A DNA stretch of 64,000 nucleotides, from assembly GCA_030055465.1 (NCBI GenBank), contig JASFYF010000001.1:413179-477178 (forward strand), in the 5' to 3' direction. Made by a program: the position numbers and the translations under genes. A model generated the notes under the pieces. The model had not been told where the DNA came from. It saw only the letters and a list, made by a program, of their open reading frames with translations, and did no database searches. Position 1 is the first letter of the stretch; each line of letters begins with the position of its first letter. The DNA is from Candidatus Nezhaarchaeota archaeon (GTDB taxonomy: Archaea > Thermoproteota > Methanomethylicia > Nezhaarchaeales > WYZ-LMO8). This document shows, piece by piece, positions 1-64,000 of the stretch.

Positions 1-568
1 ACTGTTTAGCAACGTCAAAGAAGGTTGAGCGAAAGAGACCGCAGGATTCCTTCATAACATTCGCTTTATGAACCACCGTGACTTTTCTTCTCTTTTGCTT
101 TCTGGCAAGCTCGAAGGCGAACCTTGAAATTCTTTTTGAGGCCTTTTCGCTTATCACTCTTATTGAGAGAGCGGTCGAACCGACTTTAAACTCCAACCCC
201 GAGTACAGGTCTTCGGTGTTCTCCCTGACAATAACCATGTCCACGGGCCTAGCGCTTTCGCCGTAAGACTTGAAAGGCCGGATGTTAGCGTAGAGGTTCA
301 ATTCTCTTCTTAAGGCGACGACGACCGACTTGTACGTTCCTGGACCGGGTGGTGTTAGCAAAGGTCCTTTAAGGGTACAGTGGCACTTCCTAATAACCTC
401 CAAGGCTCCATCCTCAATTGGTTTCCCGGCCTGCTTCCAGTAATCGTAGCCAGCCTTTATCTCGATGAATTCAGCCTTGAAACCCACTTGGTTGAGAACT
501 TCCAACGCGGCGTTTATGACTTCAGGTCCTATCCCGTCACCTCGCAGCAGCGCAATCCTATATCCCAA
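1..568 (-). CDS. isocitrate/isopropylmalate dehydrogenase family protein (3' truncated by window edge)
   Basis: Reverse-strand translation gives ...LGYRIALLRGDGIGPEVINAALEVLN...LKGPLLTPPGPG...RENTEDLYSGLE...VTVVHKANVMK..., motifs typical of the ICDH/IPMDH family; TTG start assumed. Confidence 0.85.
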   Translation of the reverse strand, partial: MGYRIALLRGDGIGPEVINAALEVLNQVGFKAEFIEIKAGYDYWKQAGKPIEDGALEVIRKCHCTLKGPLLTPPGPGTYKSVVVALRRELNLYANIRPFKSYGESARPVDMVIVRENTEDLYSGLEFKVGSTALSIRVISEKASKRISRFAFELARKQKRRKVTVVHKANVMKESCGLFRSTFFDVAKQ

Positions 569-686
569 GAGTTCGACCCCCTCCGGGTTTAGGAGGTAAG
601 GTCTTATATGTATCTTCCTGGCTCACCGATGAGTCGGCGACCACGAAGCAGAAGCAATTTAAAAGACCCTATTTTTAGGCCGAGTA

Positions 687-1661
687 TTGGGTGCTCTTAG
701 CTTGAAATATCGGGATTTATGTGAAGAACTGGATAAGCTAATGAGCGTGGACCTAGCCTTTAGGGGCGTGATTGGAAAGCTCTATGAGGCTGCAAGGCTC
801 CACGCAGGCAAGCCGCTCAGCGAAGCCGCATCTGAAGCTATCGTCAGCAGGGATCCCGAGCACGTCATGATAGTGACGGGCTTCAAGGTTCTGCCGACAA
901 TGGTGCAGGAAACGGACGGCCCTCCAGGGGCGCTGGTGTTAGCCAAAACTTTGAGATGCCTTGGAGTCGACGTATCGCTGGGCATAGAAGAAGAGAGCGT
1001 TTCCATTTTAGAGGCTGGCCTTGAGGTGCTTAACATCAAGTGCCCCATTATCCCCCTACCCTCCAACGTCGACCTAAGCGCCTTATCCCGTAGGGCATTC
1101 GAAGAGAAGGGCATTGACCTTTTGATATTCGTTGAGAAGGCCGGCTCCAACAACAACGGTGTATACCACAACATGCTCGGGGTCGACGTTACCAGGTACC
1201 ACGCCAGAGCTGAAGCACTACTCAATGAGGGTCGACTTAGAGGGTGCTGCGTGATCTCAATAGGCGATGGTGGAAATGAGGTGGGCTTCGGCTTAATTAA
1301 AGACGCCGTTGAGAGGCACGTCTCCAAGGGCAAAGACTGCGGTTGCCCATGTCGTGGAGGCATAGCGGCATGCTCCAAGGCAGACCTAGTTGTAACATCT
1401 TCAACCTCAAACATCGGTTGCTACGCTGTTTCATGTGCCCTCTCAGCTTTAAAGGGAGGCTCATGGTTCTACAGGGGGGATCTTGAGGTTAAGCTGATAA
1501 GGGCTTTAATAGAGGCTGGCGCCATCGACGCCATGACTGGCAGGGAAGAAATGATGGTTGACGGCGTCCCGGTGGAAGTTACGGCCTCAATCGTCGAATT
1601 GATGAATTACATGAGTGTTAAGGCTAAGTCAGCGCCCAACAACCAGGGATATAGGGGTTAA
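687..1661 (+). CDS. D-glutamate cyclase-like (DUF4392) protein
   Basis: 324 aa; VTGFKVLPTMVQETDGPPGALVLAKTL and CVISIGDGGNEVGFG motifs resemble the D-glutamate cyclase/DUF4392 family. Confidence 0.75.
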   Translation: MGALSLKYRDLCEELDKLMSVDLAFRGVIGKLYEAARLHAGKPLSEAASEAIVSRDPEHVMIVTGFKVLPTMVQETDGPPGALVLAKTLRCLGVDVSLGIEEESVSILEAGLEVLNIKCPIIPLPSNVDLSALSRRAFEEKGIDLLIFVEKAGSNNNGVYHNMLGVDVTRYHARAEALLNEGRLRGCCVISIGDGGNEVGFGLIKDAVERHVSKGKDCGCPCRGGIAACSKADLVVTSSTSNIGCYAVSCALSALKGGSWFYRGDLEVKLIRALIEAGAIDAMTGREEMMVDGVPVEVTASIVELMNYMSVKAKSAPNNQGYRG

Positions 1662-2153
1662 ACCGAGCTCCCTGTACACAGCTTCGACGAGCCTTAAACA
1701 GGCGTCAGCATGAGGGAACGGTAGAAGAGCTAAATGCGAGGGACACCTGCAGTCGCTGCATCCAAAACCCTCAACGTAGGAGGCGAGGCCGTTGAGGTGC
1801 GAGGCTACCATGCATTCAAAAGCCTTGCCAGCTACGGAGGCTACCACCCCCTCCACCCTTACAGAGCTGTTTGAGGTCAAGTAGTCTATATGCCACTTCA
1901 ATTTCTTGGTTCTTCTAAGATGTCTGGAGAGCCTACCTCTAAGGCTTAGAGGCCCTTGACCTAGGGCCGAGCCCGTATATGCATAACATCCCTTCTTTAT
2001 GGTCACAGCGCCTAAAGAGGCGCTTCGGAACTCAAGATCTGATTCAACCAGGATAACTATAGTGTAGATGCCGGCTCGAGGTAGAAGCTCAAGAGGAGGC
2101 TCGTCAAGCCTGTCGACATCACCCAATGCATCAGAACCCGGGTTACAGCTCAT
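1629..2153 (-). CDS. DUF123 (GIY-YIG-like) family protein
   Basis: GIYTIVILVESDLEFRSASLGAVTIKKGCYAYTGSALGQGPLSLRGRLSRHLRRTKKLKWHIDYLT matches the DUF123 pattern; ORF opens at 2333, internal Met start preferred. Confidence 0.8.
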   Translation of the reverse strand: MSCNPGSDALGDVDRLDEPPLELLPRAGIYTIVILVESDLEFRSASLGAVTIKKGCYAYTGSALGQGPLSLRGRLSRHLRRTKKLKWHIDYLTSNSSVRVEGVVASVAGKAFECMVASHLNGLASYVEGFGCSDCRCPSHLALLPFPHADACLRLVEAVYRELGLTPISLVVGR

Positions 2154-2555
2154 TGCCCCCCCGCAAAATCTTACTGGGATAGAGACTTTAATGTTTCGCA
2201 TCAAAATGTTATCGGATCGCCAGCAAGGTCTCGGCATAACCATCTGGGGCGCGCAGCCGTAAACCCCGAATGGGTCCCTGACCCTCATGGTAGAGGAGGT
2301 TACACACCTAATGCTTAACTTCAAGTAATGCACCCAACTTTATATCTCTCGTTCCCTTGCTTATCCTTCGGGGCGGTGATCGAGGGTTCAAAGCGCTGAT
2401 TACGTGAAGAGGCCGACTACATGGTGAGCCCCATAGAAACCTTTAAAGATTGGTTGCTGGCCTCCTTAATTGAGGCTGCATGCTTATGTTTCCTCTCCGA
2501 TGCAAACGCGTGGGGGCGATTTTCTGGGATGGTTCAAGCTTAGGAGGGAAGCTCC

Positions 2556-3029
2556 GTGGATAAGTCAGTGATGATACATTCGGATAGAGGAACAATAAAG
2601 AGGGTCGTAGAGGTAGATGCCCCTTTACTTGAGGCTGTTAAGAGGACAGCGTTGGAGGCCTTGCAGCTGTGGGATCCTGAGCGCTCGGATTTCGTGGTGA
2701 TGAAGGACAGCTACACCAAGACCCTTAAGCTTCCCTTAAAGAAGGAAGAGTACGAGGCGTATTCCAAGTTTGAGCTCAGAAGGGGTTCTAAGGAGGCTGA
2801 AGTCGTCATACCGATTTACATAACTTCATTTAACAACGAGTGGAAGGAGGCTGACTACTACGACAACGAAATATTCATTGTTGCTCCTAAGCTTCCAGAC
2901 GAAGACCTAGAGGAGCTGAAGAAGAGAGCAATGACCGCCACCTCTGAGGAGCAATTGGAGATAGGCAACCTCGGCGGCCTAGAGGAGGACCTAGAGGAGT
3001 TGGACGAAGAGGAAGAGGAGGAAGAGTAG
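2556..3029 (+). CDS. uncharacterised protein with acidic C-terminal tail
   Basis: 157 aa ORF ending in EEDLEELDEEEEEEE; convergent with and directly abutting polB. Confidence 0.75.
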   Translation: MDKSVMIHSDRGTIKRVVEVDAPLLEAVKRTALEALQLWDPERSDFVVMKDSYTKTLKLPLKKEEYEAYSKFELRRGSKEAEVVIPIYITSFNNEWKEADYYDNEIFIVAPKLPDEDLEELKKRAMTATSEEQLEIGNLGGLEEDLEELDEEEEEEE

Positions 3030-3030
3030 C

Positions 3031-5646
3031 TCACTTGAAGAAGGACGTGAGGCTCTTTGCCCCAAGGATCTCGCCGAAGTCAAGGCCTAACGCCATAAGC
3101 ACTTGTTCGAACGTCGTGCGCATGTGCTCCACGTATTTCTCCACGTCAATTTCGTCCACCCTTGCGAGCTGTACAGGTTTTACACCCAATCCGCCTCTGA
3201 CCTTAACGAACCTTATAATTGAGCCAGCATCGAGGTTCTTCTTGTAGGCCATGAGCTGCTTCGCTGCCTTAACGTGCTGTGATGATACAGCGTAGCCCTC
3301 TAGGGGCTTTGAAAGCATGACGGTAAACGCCATTTCGTCTAAGCTGTACTTTCTCTGCCTAAGATTATCATAAACCGACTTAACAAGCTTCCTCATGGTT
3401 TCACGGGCCCTCTCGAAGTCTTCAACGTTGTTCACCTTGCTCAGAATTGCTGTCAGGTTCAAAAACGCCTCCTTAAGGAAGGGCGGTGTATTCCTCTTCT
3501 TTCCGACGAGGCCCTTTATGTCCACATCACCGTTAGTTAGGACCCCTACGTAGTTCTTTTTTAAACCGGAGAAGGCAACGAACCTATAGCTCTTGTCGTA
3601 GTCGAGATCAACCTTAAGCTCCTTTTCAGCCCACTCAACCAGCTCCTTAATTTTAGATTCTTCGGGGTTATGAATGAATATGCTATCGGTGTCGCCGTAG
3701 AGCACCTTCAAGCCTAGGCTGCTCGCCTTCTCAATAGTTTTGGTGATTATATATCGACCTATCGCCGTCGTGCTTTCAGCAACGGGCGGGCAGTACAGCG
3801 AGAAATTAGAGGAACCCATTACGCCATATGAGGCGTTCAGCACAACCTTCAAGCTCTTCTCAACGACTTCGTAAAGGCTCTTCTTAGAGGGGTCACGCTC
3901 CTTCTTTGACATAGGCTTGAACCATAAGGCTCTGATGTCGCGTAACATCCCTATCAACGCCGATGTTAAGCCCTCCCTCTTCGTGCAGACCCAGTGCGGC
4001 GTCGAAGGTATGAGGTTTGACCTGCAGTCGGGGTGACCGCAGTTTATGACCTCATAAGAGAGGTTCCGGGTTTTAACTATGCTTGGGTACAGAGATGTGA
4101 AGTCGAGGACTGCAACCCTGAAATATGTTCCGGCTGGCGGCTTCAGAACTATGGCGCCTAGGTACTTTTTGCCCTTGATTTTAGCTTCGGTAACGGCCTG
4201 ACCCTTCAGGGCCAGTATCTCGTCCCTCCTAGGTATCAGGTAGTTCCTCCTTCTATGTTCGAAGTAGAGCATGTTCCTGATCCAATTAGAAATCCCCTGC
4301 CTAGTTATGTCCTCCATGCTCATCTTGGCTATACGCATAAAGAGCACTACGAGTTTCAAAACCAAGTTGTCATTGAACTTGGTAAGGCTAAGAGTCAATT
4401 GAGAGTCTCGCACACAATAGGCCGCGAGCTCGGAAGGGCTGAGCTCAGAAATAGAGGTTTTAAGCTGAATTTTCCTAAAGGAGAGGAGGGCCTCTGCAAC
4501 CGCGTCGAGCGTCACATCTCTGTACTTGTTTCCAAAGGCGTAGCCTTGAATGGATCTATTGTGAAAGAACTTATAGAGGTCCACGTGGACTGACTTTGCC
4601 AGTAGGGCCGAGGGATTTTCACCCCTCGTCATAGATATTGGAATTTCATCTCTTGCAAAGCCTAACTTCATCGCTCTGTGCAGCATGTAGTTTAGATCGA
4701 AGTTGTCCCCGTTGAACGTCAAAATGATGGGGTAATCATCCAGTAGCTTGAATATTTCTTCAAGCATCTTGTACTCGTCGTAAAATAACTTGACTTCTAA
4801 GTCCTCAGGCGCTTCTAGCCGGTCGTCTTCACCGTTATTTCTCTTAAGTAGAAAGACAAGCTTCCTTCCATCTGAGCTGCACAAGCTAAACGCTATTATT
4901 GGATATAGGGCTTCCCTGGGATTGGGAAGCTTATCGGGGTCGGGCGAGTAGACCTCAATGTCTATAGCAGCTCTCCTTATATCCGGGATGGGCGTGAGGA
5001 AGAGAGGCAACCAGTCCTTTACGAGCTCTCTAGCTGCCTGTTGGTCTTCGAAGAGCTTTAGTACTTCTTCAGCTTCACTGTTGGCGAGCCCTAAGTTAAG
5101 TCTCTTAAGCCTACCATCCTCCACCTTGTAGAACATTCCGGGCACTAAACCGATATCGAAAATGTAGCAGTTGTGGTACTTTATGTCGGCCTCCCAAGCT
5201 TTAGGGAGAAGATCCCTTATGGCGCCTTTCTTACCGCCTATAGCTAAAGGGTCAGAGGCCACAACTTTAGTTAGCTCCACCTCTCTCTCCTTGAGAACGT
5301 CGAACTTTTTAATCCTCTCGAAGCCCACGAGGGCTGGATGCGACGCGGCCTTGCTGCGTTTAAATTCCTCCGCGTTTATATCCGTTAGGCAGTATGGCTT
5401 GTGCCCGGTGTCGTCATACCAAAAGCACATAACCCCCCTCTCAACGTCGTAGAGCTTTAAAAGCGCCTTTTTCGCTTCTCCACTGTACGAAACGGATAGA
5501 AGGATACAGGAACCAGTGTTCCGCGACGGCTTAACTTCTAGCTTACCCGATATGTATAGCTCTTCTTCAGGCTCCTCCTCTTCATACCACTCTTCATCGT
5601 GTTCGGGCGCTTCTGCTTCGAGACGCTCCAAGGCGTTGCTCACCAT
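3031..5646 (-). CDS. polB: DNA polymerase family B
   Basis: 871 aa; DIEVYSPDPDKLP (ExoI), FNGDNFDLNYM (ExoII), DFTSLYPSI and YGDTDS motifs. Confidence 0.97.
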   Translation of the reverse strand: MVSNALERLEAEAPEHDEEWYEEEEPEEELYISGKLEVKPSRNTGSCILLSVSYSGEAKKALLKLYDVERGVMCFWYDDTGHKPYCLTDINAEEFKRSKAASHPALVGFERIKKFDVLKEREVELTKVVASDPLAIGGKKGAIRDLLPKAWEADIKYHNCYIFDIGLVPGMFYKVEDGRLKRLNLGLANSEAEEVLKLFEDQQAARELVKDWLPLFLTPIPDIRRAAIDIEVYSPDPDKLPNPREALYPIIAFSLCSSDGRKLVFLLKRNNGEDDRLEAPEDLEVKLFYDEYKMLEEIFKLLDDYPIILTFNGDNFDLNYMLHRAMKLGFARDEIPISMTRGENPSALLAKSVHVDLYKFFHNRSIQGYAFGNKYRDVTLDAVAEALLSFRKIQLKTSISELSPSELAAYCVRDSQLTLSLTKFNDNLVLKLVVLFMRIAKMSMEDITRQGISNWIRNMLYFEHRRRNYLIPRRDEILALKGQAVTEAKIKGKKYLGAIVLKPPAGTYFRVAVLDFTSLYPSIVKTRNLSYEVINCGHPDCRSNLIPSTPHWVCTKREGLTSALIGMLRDIRALWFKPMSKKERDPSKKSLYEVVEKSLKVVLNASYGVMGSSNFSLYCPPVAESTTAIGRYIITKTIEKASSLGLKVLYGDTDSIFIHNPEESKIKELVEWAEKELKVDLDYDKSYRFVAFSGLKKNYVGVLTNGDVDIKGLVGKKRNTPPFLKEAFLNLTAILSKVNNVEDFERARETMRKLVKSVYDNLRQRKYSLDEMAFTVMLSKPLEGYAVSSQHVKAAKQLMAYKKNLDAGSIIRFVKVRGGLGVKPVQLARVDEIDVEKYVEHMRTTFEQVLMALGLDFGEILGAKSLTSFFK

Positions 5647-5858
5647 CTCGACCTCTCAAGGTCGCGATCCCCTTTACTCTTCCTCTTATACTCCTTGTAA
5701 TGATCCCTACACAGGTAAACCCTTTTCCTCGTTTCAGCCTTAATGTTGAAGTACTTTGACGCCTCAACAGCTGATATGGATTTAAATGCCTGCCCGCTGC
5801 AGAAGGAGCATTTCTCGCCTTTAGATACCCTACCCAATAGTGTAAACCCCCAAGCCAC
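5640..5858 (-). CDS. small CxxC...CxxH protein (putative Zn-binding) overlapping the polB start
   Basis: 72 aa, EKCSFC...LCRDHYKEYKRKSK; overlaps polB by 7 bp on the same strand. Confidence 0.6.
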   Translation of the reverse strand: MAWGFTLLGRVSKGEKCSFCSGQAFKSISAVEASKYFNIKAETRKRVYLCRDHYKEYKRKSKGDRDLERSRW

Positions 5859-6049
5859 TAGACATGGAGGCGAAGAGGAGATTTTAAGGTTGCTACAAAA
5901 TCAGGGCCTTCCAGTAACATCAAGTTTAAAAGGCCTCCTCACATTTCAATCTCCCCTACCAAAATCAAGTTTAAGGAAAAAGGCGAAAACCGTTTAAATA
6001 CACTTAGATGGTAATAAGAGGTTGTAATCTGTAATCGGGGTGGCATTCC

Positions 6050-6625
6050 GTGGAAGCCAAGATAACCTATTTTGAAAGTGGAGGCAGACACAACACCGAG
6101 GCTACGCTTAAGTTAGTTAAGGAGAGGGCCAAGGAGAGGAATATTAAGAATATCGTTTTAGCTTCAATCAGCGGATTTTCAGCCGAAAAGGCCTTAGAAG
6201 CCTTTAAGGACATCGATGTCAAGCTAACCGTTGTTAGCTTGAAAGGACTCAGCGGGGAGCTGCCCGAGTTCCCGGAGAGCTTAAAGGAGGAGATAAGGCG
6301 CTTAGGACACAACTTCTGTTATGCGTCAGAAGTGAAATACGAGTTCCCCGAAATTGTGCAGGCAACCCTAAGGAGGTTTAGCGAGGGCCTCAAGGTATGC
6401 GTGGAAATCGCGCTCATAGCCGCGGAGGCGGGATACGTTAAGCCTGGTGAGGAGGTCATTGCCGTAGGAGGGACTGGAAGGCTTGGATACAAGGAGGGGG
6501 GAGGGCTGGACACAGCCGTAATTATTGAAGCCATGAGGAGCGGCGATTTCCTTGAGCTTGAACCACTGTACGGCGGAAAGGAGAAGCGAAGAAAAATAAA
6601 GGAGATAATATGCAAGCCAAGATAA
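6050..6625 (+). CDS. pyruvate kinase C-terminal alpha/beta domain-like protein
   Basis: 191 aa; NTEATLKLVKERAKERNIKNIVLAS...GTGRLGYKEGGGLDTAVII. Confidence 0.75.
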   Translation: MEAKITYFESGGRHNTEATLKLVKERAKERNIKNIVLASISGFSAEKALEAFKDIDVKLTVVSLKGLSGELPEFPESLKEEIRRLGHNFCYASEVKYEFPEIVQATLRRFSEGLKVCVEIALIAAEAGYVKPGEEVIAVGGTGRLGYKEGGGLDTAVIIEAMRSGDFLELEPLYGGKEKRRKIKEIICKPR

Positions 6626-6875
6626 AAACGAAGTGAGTTTGTATCCTTTTTGAAACGTTTAATAAAAGGCATGAGCCAGGCTGACGTCACCAGAACTTCT
6701 CATAACTTACGAGCACCGCTAGCTCAACTACGCCTTCATGACTAAAAATTCATTACCCCCATATTTAATGAGTTGGAATTCGTCGGGGAAAGCGAGGCTA
6801 CAAGGTGCACATGCACGCGCAGTTCTTAAGCCGAATAAAGAGGTTATATATGTAACACCTAAACGTGTCAGAATT

Positions 6876-6964
6876 GGGCCCGTCGTCTAGCATGGATAGG
6901 ACGCCAGCCTGCGGTACCTGTGGAAAGCTGGAAGTCCGGGGTTCAAGTCCCCGCGGGCCCGCCA
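6876..6964 (+). tRNA. tRNA-Arg(GCG) with 11-nt intron at 37/38 and encoded CCA
   Basis: Acceptor gggcccg/cgggccc; anticodon arm ccagc-ctgcgg-[tacctgtggaa]-a-gctgg; T-arm ccggggttcaagtccccg; 3' g-CCA. Confidence 0.88.
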
Positions 6965-7853
6965 CCCCCGAGAGGGGCTCAGCCGTATAAAATGTATGAG
7001 GTTTGAACCCAAGCTTTCATGTTTGGCGCCGAGGAATATGATGTTAAAAGGTCATTGACGTGGCTCTTATGGGTTACGTGATGAACTTGAGAGCTTTTAA
7101 AATTGATGCAGCAAGCGCTGTTCAAAGCCGCATTCTCTAAAGCAAGCAGCGTGAAGGCATTATTTTCTTCAACTCGTAGAGGGGGCCGCATCTTCACGCG
7201 ATGACTGAGCTCTACAAGTTTTTAAAGCGGTTTATTATGTGGAGGAAAAGGGACGTATAACTTAGCTCACATTGCCATGAAGAGTATACTCAGGACGCAT
7301 TGTTAAGGTGACTGAAGAGGCTAATTCAAGGGTTAAGGAAGTGGGGGGATAGATAGGCATGCATGCTCGGAAATTGTGCCAAGAGAACTTGGCTTAAGGT
7401 GAGCAAAATAGATCTCGTAATCGCATTGAATGACTTTGAAGGCGTGTGGTCCACCGAGAGGCGATGCAATAAAGGTAGGGTGGAAGGTAGGCGTACGGCC
7501 ACTCGTAGGGACAGCATATCGAGGTAACTTGATAGGAAGGTTCATCAAAGCGCTGCGCTAATAGATGCATCAAAATATTATGATATACATTGCGCCTTTT
7601 CAGTGAGGTCTGATAACATCTTCATTTCAGACGGATGCAGAATGGGTCCACTAATGACGGCGTGAACCCTTGGCTTTAAGGGACGCACAGCCTTTCTTAG
7701 GTATACATTTCTCAATGCAGTCGTCCTCCAGCACTTTGGAGTTATGGCAACCAGGAGATTGAGAAGTGGATGAGGATTGAAATCGTTTGGGGTTAAACAA
7801 CCACGGGTTCCCTCATCCATAAGAGGGCTGTGAGGTAAACTTGGAGCGTTGAG

Positions 7854-9809
7854 CTACATTTTCTTTACCATTTTTAGGTTTATCGCTTTTGTGCAGCTCT
7901 CCAGGACCGTTTTAATGGAGTAAACCAGCATTAGCCTTGCCTTCCGTGTTTCCTCGTCTCTCTCCCTTATCACGTTAACTTTTTCGTAGTAGGAGTTGAA
8001 GAGCTCGCTTAAACGGTTCAGAAACAACGTTAAGATTTCCGGTCTAAGCTCCTCCGCAGCTTGTACGAAGAGCTCAGGGTACCTAGCCATCTGTATGACT
8101 AGTTCGCGCTCGTAGTCGTGGATAAGCTTTGCAACGTCAACGTTGAGCGTAGGTGCAAAGCCGCTTTTCCTTAGTATGCCTAGAGCCCTTACATAGGTGT
8201 AGTTTATGAATGGAAAGCTGTTCCTCTCGAAGTTTATCACTTGATCCCAATCGAAAGTCATGGTTTTTGAGGGCGTCACGTTTACAAGGGCAAACCTCAC
8301 AGCGCCGGTACCAACGACTTCGGCTATCTCCCTTTTTTCTTCCTCGGTTAAGCTTGGACCCCTCTTCTCAACTTCACGATGAACCCTAGCTACGGCTTCG
8401 TTTAACAGGTCGTCTAGCGCTATGTATCTACCTCGCCTACTCGACATTTTTGCCCCGGGTAGACGCACAAGTTCATAGGCGTAGTGAACGTATCGATTTT
8501 GGATGTCCTCAACTTGAAGGAGTTTTAGGATAATCTTGAGCTGCAATTGGGCGAGGCTCTGTTCAACCCCTATGACGTTTATGACCTTGTTGGCTCTTTC
8601 GAGCTTCCATAGAGCATACGCTATGTCCCTCGTCGTGTAAAGCGTAGTTCCATCAGCTCTCTTCAAGGTCAACTTGGGTATCTGCTTTCCAGGCAAACCC
8701 CATTCATCCTTTACTCCGAGGTTTGAAGAAACCTTGTCTACATCTAGTATTAGGGCGCCTTCCTGGGTTTCAAGAGCCCACGGGGCCAGCGTCGAGATCT
8801 TGTTTATTATCGTGTCGGCTGCACCGCTCCAGACAGCGATCTCGCTTTCCCAATCCCATTGGTCAAAGCGCACACCCAATCGAGACAGCGTCTCCTTGAA
8901 GCCCTCTATCACCCTGTTGCAGAGCTCTCTCACAAGCTCTACAGCATCCCGGACACCCTCTTCGTACTCTCTGTTAAGCCTAGAGATGGCCCTTCTAGGG
9001 TCTTCATCCTTGCTTATCTTCTCGAGAAGTTCATCGAATAGTTCTGGATCCCTGCTCCTCAAGTCGTAGGTTATGCTAACCCATTCATCTATTTCCTTTG
9101 TTAAATTGGCCCTTTCCTCATCGTTTGAGGCTGCTTTCAACCTCTCCTTAAGCCCCTTTATCTCCACGATGGCGTTAGTCATGGGATAAACGAGACCTAT
9201 CATGTGATCTGGTTTACCTCCCATAATCCTGTGCTTGACTTTTGAGTAACCGTAGGCAGCAATCATGACTTGGAGTCCAACGTCGTTCACGTAGAAGTGA
9301 GCTTTAACCATGTGCCCCCTCGCTTTTAGAAGCGAGACGAGCGAGTCGCCGATTATGGCGTTTCTACCGGTACCTATGGTTAAGGGATGAACCGGGTTCC
9401 CGCTTGTGTGCTCCACTATCACTTTAAGCGGCCTCTCGGTTTTGACAAGTCCATATTCCGAGGAGAACGCGATTATCGAGGAGAAAAGCTCTTTCGCTAG
9501 CTCGCGGTGGTTAACGTAGAGGTTTACGTAACCTTCCCCTGCTGCTTCAGCCTTCTCGACAAATCGCCTTTCCCCGGAAGACGATATCACGAAGGATATC
9601 TCTTCGGCCAACTTCCTGGGATTCAACCCCGCAACCTTAGCTACCTCGAAGCAGGGGTAGGCCAGCTCACCCATACTTCTATAGGGGGGCGTTTCAAGAC
9701 CCCTATTCAAGGCGTCCTCCACGGCGCCGCGCATCGCTTCGCTTACCGAGGATTTTATGAGATTCGCGCACTCATCCTCGAAAAGCTTGAAGGGCCTTGC
9801 GTAGGGCAT
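7854..9809 (-). CDS. argS: arginyl-tRNA synthetase
   Basis: 651 aa; HTSGNPVHPLTIGTGRNAIIGDSL (HIGH region) and KMSSRRGRYIALDDLL (KMSK-like). Confidence 0.97.
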   Translation of the reverse strand: MPYARPFKLFEDECANLIKSSVSEAMRGAVEDALNRGLETPPYRSMGELAYPCFEVAKVAGLNPRKLAEEISFVISSSGERRFVEKAEAAGEGYVNLYVNHRELAKELFSSIIAFSSEYGLVKTERPLKVIVEHTSGNPVHPLTIGTGRNAIIGDSLVSLLKARGHMVKAHFYVNDVGLQVMIAAYGYSKVKHRIMGGKPDHMIGLVYPMTNAIVEIKGLKERLKAASNDEERANLTKEIDEWVSITYDLRSRDPELFDELLEKISKDEDPRRAISRLNREYEEGVRDAVELVRELCNRVIEGFKETLSRLGVRFDQWDWESEIAVWSGAADTIINKISTLAPWALETQEGALILDVDKVSSNLGVKDEWGLPGKQIPKLTLKRADGTTLYTTRDIAYALWKLERANKVINVIGVEQSLAQLQLKIILKLLQVEDIQNRYVHYAYELVRLPGAKMSSRRGRYIALDDLLNEAVARVHREVEKRGPSLTEEEKREIAEVVGTGAVRFALVNVTPSKTMTFDWDQVINFERNSFPFINYTYVRALGILRKSGFAPTLNVDVAKLIHDYERELVIQMARYPELFVQAAEELRPEILTLFLNRLSELFNSYYEKVNVIRERDEETRKARLMLVYSIKTVLESCTKAINLKMVKKM

Positions 9810-9857
9810 TTTTCTCTCACGTTATAGTTTTTCCAAAAATAAAAATGTGGTTGAAGG

Positions 9858-10547
9858 CTACTGGACGAAGGCTATTGACGCATCTTTTATCTTGCTGAAA
9901 ATTGCGGCGTTTATTATCATCGGAGTCAAGGATTCTATCATCAACGAGGCCCTGAGAGGCCCTACGTACACCGGGCGAAGGTTAGGTATCTCCTTGGTTA
10001 GCTTAGTCACCAACTCCACTGCTCCGGGATCATCTCCAGCTATGGGAACATCGTAATTTAGTATGGTTGCCGGGTTTGCGAGCTTTTTAGCTGAAATCGC
10101 GTGGTAGGCAGCTACAACGGGGATGCCTTGAAGTTCTTGAGCTAAGCTCTCGGCGTAGGATATTGCTCTGCCATCCTTAATTATTGGGGAGTAAACCATG
10201 CCTTTTTCTATTTTAATCATGGGCACTACGGGCGAAACCAGCACCTGCTTGGGGTTCAACCTATCCTTTATGCTCATAATAGTTGAGGCTGCGAACTCGT
10301 GTGGTATCGTCAGCACCACTATTTCGGCTTCAGCTGCGGCCTCAGGGTTTGATGTCCCACTAATGGATCCCGCCATGGAGTCTCCGTAAAATGCTTTGGC
10401 TTTAGCTAGGTAGTCAGCGGCGGCTTTAGCTCCTTTACTAGCCTCCCTTGAACCTATTATCACTTCGTGACTTTTAGACCACCTCAGCGCCAAGCCCTCA
10501 CCCATGTCTCCGGTTCCGCCAAGCAAAGCAATCTTCACTGAGACCAC
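9858..10547 (-). CDS. npdG: NADPH-dependent F420 reductase
   Basis: 229 aa; KIALLGGTGDMGEGLALRWSKSHEVIIGSRE, typical NpdG. Confidence 0.88.
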   Translation of the reverse strand: MVSVKIALLGGTGDMGEGLALRWSKSHEVIIGSREASKGAKAAADYLAKAKAFYGDSMAGSISGTSNPEAAAEAEIVVLTIPHEFAASTIMSIKDRLNPKQVLVSPVVPMIKIEKGMVYSPIIKDGRAISYAESLAQELQGIPVVAAYHAISAKKLANPATILNYDVPIAGDDPGAVELVTKLTKEIPNLRPVYVGPLRASLMIESLTPMIINAAIFSKIKDASIAFVQ

Positions 10548-10718
10548 CCGCTTAAACCAGCTTTGCTAGGGGCAGATAAAAGTAGTTGTAGCGCTGTAGA
10601 AGATCTCTGTGTTTTGGGCGCCTATTTATGCTCAAGCCACAAGCAGAATATATTTTATTATCTATCTATTTCTTAGACTAGAAAGCTTAAAAAACGGGTA
10701 ATTATTAGATAATGTTTT

Positions 10719-11240
10719 GTGTCGCGTATGGCCAAAATAGGCATGAGGTTTGGAGAGGCATTAATCGGCGAAGAGCCCGAGATAGCTCATATAGATCTGA
10801 TAATAGGGGACAAGGATGGCCCAGCGGGCACGGGTTTTGCCTTCGGCTTGTCGCACCAGACCTATGGCCACACCAAGCTATTCGCCGTCTTAACGCCAAA
10901 CCTGCTAGTAAAGCCTGTAACGCTCCTCGTGCCCAAGGTAACGATCAAAAACCTCAACCAAGCTGGACTGGCGTTCGGATCGGCGCAGTATGCAGTTGCC
11001 AAAGCTGTTGCCGACGCCGTCGCCGAAGGAATAATACCAAAGGACTTAGTTGAAGACGTTGTAATAATATGCGGTGTATTCATTCATCCGAAGGCGAAGG
11101 ACCCAGACAAAGTCTTCAGGTACAACTACGAAGCCACGAAGCTCGCCCTTAAAAGAGCGATGAGCAGAGAGCCGAGCATAGACGAGATATTGGCTAGAAA
11201 GGATGAAGCTACACATCCGCTTTATAAGCCCACACGTTAA
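10719..11240 (+). CDS. fae: formaldehyde-activating enzyme
   Basis: 173 aa; GEALIGEEPEIAHIDLIIGDKDGPAGTGFAFGLSHQTYGHTKLFAVLTPNLLVKPVTLLVPKVTI, canonical Fae. Confidence 0.96.
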   Translation: MSRMAKIGMRFGEALIGEEPEIAHIDLIIGDKDGPAGTGFAFGLSHQTYGHTKLFAVLTPNLLVKPVTLLVPKVTIKNLNQAGLAFGSAQYAVAKAVADAVAEGIIPKDLVEDVVIICGVFIHPKAKDPDKVFRYNYEATKLALKRAMSREPSIDEILARKDEATHPLYKPTR

Positions 11241-11257
11241 TCGAACTACACTGCAAG

Positions 11258-12106
11258 GTGGCCCGCGATATGGGAACCATAAGTGATGAAATCGTTAAGA
11301 AGCTGAAGAAGGACTTCTACATAATAGATGTGCACGCCCATATAGGCGAAACAGTCGGAGTAGGCGTTTACCTCCCGGAGTACATAAGGGTTAGAGCCGA
11401 AGACCTGCTCAGGAGCATGAAGCTCAACGGCACAGATAAAGCGGTGATATCACCCCTAGTTGGCTACCCGAGGCCCCACGGCATAAAAGACACCATGAGG
11501 CAAAACGATGAGATAGCTAAAGCCGTAGAGAAATACCCTGACAAGTTTCCGTGCGGTCTGGGGATAGTAGATCCTTACGAGGGTGATAAGTCGATTGAAG
11601 AGGTCCACAGGATAATGAGAGATCTGGGTCTTAGAGGATTGTTGTTTTACATGACCTTCCAAGGTACATACCTCAATAATCCATTGATGGTTAGGATACT
11701 TAGAGAGCTGTCAAAATATCCGGGAGCTGTCGTCATGGCACACACGTCCAGCGGAATACCTGGCGAGCCGTGGAGGCTGGGCGAGCTTGCCGAGATGTTT
11801 CCAAGCTTAAAATTCATAAGCGCGCATCCCTGCGTGGGCATTGGACAGCTAGGCCAGCACATCCCCTTCTGCAGGAGGTTGAAGAACCTATACGTTGACA
11901 CCGCTCTTTGGATTCCGGAGGATGAAACGTGGTTGACGGCGAAGGCGTTGGGAGCGGACCACATCCTCTACGGTGGGGACATAGGGGGTATATCGCGGGT
12001 TTCTTTTGGTCTCCTTCAGTTGCTTTTGACTGACGTCTTCACTGAGGAGGAACTTGAAATGATTCTGAGCAAAAACGCAGCGAAGATATTCAACATAAAG
12101 GTATAG
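11258..12106 (+). CDS. amidohydrolase_2 (ACMSD-like) family protein
   Basis: 282 aa; DVHAHIGE, MAHTSSG, SAHPCVG, LYGGDIGG metal-binding pattern. Confidence 0.85.
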   Translation: MARDMGTISDEIVKKLKKDFYIIDVHAHIGETVGVGVYLPEYIRVRAEDLLRSMKLNGTDKAVISPLVGYPRPHGIKDTMRQNDEIAKAVEKYPDKFPCGLGIVDPYEGDKSIEEVHRIMRDLGLRGLLFYMTFQGTYLNNPLMVRILRELSKYPGAVVMAHTSSGIPGEPWRLGELAEMFPSLKFISAHPCVGIGQLGQHIPFCRRLKNLYVDTALWIPEDETWLTAKALGADHILYGGDIGGISRVSFGLLQLLLTDVFTEEELEMILSKNAAKIFNIKV

Positions 12107-12138
12107 CTCCCCTCCAACATTTTTTGTAACTTAAGGTA

Positions 12139-12157
12139 CCCTCCTCATGGTGGAGGG
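12139..12157 (+). terminator. GC-rich hairpin downstream of the amidohydrolase gene
   Basis: ccctcc-tcatggt-ggaggg inverted repeat about 30 bp after the stop, followed by ggctttcatct. Confidence 0.35.
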
Positions 12158-12535
12158 GGCTTTCATCTATTCTTTCGTAATTCCAAGCAGCCTTGGAGGA
12201 TGAGGGGCATGAATGTAGCAACGTCTTCCCTAATATTATCTTGATTTACAGAGGTCAGCGCACCCAGAGCGCTCTCCAATCCGTGTTTTTGTAATACCAC
12301 CTCATAGGTCTTCTTACAAAATCCTATCCTGCCTCACATAATCCAAGAAGTGCTTTATAGAACCTTGGCTTGAATAACACTTTTGAAAAGCTACCAAACT
12401 ATGACAATAAGCATTATGCGTTGTTGGCTTAAACTAGAAAGAAAAAAGAGGCCCAGAAACCTTGAAGCAGACTTCTACCTGCAAAGAGAAGCCCAGAAAG
12501 TGTGGTTTGGGGTAAATCTCCACGTGATTGGCGGT

Positions 12536-12856
12536 TCAGTCAAGAACCCTGTACTCCTTTACCATTTTTTTGAATATCTTAGCGTCGGATATGTTTAGCA
12601 CGTGTAGCTCTATCCTTCTATTTGGAACTAGACGGCGTGCTTCATGTAAAACTTGTAGCCGGTCAACAGTGTCTGGAACTTCAATTAGGACATCTATGTC
12701 GCTTGCCCCAATGCTTTCGCCTTTGCTGTACGATCCGAAAAGGTAAGCCTTGCCGTTGTGGTTTCTAGCCAACTCGCTGAGCACTTGCAGGTACTTAGCC
12801 AAGTTTTTTTCGATGTCCCTCCCAGCATTCCTCAGGTAATTTATATATTGATGCAT
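12536..12856 (-). CDS. MNT-type nucleotidyltransferase (minimal NTase; putative antitoxin)
   Basis: GSYSKGESIGASDIDVLIEV = GSx10DxD motif. Confidence 0.9.
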   Translation of the reverse strand: MHQYINYLRNAGRDIEKNLAKYLQVLSELARNHNGKAYLFGSYSKGESIGASDIDVLIEVPDTVDRLQVLHEARRLVPNRRIELHVLNISDAKIFKKMVKEYRVLD

Positions 12857-13185
12857 TTGAAGACCTCGTCTACGAACTTCTTCGCTTCGACATACTCTTT
12901 TTCAGTGTACCTCCTAATAAAGTACCTTGCGCCTATGTATGCATCCTCCAGAATGTCTATTACAAACCACTTTTCGTCAGCTAACCTCTTAAGACGCTCA
13001 TCATTGGAGACCTCAATTAATTCCCAGATAGAGTGGGTTCTTGGGAAGTCGCCAATGGACTTGAAGAGCGACGCCTTCAAAGCCAGTTGAACAGCTTGCT
13101 CTAAGTGAAATAAAGCAATATCAAATCTGCCCATGGAAACATCATATTCGCTAACCCTATAGAAATGTTTAGCCTTCTCAATCAT
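12841..13185 (-). CDS. HEPN domain protein (putative toxin partner of the MNT)
   Basis: MIEKAKHFYRVSEYDVSMGRFDIALFHLEQAVQLALKASL...; overlaps the MNT start; ORF opens at 13308. Confidence 0.8.
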   Translation of the reverse strand: MIEKAKHFYRVSEYDVSMGRFDIALFHLEQAVQLALKASLFKSIGDFPRTHSIWELIEVSNDERLKRLADEKWFVIDILEDAYIGARYFIRRYTEKEYVEAKKFVDEVFKCINI

Positions 13186-13462
13186 CTCTAGGTATACTCG
13201 TAAACTCAAACTAAGGCACCAAGAAGTTATTATTCCAACCAAGTAATTAAAATATGCATGGCCGTCCAATTGTAGGTATACCATTATATGTTTAGAAAGC
13301 ATTCCCAAAGGCGTCGAACCCGCATGTTATGGGGTCCCACTTGTCCATGCTGGCTCGAGGCTCCTACTAGAAAAATTCAAGTCAACGTTGCTCAATAAGG
13401 CGTAGAAACAATGGGGTCATCAGCTTGCAGTAGCTGGGCGCGCGTCAAGCATTAAAATTTGA

Positions 13463-13566
13463 TGGCCCGGCCGGGATTTGAACCCGGGTCACCGGCTCGA
13501 AAGGCCGGGATACTTGGCCGGAGTGTACGGTCCCCCACGCAGGGTAACCCCCTATACGACCGGGCC
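13463..13566 (-). tRNA. tRNA-Glu(TTC) with 29-nt noncanonical D-loop intron
   Basis: Acceptor GGCCCGG/CCGGGCC; CCGGC-CTTTCGA-GCCGG; D-arm GTATAG interrupted by a 29-nt insertion (13523-13551) before TCCGGCCAAGTAT. Confidence 0.88.
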
Positions 13567-13752
13567 CAGCACTTCTGGGTTTCTGCCTTCCCCCCTCTTA
13601 AATGTTAGGGACTTTTAATGCTGGTTTGTCCACAAATATTTCGTGTTTGCCGGAAAGCTGCCTGACGCTTACTAGAGAGAAGAGAGCACGTGTTGGATTC
13701 GGCTCTTAGCTAAGAGATAGCTTTTATTCCTTATTTAGCTGTATACTTTTGG

Positions 13753-14496
13753 GTGCGGGAGTTGGACGTGAAGATACTTGGCAAGGGCATCAAGAACGGG
13801 TGGCTTATCGCCGGCCTCCCTGACGCCGGCCTCGTAGGCGCCATAGCAACTGCCCACATAATTAGGATGTTAAACATGGAGGCCATAGGGCACATTGAAA
13901 GCGATCTTCTTCCACCGTTAATTGTGGTTCACAACTCGAAAGTCTACGATCCAGTGAGGTTTTTCGGAAAAAACGATATAATGGTTCTGAGCAGCGAAGT
14001 TCCAATAGGCTCGCCGTTAGTCTACCCTCTAGGCAGGGCCGTTGTTGAGTGGGCTGCGGAGGAGGGGGTTAAAGGCATCATAGCAATAACCGGCATCGCC
14101 GTCTCTAACAGGCTCGACATAGAGGTTCCGGAGGTCTACGGGATCTCAAGCTCCTCCGAGGTACGCGAAATATTGGAGAAGGCGAACATAAAGGTTTTTG
14201 AGGAAGGCTTCGTTGTGGGGCCCACCGCGATAATGATGAGGGAATGCATGAAGAGGGGGCTCCCCTCAGTTATGATTTTAGCTCAAAGCTTTCTCGAGTA
14301 TCCGGACCCCGGAGCCGCTGCGCAAGCAGTGGTAGCATTGAACAAGATGCTAGCCCTCAACGTCGACGTGAAGCCACTCCTGGATGAGGCCGAGATTATA
14401 AGGGTTAGAACTCGCGAACTCATGAGGCGCACAACTGAGGCTATGAGACAGATGAAGAAAGCACATGAATACGAGGTTCCATTGATGTACACTTGA
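13753..14496 (+). CDS. PAC2 (proteasome assembly chaperone-like) family protein
   Basis: GWLIAGLPDAGLVGAIATAHIIRMLNMEAIGHIESDLLPP. Confidence 0.88.
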   Translation: MRELDVKILGKGIKNGWLIAGLPDAGLVGAIATAHIIRMLNMEAIGHIESDLLPPLIVVHNSKVYDPVRFFGKNDIMVLSSEVPIGSPLVYPLGRAVVEWAAEEGVKGIIAITGIAVSNRLDIEVPEVYGISSSSEVREILEKANIKVFEEGFVVGPTAIMMRECMKRGLPSVMILAQSFLEYPDPGAAAQAVVALNKMLALNVDVKPLLDEAEIIRVRTRELMRRTTEAMRQMKKAHEYEVPLMYT

Positions 14497-14497
14497 G

Positions 14498-14926
14498 GTG
14501 GCATTGATGTTTAGGCGGAAAGGTCTATTCGAGTCTTTCTCTGAAATGATGGAGGAGCTCAGGGAGGAAGTTGAGAGGCTCTCCTCCCTTTTGGAGGACC
14601 TGGATTCCCCGATGTGGGACCCTGTAGAATGCTGCTTAACACCGCTGTCGAAGATACGGGACCTAGGAGGTGAGTACGAGGTAACCGTAGACCTCCCCTT
14701 AGTGAATGAGGGGAGCATAAAGGTTTACGTTGAAGGGAACGATGTGCTGAAGATAGATGCCGAGATGAAGGAGAGGGTGAGCTTTAAACGTCTAGGAGTG
14801 GTTCAAGGGGTTAGAGAGTTTAAGCGCTTCAGGAAGACGATAAGATTCCCGGAGCCCGTTGACCCTGCATCCCTTAGGATCGAGTTTAAGCGTGGCCTAT
14901 TGTTAGTTAAGCTGAGGAAGGCTTGA
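14498..14926 (+). CDS. Hsp20/alpha-crystallin family small heat-shock protein
   Basis: 142 aa; YEVTVDLPLVNEGSIKVYVEGNDVLKIDAEM...FRKTIRFPEPVDPASLRIEFKRGLLLVKL. Confidence 0.85.
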   Translation: MALMFRRKGLFESFSEMMEELREEVERLSSLLEDLDSPMWDPVECCLTPLSKIRDLGGEYEVTVDLPLVNEGSIKVYVEGNDVLKIDAEMKERVSFKRLGVVQGVREFKRFRKTIRFPEPVDPASLRIEFKRGLLLVKLRKA

Positions 14927-16358
14927 AGTTCAACGTTAGATCGCCCTTATTCTCGAGCAAAGCCGCGACGTCTTCAGCTAATTTGACGACCGATTTGAAC
15001 AACGCCTCACTTATGATGCCTTCCTTCACAAGCCTTTCGGCCCTGTCTACATCGACAACGTTGACTTCGCCGTTGGGTTTGGCGATCACGTCCACCTCCA
15101 AGTCAACGTAGTTTATCTTCTTCGGGGCGAACTCAACTGGCGTCGATATGTTCACGTATACTCCCTTCAATTCGCCTTTCTCATTGAAGTACTCGGTTTT
15201 GGATATTGATGAACCTAACCTGTAGGTTGATATTCCGTAGTCGCCGCTTTCTTTGGGTACCTGAAGTCCATCGAAAACGCCGCCACCCTTAAACTCCCTT
15301 TTCAAGACCACAACCATGTTTTCTTTGTCGAATTCCTTTACCGTGCCCGGAGTCAGCGTGTACGCGGTTCCGGCGGGCTTAATGTGGTTTATGGCTACTC
15401 TCGAGCCTAGCTTGAAGGCGTCGCATATCATGATTTTGGAGGCCGTAACCCCCACTTCAACGCCTAAGATTCCCATGATTCCCTCAACCACGTCGACGGC
15501 GTAGGCGTATTTTCTTCCCCAGCTCTTTATCATATGATGGCCTGGCATGGTTGCTGTCACAAGGCCTCTGACGCCGTCAAGGACTCTTTTGCTTCCGTAA
15601 GGGAGCAGGACCACAAAGCGGATGGGGGGCTCAAGTATTGTGCAGGGGGCCTTGGATTCCCTGTACTTCTGCATTACCTTAGCCGCTACCTCTTTTAACT
15701 TCTGCACCTCATCCAGCAGCTCGTTTGCTCCTGCGCGAGCCGCCTCCCTTTTCCACTGTATCCCCCAGTCTGACGGCTTTAAGAGGTGGCCCAAGTCCAT
15801 TAGCTCACGGGCGACGGCTTGTGGAATCCCTTTAGGGACTGAAACCCAACCGCCCTTTACGAGGTCGGCGTAGCGCCCCACAATCCTGACCTTGCTGGTT
15901 AGTTGAACGTAACCTTCCGAACTCGCGGTTGACTTGAAGGGAGACACCATAACCTCTTGTCCTTCAAGCAGCTTCTCCTGTAAGACTCCGACTTCATCGC
16001 CTAGGTCAACGTAGCTAGCGCCTCCTTCAACCTTCTGAACAACCCCTTTACGTATTTCCGACCCCAGCCTCTCGACGGTGGTGATGGCATCGGGAAGCTT
16101 CTCCCTCAAGAAATCTGCAATTTCCCCGGCCCTCTGACCTTCGAGGGCTACTGCTCCCTCCTTCTCGTCGTGATCCCTTATCACCGCGTCGTGCTGGGCG
16201 CTAAAATCTTTAAGGTTAAGCCTAACCGCTAGTGTACGCGATGGCATTGATATCCTGAAGCCATTGTCCAACAAGAGCTTGGCGAGGGCTGTGCTGTATA
16301 TTCCCCTAACCATAACTGCCGGCTTCTCCACCCCCGTTGCCACCACCTGAATGCGCAT
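14907..16358 (-). CDS. FAU-1 family (DUF402; AU-rich RNA-binding/ribonuclease) protein
   Basis: 483 aa; S1-like N-terminus plus C-terminal DUF402 region (GTAYTLTPGTVKEFDKENMVVVLKREFKGGGVFDGLQVPKE). Confidence 0.85.
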   Translation of the reverse strand: MRIQVVATGVEKPAVMVRGIYSTALAKLLLDNGFRISMPSRTLAVRLNLKDFSAQHDAVIRDHDEKEGAVALEGQRAGEIADFLREKLPDAITTVERLGSEIRKGVVQKVEGGASYVDLGDEVGVLQEKLLEGQEVMVSPFKSTASSEGYVQLTSKVRIVGRYADLVKGGWVSVPKGIPQAVARELMDLGHLLKPSDWGIQWKREAARAGANELLDEVQKLKEVAAKVMQKYRESKAPCTILEPPIRFVVLLPYGSKRVLDGVRGLVTATMPGHHMIKSWGRKYAYAVDVVEGIMGILGVEVGVTASKIMICDAFKLGSRVAINHIKPAGTAYTLTPGTVKEFDKENMVVVLKREFKGGGVFDGLQVPKESGDYGISTYRLGSSISKTEYFNEKGELKGVYVNISTPVEFAPKKINYVDLEVDVIAKPNGEVNVVDVDRAERLVKEGIISEALFKSVVKLAEDVAALLENKGDLTLNFKPSSA

Positions 16359-16471
16359 TGAATCCTAGCTGCTGTCTAATTTAGATCTGAAAGTTTTTAA
16401 AGAAGCGGTATAAGCCTTTTTCTGGTAGAAGCTGTACCTCATCTGCCCTTTTGACTCCATCATGGAGGTGT

Positions 16472-16747
16472 ATGTTAGTGTCCACTCAAATCGATGTAGA
16501 CCAGAAAATTGAGCAGGCCATCGCGGTGTTGCAGAGGATCGCCGACGATCTCGGTGTGCCCAGAAACATTAGGAGGGCCTGCAGCGAGTGCATAAAGATC
16601 TTGAGGGCCAAGAAGTACACCCCCGGTGTTAGGGCCTCCAATGCCATAGGTATACTTGACGAGTGCAGCCAAGATCCAAACATGCCGCTGTTCGCGAGGA
16701 CGGCCATATGGCAGGCCGTAAGCATACTTGAACAAGTAAAGGATTAA
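16472..16747 (+). CDS. UPF0147 family protein
   Basis: AIAVLQRIADDLGVPRNIRRACSECIKILRAKKYTPGVRASNAIGILDECSQDPNMPLFARTAIWQAVSILE. Confidence 0.93.
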   Translation: MLVSTQIDVDQKIEQAIAVLQRIADDLGVPRNIRRACSECIKILRAKKYTPGVRASNAIGILDECSQDPNMPLFARTAIWQAVSILEQVKD

Positions 16748-16768
16748 GGGAATCGCGGTGTATAAGGC

Positions 16769-17131
16769 TTGAGCGGAGGCGAGGGAGACTCCACCAAGAT
16801 GAAGAGAATGGTCGACCTGCTTAGAAGCGGAGCTGCTATGCTCGCTGATGTGTGCCCTTTATGCAGCTCACCCTTATTTAGGCTTAGAAGCGGAGACGTA
16901 TACTGTCCTGGCTGCAGCAAGAGGGTTATATTCGTAAAAGAGGGGGAGGACGCCTCCAAGCTTTCCCAGCTGCAAGCCATAAGCGAGTTGTCTTCAACTG
17001 TAAGCCAGAAGATAATGGAGCTAACTACTATGGCTAAACACGAAAGCGACTCCGAAAGGCTCTACGAGCTAGGCCGATGCATACTGACGTGGCTTGAGGT
17101 CTTTGAAAGGGTTAAAAGGTTCAGGGAGTAG
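16769..17131 (+). CDS. Sjogren syndrome/scleroderma autoantigen 1 (p27)-like Zn-ribbon protein
   Basis: CPLCSSPLFRLRSGDVYCPGCSKRVIFV in a 120-aa ORF. Confidence 0.85.
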   Translation: MSGGEGDSTKMKRMVDLLRSGAAMLADVCPLCSSPLFRLRSGDVYCPGCSKRVIFVKEGEDASKLSQLQAISELSSTVSQKIMELTTMAKHESDSERLYELGRCILTWLEVFERVKRFRE

Positions 17132-18386
17132 CCCGAAGTTGCCTATCCCTCAGGACGTTGAGTGCCTCTCTAACTATTATCCTTGCTATAAGCCTCTTCC
17201 TAGCCTTCCTGATAATCCTTTCCCCCCTCTTGGAGAGCAAGTAACCTTCATTGAACTCGGAGCCGAAGCCTACACCTGACCTCGCAACGTTGTTCGCCAA
17301 CACTAAGTCGAAGCCGTATTTACTCATCCTCTCCCTCGCCCTTCTCAGCAGTTCATCGTCGGGGACACCGTATTCGGCCTTAAATCCCACAATCACAGCT
17401 CTTGGAGCTCTCTTCCTCAGCTCCAAGGCTATTTTTCCCGTGGGTCTCAGGGTCACCTCTATGCTCCTATCCGAGCTTACCTTATCAGCGAACACATCAC
17501 TAAAGGAGAAGTCAGCCGGGGCGGCAGCTAAAACTATGATGTCTGGCTCCTTCTCCTCCACCGAGCTTATGCATGCTTCAAGCATCTCATGGGTAGAGAC
17601 GACGCTTTTAACGGCAACGTTCCTTGGATGCCTAAGCTCCGTGGGCCCGGAGACGAGCTGGACCTTGGCTCCGTTGTTTGCGCAGACTGAGGCCACGGCA
17701 TAGCCCATCTTGCCCGAGCTCGCGTTGCTTATGAACCTGACGGGATCCAAGTGTTCTCGCGTTGGCCCCGCGGTAACCAGCACGCTTAGGCCCTTCAACC
17801 CGTCTATGGGATCAAGGGAATCCTCAACTACGTCGGCCACCTCATCCGTAGAGGCCATTCGAAGCCTCTCGCCGTCAACCTCTGGATCGACGACCATGAC
17901 GCCGAGGCCGCGAAGCTCTTGTAGACTTCTCTGCACAGTAGGAGCCCTGTACATGTCAGCATGCATTGCCGGGGCAACTACTATCGGCTTCCCGGATCCC
18001 ATAGCTGTAGTCAACACGTCCATGACCACGTTGTCGGATATTCCGCAAGCCAGTTTACATATGGTGTTGGCTGTCGCTGGAGCGACAACCACTGCGTGGG
18101 CCCAGCCGCCTTTGCTGGCGAGCGTTACGTGCTCAGTCTTGCCTCCACCGCTAGTCACGGGTTCTATGCCTGAGGCCCAGTGCAACAGCGTTGGCGTAAC
18201 GAACTGAAGGGCTCGAGGCGTGGCTACGAATACGACGTTGGCTCCGCGCTTTATTAGTTCGCGAGCTAAGTCTACAGCTTTATACGCCGCAGCGCTTCCG
18301 GTAACGCATAAAGCAATGTTAGCCCCGTTAAGCTCTTCACCCCTTAAACGCCTTATCTCGTCTACTGGGTGGTAGAGCGAAGACAT
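17121..18386 (-). CDS. coaBC: bifunctional phosphopantothenoylcysteine decarboxylase/phosphopantothenate-cysteine ligase
   Basis: 421 aa; ALCVTGSAAAYKAVDLARELIKRGANV..., APAMHADMYRAP, VTAGPTREHLDPVRFISNASSGKMG. Confidence 0.96.
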   Translation of the reverse strand: MSSLYHPVDEIRRLRGEELNGANIALCVTGSAAAYKAVDLARELIKRGANVVFVATPRALQFVTPTLLHWASGIEPVTSGGGKTEHVTLASKGGWAHAVVVAPATANTICKLACGISDNVVMDVLTTAMGSGKPIVVAPAMHADMYRAPTVQRSLQELRGLGVMVVDPEVDGERLRMASTDEVADVVEDSLDPIDGLKGLSVLVTAGPTREHLDPVRFISNASSGKMGYAVASVCANNGAKVQLVSGPTELRHPRNVAVKSVVSTHEMLEACISSVEEKEPDIIVLAAAPADFSFSDVFADKVSSDRSIEVTLRPTGKIALELRKRAPRAVIVGFKAEYGVPDDELLRRARERMSKYGFDLVLANNVARSGVGFGSEFNEGYLLSKRGERIIRKARKRLIARIIVREALNVLRDRQLRATP

Positions 18387-18443
18387 CCTCCAAGCATCCT
18401 CCGATCGACAACTTAACCCAACAACCTTTTAAGGCTATTCCAC

Positions 18444-19145
18444 TTGCCAACTACTATGGGTCGCCTCGAAAAACCCTTGATAATAGTCAACTTCAAGGCG
18501 TACCTTGAAGCTACGGGTTTAAGGGCTTTGGAGTTGGCGAAGAAGTGCGATAAAGTGTCTCAAGATCTAGGCGTAAACATCGCCGTAGCCCCTCAAACAT
18601 CTGATATACGGCTGATAGCCCAATCGGTCTCGATACCTGTATTAGCTCAACATGTCGACCCGAACATTCCGGGAGCGTACACGGGCAGCACATCCATGGA
18701 GGCTGTTAAAGAGGCTGGCGCTGTGGGGACCATAGTTAACCACTCCGAGAAAAAGCTGAGAATAGATGAGATAGAGGTGATCGTAGAAAGGGCTTTGAAC
18801 CTCGGAATCCAAGTTGTAGCATGCGCTAATACTCCAAGGGTTGCAGCTTCAATTTCAACTCTTAACCCAAACTTCATAGCTATAGAGCCCCCAGAGCTCA
18901 TAGGGACCGGAATGGCCGTGTCAAGGGCTAAACCGGAGGCGGTCACGGACTCCGTGAAGCTCATCAAATCCATTAACCCGAAGATCCCAGTGATATGCGG
19001 AGCTGGGATAACAAACGGCGGCGATGTTGAGGCGGCGTTGAAGCTTGGGACCGAAGGGGTTCTGGTGGCTTCAGGGGTTGTGAAGGCTAAAAACCAGGAG
19101 GAAGCTTTGAGAGATCTAGCCTACGGCTTGTTGAGAGGTAAGTAA
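18444..19145 (+). CDS. tpiA: triosephosphate isomerase
   Basis: IVNFKAY, GTIVNHSEKKL, IAIEPPELIGTG. Confidence 0.96.
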   Translation: MPTTMGRLEKPLIIVNFKAYLEATGLRALELAKKCDKVSQDLGVNIAVAPQTSDIRLIAQSVSIPVLAQHVDPNIPGAYTGSTSMEAVKEAGAVGTIVNHSEKKLRIDEIEVIVERALNLGIQVVACANTPRVAASISTLNPNFIAIEPPELIGTGMAVSRAKPEAVTDSVKLIKSINPKIPVICGAGITNGGDVEAALKLGTEGVLVASGVVKAKNQEEALRDLAYGLLRGK

Positions 19146-19150
19146 AGCAA

Positions 19151-20122
19151 CTAAGCGAACCTGTCAAGGCTTCGCAGCCTCTTAGCTGGATGCGGATGTG
19201 TGCTGAAGAGGTCTGACAGCAAGCTGGGCTTCATCCTCTTTATCTCTTCAACCATCTTGTCAACGTCGCCGTAGCCCTCCACCCCCAAGCTGGGATCACT
19301 TATGAAGAATGCCTTGAACTCGCTTATCCTTTCAAGCTGCCTTGACCCTCCAAGCCTGTGAAACTTCCTGGTATTGCTCATTATCCTCACAAGCCCCCGC
19401 TGCAGGTTCCTAGCTCCGTTATCAACGCTCAAGGCGGCGTGGGCATCCGCGTAGTACTCCCTCAACCTACTGAAGTAGAACACGAAAAGGTTGAATATGA
19501 AGCTTAGCACCATGAGGGCTCCGCCTACAAGCAGAAGCAATGGTCCACCGCCCCTATCCCTAGAGCTCCCGCCAAGCCATCCTGATATGTAGAGCGAGTA
19601 GCCGATGTAGTAAATCAAGGCGGGCAATATGCTTATCATCATCATTAAGGCCACATCTTTGTGCTTCAAGTGCCCAACTTCGTGACCTAAAACCGCCTCA
19701 ACCTCGCTTGGTGGAAGGCTCCTGAGCAAACCCCTCGTGACTGCTACGCCGTTACCCTTCAAAGGGTTTCCGTAAGCGAATGCGTTTGGCAGGTCTATTT
19801 CGGCTATGCCAAGCTTAGGCGGCTTCTTTAATCCGCTTCTCCTAACAACGTTTTCAAAGGCCCTGACCAACCATGGGTACTCAGCCGGGTCAATTGACCT
19901 AACCTTGTATGCGGCCTCAATGATATACGGTCCTATAAGCCACTGCACAACGTGGAGAAGCACGACAAATCCAAGAATGCCGTAAATGCCGAAGAACGGT
20001 ATCTGAAGCCATGTCAACACTGCCGTCAGGACGAGCGTAGCAACTGCGGTAACAACGGCGAAGGTCCCTATCATGGCAAGTCTTAAACCTAAGAGGGATA
20101 GCCTAGGCATTTCAATTCTCAA
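19151..20122 (-). CDS. htpX: M48 family (HtpX-like) zinc metalloprotease
   Basis: VEAVLGHEVGHLKHKDV, multiple TM segments. Confidence 0.93.
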   Translation of the reverse strand: MRIEMPRLSLLGLRLAMIGTFAVVTAVATLVLTAVLTWLQIPFFGIYGILGFVVLLHVVQWLIGPYIIEAAYKVRSIDPAEYPWLVRAFENVVRRSGLKKPPKLGIAEIDLPNAFAYGNPLKGNGVAVTRGLLRSLPPSEVEAVLGHEVGHLKHKDVALMMMISILPALIYYIGYSLYISGWLGGSSRDRGGGPLLLLVGGALMVLSFIFNLFVFYFSRLREYYADAHAALSVDNGARNLQRGLVRIMSNTRKFHRLGGSRQLERISEFKAFFISDPSLGVEGYGDVDKMVEEIKRMKPSLLSDLFSTHPHPAKRLRSLDRFA

Positions 20123-20265
20123 GATTCTGAAGATATCGGAACCCTCCTTAATAAGCTTTTTCTGGTTAAAGGTTATCCGCCTAAAGCCGCTGAGTTTAGA
20201 GGGGAACGATACTCGTATAAGCTGAGGCCCGCCCGTTCACTTAACGAAAGGCGGGGATCTGATGC

Positions 20266-21576
20266 ATGTCCTCATATTTCCTTGAGGGGTGGCTGGCGGA
20301 GGTAGAAGCGGTTAAGCAGGCTTATGGTGGTAACGTGATATACGAGGTGGCACCCAGACCCCTTCAACCGGTGAACAGCGAAATAGAGGCTGTGAGAAAC
20401 ACTATTAGGAACCCTACGTCTTCAAGACCCCTCAGGGAGATCGCTAAGCCAGACATGAAAGTAGCCATAGTAGTTGACGACATATCTAGGGCCACGCCTA
20501 GGGAGAAGATAGTCCCGGTGCTGCTCAACGAGTTGAATGTTGTTGGAATTCCAGATGCGAACATCAGGGTGGTAATAGCGTTGGGGACCCATAGATACCT
20601 GACCGATGAGGAGGTTACCAGCTGCCTGAGCAAGGAAGTGGTTGAGAGAGTTGAAGTGTTCAACCATGAATGGATGGACGCGGAAAAACTGGTTTACATT
20701 GGCGACACAAAGAGCGGCATTCCCGTGCACGTTAACAGGCTGGTGTACGAGTCGGACCTAATCATAGGGGTGGGCAGCATAATTCCACATCTATGCGCGG
20801 GCTACGGGGGAGGGGCTAAGATAATTCAGCCGGGGGTCTGCGGGGAGTTAACAACCGCACGTACGCATGCACTGGCCGCATTGATCGGCCCCTTAGAACT
20901 TCTGGGGAAACCAGATAACGTTGTTAGAAGTGAGATGGAAAGCGTCGCTGAAGTCGTGGGGTTAGACTTCATAGTGAACGTGGTCTTTAACGGCAGAGGG
21001 AAGGTTGTCAAGGTAGTTGCCGGCGACATGAAGAGGGCCTTTAGGGATGGTGTGAAGACCGCGGAGTTCATATATAGAAGAGAGGTCCCAGCTTTAGCTG
21101 ATATAGTTATTGTCAATTCTCACCCTGCGCTAATAGATTACTGGCAGGCAATGAAGGGTCTTGTGCATGCTCAATTAGGCCTTAGAAGGGGCGGCACCGT
21201 AATCCTCTACACCGACTGCCCCGACGGGATCTCCCCCACTCATCGCGAAGTATTCGAGAAGTACAGCGAGGCAAGCGTCAAGGAGGTTGAAAGGTTGCTA
21301 AAAGAAGAAGCTGAAGAAGACCTTGTAGGCTTGAGCGGGCTATGCATGCACAAGAAGTGTCTAGCCCGCAGCGACTGCATATGCGTATCTCGAAATTTAA
21401 AGGATGAAGATAAAGAGGTTTTAAAATTCGAAAGCGCGGATGACCTCATTCAAGCGCTTCGAATGGCTTTTAATAAGCATGGTAGAGACGCCAAGGTGGG
21501 CATAATTCATCATGGTGGAGAGGTGTACCCCACCTTTAGCGGTACAAATGGACTTTACCGCCGGGATCAAGGCTGA
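20266..21576 (+). CDS. larA: LarA-like (DUF2088) nickel-dependent lactate racemase family protein
   Basis: 436 aa; VAIVVDDISRATP, LGTHRYLTDEE, GYGGGAKIIQPGVCG. Confidence 0.85.
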   Translation: MSSYFLEGWLAEVEAVKQAYGGNVIYEVAPRPLQPVNSEIEAVRNTIRNPTSSRPLREIAKPDMKVAIVVDDISRATPREKIVPVLLNELNVVGIPDANIRVVIALGTHRYLTDEEVTSCLSKEVVERVEVFNHEWMDAEKLVYIGDTKSGIPVHVNRLVYESDLIIGVGSIIPHLCAGYGGGAKIIQPGVCGELTTARTHALAALIGPLELLGKPDNVVRSEMESVAEVVGLDFIVNVVFNGRGKVVKVVAGDMKRAFRDGVKTAEFIYRREVPALADIVIVNSHPALIDYWQAMKGLVHAQLGLRRGGTVILYTDCPDGISPTHREVFEKYSEASVKEVERLLKEEAEEDLVGLSGLCMHKKCLARSDCICVSRNLKDEDKEVLKFESADDLIQALRMAFNKHGRDAKVGIIHHGGEVYPTFSGTNGLYRRDQG

Positions 21577-21621
21577 ATCTCGAAGCACTTGAAGAAATGC
21601 AATGCGCCGATCCTTAACGCC

Positions 21622-22014
21622 TTAAACGCCTGCCTCTCGCTTATGTGTGATTCTTAAAATGTCTTCAAGCTTTAAGTATGCTACCAGCAAGAGGAGGCCC
21701 ACGATAACCCCCGCTAGGATGAACGCTACTACCATCCAAGCTATGCATTCCGACCTGGCTTCCATGTAATTGCCGAAGTCAACCATTAAGGCTATGCGTT
21801 TAACCTTCGCTCGAAGCACCAGGTTCATTACGCCGAACACGCCGAATACGAGGCCTATAAACGCGATGAATGTCAGTACGCCGACGGCGATGAACATTAT
21901 CCCCAGGACGAGGGAAACTATGTCGGCAGCCCTTAACAGGCCTTTAATGGTGTTGACCTCAAAATGAATTTGAGAATCCAAGAGGCTACACCCTAGCCTT
22001 AGGGGGACGTTCAA
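21622..22014 (-). CDS. small multi-TM membrane protein
   Basis: 130 aa with several hydrophobic segments (IVSLVLGIMFIAVGVLTFIAFIGLVFGVFG; VAFILAGVIVGLLLLVAYL). Confidence 0.6.
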   Translation of the reverse strand: MNVPLRLGCSLLDSQIHFEVNTIKGLLRAADIVSLVLGIMFIAVGVLTFIAFIGLVFGVFGVMNLVLRAKVKRIALMVDFGNYMEARSECIAWMVVAFILAGVIVGLLLLVAYLKLEDILRITHKREAGV

Positions 22015-22141
22015 GATAATGCTACCTTGCCAACCCGATAAAACGTTTGCTTCTCAACTCGAGAAGGCGTGGCTGCGCAGCTGATCGCAACGCTTGAGCG
22101 TTGTTGAATAAGCGACTGGAAGAAAGGGATTTCAATGAGCT

Positions 22142-23350
22142 CTAGACGAGCTTCGCCAGAACCTCGGTTATATCGTAGAACTTGAGCTCTGACCCCGCTG
22201 CATGTATAGCGTCAACTATGTTTCGCTTGCAGAATGGACACGCTGATATCAGGAGGTTCGCTCCAGCCTCTTCAGCCCTCCTGACAACGCCCAAGCCTAT
22301 CTTCAGGGCAAGCTCGCTGAAGCCGGATTTTATGCCTCCACCCCCGCCGCAGCACATTGCATACTGCCTTGTAGGGCTCATCTCCACGAGCTCTATGCCT
22401 GGGATGTCCTTTATTATTTCTCTAGGGGGATCATAAACTCCGGCGTGCCTGCCTAGGTGGCATGGATCGTGGTATGCGACCTTCTCTTCAAGTCGCCCAG
22501 GAATCTTCAGCTTGCCCCTGCTTACGAGCTCCCACATTAGCTCGGTTGCGTGGAGCACCTCGAAGTCCCACCTGCTTCCAAGTATTTCAGGGTAATCCAG
22601 CTTCAATGTTCTGTAGCATCCAGCACAAGAGGCGACCACCTTCTTTGCTTTTGACTTCCTAAGCTCCTCTAGGTTGTGTTTGGCCAACTCCTCCACGTAG
22701 TCCCACTGACCTGTCCTCAGGAGCACGGAGCCGCAACACCACTCGTCTATTATGGCCGGTGAAAGGCCAGCTCTGCTTAAGACCTTGATCGTGCTCTCGC
22801 ATATCTCCGGGTGCCTGTAAGGCGAAGTGCAGCCAGCAAAGTAAGCTACTTCGCCTCGCCCGGAAAGATTGTAGCCGCTTGGAAGCCAGGCGAACCGCTT
22901 GGCATGGGGTTCGCCGTAAGGGTTCTTCTGGGCTCTGGTCCTCTCAGCGACGCGTCGGTGGGGTTCCACGAGTAGGTCTGGTCTTCTCTTGTATATCTCC
23001 GCTCGCATGGCCTCAAAGACCCTTACTTGATCGAGCTCGTCAACGCTTGAAACCCCCATAACCACTGGAAAGTGTATGACGCACACTTCATGGCATGCCC
23101 CGCACGTGGTGCAGCTGTAAACCAAGTCAACTAGATCCTTGGTCACATCTATGCTCCCTTCCAGGAGGGCTTGGGCCATGGCCAGCCTGCCCTTAGCCGT
23201 GAAGAATTCCCATGGTCCTGATGGATGGTACTCGTATATCGGGCACACCTTGTTTATTCCGCGCTCTAGGAAAACCGAGGTCCTACACCACCCGCACCTG
23301 GCGCACCGGTATACCTGCTTAGCGTACTTCTCAAGCACCATTCTCACCAC
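22142..23350 (-). CDS. (Fe-S)-binding oxidoreductase (GlpC/HdrD/LutA-like, CCG domains)
   Basis: CARCGWC...CP, CTTCGACHEVC, YHDPCHLGRHAGVYD, MCCGGGGG. Confidence 0.9.
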   Translation of the reverse strand: MVRMVLEKYAKQVYRCARCGWCRTSVFLERGINKVCPIYEYHPSGPWEFFTAKGRLAMAQALLEGSIDVTKDLVDLVYSCTTCGACHEVCVIHFPVVMGVSSVDELDQVRVFEAMRAEIYKRRPDLLVEPHRRVAERTRAQKNPYGEPHAKRFAWLPSGYNLSGRGEVAYFAGCTSPYRHPEICESTIKVLSRAGLSPAIIDEWCCGSVLLRTGQWDYVEELAKHNLEELRKSKAKKVVASCAGCYRTLKLDYPEILGSRWDFEVLHATELMWELVSRGKLKIPGRLEEKVAYHDPCHLGRHAGVYDPPREIIKDIPGIELVEMSPTRQYAMCCGGGGGIKSGFSELALKIGLGVVRRAEEAGANLLISACPFCKRNIVDAIHAAGSELKFYDITEVLAKLV

Positions 23351-23351
23351 C

Positions 23352-24743
23352 TCATAGACCCATTATGCCGGGGGCCATTATGTTGTTGGGGTCGAGAAGC
23401 CTCTTCAACCTCTTCAACAGCTCGTAGTACATGCCCAGCTTGTGCATCTGATCAGCCCACAGAGCACCCATACGGTAGGGGCATACGCCCATGTCGAAGA
23501 GCCTGTTCTTTATTTCGTGCCACGCCTTGATTGCTAGGTCGCTCTCCTGGGGGCTGCTAGGATCAAAGTACGTGACGACTATTACAATAACGCTTCGATC
23601 GCAAACGAAGCTCCCCGCGCCCACCCTTAACCCATACCTCGCCTTAACGTCGTTGGCCACCTCTTCTATCCTCCTCATGTATGATCCTACCTCTCCTATG
23701 GGGACGTGCATTGGCAGCGCCGCCCTCATGCCAAGCTTGTAGCCGAATAAGCCAACCCACCTGTACCTCTCCCTCCAGGTTTCTTCAGCCAGTTCAGATC
23801 CAAGGTATGTTCCGCCTTTCCCAGCCGACTCCATGAGGCGGTTGAGCTCGATTTCCAGTATCTCCTTTGTGTTCGCCTCAACCACGAACTTTATCGTATG
23901 CTGCCAAGGGGCTTTCTCGGGGAACAGCATGTTAAGAGTCCAACTAGGCGACAAGTATGCGTAGATTGTGGGTATTCTCATCCTCCTAACCCTGTATATT
24001 GCTTCGCCGGCCGCCTCAAGGGTGTCGTACCCGAAGGTGGCAAACCCCATGGCTCCAGACATCTCCTCTATCTTGAGGGCCAGCTCAGTTATTATACCCA
24101 GAGTGCCCTCAGATCCGCAGAAGAGGCCTGTCAGGTCATTTCCAATGGCGTAACGGTAGAAGTGGCCGTGGGCGTTTGGGTTAGCCATGCTGCCGGTGGT
24201 TAACACCTCGCCCGTGGGCAGGACGACCTTGCAGCCGAGGACGCAGTCGCCTTGGTTAGAGAAGTTGGGGCCTGCACCCCACCCAGTTCCATGGCTTGCG
24301 AAGTTGCCTCCCACGGTTCCGCCCATGCCGTTCTCGGGGCTCATTATGAACCTAAGGTTCCGCCTCGCCAATGTTGCTTCGAGCTCGCCGAAGGTTATCC
24401 CCGGTTCGACGACGCAGGTGAGCGCTCTCTCATTGATCTCTAGAACCCTCTTCATCGCCGCCAAATCGACTATGATGCTCCCCTCCACAACGGGAACCGC
24501 ACCCCAAAGGCTCGTACCGCCGCTCCTAGGGTAGAGGGGCGTCTTGGTCTCGTTAGCCCACGAGACTATTTTCTGGACGTCCTCCGTGGTTGATGGCCTG
24601 ACAACCGCCATTGGTACCTTCCCTTTCATGGGGCTGGCATCCCTGGAATATATGAGGAGCGCGGGCTTGCTGTCCACTACCTTTTCAGGACCAAGCAAGT
24701 CCTTTAGAGCCTTTATCTTTTCGTTCGCGGAAATGGTCGACAT
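23352..24743 (-). CDS. FAD-linked oxidase (GlcD/D-lactate dehydrogenase-like)
   Basis: 463 aa; VVRPSTTEDVQKIVSWANETKTPLYPRSGGTSLWGA; LLDPNNIMAPG. Confidence 0.9.
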   Translation of the reverse strand: MSTISANEKIKALKDLLGPEKVVDSKPALLIYSRDASPMKGKVPMAVVRPSTTEDVQKIVSWANETKTPLYPRSGGTSLWGAVPVVEGSIIVDLAAMKRVLEINERALTCVVEPGITFGELEATLARRNLRFIMSPENGMGGTVGGNFASHGTGWGAGPNFSNQGDCVLGCKVVLPTGEVLTTGSMANPNAHGHFYRYAIGNDLTGLFCGSEGTLGIITELALKIEEMSGAMGFATFGYDTLEAAGEAIYRVRRMRIPTIYAYLSPSWTLNMLFPEKAPWQHTIKFVVEANTKEILEIELNRLMESAGKGGTYLGSELAEETWRERYRWVGLFGYKLGMRAALPMHVPIGEVGSYMRRIEEVANDVKARYGLRVGAGSFVCDRSVIVIVVTYFDPSSPQESDLAIKAWHEIKNRLFDMGVCPYRMGALWADQMHKLGMYYELLKRLKRLLDPNNIMAPGIMGL

Positions 24744-24756
24744 GATCTCTCGAACC

Positions 24757-25683
24757 TCAACTTTCTTGTGTTTTACGTGAAGATTTCGACATCAAGATGT
24801 TAATATAATCTACTACTCCCTCTCTCACCGTGTACACGGGCTTGTAGCCCAACTCCTCCCTTATCCTGCTTGCGTCGACAAGCGCTCTGGGGGTCTCATC
24901 TCCTGGCTCCAGCGCTATTTGAGCGTGGGGCACCAGCTCCAACACCCACTCGGCTAGCTGGCGAAGCGACACCACCTCATCGCACGTGTTGAAAACTCTA
25001 TGTCTGTAGCCCTTGGCCTTGAGCGCTAAATGCACTACGTTGGCTGCCTCCTTCACGTACTGAGGCGTTATGAGGGTGTCGGCCTTGGAAACCTTAACCG
25101 GCTTGCCGAGCACAGGGTTCTCGAATAGATCCACAAGAATATCTCCGAAGCCCCTCCGCTCCCTTCCCGGACCGAAAACCAAGCCTAACCTAAGCGCCAG
25201 CACGTCCATCCCGTACTTCTCCGCGTAATAACTCGACATGAACTCGTTAACCACATAGGTTGTGCCGTGTATTACCATTGGCTTCACGGGGTCGTCCTCG
25301 CTCAGCCTTGCCTTGCCGTACAGGTGAGGTGGACCCAGCTGAGCGTAAGAGCTCGTCCAGACGAGCTTCTCCAAATCCATAAGCCTGGCGGCCTCCAGCA
25401 CGTTGAGGAAGCCCCTTATCATCGTGTTAACGACGTTGTGAGGGGTCCAAGCCCACGGGTGCTCGGCAGCCGAGTAAACCACGCATCTTACGCCGTGTTC
25501 CTTCAACGCCGACAGCAAATCGCCGAGCTCGGTTGTAGATCCTTTAACGTTTTTCACCTTATCGGCGACGTCGCCTATTCGAGACGTATCGCCAAAACGG
25601 CTGAGGACGACGACGTCTAGGCCCTCGGCCACGAGCCTTCTAACTATGTGAGACCCAACATGACCTGTGCCGCCTATAACCAT
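24757..25683 (-). CDS. NAD-dependent epimerase/dehydratase (extended SDR)
   Basis: VIGGTGHVGSHIVRRLVAEGLDVVVLSR Rossmann motif. Confidence 0.85.
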   Translation of the reverse strand: MVIGGTGHVGSHIVRRLVAEGLDVVVLSRFGDTSRIGDVADKVKNVKGSTTELGDLLSALKEHGVRCVVYSAAEHPWAWTPHNVVNTMIRGFLNVLEAARLMDLEKLVWTSSYAQLGPPHLYGKARLSEDDPVKPMVIHGTTYVVNEFMSSYYAEKYGMDVLALRLGLVFGPGRERRGFGDILVDLFENPVLGKPVKVSKADTLITPQYVKEAANVVHLALKAKGYRHRVFNTCDEVVSLRQLAEWVLELVPHAQIALEPGDETPRALVDASRIREELGYKPVYTVREGVVDYINILMSKSSRKTQES

Positions 25684-26200
25684 CAGAGACGTGCTTGCAT
25701 CCCCCTATAGCTTTTTTGAAGAGCATTTTTTTTAGTTTTAGGAAGACATTGCTGTCACATTGAAGGAGGGCTATGAAGCGTAGCCCCCGCATGTCATTGT
25801 TGGACGCGAAGTCACTCGTCGAAATAGTGATGGAATGCCGAGAGGGGCAACGAAGCGGGGGGCCTTGCCGCACGGGATTTGAGGAGGCCGAGCCTCAAGC
25901 TGAGAGAGGCCGCGTCGAAGGCGAACGCAACGAGGTTGAAGAGCGTAACCTGAAGGCGCGAATGTTGGCATTGCTATTCTTTATAACTGAAAGCCCCCCT
26001 CAGGGCAAGGAGGAGGTCAGCGTTCATGGCACCTAAACTCCTTGCAGACTACATCGCGTGCGCGGGTGCTCGATTTCGCGTCGTTTTTCATGGAATCAAT
26101 CTCGTAGAAGAGCGTAAAGCGCTCGTCGCTTAGCGAGCTTCACTTTAGAAGTTAACCGTGGAGAAGTTTAAAAGTTAGGAGCCAAAAAAACCTTCTAGTC

Positions 26201-26857
26201 TCACCTTTCTTGTTGCGTTTTGCCATCAAGCGCCAACGCCTTTGATGCCGGGATTTCAGGTAGGCTGCTCCTTACTTTCTGCTCCGCTACAGTCATGGCC
26301 TCCTCAAGTATCTTCTGCGCCTCCTCGCTGGCCTCAATCGTGAGTGATTCACCTGTAATCTGACCGGCCTCCATCATTACGCCGTCGAGTAGACCGGTCA
26401 GCTCGTTTAACTCTTGCTCGGCTTCGGGTAGCAGTCCAGTAAGGTTATTTCGAACGCCCTTTATGACTGCGACGGCCGGGGCCACGGCCACCACGAGGTC
26501 GCCAACCTCCTTTATCGTTCCAAGCCTCAGCAGGACCTTCTCGAGGGAGAGCTTGCTGTAGAGTATTATCTTGCTCATCTTCCTGAGCTCGGCGAGCTCG
26601 TTGGCGTAGAGCGTGGCCCTGTCGGCCTCGTGCTTCAGGTAGGCGTCGACAACCCTCTCGAAGATCGTCTTGTCCCGCTCCATCAGCCTAGCGGTGACCT
26701 GGTCGAGCCTGTTGAGCTGCAGCTTAAGCTTGTTCATGGCTAGATCTATTTTTCTCTTAAGTGGAGCTTCAGGCATTATGAGGGATTTCACCCTTGATCT
26801 TGTTGGCTCCTTAGGTTGTTCATCCCACTTCTTGGCGAACCTACCAATTCCCGACAA
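26201..26857 (-). CDS. CdvB/ESCRT-III (Snf7) family protein
   Basis: 218 aa; PLKRKIDLAMNKLKLQLNRLDQVTARLMERDKTIFERVVDAYLKHEADRATLYANELAELRKM. Confidence 0.85.
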   Translation of the reverse strand: MSGIGRFAKKWDEQPKEPTRSRVKSLIMPEAPLKRKIDLAMNKLKLQLNRLDQVTARLMERDKTIFERVVDAYLKHEADRATLYANELAELRKMSKIILYSKLSLEKVLLRLGTIKEVGDLVVAVAPAVAVIKGVRNNLTGLLPEAEQELNELTGLLDGVMMEAGQITGESLTIEASEEAQKILEEAMTVAEQKVRSSLPEIPASKALALDGKTQQER

Positions 26858-27123
26858 GATTAGCCCTCCCTTCCAATTTTCCCTTTGTGGAAGAGGGCCG
26901 ATAAAAAGGTTCGTTGAAAATGCAGTTTAAAAATCAGAGAAGCCTGCGCGCAACACCATGTGATCCGTCATCTCTCGGTCGTTACAAAATCTTTTTTAGC
27001 TTCTCCGCCTTAGAAACGGGGCCTAAAGATCACCCTGAAAACTGCTTAGCATTTTGCTCCGTAACTCCGGTTTTCCCCGGAGTCCTGGAGGGTTCCTTGC
27101 CCCCACCTCGTTCTCCGATGCTT

Positions 27124-27456
27124 TTAGAGCTCCTTCCTGTGGTTGATCTTTCTCTCCACGAAGTAGGCTGCCGTAAAGCAGCTGGCGGCCGCTATCAAAC
27201 AGGTTGTTGCTGGGGTTGGTATGCTTGGCAATTCTATCAGTGCGGGGAAGGGCACCGAGGAGAAGGGAGTGGGTTCAACCCATGGGAGTAGCCCTATCAA
27301 CGTTACGATTGCCGAGAACATAACTCCACCCAAGCTTATCGTGAGGCCAAGGCAACCCCACCTCCTCTTTACGAGGAGGGCTATCACGGCGAAAATTATG
27401 GACCAGAAAACGAAGTTTGCTAGGACGTGCTCTAACCCCACGCCTGCCAAACGCAC
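27124..27456 (-). CDS. small hypothetical membrane protein
   Basis: 110 aa, about 3 hydrophobic segments. Confidence 0.45.
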   Translation of the reverse strand: MRLAGVGLEHVLANFVFWSIIFAVIALLVKRRWGCLGLTISLGGVMFSAIVTLIGLLPWVEPTPFSSVPFPALIELPSIPTPATTCLIAAASCFTAAYFVERKINHRKEL

Positions 27457-27729
27457 TTCACCGTGAGAGAATCCTCGCTTAAAGAATTAAGAGTTCTTTT
27501 AATCGAAGTTGTAAAGATGCTGCGGACGGTTCCTTTTTAACGATCTTAATGTTTAAACGAGATCGTTAAGCTCGGCCCCCATATAGGGGGTTTTGGCGGA
27601 GAGGACCTTCAGAACCTCAAAGAGGAGGCGAAACGTTTATTTCGATCCGCTGATTGGACCGCCGCCCAAGGCGGCTTGTGGTTTTGATTTCCCATGCCGG
27701 CTGGACGTGAAAAATAAGGTTGGGTGGGT

Positions 27730-28563
27730 TTATGTTTTCCTCAGCAACGGTATGTCGCCCAGGTTCACGTCCTTTTCCGTCCTTACATCGTCGAGGGTCC
27801 AAGTGTAGTAGCCTTCCTTCTCCACCTTAACTGTGTACTTGCGGTTCCACCTCAAGTTGTTAAGCCAGAAGTCCCCGAACTCGTCGGTCACGGTTTCATA
27901 GGTCTCCCCGGTTTCGGGGTCTGTGACTGTTACTTTAGCGCCCTCCACGCATTCGTCAACGTCAGGATCGTAGACCGCCCCAGCGATGAAGGGCTTTGGC
28001 AGGTTTAAGTAGTAAACCCTCGGTTTGGCTCCGCACTCCGGTTTAAGCACTTCGGCTTTCTCGATCATGGATTTGAGGTCTTTCTCGTCTCCGAAGATTA
28101 TCGCGTCGAAGGGGCACACGTCAACGCATCGGGGCGTCGAGATTAGAGGGTCTTTGCCGTCCAAAAGGTGTGCGCACCCCGTGCACTTCTGGGCGATGTT
28201 GAGCTTGTCGTTGAAGTATATCGCGTGGTAGGGGCATGCGGCAACGCATTCCCTGCATCCGTTGCACTTCTCCGGGTCTATTATGACGAGGCCGTCAGGC
28301 CTCTTGTAAATGGCTTTAACCTTGCAGGCCGACATGCAGGAAGCGTTGTCGCAGTGCATGCAGAGCACCGGTATGTAGGTGACCTTGACCTTCGGGGTTG
28401 TGCCCCTCTCCATCTCCTCCAGCTTCAGCCAGAAGTGCCCCGTGTCGGGTTGAGGCTTAGCGTAGGGGCTCCAGTCGTTGTCCACGTGCTCGTCCTTGCA
28501 GGCGATCTGGCAGTCGTAGCATCCATGGCATTTAGCTATGTCTATAACCATCACTTTGCCCAT
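27730..28563 (-). CDS. 4Fe-4S subunit of a Mo-bisPGD enzyme with C-terminal CNA-B/transthyretin-like domain (TthS-like)
   Basis: CHGCYDCQIACKDEHV, CNGCRECVAACP, CTGCAHLL...CVDVCP; C-terminal FIAGAVYDPDVDECVEGAKVTVTDPETGETYETVTDEFGDFWLNNL. Confidence 0.9.
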   Translation of the reverse strand: MGKVMVIDIAKCHGCYDCQIACKDEHVDNDWSPYAKPQPDTGHFWLKLEEMERGTTPKVKVTYIPVLCMHCDNASCMSACKVKAIYKRPDGLVIIDPEKCNGCRECVAACPYHAIYFNDKLNIAQKCTGCAHLLDGKDPLISTPRCVDVCPFDAIIFGDEKDLKSMIEKAEVLKPECGAKPRVYYLNLPKPFIAGAVYDPDVDECVEGAKVTVTDPETGETYETVTDEFGDFWLNNLRWNRKYTVKVEKEGYYTWTLDDVRTEKDVNLGDIPLLRKT

Positions 28564-31194
28564 CTATGCCACCCCCTTAACCCAAGACTCGTGGCATGGA
28601 CCCACGTCGGGGTGGGTCATCCTCTTAAACGCTTCGGGGTACTGCCTCATAAGCTCGAATACGTCCACCTTCTCCACCTCCACAAGTATGCCGGTGCACA
28701 CTTGCCCAACGGTGTTCTTGGAGATCGGCTTGTGGGGAACTATTAAGTCCACGGCTCCCCCGCGATCTATGAGTGGGTTGATCGATATTATGTCGGCTCG
28801 AGAACCATGGTGCACGTGCACGCATCCAGGCATAATCCTCTCGGTCACGTAGGCGCCGCAGAGCACGGCTCCCCTCTCATTGTAAACCTTCACAATGTCC
28901 CCGTGCTTTATGCCCCTCTTAGCTGCATCGGTGGGGTGGATCCAAACTGGCTCGTAGTAGTAGCCGTCCGGGCCCTTGATCTTCGCCGTGGGTATCTCCC
29001 TTATCCAAGTTATGTCATCTCCCTGGGCGTGGAATCTCCATCTCGGGTGGTTCGACATCAACAGGAGCGGGTACTTCTTCGCCCTAGGGTGGAAGAGGCT
29101 TTCCTGGTGCGTCTCGCCGTAGGGTATCCAGCGGGGCAGAGGCGGCCTCTCCTCGTCGTCTGGGAAGTGCTTGGCCAACCCTGTTGAGACCACCTCAAGC
29201 TTCCCCGTGGGGGTGTCGAGGCCTCTGCCTTCAGGCAACTCGTAGTACCACGTCATGCCAGGCTTGGATCCCCATGTTGGTCCTTCCCTCTCCTCTATCT
29301 CCCTCTGTATCCTCTTCCACTCCTCCCATGTGGGGTGGTCGGCTATTATCAGCTTTCTCTTCTTGAACTCCTCCCAGCCTATCCCGTACTTCTTTTTAGC
29401 CCAGGATTTCTCGTAGAGCTGCTTCATCAGCTCCTCTGGCGGCGGGAACTTGTCCCCTATCCCCATTCTCTCAGCTATGAGCCTGCATATCTCGTAGTCG
29501 CTCTTCGATTCCCCTACCGGCTCCATGCACTGATCCTGGTAGGCTATCGCGTTTATAGCTGCTCTCGTGCACACAACCATGTCGTTGTGCTCGAATATGG
29601 TCTGCGCCGGGAGTATTATGTCGGCGAAGATTGTTTCGTTCTCGAGCCATGGGGATATCGCAACTATGAACTCCACGTTGGGGCTCCTGTAGGCGTCTAT
29701 TATCTTCTTGTTCCAGCAGGTTATGTAGCAGCAGTTAGCGTTCCATATCATCTTTATGCCTGGATGGCCGGGAGGCGGGAACACGTACTTCTTGAACTGG
29801 TTCTCCCTGGTGTCGCCTATGGCTCCCGTGCCGTACCAGGTTATCGGTGGGTTAAGTATGGCTTCAGGCACGAGGACCTTGGGGACTATTACCGGGGCAT
29901 CCGCGCAGGTTACGGTGTACCTAGCCAAGGGGTTGCCAACGTACGTCGCCGATATGTCCGGGTATTGCGGGACGGGCGGCAGCTTCTTACCGGTGCCGGC
30001 TGGGTAGAAGCCCCTCAGGAACTGCCTTCCAGGTTTGCCGAGGCCCTGCATGGCTAGGACTATGATCTCTATTCTTGCAACCTCATGAGAGTAGGGTCCC
30101 CGAATCTTGGGTCCACCGAAGAATACGGCTAGTGAGGTCCTCTTCTTGGCCCACACCTTTGCCAAGGCCTTTATGGTCCTGGCGGGCACCCCAGTTATCC
30201 TTTCAGCCCACTCAGGCGTCTTGGGGACGCCGTCCGACTCGCCCATCACGTACTTCTTGAACTCGTCGAAACCCACAGCGTGGGTCTTCATGAATTTCTC
30301 GTCGTACGTCCCGGCCTTGATCCAGAGGTACGCTATCGCCAAGTACAGGGCTGCGTCGGTGTTTGGCCTTATCGGTATCCACTTGTTGGCGTGAATCGCG
30401 GCCGCGAAGTTGCAGTCGGGGGAGATCGCAATTATCTTTATGCCCGCCTCCTTAAACCAATCGCACATCACTCCCCCTATCTGTCCAGCGAAGCCGGCGA
30501 CCGTCGTCTCCGGGTCGCAGCCGGTGAATATCAGAACTTCGGAGTTCTCGAGGATGTCGTCGAATATGGCGTCTTGGTGTGCGAGGCCCGCTTGGGTGCC
30601 CTCCATGCCCCACACGTGCTTTGCGCCCCAGTAGTAGCCCTCCCAGCTGTCGGGGTTCCTCACCTGCATCGTCCATCCCCCGAGCAGGCGGAAAAGCTCG
30701 TGGTGCACGCCGTGGGGTGTCTGCACGTGGCCTCCTTGGCCGTGCCCGTCATCTTGGACCAGAACTGATGTGAGGCCGTACTTCTCCTTTATCCTGTTAA
30801 GCTCCTTGACGATTATGTCTATGGCTTCATCCCACGTTATCCTGACGAAGCCGCTTTTGCCCCTGTTCTGGGGGTTCCTGTTTTCGGGGCTCCAGTCAAC
30901 CCTCTTAAGTGGGTACAGGACCCTGTTGGGCGATAGGGCTCGCTTCTTGTAGGCCAAGCTAACCCAGTATGGCAGGCTCTTGGGCGGCTGGGTGAACGTT
31001 TTTCCCCTAGCCTTTATCTCGTAGAGCCTTACACCCTTGAAGTAGGCTGGCCTAACCCTTATTATTTTGCCGTTCTTGACGTGCACTTCCAGCGGCTCCG
31101 CTGAGCTGGCGACTCCTCCGAGGCCGTGGCTTACATAGCAGACCTTAACATCATCGGGTTCTTGGGCCTTTACGGGTTTTCCGACACACATCAC
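28564..31194 (-). CDS. molybdopterin oxidoreductase catalytic subunit, pyrogallol transhydroxylase (TthL)-like
   Basis: 876 aa; DMSO-reductase-family motifs (FVRITWDEAIDIIVKELNRIKEKYG; RNPDSWEGYYWG; SNHPRWRFHAQGDD); no N-terminal CxxC cluster motif, no Tat signal. Confidence 0.85.
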   Translation of the reverse strand: MMCVGKPVKAQEPDDVKVCYVSHGLGGVASSAEPLEVHVKNGKIIRVRPAYFKGVRLYEIKARGKTFTQPPKSLPYWVSLAYKKRALSPNRVLYPLKRVDWSPENRNPQNRGKSGFVRITWDEAIDIIVKELNRIKEKYGLTSVLVQDDGHGQGGHVQTPHGVHHELFRLLGGWTMQVRNPDSWEGYYWGAKHVWGMEGTQAGLAHQDAIFDDILENSEVLIFTGCDPETTVAGFAGQIGGVMCDWFKEAGIKIIAISPDCNFAAAIHANKWIPIRPNTDAALYLAIAYLWIKAGTYDEKFMKTHAVGFDEFKKYVMGESDGVPKTPEWAERITGVPARTIKALAKVWAKKRTSLAVFFGGPKIRGPYSHEVARIEIIVLAMQGLGKPGRQFLRGFYPAGTGKKLPPVPQYPDISATYVGNPLARYTVTCADAPVIVPKVLVPEAILNPPITWYGTGAIGDTRENQFKKYVFPPPGHPGIKMIWNANCCYITCWNKKIIDAYRSPNVEFIVAISPWLENETIFADIILPAQTIFEHNDMVVCTRAAINAIAYQDQCMEPVGESKSDYEICRLIAERMGIGDKFPPPEELMKQLYEKSWAKKKYGIGWEEFKKRKLIIADHPTWEEWKRIQREIEEREGPTWGSKPGMTWYYELPEGRGLDTPTGKLEVVSTGLAKHFPDDEERPPLPRWIPYGETHQESLFHPRAKKYPLLLMSNHPRWRFHAQGDDITWIREIPTAKIKGPDGYYYEPVWIHPTDAAKRGIKHGDIVKVYNERGAVLCGAYVTERIMPGCVHVHHGSRADIISINPLIDRGGAVDLIVPHKPISKNTVGQVCTGILVEVEKVDVFELMRQYPEAFKRMTHPDVGPCHESWVKGVA

Positions 31195-31379
31195 TTTACA
31201 TCCTCCACATAAAAAACGTTGGCCTCACCCTTTCACTTTTTACATGGTTTAAAAAACTTGCGTCTGCCGCTTGGTCGCGGCTACGTGGACTCGTGAGCGG
31301 GGCAAACACCATTGCTTGGCTCAAGCACTTGGGGCTTGCTGGCCTTCTTGGGCTTTATAGACGTGTAAGGCTCATGGGG

Positions 31380-31724
31380 CTACCCTCTCAGCCTCTCGGC
31401 GACCTCAACTATAAGCTCGATCCCCTTCTGCAGCTGCTGCAGCCCCTTCTCGGTAGGCTTGTAGAATGTGTCTTCGCCCGACTTAACCTTGGCTATCAGG
31501 CCCTCCCTCTCCATCCTGTACAGGACCGTGTACACTGTCACGGTTGCGGCATCTATCCCGTACTTCTCCTTCAAGGCGACTTTAACTTGGTAGGCGTAGG
31601 TTGGCTTTTCAGCCAGCTCCTTCACTATGTAGAGCCAGAGGTTCTCCTTGGTCAGCTTCTCCCTCAGCCTCTGAAGGGCTTTTGAGTCCTGCAAGGCGTT
31701 CGAGGACAATATATTTATACTCAT
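31380..31724 (-). CDS. PadR family transcriptional regulator
   Basis: KPTYAYQVKVALKEKYGIDAATVTVYTVLYRMEREGLIAKVKSGEDTFYKPTEKGLQQL winged-helix pattern. Confidence 0.88.
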   Translation of the reverse strand: MSINILSSNALQDSKALQRLREKLTKENLWLYIVKELAEKPTYAYQVKVALKEKYGIDAATVTVYTVLYRMEREGLIAKVKSGEDTFYKPTEKGLQQLQKGIELIVEVAERLRG

Positions 31725-31730
31725 AAATAT
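31711..31730. promoter_or_regulatory. AT-rich inverted repeat in the PadR/ino1 divergent promoter region
   Basis: atatttat-actc-ataaatat, perfect 8-bp arms with 4-nt spacer. Confidence 0.55.
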
Positions 31731-31739
31731 AAAAGTTGT

Positions 31740-32909
31740 ATGAATATTCGCAGCCGTGAATATGGGGGGAGCGTAGTGGGCAAGATAAGGGTCGCGCTCA
31801 TAGGGGTGGGCAACTGTGCTTCAGCAATAGTTCAGGGAGTCTACTACTACAAGCACGCGGACGAGGACAGGGAGGTGCCCGGTGTGCTTCACCCGAAGCT
31901 TGGAGGCTACCACATAGGCGACATAGAGTTCGTGGCGGCATTCGACGTCTCGAAGGAGAAGGTGGGGGGCGACTTGAGCGAGGCGATCTTCGCCTACCCG
32001 AACATAACGAGGAGGTTTGCCGACGTTCCCAAGCTCGGGGTGGAGGTGAGGGCTGGACCGGTCCTCGACGGGGTTGCATCGCACATGGTTGACGTTTTCA
32101 GGCCCCACGAAGGGAGTGTGGGAATGGGAGACGTCGTCGACGAGCTGAAGGGCTCGGGCGCCGAAGTAGTCGTAAACCTGCTGCCCGTGGGGAGCGAGGA
32201 GGCTACGAGGTTCTACGCTGAGGCTGCGGCTTCAGCTAAAGCCTCCTTCGTTAACGGGATACCGGTTTTCATAGCGAGCGATCCCAAGGGCTACTGGCCC
32301 AAGAGGTTCCGAGAGGCGGGCGTCCCGCTGCTCGGAGACGACGTCAAGGGGCAGCTTGGTGCAACGATACTGCACACAGCCCTCGCGTCGCTGCTCAGGG
32401 ACAGGGGCGTGAAGGTCCTTGAAACCTACCAGCTCAACATAGGGGGCAACACCGACTTCCTCAACATGACCGTGGAGGACAGGCTTGAAAGCAAGAGGAT
32501 CAGCAAGACGCGGGCCGTTACAAGCATAATCCCCGAAGGGAGAGACCTGGAGGGCGCCGGCAGGGTTAGGATAGGGCCAAGCGACTACGTTCCATTCCTC
32601 GGAAACACGAAGGTGTGCTACATATACGTGAAGGGGCTGAGCTTCGCCGACTTCACGGTTGAGCTCGACGTAAAGCTCAAGGTGGACGACAAGTCGATGT
32701 TCGCTGGGGCAGTCATAGATGCCATCAGGCTCGCCAAGATATCTATGGATAGAGGCATCAGCGGCCCCGTGCCCGAGGCATGCGCCTACTACTTCAAGCA
32801 CCCACCCAAGCAGGCTCCAAGCCCGCAGGTGGCGCTCGAGTGGCTTAGGACCTTTCTTGAGGGTGAAGCCATCATGGAGGGCTGGGGCCAGCTCTTGGTG
32901 CGCTCCTAA
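31740..32909 (+). CDS. ino1: myo-inositol-1-phosphate synthase
   Basis: IRVALIGVGNCASAIVQGVYYYK; GDDVKGQLGATILHTAL; YQLNIGGNTDFLNM; true start probably a downstream GTG. Confidence 0.94.
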   Translation: MNIRSREYGGSVVGKIRVALIGVGNCASAIVQGVYYYKHADEDREVPGVLHPKLGGYHIGDIEFVAAFDVSKEKVGGDLSEAIFAYPNITRRFADVPKLGVEVRAGPVLDGVASHMVDVFRPHEGSVGMGDVVDELKGSGAEVVVNLLPVGSEEATRFYAEAAASAKASFVNGIPVFIASDPKGYWPKRFREAGVPLLGDDVKGQLGATILHTALASLLRDRGVKVLETYQLNIGGNTDFLNMTVEDRLESKRISKTRAVTSIIPEGRDLEGAGRVRIGPSDYVPFLGNTKVCYIYVKGLSFADFTVELDVKLKVDDKSMFAGAVIDAIRLAKISMDRGISGPVPEACAYYFKHPPKQAPSPQVALEWLRTFLEGEAIMEGWGQLLVRS

Positions 32910-32995
32910 ACCACTACGATTGAATGTCCAATCCGCTTTGCCCGAGTTTGTACGATTGGCATTCCACGGCGTTTTTCCACAATTTCAGGCCGGCT

Positions 32996-33469
32996 TTAGG
33001 GCAGAACGGCGGTCCTGGGGTATTGGTTGCCGAGGGCTGTTTGAAAACTTATCTCCAGTGCTACGCCCGAGACGGCCTTCCCGCCGCCAATGGACGTGTT
33101 CTCCGGTATTATCACGGTGAACCTCTTGGTTTCGCCCGGATTCACCGTGACCGGCTCTTCGAAGCTGTGTTCCTCCACCTTCACGCTTGGGGGCATCGGA
33201 ACCCCGTTGAACAGTATTGCAACTATCGTTGCAGGAGAGGGACCTGCGTTTCTCAGCTCTAGGTGAACTATGAACGTGCTGCTGTTTTTAACTGCGTAGG
33301 CGTTCACGAACTGGAGCTTCTCGTACCTCGTGGAGGTGCCTGCTAGGTCCATTATCCAGTAAGCTGCTGTGATTGCCAGCACCACGGCCACAGCGACGAT
33401 GATGATTGTCGCCATGGTTGAGTTGGCTGCTCTGGGTCTTCGAGAATTGCTTCTCTCCTGCTTCTTCAT
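32996..33469 (-). CDS. orphan archaeal type IV pilin-like protein
   Basis: MATIIIVAVAVVLAITAAYWIMDLAGTSTRYEKLQFV N-terminal helix; C-terminus FQTALGNQYPRTAVLP. Confidence 0.8.
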   Translation of the reverse strand: MKKQERSNSRRPRAANSTMATIIIVAVAVVLAITAAYWIMDLAGTSTRYEKLQFVNAYAVKNSSTFIVHLELRNAGPSPATIVAILFNGVPMPPSVKVEEHSFEEPVTVNPGETKRFTVIIPENTSIGGGKAVSGVALEISFQTALGNQYPRTAVLP

Positions 33470-33644
33470 TTTATCGAATGAGGTGGGCTCTTGCTTTTAT
33501 CCTTAACCCCGCCCGACGACTGTGGCTGCAATACGCTAAGCTTGTTTTCGAATAAATCCTAGATCACTAAGAAAAACAGGTAAATCCGCTATGCAATGAT
33601 AAATTTATATTCTCGATGAACCCTACCTATAGCTGAGGGGGCCT

Positions 33645-34064
33645 ATGCCTTTAACCTTGAAGGTAAAGGACGTGATGGAGGGCGGCGTGGTAGTAGTCGA
33701 CGGAGAGCTCACCGTGAGAGAGGGCTTGAAAAAGATGATTGAGAGCGGCGTCTGGTCGGTGGTGGTGAGCGATAAGGGGCTGCCGGTTGGAGTCGTCACG
33801 GAGAGGGACATACTGCAAAGGGTCATAGCAAAGCACTACGACCCCGATAAGGTCACGCTGAAGGAGATAATGACAAGCCCGCTCCTCACCATAGATCCCG
33901 AGGCTCCGTTGGGGGCGGCCTGGAAGCTGCTGGTGGAGAAAAACGTGAGGCGAGTGTACGTGGTTGAAGGCGGAAAGATACTGGGCAGGGTGACCCAGAC
34001 CGGGCTCTTCCAGAAGCTCTTGGATGCGCTACTGGCCTTAAGCTCCATGAGGCAATGGGTTTAG
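33645..34064 (+). CDS. tandem CBS-domain protein
   Basis: VKDVMEGGVVVVDGELTVREGLKKMIESGVWSVVVSDKGLPVGVVTERDIL...EIMTSPLLTIDPEAPLGAAWKLLVEKNVRRVYVVEGGKILGRVTQTGLF. Confidence 0.92.
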   Translation: MPLTLKVKDVMEGGVVVVDGELTVREGLKKMIESGVWSVVVSDKGLPVGVVTERDILQRVIAKHYDPDKVTLKEIMTSPLLTIDPEAPLGAAWKLLVEKNVRRVYVVEGGKILGRVTQTGLFQKLLDALLALSSMRQWV

Positions 34065-34440
34065 CAGCACACACGTGAACTTACGTTCATCGCCTAGGCC
34101 CAGCTCCAAGCGTCGCCCGTTAAACCCTGCAGTCTCCTTCTTTATCTTGAACGTGCGAGGCCATGAAAGCCACCAAAGCTGTTTCTTGCATCGCCTTTGA
34201 GCATCAACTGCAACCCCATTTTCGGAGGCGAGGTCCCCACGGTTTTCCCGGGCTTCTGGATGGACTGCTTTATCTTTCAAAAGGCGTGAACGTTCAATTC
34301 CCTTGCATTTATGATTCTCTCTTTACGATCTCCTTGAATCAACGTATTGGTTTAAACGCCATTTTATGCTTTGCATAGTGCTGAATGCGGTGGAAAGCTT
34401 AAATTTTTGAAATTAAGCGTTTCTCTGTGAGGTTCAACTT

Positions 34441-36386
34441 TTGAGCTTGTTTAGGATTCTCTGCGCTTTCGCGATTTCATCAGTTGTCGCCTTGGCCGCC
34501 GTAGCGCTTTCAGCGTTCTTCCCCGTTCACGCCGAGGGAAGCCTCATCTACACTAGGATCTCCGGGCGAACCCGTTGAGCGCCTCGTGGTTTACGTGCTC
34601 GTCTCTGAGACGGGCGAGAACATATTTAAGGTGTCGCGGCTGAGCGCCTCCAGCCCTAAGGGAGAGTGGACCGCAGCTCCCGGCTCAGGTGGAGCTGACG
34701 GATACCCGGACTACTGGGTTCTATCCGGCAACCCCCTTAAGCCCGGAGAGAGCTTGAGAATCCGCTTCGTCCTGGATAGCGTTGAGGAGTTAAGGTACGA
34801 GGACTATCCTTGGACTATTCTATCCGACGTTGAGGTCTCCGCGCCCGTGATTGTCGAGGAGCACTATCTTTTGAGCATCGCGGTGTTTTTGAGGGAAAAC
34901 GCGAGCGTTATAGCTTCAGCCCTCGGAGCGCTTGCAGCCGCGTTCACCGTGGCGGCCGTCGCAGCGCTGAGCAGTAGAGCCCCATTCTCAACCCGGCTTG
35001 TCGAAGAGGTTTTCCAGCAGGAGCCTCTAGGAGAAGGGCGGGGGGTGCACCGAGTGGAGCTACGTGTGTTTAAGGTTCCTCGTTGTGGACGAGTGCAGGG
35101 GAAAGGCTAAGCCTTCCAGCGAGAAGAGGGGGCTTCTCCGAGGGGCTAGGTACCCGCGCGAGGGGGCGTTGGGGGCTCTGTCGGAAGATGCCGTCGAAAA
35201 GATATTGAGGCTCATCGACGGGGCTAACAGAATGTGGATGCAGTGCTGCGTTAAGCTTGTGCCGTGCATTGATGAAGGGGGCAGGTACCTCTTCAAGGCC
35301 CTCGACCCCTACGAGCTGCCGCTACGAGGAGCCCGTGGAGGGCGTAGTAAGCGTGCCCGTGGAGAAGCTGGATGGAGGTATAACGTTTCTCGGCACTGAG
35401 GCCTCTTACTCCACGAGGCTGTGCCAGTTCCTGAGCGGCAGGGAGCTTGCGGCGAGGAACTTCAAGAGGGTTGGCGAGAAGACGTTGAATAGGTTCACGT
35501 GGAGGGGGGTGGATCCCGCCCAGCTCAAGGGAACAACCATGGAAGGGTTCGAGGACCTATTCAAGGATGGGCTATCAGTCAAGGGGGCCTTTGAGGAGAC
35601 CATCAGGAGGTCTGGAGGGCGCGGGAGGTCCAAGGAGGACATTGAGAGGGCGATGAGGCAAGCATTGGAGTGGTGTAGAGATGCGCTGCCCGGAAGTAAA
35701 AGGGTGGAGATGGATCTTCTAGACTTGTTCGGCAAGGCCGTGGATGCGCGTCTCCCCGGAGAATGCGTCAATGTATTCGTGTTTGGCGACTTTAAGGACG
35801 AAGCAGGCGAGGGAGAAGGAGGCGGGGGCCGCAGTCCTTGGGGGAAGGACGGTTTTCCTCGACGAGGAAGTCGTTTTGGAAAACCGCTTCTCCACGCTGG
35901 CCCACGAGGTCGGCCACATCCTGAGCTTGGGCCACCACGAAGAGCAGGACAACGTCATGCACCCGGTGTGCGGCGGCTCCGAGCTGAGCGGCGAGCAATG
36001 CGCTAAGGTTAACGAATACCTGAAGGCGAGGAGGCTGTGCGATGAAAGATCAGTTAAGAGGAGCTTGGAGAGGGTCCTCGCCGAGGCTAGGAGGCGGCTT
36101 GAGGAGCTTCGCAGGAGGTGCGGAGATGAGGACACCCTAGAAAAGAGGGTGAGGGAGCTTCAGGGGCAGGCTGAAAGGCTGGAAGCCGAGGCCAACACCA
36201 TCAGTGTAAGGATGGAGAAGGTGAAGGACAAGAAGGCCTTGGAGAGGCTGTGGAAGGAGAGAGGCGGGAAGCTTGAGGAGGCTAGGCGCATCAGGAGCGA
36301 AGTTGAAGCCCTCCAGAAGCTTGAGGAGGGCCCAGGATACCGTTGAGAGGGCGGAGGGGGAACTGAAGAGGATAAGCCAGCGGTGA
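34441..36386 (+). pseudogene. metzincin-like metalloprotease locus (membrane/secreted N-terminal region plus protease plus coiled coil) disrupted by about five frameshifts
   Basis: Coherent protein sequence hops between frames: 34441 (SLFRILCAFAISSVVALAAVALSAFF), 34586-35110, 35064-35399, 35257-about 35820, 35744-36346 (HEVGHILSLGHHEEQDNVMHP), then a coiled coil to the stop at 36384-36386. Confidence 0.7.
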
Positions 36387-37630
36387 CCTATGCGCAGCAG
36401 CCACTCCCGCAGTTTAAGGTTACTCGCTTGGGGGTCTCGCCTTTGACCGTTTCAACCTACCCCTCAAAGATGGAGCCTAATCGAGGTGTGCTCCCGCAAC
36501 AGCTTCATGGAGCTTTCATCCATTCGCGTGGGCTTTATCTTCTGCTTCCTTTCCTGCTTCCGTTGTCCCTTAAACTTGCTTTGGCTTCTGCTGCCTTCGG
36601 CTCCCGATGCTCTTAGGATACCGTTTGCTTTTCTCCGAGCCGTAGGGATTTTGAAAAAACCTGGACGCCTGGAGGTAGGGGCTTAAAACGCTGGATGGCG
36701 CTGAAGCGACCGCTACATCTCGGAGGTTAACCGGAAACCGACCTATAATTGCGATAATCCCAATATGAGGGGATTGGAAAACCCACGCGCCATTTGGAGT
36801 TTCCATCAAATTCTCATGCTCACCAAAGTCGCATGTTGAGTTTTCGTCCTACACGTGCTGGTTAAAGATGGCTTTTAGTTCCCCGGAACACCACCTCAGA
36901 GAAGACGGAACCGCCCTAGGCGCCGTTGCGCTTACAATTCGATGAAGTTGGGCCGGCTGCACGGGGACATGACCATGTGGTCGGGCACCTTAAAATGGCG
37001 GCGAAATGAAGAATCATTCGAGAAGATGTTAAAAGCATCGTTAAGCTGATGGAAGGCGAGGTGACCGTTCAGTCTGCATGGACTTCCCGCCTTAAACTCG
37101 AGGCAGCGCCTTCAGGGTAAAGGACGGCAAATGTTGAGGTGAGTCCGGAGAGGTTGGGAGAAGCTGATGGAGCTGGTTCTCAACGTTGGCGGGGCAGAAT
37201 GGAGGTTGAGTTTCCGCATGTATTTTGAAGGGTTAGGCGTGGGGCTCGTGGAGCTATGCTGCGTCTTAGTGTTGGCGGTTTTAACGGGACCAAGCGCGTC
37301 TCACATCTACTCCCCACAAGGTTGCCATTGGCATCGATGATTTGATTATCGTTGGGTTTTCCTTCCTATTTGCCGTTTTCTTGCTAGCCCGGCTAGGCTG
37401 AAAAGGAGCCACGCGACGGTCCCGTACGCAACCCCGTTGAATATTTATTAGACGAGCAGGGTCGCTGATATGCCGAGCACAGGATACTCCGTTCTGGGGA
37501 CACCCAGAAACTGGTACAGGCTCTCGTCGAGAGGCAAGTTTGGGCATGCTAAGGTCGCCGAAAGGAACACGCGAAGACCGCGAGGAACACCAATGCTCCC
37601 TTCATTTGGCTTCACTACGTCCTCATTGCC

Positions 37631-38308
37631 CTAAAGCTTGTAGTTTTTGCTGAAAGAAATCCATAAGAGGGCGTCGGGGTCATCTCCCCCTGAGAGCTTC
37701 ATCAACCATTCAAGTAAAAGCCTAAAACTTGACACTATGAGTATCCTTCTCACGCCAGTTTTACCATTAACCGTTATGAGGCAGTAGTCATCCTTAAACG
37801 TGACGCTTCCAAAATTCATTACTGATATTTCGCCTGGGCGCAGGGCCTCCTCAAAAGACACTGATATTAGGGCTTTATCCCTCTCATTTTCAGCCGTGTT
37901 CACCATAGCCTTGACATCATCCAGCGAGGTCAGCGGGTCGGGCTTTAACCCTGGAGTCCTTCTCGCTCCTGTTAAGGCTGTTTACCCACGCAACGATGCC
38001 ATCAACATCCCTCTTAGTAGCGTTCTAATGGTCAAGGGATAATTCCTCTTCAATACACATATGTGGTTTGCGTATTTCGCAAACCTCTCGGCCGAAAGCC
38101 CTAAAGCCTCCAAATGGTTAATATAAGGATGGAAAAAGTCTCCGTTCGCCAGACGCCTAATCCTCCTCTTAGCGCTTTTCAGCCTCCGCTTATGATCATG
38201 CAATTTAGCGATCCTAGGAGTACAAGAGCATGTAGACTTTAAAATTGAGTCTATGGAAGCCGCACCAAAACTAGAGGTTCTGATGCGGGGGGTGGGATTC
38301 GAACCCAC
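37631..38308 (-). pseudogene. degenerate tyrosine recombinase/integrase adjacent to tRNA-Leu
   Basis: LTSLDDVKAMVNTAENERDKALISVSFEEALRPGEISVMNFGSVTFKDDYCLITVNGKTGVRRILIVSS = archaeal integrase catalytic N-half; N-terminal piece in 37982-38308; internal frame break; HxxR...Y part absent. Confidence 0.8.
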
Positions 38309-38392
38309 GCAGGCCTACGCCACAGGGTGTCTTAAGCGGGCTTGGCCGGCTTCCTAAGCCCTGCGCCTTTGACCTGACTCGGCCACCCCCGC
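38284..38392 (-). tRNA. tRNA-Leu(TAG) with about 24-nt intron at 37/38
   Basis: GCGGGGG/CCCCCGC; CAGGG-CTTAGG-[aagccggccaagcccgcttaagac]-A-CCCTG; long variable arm; TTCGAATC T-loop. Confidence 0.9.
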
Positions 38393-38426
38393 CCCTCCGG
38401 TTTTTATGTGAGTTTGGTATTTATTT

Positions 38427-39356
38427 TTGTTTTTAGCGTTGTTGTACTGGTGTTCCCGGTTGGAGGCTGTCGTTTCGAGGGGCCTGTGGAAGGTTTATGG
38501 AAGCGGCGTGGTTGCGTTGAAGGGCGTCTCCTTCAACGTTGAGCGCGGCAGGCTCGTCGCGCTTCTGGGGAGGAACGGCGCCGGCAAGACAACGTGGGTT
38601 AGGGTTGCCTCAACCCAGCTTCTCCCCACGAGGGGGACTGTTGAGGTGCTCGGGCTCGACGTTGTCTCTGAGCCTTGGATGATTAGGGAGCTGATCGCGA
38701 TGGTTCCCCAGGAGGGCTTCCCGCTTGAGATGCTCACGCCCTTCGAGTACGTGTACTCCTACCTTATGGTGAGGGGCTACGGAAGGAGTGAGGCTAGGGG
38801 CAGGGCCCGCGAGTACTTGGGGTTGCTGGAGCTTGAGCCCTACGCGGACACGATGATTGACGAGCTGTCCGGCGGGCTTAAGCGGAGGGTTATGGTTGCG
38901 GCGGTGATGGCCTCTGGGGCCGAGGTGCTCTTCCTGGACGAGCCCACAACCGGGCTTGACCCGGTGGCGAGGAGGGGGGTTTGGAGTGCCCTTAAAAAGG
39001 CTAAGGGGGCTGGCGGAACGATAATATTGACTACGCACTACATGGATGAGGCTGAGAGCCTAGCCGACGACGTCGTGGTGATCCACGAGGGCAGGGTTGT
39101 CTTCTCGGGCTCCATGAGCCAGGTTAGGGAGGGGCTTAAGGGGAAGGTGAGGGTTGAGGTGTACGGCGACGTGGACCCGTCGGGGTACGAGTGCCTAAAG
39201 GTTGGCGGCGCAACAATATTCTACGTTGAGGGGGGCGAGGCTGAGGAGGTGGCTGGGAGGGCCATTAAGAGGGGCTTCGAGGTGGCGGTTAAGCCGGCGA
39301 GCCTGGAGGACCTCTTCATGAGGGTTGTGGGTGGGGGAATTGAAGAGGGGGATTAG
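38427..39356 (+). CDS. ABC transporter ATP-binding protein (ABC-2/drug-resistance type)
   Basis: LLGRNGAGKTTWVR, LSGGLKRRVMVAAVMASGAEVLFLDEPTTGLDP. Confidence 0.95.
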   Translation: MFLALLYWCSRLEAVVSRGLWKVYGSGVVALKGVSFNVERGRLVALLGRNGAGKTTWVRVASTQLLPTRGTVEVLGLDVVSEPWMIRELIAMVPQEGFPLEMLTPFEYVYSYLMVRGYGRSEARGRAREYLGLLELEPYADTMIDELSGGLKRRVMVAAVMASGAEVLFLDEPTTGLDPVARRGVWSALKKAKGAGGTIILTTHYMDEAESLADDVVVIHEGRVVFSGSMSQVREGLKGKVRVEVYGDVDPSGYECLKVGGATIFYVEGGEAEEVAGRAIKRGFEVAVKPASLEDLFMRVVGGGIEEGD

Positions 39357-40092
39357 CAGGCAGCTTTCGGCGGTGCTGACCATAACGTGGATGAACGGGC
39401 TGCTCGCCCTCAGGAGAATGCCCTTATGGGTGGCCTCGTACCTGCTGACGCCGTTAAGCCTGCTCTTCTTCTTGGCGGTGTACGGGTACGGAGAGGCCGT
39501 GGACTACGCCATGGTTGGAGGGGCGGTGATGGTGGCCGCGAGCAACGGGGTGTCGGTGATGGGGGACGCCGCCTTCTACAGGATATACGCGAAGTACCAG
39601 GACCTCCTCGTGGCGACGCCCACGAGGCCCGTCAGCTACGTGCTCGGGCTTGCCCTCTCAATGCTCGTCTTCTCGGCTCCCGGCTTGGCGGTGTTCGTGT
39701 GCCTGATGTGGCTCCGCGGACTGCTTACGCCGCCCTTCTCGGCGGCCCTGGCGCTGTGCGTGGCCTCAACATGGGCGTCATCATCCTTCATCGGCTTCGC
39801 GATATCAACCTTATTCAGGCACCTTAGACACGTGTGGCCGCTCACCACGATAATGTCGATGCTCCTCGCAGTGCTTCCCCCAGTATACTACCCGGCTACC
39901 CTGCTCCCCCAGGACTACAGGTGGATCGGGGCCCTGGCGCCAACCGGGGCAGCAGCGATGATGCTCCACCACGCAGCCGGGCTGATAAACCTGGAGGCAC
40001 ACGTCCTAGCAGTCTCGGCAGCTTCGGTTGTATGCTACGTGCTGGGGTTCATGCTGCTCTCAACCTCAAGGATGAGGTGGAGGGAGAAGTAG
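39325..40092 (+). CDS. ABC-2 type transporter permease
   Basis: 255 aa multi-TM protein overlapping the ATPase gene; P-A-T-LLPQDYRWIGALAPTGAAAMMLHHAAGL. Confidence 0.88.
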   Translation: MWVGELKRGISRQLSAVLTITWMNGLLALRRMPLWVASYLLTPLSLLFFLAVYGYGEAVDYAMVGGAVMVAASNGVSVMGDAAFYRIYAKYQDLLVATPTRPVSYVLGLALSMLVFSAPGLAVFVCLMWLRGLLTPPFSAALALCVASTWASSSFIGFAISTLFRHLRHVWPLTTIMSMLLAVLPPVYYPATLLPQDYRWIGALAPTGAAAMMLHHAAGLINLEAHVLAVSAASVVCYVLGFMLLSTSRMRWREK

Positions 40093-40254
40093 AGGTTCGT
40101 GAAGGCCCTCAACGGCTTGCCCAGAGGGTTAGTTGAGAAAGCGATGCTCACAACATCAAAACCTTGATGTATGGCTGACCATCCTCTCTTAACCGCTACC
40201 CACCTGCTTCGCGAAGGCCCTCCAAGCCCCTCAGGGGCAAGCTGGGTTTAGGCG

Positions 40255-40623
40255 TTAAACACCTTCAACAACGTACTTGAATATCCTCGCTATGTAGGTG
40301 CCGTTCGTCGTCCTGTAGAACCAGGCGGGCTGGAAGGGGTCTTCGCCCTTCTTAGCCATCTCCACCGAGGTCCTCCAGCACTTCTCAAGAACCTTCCTGG
40401 TTATGACCCTTATGCTTCCCGTCGATACCAGCTTAACGAAGACCGCGTCCCCTTCAACCCAGGCCGTGAAGTTCGAGCGCCCGGCAGGCGAAGACAGCTC
40501 CACGGGCTTGGAGAATAGAGCCGATATCAGGGACCAGACGTCCTCGAAGTCCATGCCGGCTACCTTGGCCGCAACTTCCATAATAACCACAACAATTAAT
40601 AATAGTAATACCCTAAAGAGCAA
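40255..40623 (-). CDS. hypothetical protein with N-terminal TM/signal
   Basis: 122 aa; MLFRVLLLLIVVVIMEVAAKVAG. Confidence 0.5.
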   Translation of the reverse strand: MLFRVLLLLIVVVIMEVAAKVAGMDFEDVWSLISALFSKPVELSSPAGRSNFTAWVEGDAVFVKLVSTGSIRVITRKVLEKCWRTSVEMAKKGEDPFQPAWFYRTTNGTYIARIFKYVVEGV

Positions 40624-40829
40624 GGCGCCGCCTAAAGCGCCTTGGAGGCCTCATCCCCCGCGTGGACCGCCTCAACACAGCCGACGGCCTAGCGGAACCC
40701 CTTCAAGTTTTCAACGGGCCTTTAAACCTCATGTGAGGGGTCAAGCCCCAGCCCGCGGAACCACATCAAGATCCCCGCCACCAATAAGCCTCAAAAACGC
40801 TTTTATACTTCCAACTGAAGTGAAAGTTA

Positions 40830-40904
40830 GCCCCCGTAGTATAGTCCGGCCAAGTATAGCGGCCTCTCGAGCCGCAGACCCGGGTTCAAATCCCGGCGGG
40901 GGCA
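40830..40904 (+). tRNA. tRNA-Glu(CTC), intronless
   Basis: gcccccg/cgggggc; gcggc-ctctcga-gccgc; D-arm gtatagtccggccaagtata. Confidence 0.93.
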
Positions 40905-41167
40905 TAAAGCTGGGCTGAATGTTGCTTTGGCCTTGGAGAGTAGCATGGCCCCTGCGAGCTAAGGCTTCCTGGCGCGGGCCCGGCCCTTTGGCATTAATGC
41001 TTTGAGTCCATTGATCTTTATGCTCGCCTTTAATGTTTTATGCTCTCTGATGCAAGTCAATCGCGGTGACGAGCCCCTGCGAAGTCCCTGAAAGGGGGGT
41101 AGGCTTTTAAATGCACGGTCCAAGCTTGTTTGCGCATATGGATAGGTGTGCAATCTCAAAGTGTTTT

Positions 41168-42994
41168 TCACTGCCAGAGCTGTATTCGGAAGCCGTCGGA
41201 TCCGGCCAGTACGTGGAGGGTGCCGCCGCCTGGATCTGTGGAGCCGCGTTCAAAAATTAAAACCAACACGCTCCCCGGAGGGATGACGTTAACTTGAGGC
41301 TGAACCGTCTGGCTGTAAAGGCTGTAGTTATTGTCCTTTTTAACGTTAAACGTCGAAGTAAATATGGTCGTCAAAGAGCCGCTCGGGGTGTAAAAGCCCA
41401 AGGTTATCTTAAGGACCACGTCCTTCGAAGAGGCTCTAGCATACATTCTTATCGATATGTCCCCCAGATTAAGATACTTGCTGGGCGTGGTGCTTGACGT
41501 TCCGCTTTCGCTTGGGTGGCCGTGACTTATCGGCTGAATCTCCTTTTCTTTCCCACCTATACCAGGTGATATGGTAAATCTGCTACCAGTCACGTTCAGG
41601 TATAGGTACTGCCAATCGGCGTCCCTTGAAGGCCTGTAGACCGCCGTAACCGTCGCGCTTCCACATACTTTAAGGTTTGTAGCTGCGCTGCTGGGGTTAG
41701 TTACGATAACAGTGCCGTCGTGAATTGTCAGGTACCAATAGTAGAACTCGTAACCTAGGTTTGGCGTATACTTTAATTCCAGTATTCCGTTATATTCGGC
41801 TTTGTAGCCCAACACCGGTAAAGAGTGGTTTACCCCGTTTATCGTGATGATGCCTTGATCCTGCTGGGCCCCGTTTTCATCCCTGCTCCTGAAGTTTATG
41901 TAACATTCGCCGTAGTTCAGTTTGCTCGAATTGTAAAGCGCTGTTATGCTTGCCGAGCCGTAGCCGGTAGCCTGGAAGGTGTTGGGATTTTCTTCGAGAC
42001 CTACCAGTGGCTGTAGGGGCCCGCTCGTGCTAAAGCTAATGAAGCTGCCCCCTTCAGGCGCGTTGAAGCCCACGTTCACTACATTGCCCGGCAACAAGCA
42101 TAAGCTGCTAGGGGGATTGTAGGAGGTTCCGTTAACCATGAATGTGCCTTCGTTTACAATCCCAACTTTGCTCGTATCGTTGCTGAGCAGGGTTACCAGG
42201 CATGTCTTTAATTTTGCGCCCACGAGTATGCGGTCGCCGGGGGTTGAAACAATCAAGGTTACCGAGCTGAACGATTCATTAACATTGAAGCTCAGCCTGT
42301 AGGCCCCTCCGCCGAGGTACTCGAGCTTCATGCCTTGGGTGATTGGAGTTTCATCAACCTTGACTGTCAGGTCGCTTAGGGTTATGCCAGCTATCGGTGC
42401 TGTAACCCCGCTTCTCGCTTCTCCAACTACGAAGAGTATGTCCACCAGATGGGTTGCACCCTCAATGGTGATCTTGGACATGCCATCGGGAATCCTAAGT
42501 TGCACGCTCTTCGTTAAGAGAAGTGCCAGGTCGTTTAGGCCGTAGCCCGGGGCGCTTACGGTGAGGGTTGCGAATATACTGCTCAGGCCCTGGCTCAGGC
42601 CTTGCATTTCACCCCACTCGAGCTCCAAGCTCACGCTTCTGGGCCCCTTGCCTTTAACTTGGAGGCGCATCTCCAAGCCGAGCTCCCCGTGGGTTGCCAG
42701 CATTGCGTTTATCCAGCCCTCGATTACCTTCTCTCCTGCCTCCTCCGAGAGGGTTTTGTTCCCAGTTTCACTGTAAGTTTTGGTGGCTGCGGCCAGGGCG
42801 TTTGCGAGGCACCTCTCGAAGTCGCTTGTTATGCTCAGGATTGTCTCCTGCACGGGCTTATAGTCCAACGTTTGTCTGTTGAGGCCAACCTGACTTATGG
42901 ATAGAACTAGGGATAGGGTGAAGCCAGCTATGACTAGGGCCGATATAACTGCGAACTGGCCCCTCCGGCGGTTTGCATGTTGTTTCTTCCTCAT
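41168..42994 (-). CDS. large pilin-like/adhesin-like secreted protein (last gene of the pilus locus)
   Basis: 608 aa; N-terminal RRRGQFAVISALVIAGFTLSLVLSISQVGL; divergent InlB-B-repeat-like segment GYEFYYWYLTIHDGTVIVTNPSSAATNLKVCGSATVTAVY; beta-rich C-terminus. Confidence 0.7.
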   Translation of the reverse strand: MRKKQHANRRRGQFAVISALVIAGFTLSLVLSISQVGLNRQTLDYKPVQETILSITSDFERCLANALAAATKTYSETGNKTLSEEAGEKVIEGWINAMLATHGELGLEMRLQVKGKGPRSVSLELEWGEMQGLSQGLSSIFATLTVSAPGYGLNDLALLLTKSVQLRIPDGMSKITIEGATHLVDILFVVGEARSGVTAPIAGITLSDLTVKVDETPITQGMKLEYLGGGAYRLSFNVNESFSSVTLIVSTPGDRILVGAKLKTCLVTLLSNDTSKVGIVNEGTFMVNGTSYNPPSSLCLLPGNVVNVGFNAPEGGSFISFSTSGPLQPLVGLEENPNTFQATGYGSASITALYNSSKLNYGECYINFRSRDENGAQQDQGIITINGVNHSLPVLGYKAEYNGILELKYTPNLGYEFYYWYLTIHDGTVIVTNPSSAATNLKVCGSATVTAVYRPSRDADWQYLYLNVTGSRFTISPGIGGKEKEIQPISHGHPSESGTSSTTPSKYLNLGDISIRMYARASSKDVVLKITLGFYTPSGSLTTIFTSTFNVKKDNNYSLYSQTVQPQVNVIPPGSVLVLIFERGSTDPGGGTLHVLAGSDGFRIQLWQ

Positions 42995-43046
42995 CTGAGG
43001 GCACTGGAAGTATTATAGTCGCGCCATTATTTAAGGGTTTATAGGG

Positions 43047-43505
43047 TCAGGTTCCTTGGCCTGTCCGGGCCAGCTGCAGGGTGAGGCTGTAGATGTTGCC
43101 GCTCCTAGAGGTGTAAGTTACGGTTGCGGAGGCCACCTCGCCTGAGCCCTGCACTCTCCCTACTATACCGAGTAGTTTCTTGTTGCCGCTGACGTTGTAG
43201 ATCGCCAGCTGGAAGCTCACCCCCCGAGGTAGGATCTCCTGGAGGATGCCTCCAAGCTGCTCCAACCTCCCATTTTCGACTGTTTCCTCGATTGCTTTGG
43301 ACTCTGCTAGGCGGTGCAACGTGTTGTAGGCCAGCCTGTTGAGGTCGACGGCCTCCTGCCTGAAGGTGCTTTGGGATGAGAAGATCATGAAGAAGGACGC
43401 GGAGAACACGGTGAGTATAAGAATTAGGGCTATCACGGCCTCTATTATCCTGGCCTGCCCCCTACAGTTAACGGCTTCGGAGGCTTTCACCACGAGGTCC
43501 TCCAA
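43047..43505 (-). CDS. pilin-like membrane protein
   Basis: GQARIIEAVIALILILTVFSASFFMIFSSQSTFRQEAVDLNRLAYNTLHRLAESK. Confidence 0.7.
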   Translation of the reverse strand: MEDLVVKASEAVNCRGQARIIEAVIALILILTVFSASFFMIFSSQSTFRQEAVDLNRLAYNTLHRLAESKAIEETVENGRLEQLGGILQEILPRGVSFQLAIYNVSGNKKLLGIVGRVQGSGEVASATVTYTSRSGNIYSLTLQLARTGQGT

Positions 43506-44539
43506 ACCTGCAGCCTTAAGGTGTACATTGAGGGCCCTATCCTCACCGCCCTCTCCAGCGAGTAGGAGAGGGGCGGATACGCGTCGCTGGAGCCGTAGCT
43601 GTCGGGCACCTCCCTGCGGATCGCGGTAAATGGGTTTGCGGAGGCCACGGCCACGGCGTTGGGCTCCAAGAAGCCCATCCTGTACGCTTGGTAGCCGTCG
43701 ATTGTGCCGCTAGAGGTCAACGGCGTCTTCACAGCCTCTATCAGGTGCGAGCCGTTGGACACCCTGGCAACGAACACCTGGTACGCGTTGCCTCCAAGGG
43801 ATCCTCTGCTTAGAACGGTGTCCCCAAGCAGGAAGCCCCCCGAGCCTCCTTCAACGTGGGTCTTCACGACTTGGACTCCGTGGTACTCAGCGACCACAAC
43901 CAGGAGGAACGGCGACCCAACCCTGGGAAGCGTGCAAAAGCCGGAGGCGTTGGTCTTACACGTGTAGCATCCTTCTGGGGGGGCTTTAACTATGGTTTCG
44001 CCCTCCGCGTAGAATATCCTTGCGGTTATCGTTACGCCCGGGATTGGTTGATGGTACTCGGAGAAGGCGCTCACGGTGATCTCGCTGGAGCTTACTTGAA
44101 CGGTTACGTTGACCGCCGGCTTGAACTCGAGCTTGAAGCCGTAGTCCACCGTGAAGGTTCCCTGGGCGGTGCGGCCTCCGAGGCCTAGGAGCTCCAAGGC
44201 CCTTTGCGGGCTTACGCGGAGCGGCTCAGGCACGTCGCTCCTCAGCCTCTGAACCTTGTCTACGTCTAGTACGTACGCGTCCCTTGTGAACGATGCGTAG
44301 ACGGCGAGGCCGAAGGAGGTGAGGTTGCTGGCCTTCACGTTCGTGTTGCCGCCCCAGTCCGGCGGGCTCCCGGGGTTCAGGATCAGCTGGGTCATGATCT
44401 TCTGGGCGGCCATCTTCAGCTGGTCCACCTGAGACGCGTTCAGGGCCAGCTGGGGGGCCATACCGATTAGCATTACCGCCGCCACCAGCAGCGAGACGAT
44501 CACTGCGGCTGTGAACACGTACTCGTAGGTCTGCACCAT
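43487..44539 (-). CDS. pilus-locus membrane protein with extracellular beta domain
   Basis: MVQTYEYVFTAAVIVSLLVAAVMLIGMAPQLAL N-terminal TM; start overlaps the upstream TGA; ORF opens at 44608. Confidence 0.7.
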   Translation of the reverse strand: MVQTYEYVFTAAVIVSLLVAAVMLIGMAPQLALNASQVDQLKMAAQKIMTQLILNPGSPPDWGGNTNVKASNLTSFGLAVYASFTRDAYVLDVDKVQRLRSDVPEPLRVSPQRALELLGLGGRTAQGTFTVDYGFKLEFKPAVNVTVQVSSSEITVSAFSEYHQPIPGVTITARIFYAEGETIVKAPPEGCYTCKTNASGFCTLPRVGSPFLLVVVAEYHGVQVVKTHVEGGSGGFLLGDTVLSRGSLGGNAYQVFVARVSNGSHLIEAVKTPLTSSGTIDGYQAYRMGFLEPNAVAVASANPFTAIRREVPDSYGSSDAYPPLSYSLERAVRIGPSMYTLRLQVWRTSW

Positions 44540-45081
44540 CAACCACCCAGCCTGCCCAAGCCCGCATATAGCCTCTCCACTCCGTCTCGATAAACCTTCT
44601 CGCACCACACCACCGCGTTTGGGTCTCCGCCGTGCACCTCGCCTCTAACCTCGACGTCCACGTTTGAGAGCTGAACCTCGGATGGGTCCGTCACAACATA
44701 TACAGGCGTTGAGGCCGAGCTCAACGGCAACGGGGCCCTTGCGCTGAGGTCTCCCCTAATGACAAGCTTGGCCTCCACGTACCATACACCCTGGTCCTCC
44801 ACGAGCCTCACGATGTAGGCCTTCCCGGAGAGGTCTTCTGGCAGCCTTAAAGCCTTGGTTACGGTGCCCGTTGAGAGCACGCCGTAGGTGAACTCAGTTA
44901 GGCCTACCAGGTCAGCCACGCTGGCGGAGGCGTACTCAGCCACCTGGCTTAGCTGGGACTGCAGCACGTTGGCCTCAACGTAGCCGACGATTACCTGGTA
45001 GGCGAGGGCGACTGATACCGTGAGGAGTATAAGGGCGGCGGTCCCTATCACGTGCGTTATGGGTACGTGCATCTGGGCCAC
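44539..45081 (-). CDS. pilus-locus membrane protein
   Basis: HVIGTAALILLTVSVALAYQVIVGYVEANVLQSQLSQVAEYASASV. Confidence 0.7.
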   Translation of the reverse strand: MAQMHVPITHVIGTAALILLTVSVALAYQVIVGYVEANVLQSQLSQVAEYASASVADLVGLTEFTYGVLSTGTVTKALRLPEDLSGKAYIVRLVEDQGVWYVEAKLVIRGDLSARAPLPLSSASTPVYVVTDPSEVQLSNVDVEVRGEVHGGDPNAVVWCEKVYRDGVERLYAGLGRLGG

Positions 45082-45082
45082 C

Positions 45083-45859
45083 CTAGCCTATTGACACCTC
45101 TATCGCCACCTCGATGAGCCTGACCAGGGGCGTGCCCCCCGACCCGGATATGTAGATCTGCTCGCTCGCTCCGCCCACCTGAACTGTGAGGGTGCTTCCC
45201 GGCTTCACGGTGAGCGGGTGGGTGGAGTAGCCGGTATTCCTAACCGTTACTGTGCCCCCGGAGCCCTCTAGGGTTCCCGGCACCAGGCGTATCACGGTTA
45301 TGTCGGTGACGTTGTACGTGGTGTTGCCCAGGATGAGCCTGGTGTTCGATGTTACCTTAACCCTCATGTAGTCCAGGACTATCCAGGCTCCGTCCCGAGC
45401 TTCAACCCGGACGCAGCCGATGGAGCCCGTTGAGTCCACCACGAGCCTAGCTGGGTAGCCGAGCGCTTCGCCGTTCGGCGGGTGGAGCACCGCGTCGGCC
45501 GTCGGGGTCATGCTTCCACCCCTGTACTTGACGACGTAGAATCGCGTGGATTGGTTTGTTGGGTATAGAGTCTCCGACCCATTCATAATGGTGAGCTGGG
45601 GCGCCTCGTATATGCCTATTCCCCCGCTCCTCTGCCCCACCCTGAGGGAGCTCGCCGCCCCGGGCCTCATGGCTACGTCGGCTACGAGCTCGTTGAGGAG
45701 CAGCATGCCGGTCTTTGCCTGCTCGAACTCGGCGCTCTCCACTTGGACTGCGAGGAGGTTCGCGGCGAGGAACGAGGCCACCATCAACATGACGAGTAGG
45801 GTTGCGGTGACTATCACTGTTGATATTACCGGTGAGGCTCCAGCCCTGTTCATGGTCAT
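45083..45859 (-). CDS. type IV pilin-like protein
   Basis: MNRAGASPVISTVIVTATLLVMLMVASFLAANLLAVQVE class III signal-like N-terminus; upstream ORF extension to 46423 is out-of-frame overlap. Confidence 0.78.
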   Translation of the reverse strand: MTMNRAGASPVISTVIVTATLLVMLMVASFLAANLLAVQVESAEFEQAKTGMLLLNELVADVAMRPGAASSLRVGQRSGGIGIYEAPQLTIMNGSETLYPTNQSTRFYVVKYRGGSMTPTADAVLHPPNGEALGYPARLVVDSTGSIGCVRVEARDGAWIVLDYMRVKVTSNTRLILGNTTYNVTDITVIRLVPGTLEGSGGTVTVRNTGYSTHPLTVKPGSTLTVQVGGASEQIYISGSGGTPLVRLIEVAIEVSIG

Positions 45860-45861
45860 CC

Positions 45862-47598
45862 TTATCCCATCAGTATCTGTACCCCGTGCATGGCTATGAG
45901 TATTGCGAGCGCTATCGCCGTGAGCGCTATCGCGTGCTTGAAGCCGGCTGAGATGCTTCCCGAGCTTATCTTTCCTGTAAGTATCCCCGTAAGGTAGGAC
46001 TGGAACACCAGCGCGGGCATTATCAGCGTTATCAGCTGGGTTTGCGGTATCGCCTGCCTGCCTATTGAGAGCGCCGCGGAGGCCATGAAGTTCACGCAGA
46101 GTATCGTCGAGAAAACCATTAGGGCGGCGCCGACGTAGGGCATTAGCATGAGGGGCCTCAGCGCGGCCATCTTCTCCTTTTCGAGGGATGCCTGCATCTC
46201 CCCGTACCTCGCCATGGTCTCCAGGGTTTCGGGGCTTCCCCCACCAACGTCGGTTGCGTCCACGAGTATGTAGAGGTTTATGAGGGCGAACCAGGACGTT
46301 ATCTTCTTTTTGAGCGCCTCGTAGACTACCCTGAACGGCCTCCCCCACTTGATCTGCCTCGCCACCAGCTTTAGGTACCTGCTGAAGCTGCCGTAGGGCC
46401 TCGACGACAGCTGTATTATGCACGCCTCCGGCGAAGCCCCGGTCTTCCTGGCCTCGGTCATGTCCCTCAGGAAGTTGGTCACCTCGTTCGCCACGCTTCT
46501 ACCCCTCCTGGCGGTGTAGTGCTCGTGGGCCACAGCGGCTGGAATCGAGGCCGCTATGAGCGCTATGCCCAGGCCTATGGCCGGCTCAAACCCCATCTGT
46601 AGGTTGAGGGCAACCCTAATCCACGTGAGGAAGTCGGTGAAGGGCTTAACGAATGGTAGAAGCTTCATCTCCGGCGCGAGGTATGGAATGAACATTGTCG
46701 TGACCAGGAAGAGGAGGAGCGGCGTCGAGGCCGCGAAAACCTTGTGGGGGGCCGTCTCGTATATGGGCTCGCTGAAGCTGGAGAGGTCTGAGAGGTATAT
46801 GAATAGCATCGTCATCGCCGGTATCAGCACGTAGGCGTAGAGGATGAAGCTCTCCGAGCTGAAGCCGCCCTGCCAGTAGCTCCTGAACGCTATGGAGACC
46901 AGGTAGACTATCACTATGCCGAGGGTTGAGAGTATCGTTATGGCTATGTAAGACTCGAGCAGCATAGCCGCCCTCTCGCCGAAGGCCCTCAGCTTGGCCG
47001 CCAAGTCCCTGAACATCATCTCGGTCCTGGCCGTCAGGTAGTGTACGACGTCTCCGCCGGCCTTCAAGGTGTAGATGTAGCCCATCAGGAACTCCCTGTA
47101 CTCCTTCGATGGGGTTTGGGAGGCGGACCTCTCTATGGCCGCCACCGGGTCCATCCCCTTCAGGTGGGCGTCAACCTCTATCTGCTTGGCGGCCCTCGCC
47201 GTGTGAGGCAGGAGGTCGCAGCCCTTCAGCCTCCTGAAGCTCGCGTAGGGCGAGAGGCCGCCCGTAGCCATCACGCTTATGTAGGCGGCAGCGAACGGGG
47301 CCTCCATGTCCAGCTTCGCCGCCCTGTCCCGCGCCTTCACCCCCGGAAGCACGTAGCCGATGAGGAGCACGAGGACCGGGGCTACAAGCAGGTGGGGGAG
47401 GCGGAGCAGCATAGCCGCCACAACGGCTACTGCAAGTGCCACCAGCATTGATAGGCCGACCGAGGCCATATAGGCCTCCGGGTAGATCCTCATGCCGGCG
47501 GCCTCGAGGCTGTCCCTAAGCCTCGACGGCTTCTCCCCGTAGAGGAGGCGCATAAGGGCCCTCCCAAGCCACCCGAACTTCTCGTAGGCCAAACCCAC
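45862..47598 (-). CDS. type II/IV secretion system F-domain (TadC/FlaJ-like) membrane protein
   Basis: Two T2SSF-like modules (MEAPFAAAYISVMATGGLSPYASFRRLKGCD; EVTNFLRDMTEARKTGASPEACIIQLSSRPYGSFSRYLKLVARQIKWG). Confidence 0.9.
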   Translation of the reverse strand: MGLAYEKFGWLGRALMRLLYGEKPSRLRDSLEAAGMRIYPEAYMASVGLSMLVALAVAVVAAMLLRLPHLLVAPVLVLLIGYVLPGVKARDRAAKLDMEAPFAAAYISVMATGGLSPYASFRRLKGCDLLPHTARAAKQIEVDAHLKGMDPVAAIERSASQTPSKEYREFLMGYIYTLKAGGDVVHYLTARTEMMFRDLAAKLRAFGERAAMLLESYIAITILSTLGIVIVYLVSIAFRSYWQGGFSSESFILYAYVLIPAMTMLFIYLSDLSSFSEPIYETAPHKVFAASTPLLLFLVTTMFIPYLAPEMKLLPFVKPFTDFLTWIRVALNLQMGFEPAIGLGIALIAASIPAAVAHEHYTARRGRSVANEVTNFLRDMTEARKTGASPEACIIQLSSRPYGSFSRYLKLVARQIKWGRPFRVVYEALKKKITSWFALINLYILVDATDVGGGSPETLETMARYGEMQASLEKEKMAALRPLMLMPYVGAALMVFSTILCVNFMASAALSIGRQAIPQTQLITLIMPALVFQSYLTGILTGKISSGSISAGFKHAIALTAIALAILIAMHGVQILMG

Positions 47599-47609
47599 AA
47601 GGGACGTGG

Positions 47610-49226
47610 CTAGGCCACCTCCACCCTGCCGACGGCCTTGGGGAACGGGTTGAGCAGCAGGTACTTGGCCATCTCCCTCCTCACGGCCGCGTTGCCCCGC
47701 ACACCCCTTAAGCGGAGGTTCCTGAAGAAGAGGGCCCTCCTGTACAGCTCGTCGAGCACGTGGTCCCTCCCCACGCCTAGCTTGACGGCTATCCTCCGCA
47801 GCATCTCGCTGTCCCCGAAGCTGCACTCCAACCTGTCGCTCACCGGGTTCCACGAGGCTATCTTCCTGTACTCGCCGTAGTCCACCACCTCGGCGACGCT
47901 CCTGATCCTCCTGCCGAAGGCGGTGCCACCAGCCGGCCTGGGCAGCTGAACCCTCTCCTGGAGCACGAAGATGTTCAAGAGCGGAATGTAGGATTCGGCG
48001 ACGTTCATGGGGGGGCTTGTAAGCCTCTTCACGGCGTGGTCTATGGTTTCGGCGTGGAGCGTCGTTAAGCCTCCGTGCCCCGTTGCGACCGCCTGGAAGA
48101 GCACGAAGGCCTCCTCGCCCCTTATCTCGCCGACTATTATGTAGTCGGGCCTGTACCTGAGGGAGACCTTGACCAGGTCGAAGAGCGCTATCTCGCCTAT
48201 CTTCGCGACTCCAAGACCGTAGCTCTGCCTGGCCACGAGCTGAACCCAGTTGTCGTGGGGGAGGAATATCTCGGGTATCTCCTCGACGGTTACTATCTTC
48301 ATGTTTGGCTTGACGAGCGCCGCGAGGGCGTTGAGGGTGCTGGTCTTCCCGGCTCCTGTGCCCCCTATAACCGCCAGGGTCATCCTGCTCTCTATCATAA
48401 ACCAGAAGTAGGCCGCCAGGAGCTCGTCGAGGGTTCCGAGCTCGACCAGGTCGACCACGGAGAAGGGCTCCTCCCTGAACCTCCTTATGCAGAACGTGCT
48501 GCCCTTCGGGGAAACCTCCCTCCTAAACGTGGCGGCAACCCTATCCTTAGTGGGGAGCATCGCGTCGAGTATGGGAAAGGCGGTTGAAATGTGCTTCTGG
48601 GCCACGTGGGTGAGCTTTATCAAGACGTCGTCGAGCGTCGCCTCGTCGATTATCGTCAGGTTTGTCGGCATGCTCTCGTAGCGCCTATGCCACACGTAAA
48701 CCGGTATGTTAACGCCGTTAACCGAGACGTCCTCTATCATCCTGTCGTTCATTATCACATCTATGGGCCCGTAGCCGATCATGTCCCTTCTCAGGTAGTA
48801 GAGGACCTTCGACCAGGACTCCTCCCCGAGGTGCTTAGCGACTCCGTACTTCCTGGCGAGCCTGCGCGCCTCCGACTCCAAGTAGGACTTAACGTCAACC
48901 TCCCCCTCGGGGGGCTCAACCTCAACGGTCATGATGTCCATAAGCCTTTCAAGGACTAGCCTCTCCTCAACCGAGAGCTCAACCTCCTCTATGAAGTAGG
49001 CCTTGCACCCGCCCAGCTCCGGAACGGAGGCTATGGTCACTGATGCGAAGGGAGGATTAACGGGGTAAGAATCAACAACCTCAGCATCCCCCGGAAGCCT
49101 CGAGAACACCGCCACGGGCTTAGGGGAAACAGGCCTCCGGCGGATGAACCCCTTAAACAAACCCTTAAAGCCAAGACCTTTAGACCCAGACTTACCAGCA
49201 CCATCAACAGCCGCCAACCACCCCAC
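47610..49226 (-). CDS. type II/IV secretion system ATPase (FlaI/PilB/VirB11-like)
   Basis: VIGGTGAGKTSTLNALA Walker A; PDYIIVGEIRGEEAFVLFQAVATGHGGLTTLHAE. Confidence 0.95.
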   Translation of the reverse strand: MGWLAAVDGAGKSGSKGLGFKGLFKGFIRRRPVSPKPVAVFSRLPGDAEVVDSYPVNPPFASVTIASVPELGGCKAYFIEEVELSVEERLVLERLMDIMTVEVEPPEGEVDVKSYLESEARRLARKYGVAKHLGEESWSKVLYYLRRDMIGYGPIDVIMNDRMIEDVSVNGVNIPVYVWHRRYESMPTNLTIIDEATLDDVLIKLTHVAQKHISTAFPILDAMLPTKDRVAATFRREVSPKGSTFCIRRFREEPFSVVDLVELGTLDELLAAYFWFMIESRMTLAVIGGTGAGKTSTLNALAALVKPNMKIVTVEEIPEIFLPHDNWVQLVARQSYGLGVAKIGEIALFDLVKVSLRYRPDYIIVGEIRGEEAFVLFQAVATGHGGLTTLHAETIDHAVKRLTSPPMNVAESYIPLLNIFVLQERVQLPRPAGGTAFGRRIRSVAEVVDYGEYRKIASWNPVSDRLECSFGDSEMLRRIAVKLGVGRDHVLDELYRRALFFRNLRLRGVRGNAAVRREMAKYLLLNPFPKAVGRVEVA

Positions 49227-49246
49227 CCATAAAAGAGTAAAAAAGC

Positions 49247-49702
49247 CTATGGTAGAACAATAGTCTTCGGGTACTGGTTGCCCGCAGCCGTCTGAAACAT
49301 AAGCTCAACAGTAGTGCCCGCCCTGTAGGTTTCTGTAGGAAGTGTGATTACCAAAATTTTGGATTCGCCGACTTTAAGGGGTTCGTTGATATTGTCGGAA
49401 GCACTCTTACTAACGTTAACCCCCGTATCGATTTTTCCGTTTACCAGTAGCAGGTTTATAGTTGCATCTGATGAACCCGTGTTCCTAACCTTTACAACTA
49501 CTTCATAATACTCATTATTATTTATTGTTCTGTTTACGTATGCTGCTACGAACTCTATTTTCTCGTATCTTGTGAATGTTCCTGCTAGGCCGAGCATCCA
49601 GTAGGCTACCGCGATTGACATTACTATGGCCACGGCGACTATGATTATGGTGGCTATCACCGGGCTGACGGCTTTCTCGTCCCTTAAAGGCGTTCCTCTC
49701 AT
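49247..49702 (-). CDS. archaeal type IV pilin
   Basis: DEKAVSPVIATIIIVAVAIVMSIAVAYWMLGLAGTFTRYEKIEFVAAY; C-terminus FQTAAGNQYPKTIVLP. Confidence 0.92.
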   Translation of the reverse strand: MRGTPLRDEKAVSPVIATIIIVAVAIVMSIAVAYWMLGLAGTFTRYEKIEFVAAYVNRTINNNEYYEVVVKVRNTGSSDATINLLLVNGKIDTGVNVSKSASDNINEPLKVGESKILVITLPTETYRAGTTVELMFQTAAGNQYPKTIVLP

Positions 49703-49997
49703 TTTAAGTGCCCCCTTTCAGGTACTAAGTGGTTTACTGTAGTATTCCCTATTTTAATGTTTCCTCATAGCCTTTCCTAGGCTCCCAGGCAGAGGAGGCC
49801 GCTGCCCACCTGGCATGGGAGGAGTTAACGCCTCCCAGTTTAAGTTTAGGGGTTCACGGCTCTAGGGGGATCCACTCCCCCTTGATTTCGTGCAGGAGGG
49901 GCTTGAAGCCTCCGCTGAGGGGCACGCCTCAAACCGTATGGGGGCGGCCGCTTCCCGCTTGAAGGGGCCGAGCGGTCGGCGCTGGGCCCTGGGCCCC

Positions 49998-50996
49998 TCA
50001 GGTTTTCCTGTCCTTCAGGTTCTCCGCGAGCTCCTGAAGCTTAAGCTTCAGCTCGCCCGAGTTTCTGCCTTCAACCACCGTTATGCCGAGGTTCTCCGCC
50101 AGCTTCCTGTTCTCCTCCTGCAGTCCTGGGACCGCTAGGATAAGGGTTCTCTCAGCGTTGACGTCCTTGGCCTTAGCCCACAGCGCCAGGATTTCATTGG
50201 CGCTTGCAGCCTCGTCGGGGCTTACAAGCGAGGCTACCAGGCTCGGCGGCTTCCCGTTGCCGCTTGTTACTGCAAGCTCGAAGTCGTGTAGGACTCCTGA
50301 AAGCCCCGGTATCCTTGCCGGGGACTCTATCCTCCATCCCTCATCAGCTAGGGGCTTCAGCATCTCCTCGAGGTTTAGGGCCAACCTCTCGATGAGGCTC
50401 CTCTTCTCCTCGTTGAACCTGTACAACTTGACCACGCGCATGGCGGCCTCCTCGCCGTTGAAGCTGTGGCCCAAGTCGCACGTGTAGCCGTGCCGGGGAT
50501 CCGAGAACGCCGCGCCGCAGCTGTCACAGGAGTAGAGCGTTGAGTGCACCTTGTAGTCAGATCCCAGAGCGTTGAGCTGGCCTCGGCAGCGGGGGCAGCG
50601 TAGGCCGCCCTCAACCTTGAAGTTCGCCTCGAAGTCCACGTGGCCGCAGCTCAGGTGCTGAAGCATAACGGCCTTGACAACCTTCTTGGAGCCGCAGCGG
50701 GGGCAGAGCAGGCTGAGCATTAGCCTATGGGAGCCGCAGCGGGGGCACACCACCACGTTGCCGTCGATTTCCACCTTGAAGATCTGCTCTTCGCAGAGCT
50801 CATCCAAGAGCGCCTGCGCCTCAACCTTGACTCCGAGGAGCTCCTCAATTTTCGGGTACCTGACGCCCTCGTTGAAGCTAACAGCGGGCTCAACGACTTT
50901 GAGGTTGCCCTTCAACAGCTCCCCGTAAAGCCTGTAAACCTTATCCTTAGAGATTCGATCTTCGAGCTTGAGGGAGTTAAGGTACATAAGGGACAT
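49998..50996 (-). CDS. multi-zinc-ribbon protein, possibly TackOD1-type output domain
   Basis: 332 aa; CPRCGS...CPRCGS...CGH...CPRCRG...CDSCG; conserved C-terminal alpha/beta region. Confidence 0.6.
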   Translation of the reverse strand: MSLMYLNSLKLEDRISKDKVYRLYGELLKGNLKVVEPAVSFNEGVRYPKIEELLGVKVEAQALLDELCEEQIFKVEIDGNVVVCPRCGSHRLMLSLLCPRCGSKKVVKAVMLQHLSCGHVDFEANFKVEGGLRCPRCRGQLNALGSDYKVHSTLYSCDSCGAAFSDPRHGYTCDLGHSFNGEEAAMRVVKLYRFNEEKRSLIERLALNLEEMLKPLADEGWRIESPARIPGLSGVLHDFELAVTSGNGKPPSLVASLVSPDEAASANEILALWAKAKDVNAERTLILAVPGLQEENRKLAENLGITVVEGRNSGELKLKLQELAENLKDRKT

Positions 50997-51081
50997 TAAT
51001 TTATTAACCTTGTAGGCTATTTAAAATTTTCTATTCTCAGGAAAAAATTGCTCACTGTAAGCAAAGTTTTCGCCGGATCCC

Positions 51082-51098
51082 TAAAAACAAGGTTTTTA
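51082..51098. promoter_or_regulatory. inverted repeat overlapping the TATA region of the FilR1-type regulator
   Basis: taaaaac-aag-gttttta, perfect 7-bp arms, about 30 bp upstream of the start codon. Confidence 0.5.
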
Positions 51099-51126
51099 TA
51101 CTATAATTGTCTAGAATTTAGAGTAG

Positions 51127-51918
51127 TTGGCTTTGTCCCTTAAAGTTTTGTGTTCAGACCTGCGTAGGAGCATAGTGTTAAGCCTCTTCCAGGGGCCGAA
51201 GAGGCTCAAGGAGCTTGAAGAGGGGCTGAAGGTGAGGGCCTCAAGCATAGTGCATGCCCTCTACGAGCTTGAAGAGCACAAACTTGTGGATAAGAGCAAT
51301 AAGCACTACGCCCTCACCAACAAGGGATTCATCAGCGCCCTTCTCCTTCAGGCCTTTGAAGGCGCAGACAGCGTGTTCGAGCTAGCCGGAGACTTCCTGT
51401 TAAGCCACGACATATCGGGCATACCTCGGGAGCTCCTCGTGAGGATAGGCGAGCTGAAGGGTTGCCAAGTGGTGAGGAGCACCCCGGAGAGCTTGGACAG
51501 AGTCCACAAGGAGTTCTTAAAGCTGCTCAGCGAGGCAAAGGAGGTCTTGGGGGTTTCGCCGATATTCCACAGGGACTTCGTCGATGTTGTTCAAGCACTC
51601 GTGGGCGGGGGCGTCCCGGTAACAATGGTGTTTACCGGCGAGGTCCTGAGCAACGTCGTAGCCTGCGCGGACAAAGACAACCTGAGCGCAGCCGTCGAAG
51701 CCGGCCTGCTGAGAATCTTCTGCGTGGACGAACTGAAGGTGGCTTCCGTGGTTACGGACAAGTTCCTATCTCTCGGGCTCTTCAAGCCTAACGGCGAGTA
51801 CGATTACAGCACCGACCTTATAGGAGGAGGCGAGGCAGCCCTCAAATGGGGTCGCGACCTCTTCGACTATTATGCGAGGAGGAGTAAACCCGTTGAGGCG
51901 CGAGACCTTAGGGTTTAG
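51127..51918 (+). CDS. winged-helix transcriptional regulator with FilR1/DUF1724-like C-terminal domain
   Basis: LRRSIVLSLFQGPKRLKELEEGLKVRASSIVHALYELEEHKLVDK; C-terminal VLGVSPIFHRDFVDVVQALVGGGVPVTMVFTGEVL. Confidence 0.85.
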   Translation: MALSLKVLCSDLRRSIVLSLFQGPKRLKELEEGLKVRASSIVHALYELEEHKLVDKSNKHYALTNKGFISALLLQAFEGADSVFELAGDFLLSHDISGIPRELLVRIGELKGCQVVRSTPESLDRVHKEFLKLLSEAKEVLGVSPIFHRDFVDVVQALVGGGVPVTMVFTGEVLSNVVACADKDNLSAAVEAGLLRIFCVDELKVASVVTDKFLSLGLFKPNGEYDYSTDLIGGGEAALKWGRDLFDYYARRSKPVEARDLRV

Positions 51919-52804
51919 GCCTGCCCGCCTTAAGCTGTCGCTCTGCCCTAAGATGATTGAAGGGGCATTTGAGCTCCTCGCCTCAAGCTCGATATTCATA
52001 GCCCTAAACTCCTCCCTCGCCGTTTTAGCCTCATTCATGCTGTACGGCGCCCCGGTGGACCCGGCGGCGCTCCTCTCAGCCTTCCTCATCACCTTCTCGG
52101 TTTACTCGCTGAACAAGCTGAGCGACTACGTGGAGGACAAGGTGAACAACCCAGGCAGGCTTAAGCTCATCGGAAAGCGCAGGAAGGCTTGGGCTGCCCT
52201 GTCGCTGGCGGCCGCAGCCCTCTCCGTAGCGTTAGGGGCCCTGAAGAGCCCGTTCACAGTGCTCGTCCTCCTCTCCCCATTCATAGTTGCCTCGCTCTAC
52301 AGCTTCAAGCCGCTGCCCCGCGCGCCAAGGCTGAAGGACATACCGGGAGTCAAAAGCTTGAGCGTGGCGTTGAGCTGGGCGCTCACGGGCTCGCTGCTTC
52401 CCTTAACGCTTGAGGTAACACCATGGCCCCTGGCGCTGGCATCCTTCACCTTAATCTTCACAATGATCTTCGTAAACACAGTGCTCTTCGACGTGAGGGA
52501 CGTGAGGGGAGACGCGGTGGCCGGCGTGAAGACGATACCCATAGCGTTGGGCTTAGCGAAGACTAGGAGGCTCCTCTACGCGGCGAACCTCCTCCTGCTC
52601 CTCCCAGTCAGCCTGTTAAGTTACTATGGGGCTCCCTCAAGGTTCCACCTCGCCCTAGCCTTCGGCGCGCTTTACAACATCCTCGTGACGGGGGCCTTCT
52701 GCCGGGAGAACATCGAGAAGCCCCTGCTCCTCGACCTCGTGGTCGACGGCGAGTGGATACCGCTAACCCTCTTCCTAGCGGTGGTGGCGGCCTTGGCACC
52801 CTAA
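51872..52804 (+). CDS. UbiA family prenyltransferase
   Basis: SVYSLNKLSDYVEDKVNNPGR and VLFDVRDVRGDAVAGVKTIP motifs, multiple TM. Confidence 0.88.
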   Translation: MRGGVNPLRRETLGFRPARLKLSLCPKMIEGAFELLASSSIFIALNSSLAVLASFMLYGAPVDPAALLSAFLITFSVYSLNKLSDYVEDKVNNPGRLKLIGKRRKAWAALSLAAAALSVALGALKSPFTVLVLLSPFIVASLYSFKPLPRAPRLKDIPGVKSLSVALSWALTGSLLPLTLEVTPWPLALASFTLIFTMIFVNTVLFDVRDVRGDAVAGVKTIPIALGLAKTRRLLYAANLLLLLPVSLLSYYGAPSRFHLALAFGALYNILVTGAFCRENIEKPLLLDLVVDGEWIPLTLFLAVVAALAP

Positions 52805-52833
52805 GCCCCCGACGCCTTGAAGGCCTCAGCCGC

Positions 52834-53103
52834 CTACCAGCAGCATCCCCGGCTTGCCGCCCTGCAGGCGGCGAGCTCATATGAGTTGCCGAGCATAACC
52901 CCCTTGACCTCGATCAACCCGTCGCCGAGCGCCTGAAACCATATCTCGCTGGCCTCGCCGTCGCTGCAGCCCCTAGACTTCAGGTAAGAGCTGAACTCGC
53001 TTTCGAGCACCCATGGCTTCTTGAAGTGCTCGAACACCAACTCGACTATTTCTTCAAGCTCATGGAGCGCGAGCTTCCTAGCCATGCCAGCTAGGGGCTT
53101 CAT
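52834..53103 (-). CDS. hypothetical protein
   Basis: 89 aa ORF with good archaeal codon character. Confidence 0.4.
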   Translation of the reverse strand: MKPLAGMARKLALHELEEIVELVFEHFKKPWVLESEFSSYLKSRGCSDGEASEIWFQALGDGLIEVKGVMLGNSYELAACRAASRGCCW

Positions 53104-53168
53104 AAGCCTTATAAAGTTAGCGTCCTTCCACGAAGCCCCACGGATGAGCCTGCCAGGTGCCTAGCACT

Positions 53169-54098
53169 TTAAGTTACCTTCAGGGCCCTCGCGTAGTAGC
53201 TGACGATCCTTGGCAGAACCTCCTCAACCCTGCGCCTTGGCCTGAACTCCAACAGCTCCGCTGACTTCTTCATGTCCGCAAGCGTATGCCAAACGTAGTT
53301 CGACACCGGGTTCTCCCTGTAGATCACCTTCACGTTTAAGCCCTGCCCCCTCAGCAGGCCGGCCATCTCGTTGAACGAGTACGCCCTGCCGGACCCCACA
53401 TTAAAAACCTCGAACTTGACTCCGGCCGAGTAATCGTTGAAGTCGGCGGCCTTCAAGTTCGCCTCGACAACGTCCCCCACGTAGATGAGGTCGCGGCTCT
53501 GCCTGCCATCACCGTAGACCGCGAACTCCTGGCCCCTCAAAGCGGACCAGAGCATCTGGGTGAGCACGTTAGCGTAGCTTCCCTTATGCTCCTCCCTCTC
53601 CCCGAAAACGCTGAAGTACCTTAAAGCCACGCACTCAACACCGTAGAGTCGAGAGTACAGCTCGCACAGCCTCTCACAGTAGAGCCTAGCCTCTGTGTAC
53701 AGGTCGGTTACCTTAACCTCCATGCCCTCCCTCCACGGGGTTGGATTTCCGTTGTAGAGGCTTGAAGTTGAAGCCAGCACCACCTTAGCCCCCCTCCTCC
53801 TAGCGTACTCCAAGACGCTTATCACCCCTCTCACAGCCTTCGAGACCAGCTGCGGGTCTCCCTTGTACATGGGGCTGCTCGACGGAATCCCGTTGTGAAA
53901 AACCACGTCGAATCGCCCATCCATAGATGAGACGAGCTCCGAGTCGCCCTTCACAAGCTCGACGTCTAGGCCTTCAACGTTAAGCGGGGAACCTAGGGAC
54001 AAGTCATCCAAGACGGTGACGGTGAAGCCCCTCCCCGCAAGCTCACCGACAAGGTGGCTGCCTATGAAGCCGCAACCTCCAGTTACGAGAACCCTCAT
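53169..54098 (-). CDS. NAD-dependent nucleotide-sugar epimerase/dehydratase
   Basis: MRVLVTGGCGFIGSHLVGELAGRGFTVTVLDDLSLGSPLNVEG...YSRLYGVECVALRYFSVFGERE. Confidence 0.9.
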   Translation of the reverse strand: MRVLVTGGCGFIGSHLVGELAGRGFTVTVLDDLSLGSPLNVEGLDVELVKGDSELVSSMDGRFDVVFHNGIPSSSPMYKGDPQLVSKAVRGVISVLEYARRRGAKVVLASTSSLYNGNPTPWREGMEVKVTDLYTEARLYCERLCELYSRLYGVECVALRYFSVFGEREEHKGSYANVLTQMLWSALRGQEFAVYGDGRQSRDLIYVGDVVEANLKAADFNDYSAGVKFEVFNVGSGRAYSFNEMAGLLRGQGLNVKVIYRENPVSNYVWHTLADMKKSAELLEFRPRRRVEEVLPRIVSYYARALKVT

Positions 54099-54473
54099 GG
54101 GTAGGCTTTTACGTGCCGAGTTTTTTATAGCTTTCCCCGAAAAACTATGGATGCAAAAACTAAGATGCGCCGAAGTCACCTTTGCCTAAGCAGCCCAACA
54201 ACGCCGCCGTGAACTCATTAAACCGCAGCACCAGAAGCACGACTTCATCGATGCCGCTCGAAGCCGGAGATCCCCGTGCTTTTAGGCGACATCCGGCGAA
54301 GCCGCCCCGACTTTTAAATTGGTTGAAGGATGTTCTTCCGCTCGCCACCAGCGTTGCGCGCAGCTTAGCTTCCTCGTCGTTGTGGGGGGTGCAGCCGCGG
54401 ACGACTGCAGCTTAAGGGTACTCCGTGCTCGGAGCGCCTCCCTTTAAAGGGGCCCCTAGATCCCGGGGGCCTT

Positions 54474-55460
54474 TCACCGCCTGCGGGCCGCGCGCACCTT
54501 CTCGACCTTTCCTATGATGCCTTGGGGCAGGAAGACTATCGCGATTATCATCAATATGCCCGATATCAACGGATGCAGCGTCGCGATGTACATGCTCGTC
54601 AGCTGCACTATGGATCCTATAACTATGGCGCCTATGACCGGGCCCAGCAGGGTTCCGATCCCGCCTATTATGCCCATCAGCACGGGGTAGAGGCCCCACG
54701 TGATGCCGAATGCGCTGCTGGGCTGCACGTGGAAGATGTAGTACGCCCAAAGGCTCCCGCACATCGCTGGGACCACGGCGCTCAGCACGAAGGCCAGTAT
54801 CTTGTAGTTGAGGGTTGGTATCCCTATGCTCTCGGCCGCCACCTCGTCGTCCCTTATAGCCCTCCAGTTCAGCCCTATCCTCACCTTTAACATGGCGGCC
54901 GCCAAGGCCACCGCTGCCAATACGAGTATGAGGGCCGCATAGTAGTACGGGAGGAAGCCGGCGTAGCAGCGCGACGGCAGCTGGATGCCGACGGCCCCTC
55001 CAGTATATTGGCCGCCGTTCACAGCTATTAGCCTGAGCACCTCGCTTAGGCCCAGCGTTCCCAGCGCGAAGTAGAAGCCTCTAAGCCTACCGAGGAACGG
55101 GTAGCCCACTCCGGCGGCCACCGTGGCGCTGAAGAGGGCGCTCAGCAGGAAGGCCCGGATGTCTAAGTAGCCCACCAAGCCGTCGCGCCAAGCTATGGCG
55201 GTGACGTAGGCCCCTATGCCGAAGAACGCGTTGTGGCCCAGCGAGAACTGCCCGGTGACTCCTGAAACTATGTTCCAGCTCGTCGCCAACGCCACGTATA
55301 TGAGAATGTTATAGATGTAGAAGAAGGCGTAGGACCTCTCGACGTCGATGAATATTGGAGCTAAAGCTAAAACAACCAGCAAGGCTAAGCCCGCCAGAGC
55401 ACCCTTGCTCTTGATGAGGAGGCGCGCATCAAAGGATCTGAGCAAGCTCAACGTCATCAC
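54474..55460 (-). CDS. livM: branched-chain amino-acid-type ABC transporter permease
   Basis: 328 aa; SGVTGQFSLGHNAFFGIGAYVTA...GGIGTLLGPVIGAIVIG. Confidence 0.92.
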   Translation of the reverse strand: MMTLSLLRSFDARLLIKSKGALAGLALLVVLALAPIFIDVERSYAFFYIYNILIYVALATSWNIVSGVTGQFSLGHNAFFGIGAYVTAIAWRDGLVGYLDIRAFLLSALFSATVAAGVGYPFLGRLRGFYFALGTLGLSEVLRLIAVNGGQYTGGAVGIQLPSRCYAGFLPYYYAALILVLAAVALAAAMLKVRIGLNWRAIRDDEVAAESIGIPTLNYKILAFVLSAVVPAMCGSLWAYYIFHVQPSSAFGITWGLYPVLMGIIGGIGTLLGPVIGAIVIGSIVQLTSMYIATLHPLISGILMIIAIVFLPQGIIGKVEKVRAARRR

Positions 55461-56320
55461 CTACTCCTTCCAAGTATCCCGGTTGGCTTGACGAGCAATA
55501 TAAGTATGAAGATGAAGTAGGATGCTACGTCTGACCACTGGGCTCCGATGGTGTAGGCCACGACGTTCTCGGCGACGCCCAGTATTACGCCGCCCACCAC
55601 GGAGCCAATCATGTTTCCGAGACCTCCCAGGGTAACCGAGACGAAGCCCTTCAGCGTAAGCATCAAGCCTATGTAGGGGTCAAACGAGTAGTTAATGCCA
55701 TAAACCATGCCGGCGAGGCACGCCAACGCCACTCCAAGCGAGAAGGCCAGCGAGTTAACCTTCACGACGTTAATCCCCATTAAGTAGGGGGTTTCAGGGT
55801 CCTCGCTGATGGCCCTAACAGCCCTGCCGAACACGGTCCTCTTGAGGACGAGGAGCATGAGAAACGAGGCGGCCAAGCAGGTGACCATGAGTAGTATCCG
55901 CGCCAGCGATATGCTGGCTATCCCTATTGGGATCATGATTCCAGCGTACTGGGATGGAATGGCCTTAGGGTTGGCTGTCCAGGCCAGCACCATGATCATT
56001 TGCAGGGCTATCAGCAACCCGAAGGAAGATATCGTGGAGGAGTTCGGCTCCCTCGTAACCTTGAATATCCCGAAGTACAGGCCCAAGCCCATAGCGAAGA
56101 ACACCGGGAGGGTCAGCAGCAGCGACGCGTAGGGGTCTAAGCCCAGCGTTTGAAACAAAGTGTACGACATGTAGGCGCTGAGGAGACATATGGATCCGTG
56201 GGCTAGGTTAACTATCTTCATGGTTCCAAATATGAGGTTTAAGCCTATGGCTATCACGGCGTACACGCATCCACGCGCAAACCCGTATAGGAGCAGTATC
56301 GGTATCAGCGTTGGGTCCAA
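55457..56320 (-). CDS. livH: branched-chain amino-acid-type ABC transporter permease
   Basis: NLIFGTMKIVNLAHGSICLLSAYMSY...VSVTLGGLGNMIGSVVGGVILG. Confidence 0.92.
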   Translation of the reverse strand: MDPTLIPILLLYGFARGCVYAVIAIGLNLIFGTMKIVNLAHGSICLLSAYMSYTLFQTLGLDPYASLLLTLPVFFAMGLGLYFGIFKVTREPNSSTISSFGLLIALQMIMVLAWTANPKAIPSQYAGIMIPIGIASISLARILLMVTCLAASFLMLLVLKRTVFGRAVRAISEDPETPYLMGINVVKVNSLAFSLGVALACLAGMVYGINYSFDPYIGLMLTLKGFVSVTLGGLGNMIGSVVGGVILGVAENVVAYTIGAQWSDVASYFIFILILLVKPTGILGRSR

Positions 56321-56336
56321 GCGGCATCCCTCCAGG

Positions 56337-57053
56337 CTACCCTACCCCGAGATATGAGGATTTGACCACGGGGTTGTTTAGGAGGTTCTCGCCCCTATCG
56401 CTCATCACAACGCTACCCTTCTCCAACACGTATGCTCTATGAGAAATCTTTAAGCTATAGTAGACGTTCTGCTCGACGAGGAGCACCGTGACGCCCTCCT
56501 TGTTCAGGTCCTCTATGGTTTTCATGAGCGACTTCACCACGGTGGGCGCGAGGCCCAGCGAGGGCTCATCCAACATGAGAAGCCTGGGCCTTGTCATGAG
56601 GGCCCTTCCAATGGCGAGCATCTGCTGCTCACCCCCGCTCAGCGAGCCGGCAACCTGGTTTTGCCTCTCCTTCAGCCTGGGGAAGAGCTGGTACACCCAT
56701 TCAAGGGTCTCCTGGAACTTCTCCCTAGCCTTCTTCAGGTAGGCGCCTAAGTATAGGTTCTCGAGCACCGTAAGCCCAGCGAAGATCCTCCTTCCCTCCG
56801 GGACATGGGCCATCCCCATCTCAACCCTCTTGTGCGGCGGCATGCGGGTTATCTTGACGCCATTAAACTCTATCTCTCCGCTCAGGGGCTTAAGGAGCCC
56901 GGAGATCGTCCTTATGGTGGTGGTCTTGCCGGAGCCGTTGACGCCTATGAGGCTCACAATCTCGCCTTCACGTACGTCCATCGAGACGTCCCATAGAACC
57001 CTTATGCTTCCATAGGAGACGCTAAGCTTCTTAACGCTAAGCAATCTTCTCAC
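56337..57053 (-). CDS. livF: branched-chain amino-acid-type ABC transporter ATPase
   Basis: SLIGVNGSGKTTTIRTISGLLKPLSGEIEFNG; LSGGEQQMLAIGRALMTRPRLLMLDEPSLGLAP. Confidence 0.94.
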   Translation of the reverse strand: MRRLLSVKKLSVSYGSIRVLWDVSMDVREGEIVSLIGVNGSGKTTTIRTISGLLKPLSGEIEFNGVKITRMPPHKRVEMGMAHVPEGRRIFAGLTVLENLYLGAYLKKAREKFQETLEWVYQLFPRLKERQNQVAGSLSGGEQQMLAIGRALMTRPRLLMLDEPSLGLAPTVVKSLMKTIEDLNKEGVTVLLVEQNVYYSLKISHRAYVLEKGSVVMSDRGENLLNNPVVKSSYLGVG

Positions 57054-57873
57054 CCAGGTAAGCCCTTACAACCTCCTCGGTTTCGAGAACCTCCTTGCAC
57101 TCGCCTTCACCTATCTTCTTCCCGTGGTTCAAGACTATCACCCTGTCGCAGGTCCTCGATATCGACTTCACGTCGTGCTCAATCCAGAAGATGCTGACCC
57201 CAAACTCATCCCTAAGCCGACGCATCTTATCGGTGTACACGGCGGATTCAGCTGGGGTGAGGCCTGCTAGGGGCTCGTCGAGCAGCAGCACTTGGGGCCT
57301 GGTGGCCAGGGCCCTGGCAACCTCGACGAGCTTCTGTTCAACCAGGGTTAACTCCCGAGCCGGAAAGCTGATCTTCCCGCTCAACCCCACGAAGTCCACG
57401 AGCCTTACAACCTCCTCATTTATGGATTCCTTGCCGTGCCTCGGGGAGTTGGAGGCAGCTACCTTCACGTTTTCAAACACGGTTAAAGAGGGGAAAACCC
57501 TCACGATCTGGAAGGTCCTGGCGATGCCGAGCCTGCATATCTTATGGGGCTTCAAGCCGATTATGTTTCTACCCCTAAACATCACGGCCCCATTCTGGGG
57601 CTTGTACACGCCGGCAATAACGTTAAAGAGCGTGGTCTTGCCGGCCCCGTTAGGGCCTATGAGGCCCACTATTTCTTGTTCCCCAACATAGAAGTCCACG
57701 TTGTCGAGGGCAACAAGCCCTCCGAACCTCATGGTTATCTCCCTACCAAAAAGAAGGGGGGAAGACAAGGGGGAAGCCTCCCTGAAACTTATTGGTGCGC
57801 CTACTGCCTCTGGCTCCACGGAGGGGCTGGGTAGACCATCTGCGCCGAAGCCCACTCGAACGGGTACAAGCAC
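57037..57873 (-). CDS. livG: branched-chain amino-acid-type ABC transporter ATPase (true start likely downstream of 57801)
   Basis: GLIGPNGAGKTTLFNVIAGVYKPQNGAVMFRG; LATRPQVLLLDEPLAGLTP. Confidence 0.92.
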   Translation of the reverse strand: MLVPVRVGFGADGLPSPSVEPEAVGAPISFREASPLSSPLLFGREITMRFGGLVALDNVDFYVGEQEIVGLIGPNGAGKTTLFNVIAGVYKPQNGAVMFRGRNIIGLKPHKICRLGIARTFQIVRVFPSLTVFENVKVAASNSPRHGKESINEEVVRLVDFVGLSGKISFPARELTLVEQKLVEVARALATRPQVLLLDEPLAGLTPAESAVYTDKMRRLRDEFGVSIFWIEHDVKSISRTCDRVIVLNHGKKIGEGECKEVLETEEVVRAYLGEKIA

Positions 57874-59063
57874 TCCAGCTTACCCGGCTGCCTCCACTGG
57901 AAGCCGAAGCAGCTGAAGATGGCGACGTGGCGTTCGTCGAAGTCCGCAGGTCCCATAACCGTGTTCCACGGGCCCTCTTCGAGCAGCGTCTTCAACACAA
58001 CGTCTTTCTTCAGCGTGCCGGCCTTCTCAATAGCTTGGCAAAGCATCTGGACGCAGGCGTAGTGGGGCCCTGGGCCACCAACCGAGAACTTCTTAAAGTG
58101 ATCGTAAAACGCATTCCACAGCTCCTCGACGCCGCTGTAAGGCATGGTCGGGTAGAAGAAGCCGTCGGTGCATATGTACTCGGCATCCTTGCCTAGGGCG
58201 GCCCAAGTCTCTATTGGCCAGCCGCTCTTATAAGTCATAAGGAACTTCCAGTTGTAGCCCAGCTCCTTGCACTGCCTGATGAACACGACGAGGTCGGCGG
58301 GGCTGCCGAAGTGAATCAAGTGCTCAACGTTTGCCGCCTTCAGCTTAAGGATTATGGAGGACACGTCGGTGGCTCCCGGCGTAAAGTACTCCTCAGCTAC
58401 AAGGGTGAAGCCGTGCTTCTCCACGTTGCCCTTCAACACCCCCACGAAGGCCCTGCCGTCAAAGGAGTCCTCCATAACGAAGCCTATGGTCTTCGGCGCG
58501 TTCACGCGCTCAAGCAGGATAAACGGGACCTCCCCACCCTGAGCGGTATCGAAGAAGTAGAGGGTGCTCCACTTGAAGTTCTGCTCCAGGAAAGGCTCTA
58601 TGAAACAGAACGTGCCAACGCATGGAACCTGGTACTTCTCAGCCGTAACCATACCCGGCAGGACCAAGGTCGCGCCGTGGCCTGAAATCAGGAAGTCGAC
58701 GTTGTAGACCTTAATGAGTTTCTCCACGACCTCCGCCGCTTTGGAGGGGTCGCTTTCATCGTCTAGGATTTTTACCTCCAGTGGAAGCCTCTTGCCGTAC
58801 TAGGCAACGTACACCCCTCCAGCCTTGTTGATGTCTTCCACGGCTTTCTCGATGGTCCAGGCTATTTCCTGACCTTGAGCTGAGAAAATTCCAGTCATGG
58901 ACTGCCAAGTACCAATCACTATCTTATCTTTGACGGGCGTGGTAGGCTGAGTTGGAGTTGTCGGTTGAGTGGGCTGGGCCGGTTGTGTAAGGAGGTAAGC
59001 AGCAATACCGGCCACCGCCACAACCACAACGACTATGGCCACCCACATTGCTGCACGAGACAT
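57801..59063 (-). pseudogene. livJ: branched-chain amino-acid-type ABC substrate-binding protein interrupted by an in-frame TAG
   Basis: MSRAAMWVAIVVVVVAVAGIAAYLL...TPVKDKIVIGTWQSMTGIFSAQGQEIAWTIEKAVEDINKAGGVYVA-*-YGKRLPLEVKILDDESDPSKAAEVVEKLIKVYNVDFLISGHGATL...; both halves in the same frame. Confidence 0.85.
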
Positions 59064-59586
59064 CTCCACTCCTCCATTAAGTTTTCTATCTGGTTTTAGA
59101 GAAATAATATATAAAACTTTATTCCAAAACACATGAGGTTTCATTTCAAAGACGTGACGTCATAAAGTTGATGATTTTCACTTTTTGCTCAAAAATTATA
59201 AGTCTTTTTAATAGAAGCCACTATATAACGATTTGCTACAGCTTCAACAAGCTCTAAGGAAAGGATGCGGGATTACACATTGAGCATGGCTAAACGTGGA
59301 GTATGATGCCATAACGGGCTCCTTAATAGTGCCCATGGACCTGAAAAAGAGCTAACTTTATGTTAGGGGTACACCTACAAATGCCGTTCCTTCAGCACAC
59401 TAGCTCTCGAATCCTAGACGGCCTAAGCAGCAGCTTCTCCAGCTAGGGTATCTAGCGTTCCGATCCAAGCTATCTTAAAAAGCGCGGAATCGATAAAGAC
59501 AAAAGCTCGAAGCATGCAGGCAGAGAAAAGATAGCAACGTCAAGCCTCCTCGAAAACCACTTCAAAGATACTTAAAGGCCCATTCA

Positions 59587-59689
59587 TGGTGCCGGGGGCG
59601 GGATTCGAACCCGCGATAACCGGAGGCCACCTCAGACCTCACCTTGGAGATTATGAGTCCGGCGCCCTAGGCCCCTAGGCGACCCCGGC
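59587..59689 (-). tRNA. tRNA-Met(CAT) with about 26-nt intron at 37/38 and encoded CCA
   Basis: GCCGGGG/CCCCGGC-A-CCA; CCGGA-CTCATA-[atctccaaggtgaggtctgaggtggc]-c-TCCGG. Confidence 0.85.
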
Positions 59690-59777
59690 TTCCACCCACT
59701 CCTTCTTGCTCCTCTCCAGGCTTTAAAAATTTACCATCGAGGTTTAAGGCGCCCCTCATCTCGGGTTTCCAGCCGGT

Positions 59778-60470
59778 TCATTTATGCTTGGCGAGCGGCA
59801 CCACACCGCTAGACCTCCCCACGTATACTACATCGGCTACGCCGCAGAACAAGCCTACTTCAACTACTCCTGGCAGCGCCTTTATCTCCGCTTCGAGGCT
59901 CCTCGGGTTGTCGAGGGGCTTAAAGAACGCATCGACTATGAAGTTTCCGTTGTCAGTAACGATGGGTCCATCCTTCAGCTCTCCAGCCCTCCTCAGCTTA
60001 GGCGAGCCGCCCATCTCCTCAACTTTCTTCATCACGTACCTGTAGGCGAATGGTAGCACCTCTATTGGTATGGGCTTGGTGGAGCAGAGCTTCTCGACGA
60101 GCTTGTCCTCACCCACTATGTACACCCTCCGCCTAGCCATCGAGGCCACGACCTTCTCCCTGGCTAAGGCAGCGCCCCTACCCTTAATCATGTTTAAGTC
60201 GCGATCCACTTCGTCGGCCCCGTCGACCACAACGTCGATTGCCTCCACGGCTTCTAATGGTAGGAGGTCGAGGGCGTTGTCAACAGCCATCTCCACCGAG
60301 TGGTAGGACGTTGGGACAACTTTGACCCTTAAGCCCCTTCTAACTTCATCGCCAAGCATGCGCGCAAAGTGCTTCACTGTTGAACCGGTGCCCAGACCCA
60401 CCACGAATCCATCATGCACCTCGGACAAAGCAGCTTTCGCAGCCCGAACCTTGCTCTCCTCAAAGTTCAT
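59778..60470 (-). CDS. rpiA: ribose-5-phosphate isomerase A
   Basis: VVGLGTGSTVKHFARMLGDE, DVVVDGADEVDRDLNMIKGRGAALAREK; ORF extension to 60599 runs into the tRNA and is not used. Confidence 0.96.
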   Translation of the reverse strand: MNFEESKVRAAKAALSEVHDGFVVGLGTGSTVKHFARMLGDEVRRGLRVKVVPTSYHSVEMAVDNALDLLPLEAVEAIDVVVDGADEVDRDLNMIKGRGAALAREKVVASMARRRVYIVGEDKLVEKLCSTKPIPIEVLPFAYRYVMKKVEEMGGSPKLRRAGELKDGPIVTDNGNFIVDAFFKPLDNPRSLEAEIKALPGVVEVGLFCGVADVVYVGRSSGVVPLAKHK

Positions 60471-60507
60471 GGCGTGGCAACCCCCCAAGCTCTGCGGGGC
60501 TAGGTTA

Positions 60508-60592
60508 AGCCCCGGGCGGGATTTGAACCCGCGGCCCCTGCCTCTTCGGTTTATACCAAGGCAGTGCTCCAACCAGGCTGAGCTACCGGGGC
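60508..60592 (-). tRNA. tRNA-Thr(GGT) with about 10-nt intron at 37/38
   Basis: GCCCCGG/CCGGGGC; CTGCC-TTGGTA-[taaaccgaag]-A-GGCAG; T-arm GCGGG-TTCAAAT-CCCGC. Confidence 0.85.
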
Positions 60593-60801
60593 CCCTCAAC
60601 AGCGAGAGCTTCCAGCGATGCCCTCCCTTAAATTTTTTCGGTTGTATCCAACCGGCATTTCAAGTTCCGAGGTCTTGCAGGCGACTTGTGTTTGAGGGTG
60701 TAGCCCTACTGGGGAGTTAGCCTATTTTAACCAGCGCCTGTCGCTTGAATTCCGTGTTTTACAAGCAGAGATACCCAACATGTTAGAATTGAGGAGACTA
60801 G

Positions 60802-60818
60802 AGAAAAGTATATATTTT
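60802..60818 (+). promoter_or_regulatory. BRE/TATA-like element upstream of the PhoU-like gene
   Basis: agaaaagtatatatttt about 35-50 bp before the ORF start. Confidence 0.5.
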
Positions 60819-60850
60819 AGTGCGCTCATTCTCGTAAGCCTATAGAGGTA

Positions 60851-61888
60851 GTGAAAATAATGAAGGTTAGAAATGTCCAACTTGTAGGGAAGTACACCTT
60901 TACTTTATCGCTCCCGAAGGATTGGGTTCAGAAGTGGAGCCTTAAGAAGGGCGACAAAATCCTCATAATGGAGGAGGAAGACGGTTCTCTAAGGGTTGCC
61001 CCCGAAACTAAGGTTGAGGGCAGGCCGCTAGCAACTTACAAGATAAACGTGGATAAGTGCGAGCAGCCGAGGATGCTCGAAAGGCTTCTGGTTGGCAACT
61101 ACATACTCGGGAGAGAAACCATAGAGCTAACCTCCGAAGGAGAAACAATGAAGCCCGAGCACGTCCTCGAAGTCAGAAAAGCGCTAAGGAAGCTCACAGG
61201 CCTAAGCATAGTTGAGGAGGCGCAGAACCGCATAGTGCTGCAATGCTTCATAGAGCCGGTGAAGTTCCCCATTGAGAGGCTTGTAAAAAGGCTTCACGCG
61301 CTCACGTCAATGATGCACTCTGACAGCGTTGAAGCCGTAATAAACGCGAACAAGGAGTTGGCCCTCAGCGTAATTCAAAGGGAGGCCGAGGCCGACATGA
61401 TCTACTGGCTTATGCTCAGACAACTGGTCATCGCCGCTGAGGATAGATCTGCGGCGAAGGACATAGGGATAAGGGATGTAAAGCACCAACAAGGCTTAAG
61501 GGTTGTGGCGAAGAGCCTCGAATCGATAGCCGATCAATCCGAGGAGATAGCCAAGATATGCCTCAACATAATGGATGCAAGCTTGAAGATCGACGAATCG
61601 GTATCGAAGCTGATAAGGGAGTTCAGCAACGCCGTCAGCGCAATACACAACAAAGCCCTAGAAGCGTACTTAAAGCGTGATCCCCAGCTGGCCAACGAGG
61701 CCCTGAACGAAAGCGAGGAGATAGGAAAATATGAGGCCAAGATAAACGAGGTAGCCATATCGTCGGTTAAGGATGCCAGGCTTCTCATGGCGATATACAA
61801 GGTTGCTGGCGCCCTAAAAAACATAAACATGTGCGCAACTGACCTAGCTAAGATAGCCATCAACAGGTACCTGGCTGAGGCCGAATAG
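60851..61888 (+). CDS. AbrB-domain/PhoU-like phosphate uptake regulator
   Basis: N-terminal RNVQLVGKYTFTLSLPKDWVQKWSLKKGDKILIMEEEDGSL plus two helical PhoU-like repeats. Confidence 0.9.
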   Translation: MKIMKVRNVQLVGKYTFTLSLPKDWVQKWSLKKGDKILIMEEEDGSLRVAPETKVEGRPLATYKINVDKCEQPRMLERLLVGNYILGRETIELTSEGETMKPEHVLEVRKALRKLTGLSIVEEAQNRIVLQCFIEPVKFPIERLVKRLHALTSMMHSDSVEAVINANKELALSVIQREAEADMIYWLMLRQLVIAAEDRSAAKDIGIRDVKHQQGLRVVAKSLESIADQSEEIAKICLNIMDASLKIDESVSKLIREFSNAVSAIHNKALEAYLKRDPQLANEALNESEEIGKYEAKINEVAISSVKDARLLMAIYKVAGALKNINMCATDLAKIAINRYLAEAE

Positions 61889-61890
61889 CT

Positions 61891-62358
61891 CTAATCAGTG
61901 CTCCTGAGCCTTTTAAGCAACCCCCTAGCCCTATAGCTTTCATAGGCTCCTAAACCCGCAAACGCGGCCACCACTATGAGCCCCATCCATATGAGGGAGA
62001 AAGCAGCCGGGACGAATAGCAGGTACACTGCAAGAAACATGGCGTAGCCTATCGCAGCGACGAAGCCCCTTGGCAACAGCTTACCTCCTATCTTAGCGTA
62101 ATGTTTAAACGCGAAGTCCAAGGCCTCGGCAACTGAGGCAGGAACGCAGTACCTGTCACCTCTCTTCTCAATGATTCCATGCTTCTTCATTTCCGCAAGG
62201 CATTGATTTATGAGGGCCCTATTCGAGAAGCCCTTTAGAAGCCTGATCTCATCAATGGTGTAACCGCTCCTCCTCTTAGAGATTTGGTGGTACAGGTGCA
62301 GGGTCTTCCCCTTGAGCTCCCTCCTAACCCTGAAGGGGTCCAGCTTTTCAGCAGACAA
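61891..62358 (-). CDS. membrane protein with N-terminal winged-helix-like region
   Basis: 155 aa; RRSGYTIDEIRLLKGFSNRALINQCLAEMKKHGIIEKRGDRYCV then two TM helices. Confidence 0.6.
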   Translation of the reverse strand: MSAEKLDPFRVRRELKGKTLHLYHQISKRRSGYTIDEIRLLKGFSNRALINQCLAEMKKHGIIEKRGDRYCVPASVAEALDFAFKHYAKIGGKLLPRGFVAAIGYAMFLAVYLLFVPAAFSLIWMGLIVVAAFAGLGAYESYRARGLLKRLRSTD

Positions 62359-62464
62359 GCACCAAGCCTCCTATCTTGCTTTAGTGATATTACCCCCTGC
62401 CCTTTCAAGGCGGAGACTCAGGCTGTAAAACATTTTATAGCGGCAGCTAAGCTTTTACCGTTTC

Positions 62465-63364
62465 GTGGCTCGCAGAGAGGAGGATTTAGCCCCAGACCCA
62501 GGAGAGCTCGAAGAGCTGTGCTTTAGGCTGAAGGAGAGGTTGGATGAGGAGAGGAGGAGGGTACAGGTAGGCGGGTACTCAGCGCATGGCGTTCTGGCGA
62601 GGATAGGCCGCATCGACAGGCTGGTGGTGGTCGGCGACATCCACGGAGACCTTGAAAGCCTAGAAAAGGTGCTCTCGACGGCGGACTTAACGAGAGGGGT
62701 GCCTGAAGGGTGCCTGCTGGTTTTCCTAGGCGACTACGTGGATAGGGGGGAGGCGTCGCTCCAAGTGGTTTACACCGTCTTCAAGCTTAAGCTGGAAAAC
62801 AGCGGTTCAACCGTGCTTTTAAGGGGGAATCATGAAGGACCCCCACAGCTACCCGTGTATCCACACGATTTCCCCACGCGCCTCCAGAAGGCCTACGGAG
62901 ACAGGTGGCTTAACCTGTACGAGGCCGTAACTGGCTGCTTCAGCCGCCTTTACGCGTGCGCGCTGCTGGAAGGAGCATTATTCCTGGTTCACGGCGGGGT
63001 CCCCACATCTAGAAGGGGGCTTGACGACCTTTCCAAGGCTGAAGGCCCGCTGCTGGAGGAGCTGCTGTGGAATGACCCGATGGAGGAATGCGGATGCGCC
63101 CCCTCGCCCAGAGGAGCTGGCTTCCTCTTCGGTCCAGACATAACGGACTCCTTCTTGAAGGGCATCGGGGCTAAAGCCGTCATCAGAAGCCACGAGCCAT
63201 GCAACGAGGGGTACAGGGTTTCGCAGAGCGGCAGGGTGCTCACGGTTTTCTCTAGGAAGGGATACCCGTACTTCAACAGTTACGGGGCCTACCTTGATAT
63301 ACGTAAACCACACCACATTGAAGGCGCCAATCAATTGGCTGAAGGCTATATCAAGAAGTTTTAA
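62465..63364 (+). CDS. PPP-family serine/threonine protein phosphatase
   Basis: VVVGDIHGDLESLEKVL, VFLGDYVDRGE, VLLRGNHE, VHGGVPTS. Confidence 0.95.
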   Translation: MARREEDLAPDPGELEELCFRLKERLDEERRRVQVGGYSAHGVLARIGRIDRLVVVGDIHGDLESLEKVLSTADLTRGVPEGCLLVFLGDYVDRGEASLQVVYTVFKLKLENSGSTVLLRGNHEGPPQLPVYPHDFPTRLQKAYGDRWLNLYEAVTGCFSRLYACALLEGALFLVHGGVPTSRRGLDDLSKAEGPLLEELLWNDPMEECGCAPSPRGAGFLFGPDITDSFLKGIGAKAVIRSHEPCNEGYRVSQSGRVLTVFSRKGYPYFNSYGAYLDIRKPHHIEGANQLAEGYIKKF

Positions 63365-63576
63365 GGGCTGCCCAGCCGCAGAGCAACAACAATCAAGGTT
63401 GACGGTTTTGGGTAATCCCTCTCAAAGCCTTGGAATGGAGGCGAATACCCTTCCCATCAAAGGGAGCAAGGGATGTGGCGTTCCACCCGCTGTCCTTCAC
63501 CGTGACGGCAAAAACATCAATTGCCCTACCATTATTCAAGCATGCCCCCAAGAACTCGTGGAGGCGGAGCGAAACA

Positions 63577-64000
63577 TCATCTTCTCAAGTACTCTTCAAT
63601 CCTCTTAGCTGCCTTTAAGGCTAAGGCCATTATCAACATTATGGGCGGTTTACCAAGAGGAGGTGGTATCAGGCTCGCATCAGCTACGAAGACTCCGTCG
63701 CAACCGTTAATCGTGAGGTCACGATCCACAACTCTACCTATGGCTGCCGTTCCGCCTGGGTGGGCCCCCCTAACAGGAGTCACGGCAATGTCTTTTTCCT
63801 TAACCCCCATTTCGACGAGGAGTTCCCTGGCTCGTCCAATGCCATTATTAAGGGCCTCCACATCCCTCTCGCTCATGCGCGTCACCACGGCCCCGCTGGG
63901 TAGAATCCTGCCTCCCCCCTCATCGGCCACCTTAACCATCAGTGAGGCTATGTTCCCCTCGTGGGCCCTTACGCCTTTAGCCGCCAGCTGGGGCAACAGC
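63577..64000 (-). CDS. GMC family oxidoreductase, C-terminal part (truncated by window edge)
   Basis: RGAHPGGTAAIGRVVDRDLTINGCDGVFVADASLIPPPLGKPPIMLIMALALKAAKRI matches the GMC C-terminal pattern. Confidence 0.8.
   Translation of the reverse strand, partial: LLPQLAAKGVRAHEGNIASLMVKVADEGGGRILPSGAVVTRMSERDVEALNNGIGRARELLVEMGVKEKDIAVTPVRGAHPGGTAAIGRVVDRDLTINGCDGVFVADASLIPPPLGKPPIMLIMALALKAAKRIEEYLRR

Follow-up and report, generated by a model that had tools for sequence, protein, structure and literature searches.

The window, the whole 64,000-nucleotide stretch of DNA that was analysed, encodes a two-subunit enzyme that is a new archaeal member of the sister clade to the transhydroxylase/hydroxylase (PgtL/RhL) branch. 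In the favoured explanation, to which about even weight is given, this is a cytoplasmic, soluble alpha-beta bis-MGD Mo/W enzyme of that sister clade (class 2), most likely exchanging an oxygen atom or a hydroxyl on a polyhydroxylated ring in a redox reaction; we infer its substrate class, redox character and partner from the comparisons below. To our knowledge, few enzymes of the PgtL/RhL branch have been characterised.

Gene pair and predicted fold

The ORFs of the large and small subunits (Table 1) abut on the minus strand with a 0 bp gap. Both were as described in an earlier sequence-only reading, which had reported a large subunit of 876 aa, lacking both a Tat signal and an Fe-S motif at its N-terminus, and a small subunit of 277 aa. 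The first 120 residues of the large subunit contain two Cys only (residues 3 and 19), so the N-terminal Fe-S motif is absent. No Tat motif was found in the large subunit, in keeping with the cytoplasmic form that had been proposed. Pfam assigned Molybdopterin, Molydop_binding and PF21423 (Pyrogallol hydroxytransferase large subunit-like, domain 1) to the large subunit, and Fer4 dicluster domains and CarboxypepD_reg to the small subunit. The CarboxypepD_reg match (E 4.8e-14) corresponds to the C-terminal CNA-B/transthyretin-like domain recognised earlier. None of the NCBIfam models matched the large subunit at its cut-off.

The top PDB matches were 4v4c_A for the large subunit (E 6e-142, the DMSO reductase family following at 6e-70) and 4v4c_B for the small subunit across residues 5-271 (E 5e-57), which bears out the proposal of Pelobacter TthL/TthS as the nearest relative among characterised and solved enzymes. 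The large subunit was modelled with ColabFold (AF2) to a pLDDT of 88. A fold search with this model returned 4v4c_A first (E 1e-69, TM 0.82), with DMSO/TMAO reductases at 5e-56 and weaker. TthL/TthS (PgtL/AthL, Pelobacter acidigallici, PDB 4v4c) resembles the window enzyme in fold, in its two subunits, in the lack of FS0 in the large subunit and in the beta domain of the small subunit, but the window enzyme is 37% identical and belongs to a separate clade. Sister genera keep the two genes at 82-83% identity, so the pair is no product of chance. When viral contigs were scanned with the protein, nothing matched.

Table 1. Positions of the Mo enzyme genes, predicted active-site residues and neighbouring genes within the window
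Feature	Position	Strand	Basis
Large subunit, 876 aa, catalytic bis-MGD Mo/W, class 2 of the PgtL/RhL-related branch	28564..31194	-	ORF, Pfam, PDB, trees, AF2 model
Small electron-transfer subunit, 277 aa, 16 ligand Cys, four predicted [4Fe-4S]	27730..28563	-	ORF, Pfam, PDB match
C-terminal CarboxypepD_reg (transthyretin-like) beta domain of small subunit, TthS-like	27769..27987	-	Pfam PF13620, residues 193-265; phmmer alignment to 4v4c_B spans the domain
DSWEG, residues 182-186: predicted Mo-ligand Ser183 (TthL Ser175), Asp182 (Asp174), Trp184 (Trp176)	30637..30651	-	Alignment
His151, counterpart of TthL His144	30742..30744	-	Alignment
Tyr411, motif P-x-Y-[PA]-[DE], probable counterpart of TthL Tyr404, moderate certainty	29962..29964	-	Profile-profile alignment, motif count
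PadR-family regulator just upstream of Mo genes, probable operon regulator	31380..31724	-	Pfam PF03551; 75% identical orthologue, same place in G002
GlcD-like FAD-linked oxidase, candidate redox partner	23352..24743	-	Pfam FAD_binding_4/FAD-oxidase_C
GlcF-like Fe-S/CCG protein, partner of FAD protein	22142..23350	-	Pfam CCG and Fer4_8; 75% identical in G002
LarA-like (lactate racemase family), convergent, conserved beside GlcDF	20266..21576	+	Pfam Lar_N/LarA_C; 73% identical in G002
Hydrophobic ORF, 110 aa, after Mo genes, same strand	27124-27456	-	No Pfam match; no counterpart seen in G002

Phylogenetic placement and archaeal relatives

A scan of the genome collection gave at least 569 confirmed relatives from both classes, of which the best 80 were retained. 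Maximum-likelihood trees were calculated from 65 rows and, more carefully, from 34 rows; since similarity to the window was one ground for including a sequence, class 2 is sampled more densely than class 1. In both trees class 1 comprised TthL, archaeal group c and plasmid-borne bacterial relatives, and class 2 comprised the window enzyme with archaeal groups a and b and most of the scan matches. Each class received support of 100/100, and the two were sister clades. Together they formed one clade that excluded DmsA/TorA/BisC and other MopB proteins, with support of 99 and 100/100. Class 2 taxa among the matches listed were Dehalococcoidia, Desulfobacterota, Coriobacteriia, Sporomusa, Oscillospiraceae and a few archaea. 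No class 2 member with a known substrate was found.

The window large subunit did not fall in the DmsA/TorA/BisC clade, and these placements speak against an identity as a DMSO, TMAO or biotin-sulfoxide reductase. The placement that the sequence-only reading had named as refuting it, among the polysulfide, thiosulfate or arsenate reductases, was not observed. An identity as a catechol dehydroxylase (Cdh) also found no support: acetylene hydratase matched with E 5e-20 against 6e-142 for TthL, and presumed Gordonibacter Cdh rows lay outside class 2. The gut catechol dehydroxylases (Dadh, Hcdh, Cadh, Cldh, Dodh, Eadh) likewise have bis-MGD and act on hydroxylated rings, and the Gordonibacter types are soluble alpha-beta enzymes, but they form a separate clade closer to acetylene hydratase (PMC7028382). 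In the tree, the Gordonibacter MopB proteins that were presumed to be Cdh-like lay far outside class 2. Assignment of the characterised Gordonibacter urolithin/catechol dehydroxylases to class 2 was dropped, having found support neither in the published phylogeny nor in the MopB genes of G398:C12 (taken as Cdh-like).

Archaeal group a, the window type, was found in G002 and G004 (82-83% identity), as a partial copy in G001 (86%) and in G316 (78%). Group b consists of a paralogue from the genome that contains the window (C1:154119-156737, 56% identical) and its orthologue in G005. Group c, from G002 and G004, is 43-45% identical to the window enzyme and 52-53% identical to TthL. The group c large and small subunits of G004 read as a single 1086-aa ORF. 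A 2023 survey of the superfamily contained 0 archaeal RhL/PgtL members among 285 matches (PMC10100899).

These placements bear on whether the enzyme is a true non-redox transhydroxylase, converting pyrogallol to phloroglucinol or acting on an analogous substrate, as the sequence-only reading had held possible. The two-subunit architecture with its beta domain is that of TthL/TthS, and similar annotated genes in Chloroflexi genomes have been so interpreted (PMC3971608, PMC4959651). The function of those Chloroflexi 'pyrogallol hydroxytransferase' genes (RBG-2, RBG-1351, DEH-C11) was assigned by similarity alone; the class 2 relatives found here include Dehalococcoidales and RBG-series sequences. 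Against a transhydroxylase, the window type lies outside the PgtL clade, and a tree constraining it to class 1 was rejected (AU test, p 9e-46). The separate class 1 enzymes of the sister-genus genomes G002 and G004 fit the role better and are the better archaeal transhydroxylase candidates.

Mo site, substrate pocket and clusters

The RNPDSWEG segment, proposed earlier as the Ser-Mo ligand region, aligned with Asp174-Ser175-Trp176 of TthL. Among 97 class 2 rows this region carried Ser in 97/97, Asp in 96/97 and Trp in 93/97. His occupied the His144 position in 97/97 class 2 and 11/11 class 1 rows; TorA and BisC carry Trp in this alignment column, which holds His151 of the window enzyme. The hhalign placement of the region was off, and the invariant His151, on which phmmer and MAFFT concur, was retained. 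His144, Asp174, Ser175, Trp176 and Glu177 are common to classes 1 and 2; in the alignment used, most of the six outgroup rows lack them.

Tyr404 of TthL was paired with Tyr411 in the profile-profile alignment, with a gap at this point in the MAFFT alignments. Tyr411 is invariant in two further alignments, and the motif P-x-Y-[PA] was counted in 11 rows from the subclade that holds the window enzyme and in one among the remaining class 2 rows. An entry in the first pocket table, that Tyr404 was missing from all class 2 rows, was withdrawn for the window on the strength of the profile-profile alignment and the motif scan. His144, Asp174 and Tyr404 are the proposed acid/base residues of TthL.

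The pocket conservation that had been put forward as a check was found in part: Ser and the counterparts of His144, Asp174 and Trp176 are retained as in TthL, and the class 1 invariants His145, Trp147, Tyr152 and Tyr560 are replaced in the window enzyme by Gly152, Gly154, Thr159 and a deletion. These four residues are replaced or deleted throughout class 2, with the exception of two rows that have His at 145. TthL Cys557, Arg153 and Trp354 vary inside class 1 and were dropped as class-diagnostic residues. The substrate pocket thus differs from that of TthL; the catalytic groups look kept and the substrate-contacting shell looks different. The substrate is probably a different one, as suggested earlier for the archaeal host.

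The small subunits differ between the classes in their cluster ligands. All 16 cluster-ligand Cys are present in every archaeal class 2 small subunit tabulated, as in E. coli DmsB. TthS has 12 of the 16, and the tabulated class 1 small subunits have 12 at most, so that four predicted Fe-S clusters in the window enzyme stand against three in TthS. The full set favours a redox role, as reductive dehydroxylase or hydroxylase, over a non-redox transhydroxylase, although cluster number is no strict proxy for redox function, since some gut class 2 small subunits have lost one cluster, the same one as class 1.

The Ser ligand, His144, Asp174 and probably Tyr404 would suit a transhydroxylase. The four missing or changed pocket residues and the fourth cluster argue in the other direction, as does the clade, and with all three pointing away from class 1 the window enzyme was not filed as a transhydroxylase; this function is judged to be quite unlikely.

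An RhLS-like hydroxylase of the resorcinol or dihydroxybenzoate type would take its hydroxyl from water and pass electrons out. RhL has been described as a Ser-ligated enzyme of this family with redox function (PMC10100899), the cluster wire is intact in the window small subunit, and the bacterial class 1 plasmid genes have aromatic-type neighbours (acyl-CoA synthetase, VOC, FAH-family). Compared by description, RhL/RhS shares with the window enzyme the Ser-ligated MopB branch, two subunits and a cytoplasmic location, but it probably belongs to class 1, whose bacterial small subunits here have fewer clusters. The window type falls outside the clade of those bacterial class 1 sequences, RhL itself being known here by description, and no aromatic ring-cleavage genes were found beside the window pair. 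An RhLS-like reaction is considered unlikely.

For the favoured redox enzyme of class 2, the substrate would be a polyphenol, or a cyclic polyol or diketone derived from one, with a hydroxyl binding the Mo held by Ser183. His151 and Asp182, with Tyr411, may serve as acid/base. The small subunit, with its four [4Fe-4S] clusters, would exchange electrons with a soluble partner, for which the FAD/Fe-S complex of GlcDF type encoded nearby is a possible candidate. Of the two directions, reductive dehydroxylation is given a slight edge over oxidative hydroxylation.

Gene neighbourhood and substrate class

The order PadR, Mo large subunit, Mo small subunit, GlcD-like, GlcF-like and convergent LarA-like is shared between the window and G002, where the GlcD-like orthologue (80% identical) lies directly downstream of the Mo genes. 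CdvB-like and epimerase genes intervene inside this block in the window only; these and the Ino1 neighbour were weighed and taken to be unrelated. The Mo genes have no known membrane-anchor gene next to them, as had been stated earlier, the nearby hydrophobic ORF being without a Pfam match. GlcD/GlcF-type genes adjoin the class 2 gene in G316:C8 as well as in G002. The partner link is weak, since the window's ~1-Mb assembly has 9 copies of GlcD-type genes and the GlcDF near other class 2 genes are 31-42% identical.

The LarA and GlcDF neighbours also point to 2-hydroxyacids. The enzyme might act on a non-aromatic 2-hydroxyacid, or on a cyclitol or sugar acid, in a pathway with these neighbours. 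The LarA-GlcDF-Mo neighbourhood is kept in G002; DctP, dicarboxylate/citrate-type and MFS transporters lie near bacterial relatives; and the SDR next to the G316 orthologue has gluconate and galactitol dehydrogenases as its nearest PDB SDRs. In G004, on the other hand, GlcDF is not adjacent to the Mo genes, and the co-location with class 1 described below, with the common His/Asp/Ser set, points to the PgtL substrate class. A hydroxyacid or cyclitol substrate is given a low probability.

The whole-genome search for ring-degradation genes suggested by the sequence-only reading gave no match to PF04199 cyclase, BKACE or HGD-D in the window's own assembly (1.02 Mb, single contig, rated 67% complete). 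The G316 locus runs in the order TorD-like chaperone, class 2 orthologue (78% identical), PF04199 cyclase and SDR, after which come genes resembling thiolase, enoyl-CoA hydratase and CaiB. Dihydrophloroglucinol cyclohydrolase is of the PF04199 family type, and phloroglucinol reductase belongs to the SDR type (PMC10470551). Among bacterial loci a class 1 gene lay within ~6 kb of the class 2 gene in 8/77, from several lineages, a raw count. These co-located loci, with the G316 orthologue beside a ring-opening-type cyclase, support a substrate class shared by classes 1 and 2.

A wider proposal is speculative and, on balance, unlikely to hold: class 2, a previously undefined clade of Mo/W enzymes found in anaerobic bacteria and a few archaea, may deliver electrons in the cytoplasm to hydroxylated rings as acceptors, by reductive dehydroxylation, driven here by a hydroxyacid-oxidising FAD/Fe-S complex and elsewhere feeding or priming adjacent class 1 transhydroxylases. 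Class 2 turns up repeatedly in Gordonibacter, Ellagibacter, Dehalococcoidia and sulfate reducers, groups of interest for anaerobic polyphenol turnover. Its split from the true transhydroxylases would guard against over-annotation of pyrogallol metabolism, and narrows the residues and co-located gene pairs for assay to a few.

Archaeal class-1 enzymes

Class-1 enzymes, of the clade holding the Pelobacter transhydroxylase large subunit TthL, were located in archaeal genomes (Table). Those of the sister genera (G002 and G004) are 52-53% identical to TthL and carry the class-1 pocket residues. Judged from sequence, an archaeal transhydroxylase is more likely to be found in these two than in the window enzyme. 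The large and small subunits are fused into a single ORF in the G004 copy and the beta domain is missing from the G002 small subunit.

Table. Coordinates of class-1, class-2 and associated genes
Feature	Genome	Position	Strand
Class-1 enzyme	G004	L019 7848-11108	-
Class-1 enzyme	G002	L023 10329-13488	+
Class-1 enzyme, partial	G126	L169 4789-6708	-
Class-2 large subunit, Tat-type signal	G144	L166 2688-5435	
Class-2 large subunit, Tat-type signal	G144	L167 6351-9155	
Class-2 gene, three in-frame TAA codons in whole-genome match	G316:C8	L164 5426-7945	
B12-binding radical SAM proteins		L064 10322-11956; L166 5574-7214; L167 3024-4754; L168 3446-4183	
MopB large subunit with own Fe-S subunit	G000:C1:168886-171762	L021 3986-6862	-
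BKACE/3-hydroxyacyl-CoA dehydrogenase-like pair	G004	L181 15451-17429	
BKACE/3-hydroxyacyl-CoA dehydrogenase-like pair	G316	L184 7726-9822	

Archaeal class-2 enzymes and their neighbours

In contrast to the window enzyme, the class-2 (sister-clade) large subunits of archaeon G144 are probably exported, because they have Tat-type signals; the L167 match contains one in-frame TGA. The G316:C8 gene, adjoined by GlcDF-type and Liv-type binding protein genes, is possibly a pseudogene or an extension artefact. In two archaea, G144 and G129, as well as in Geomobilimonas, class-2 genes are adjoined by B12-binding radical SAM genes; all four proteins fall in one sequence cluster (Pfam checked for two).

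Other genes of the window genome and BKACE pairs

The further MopB large subunit lies near the group-b (class-2) paralogue, with GlcF/GlcD-type genes in between. At window 10719-12106 a Fae-like gene (formaldehyde-activating enzyme, judged by eye) is followed by an amidohydrolase of PF04909, a family that includes aromatic decarboxylases.

Both genomes with BKACE pairs also encode class-2 enzymes. BKACE is similarly paired with 3-hydroxyacyl-CoA dehydrogenase-like genes in phloroglucinol (or carnitine) breakdown.
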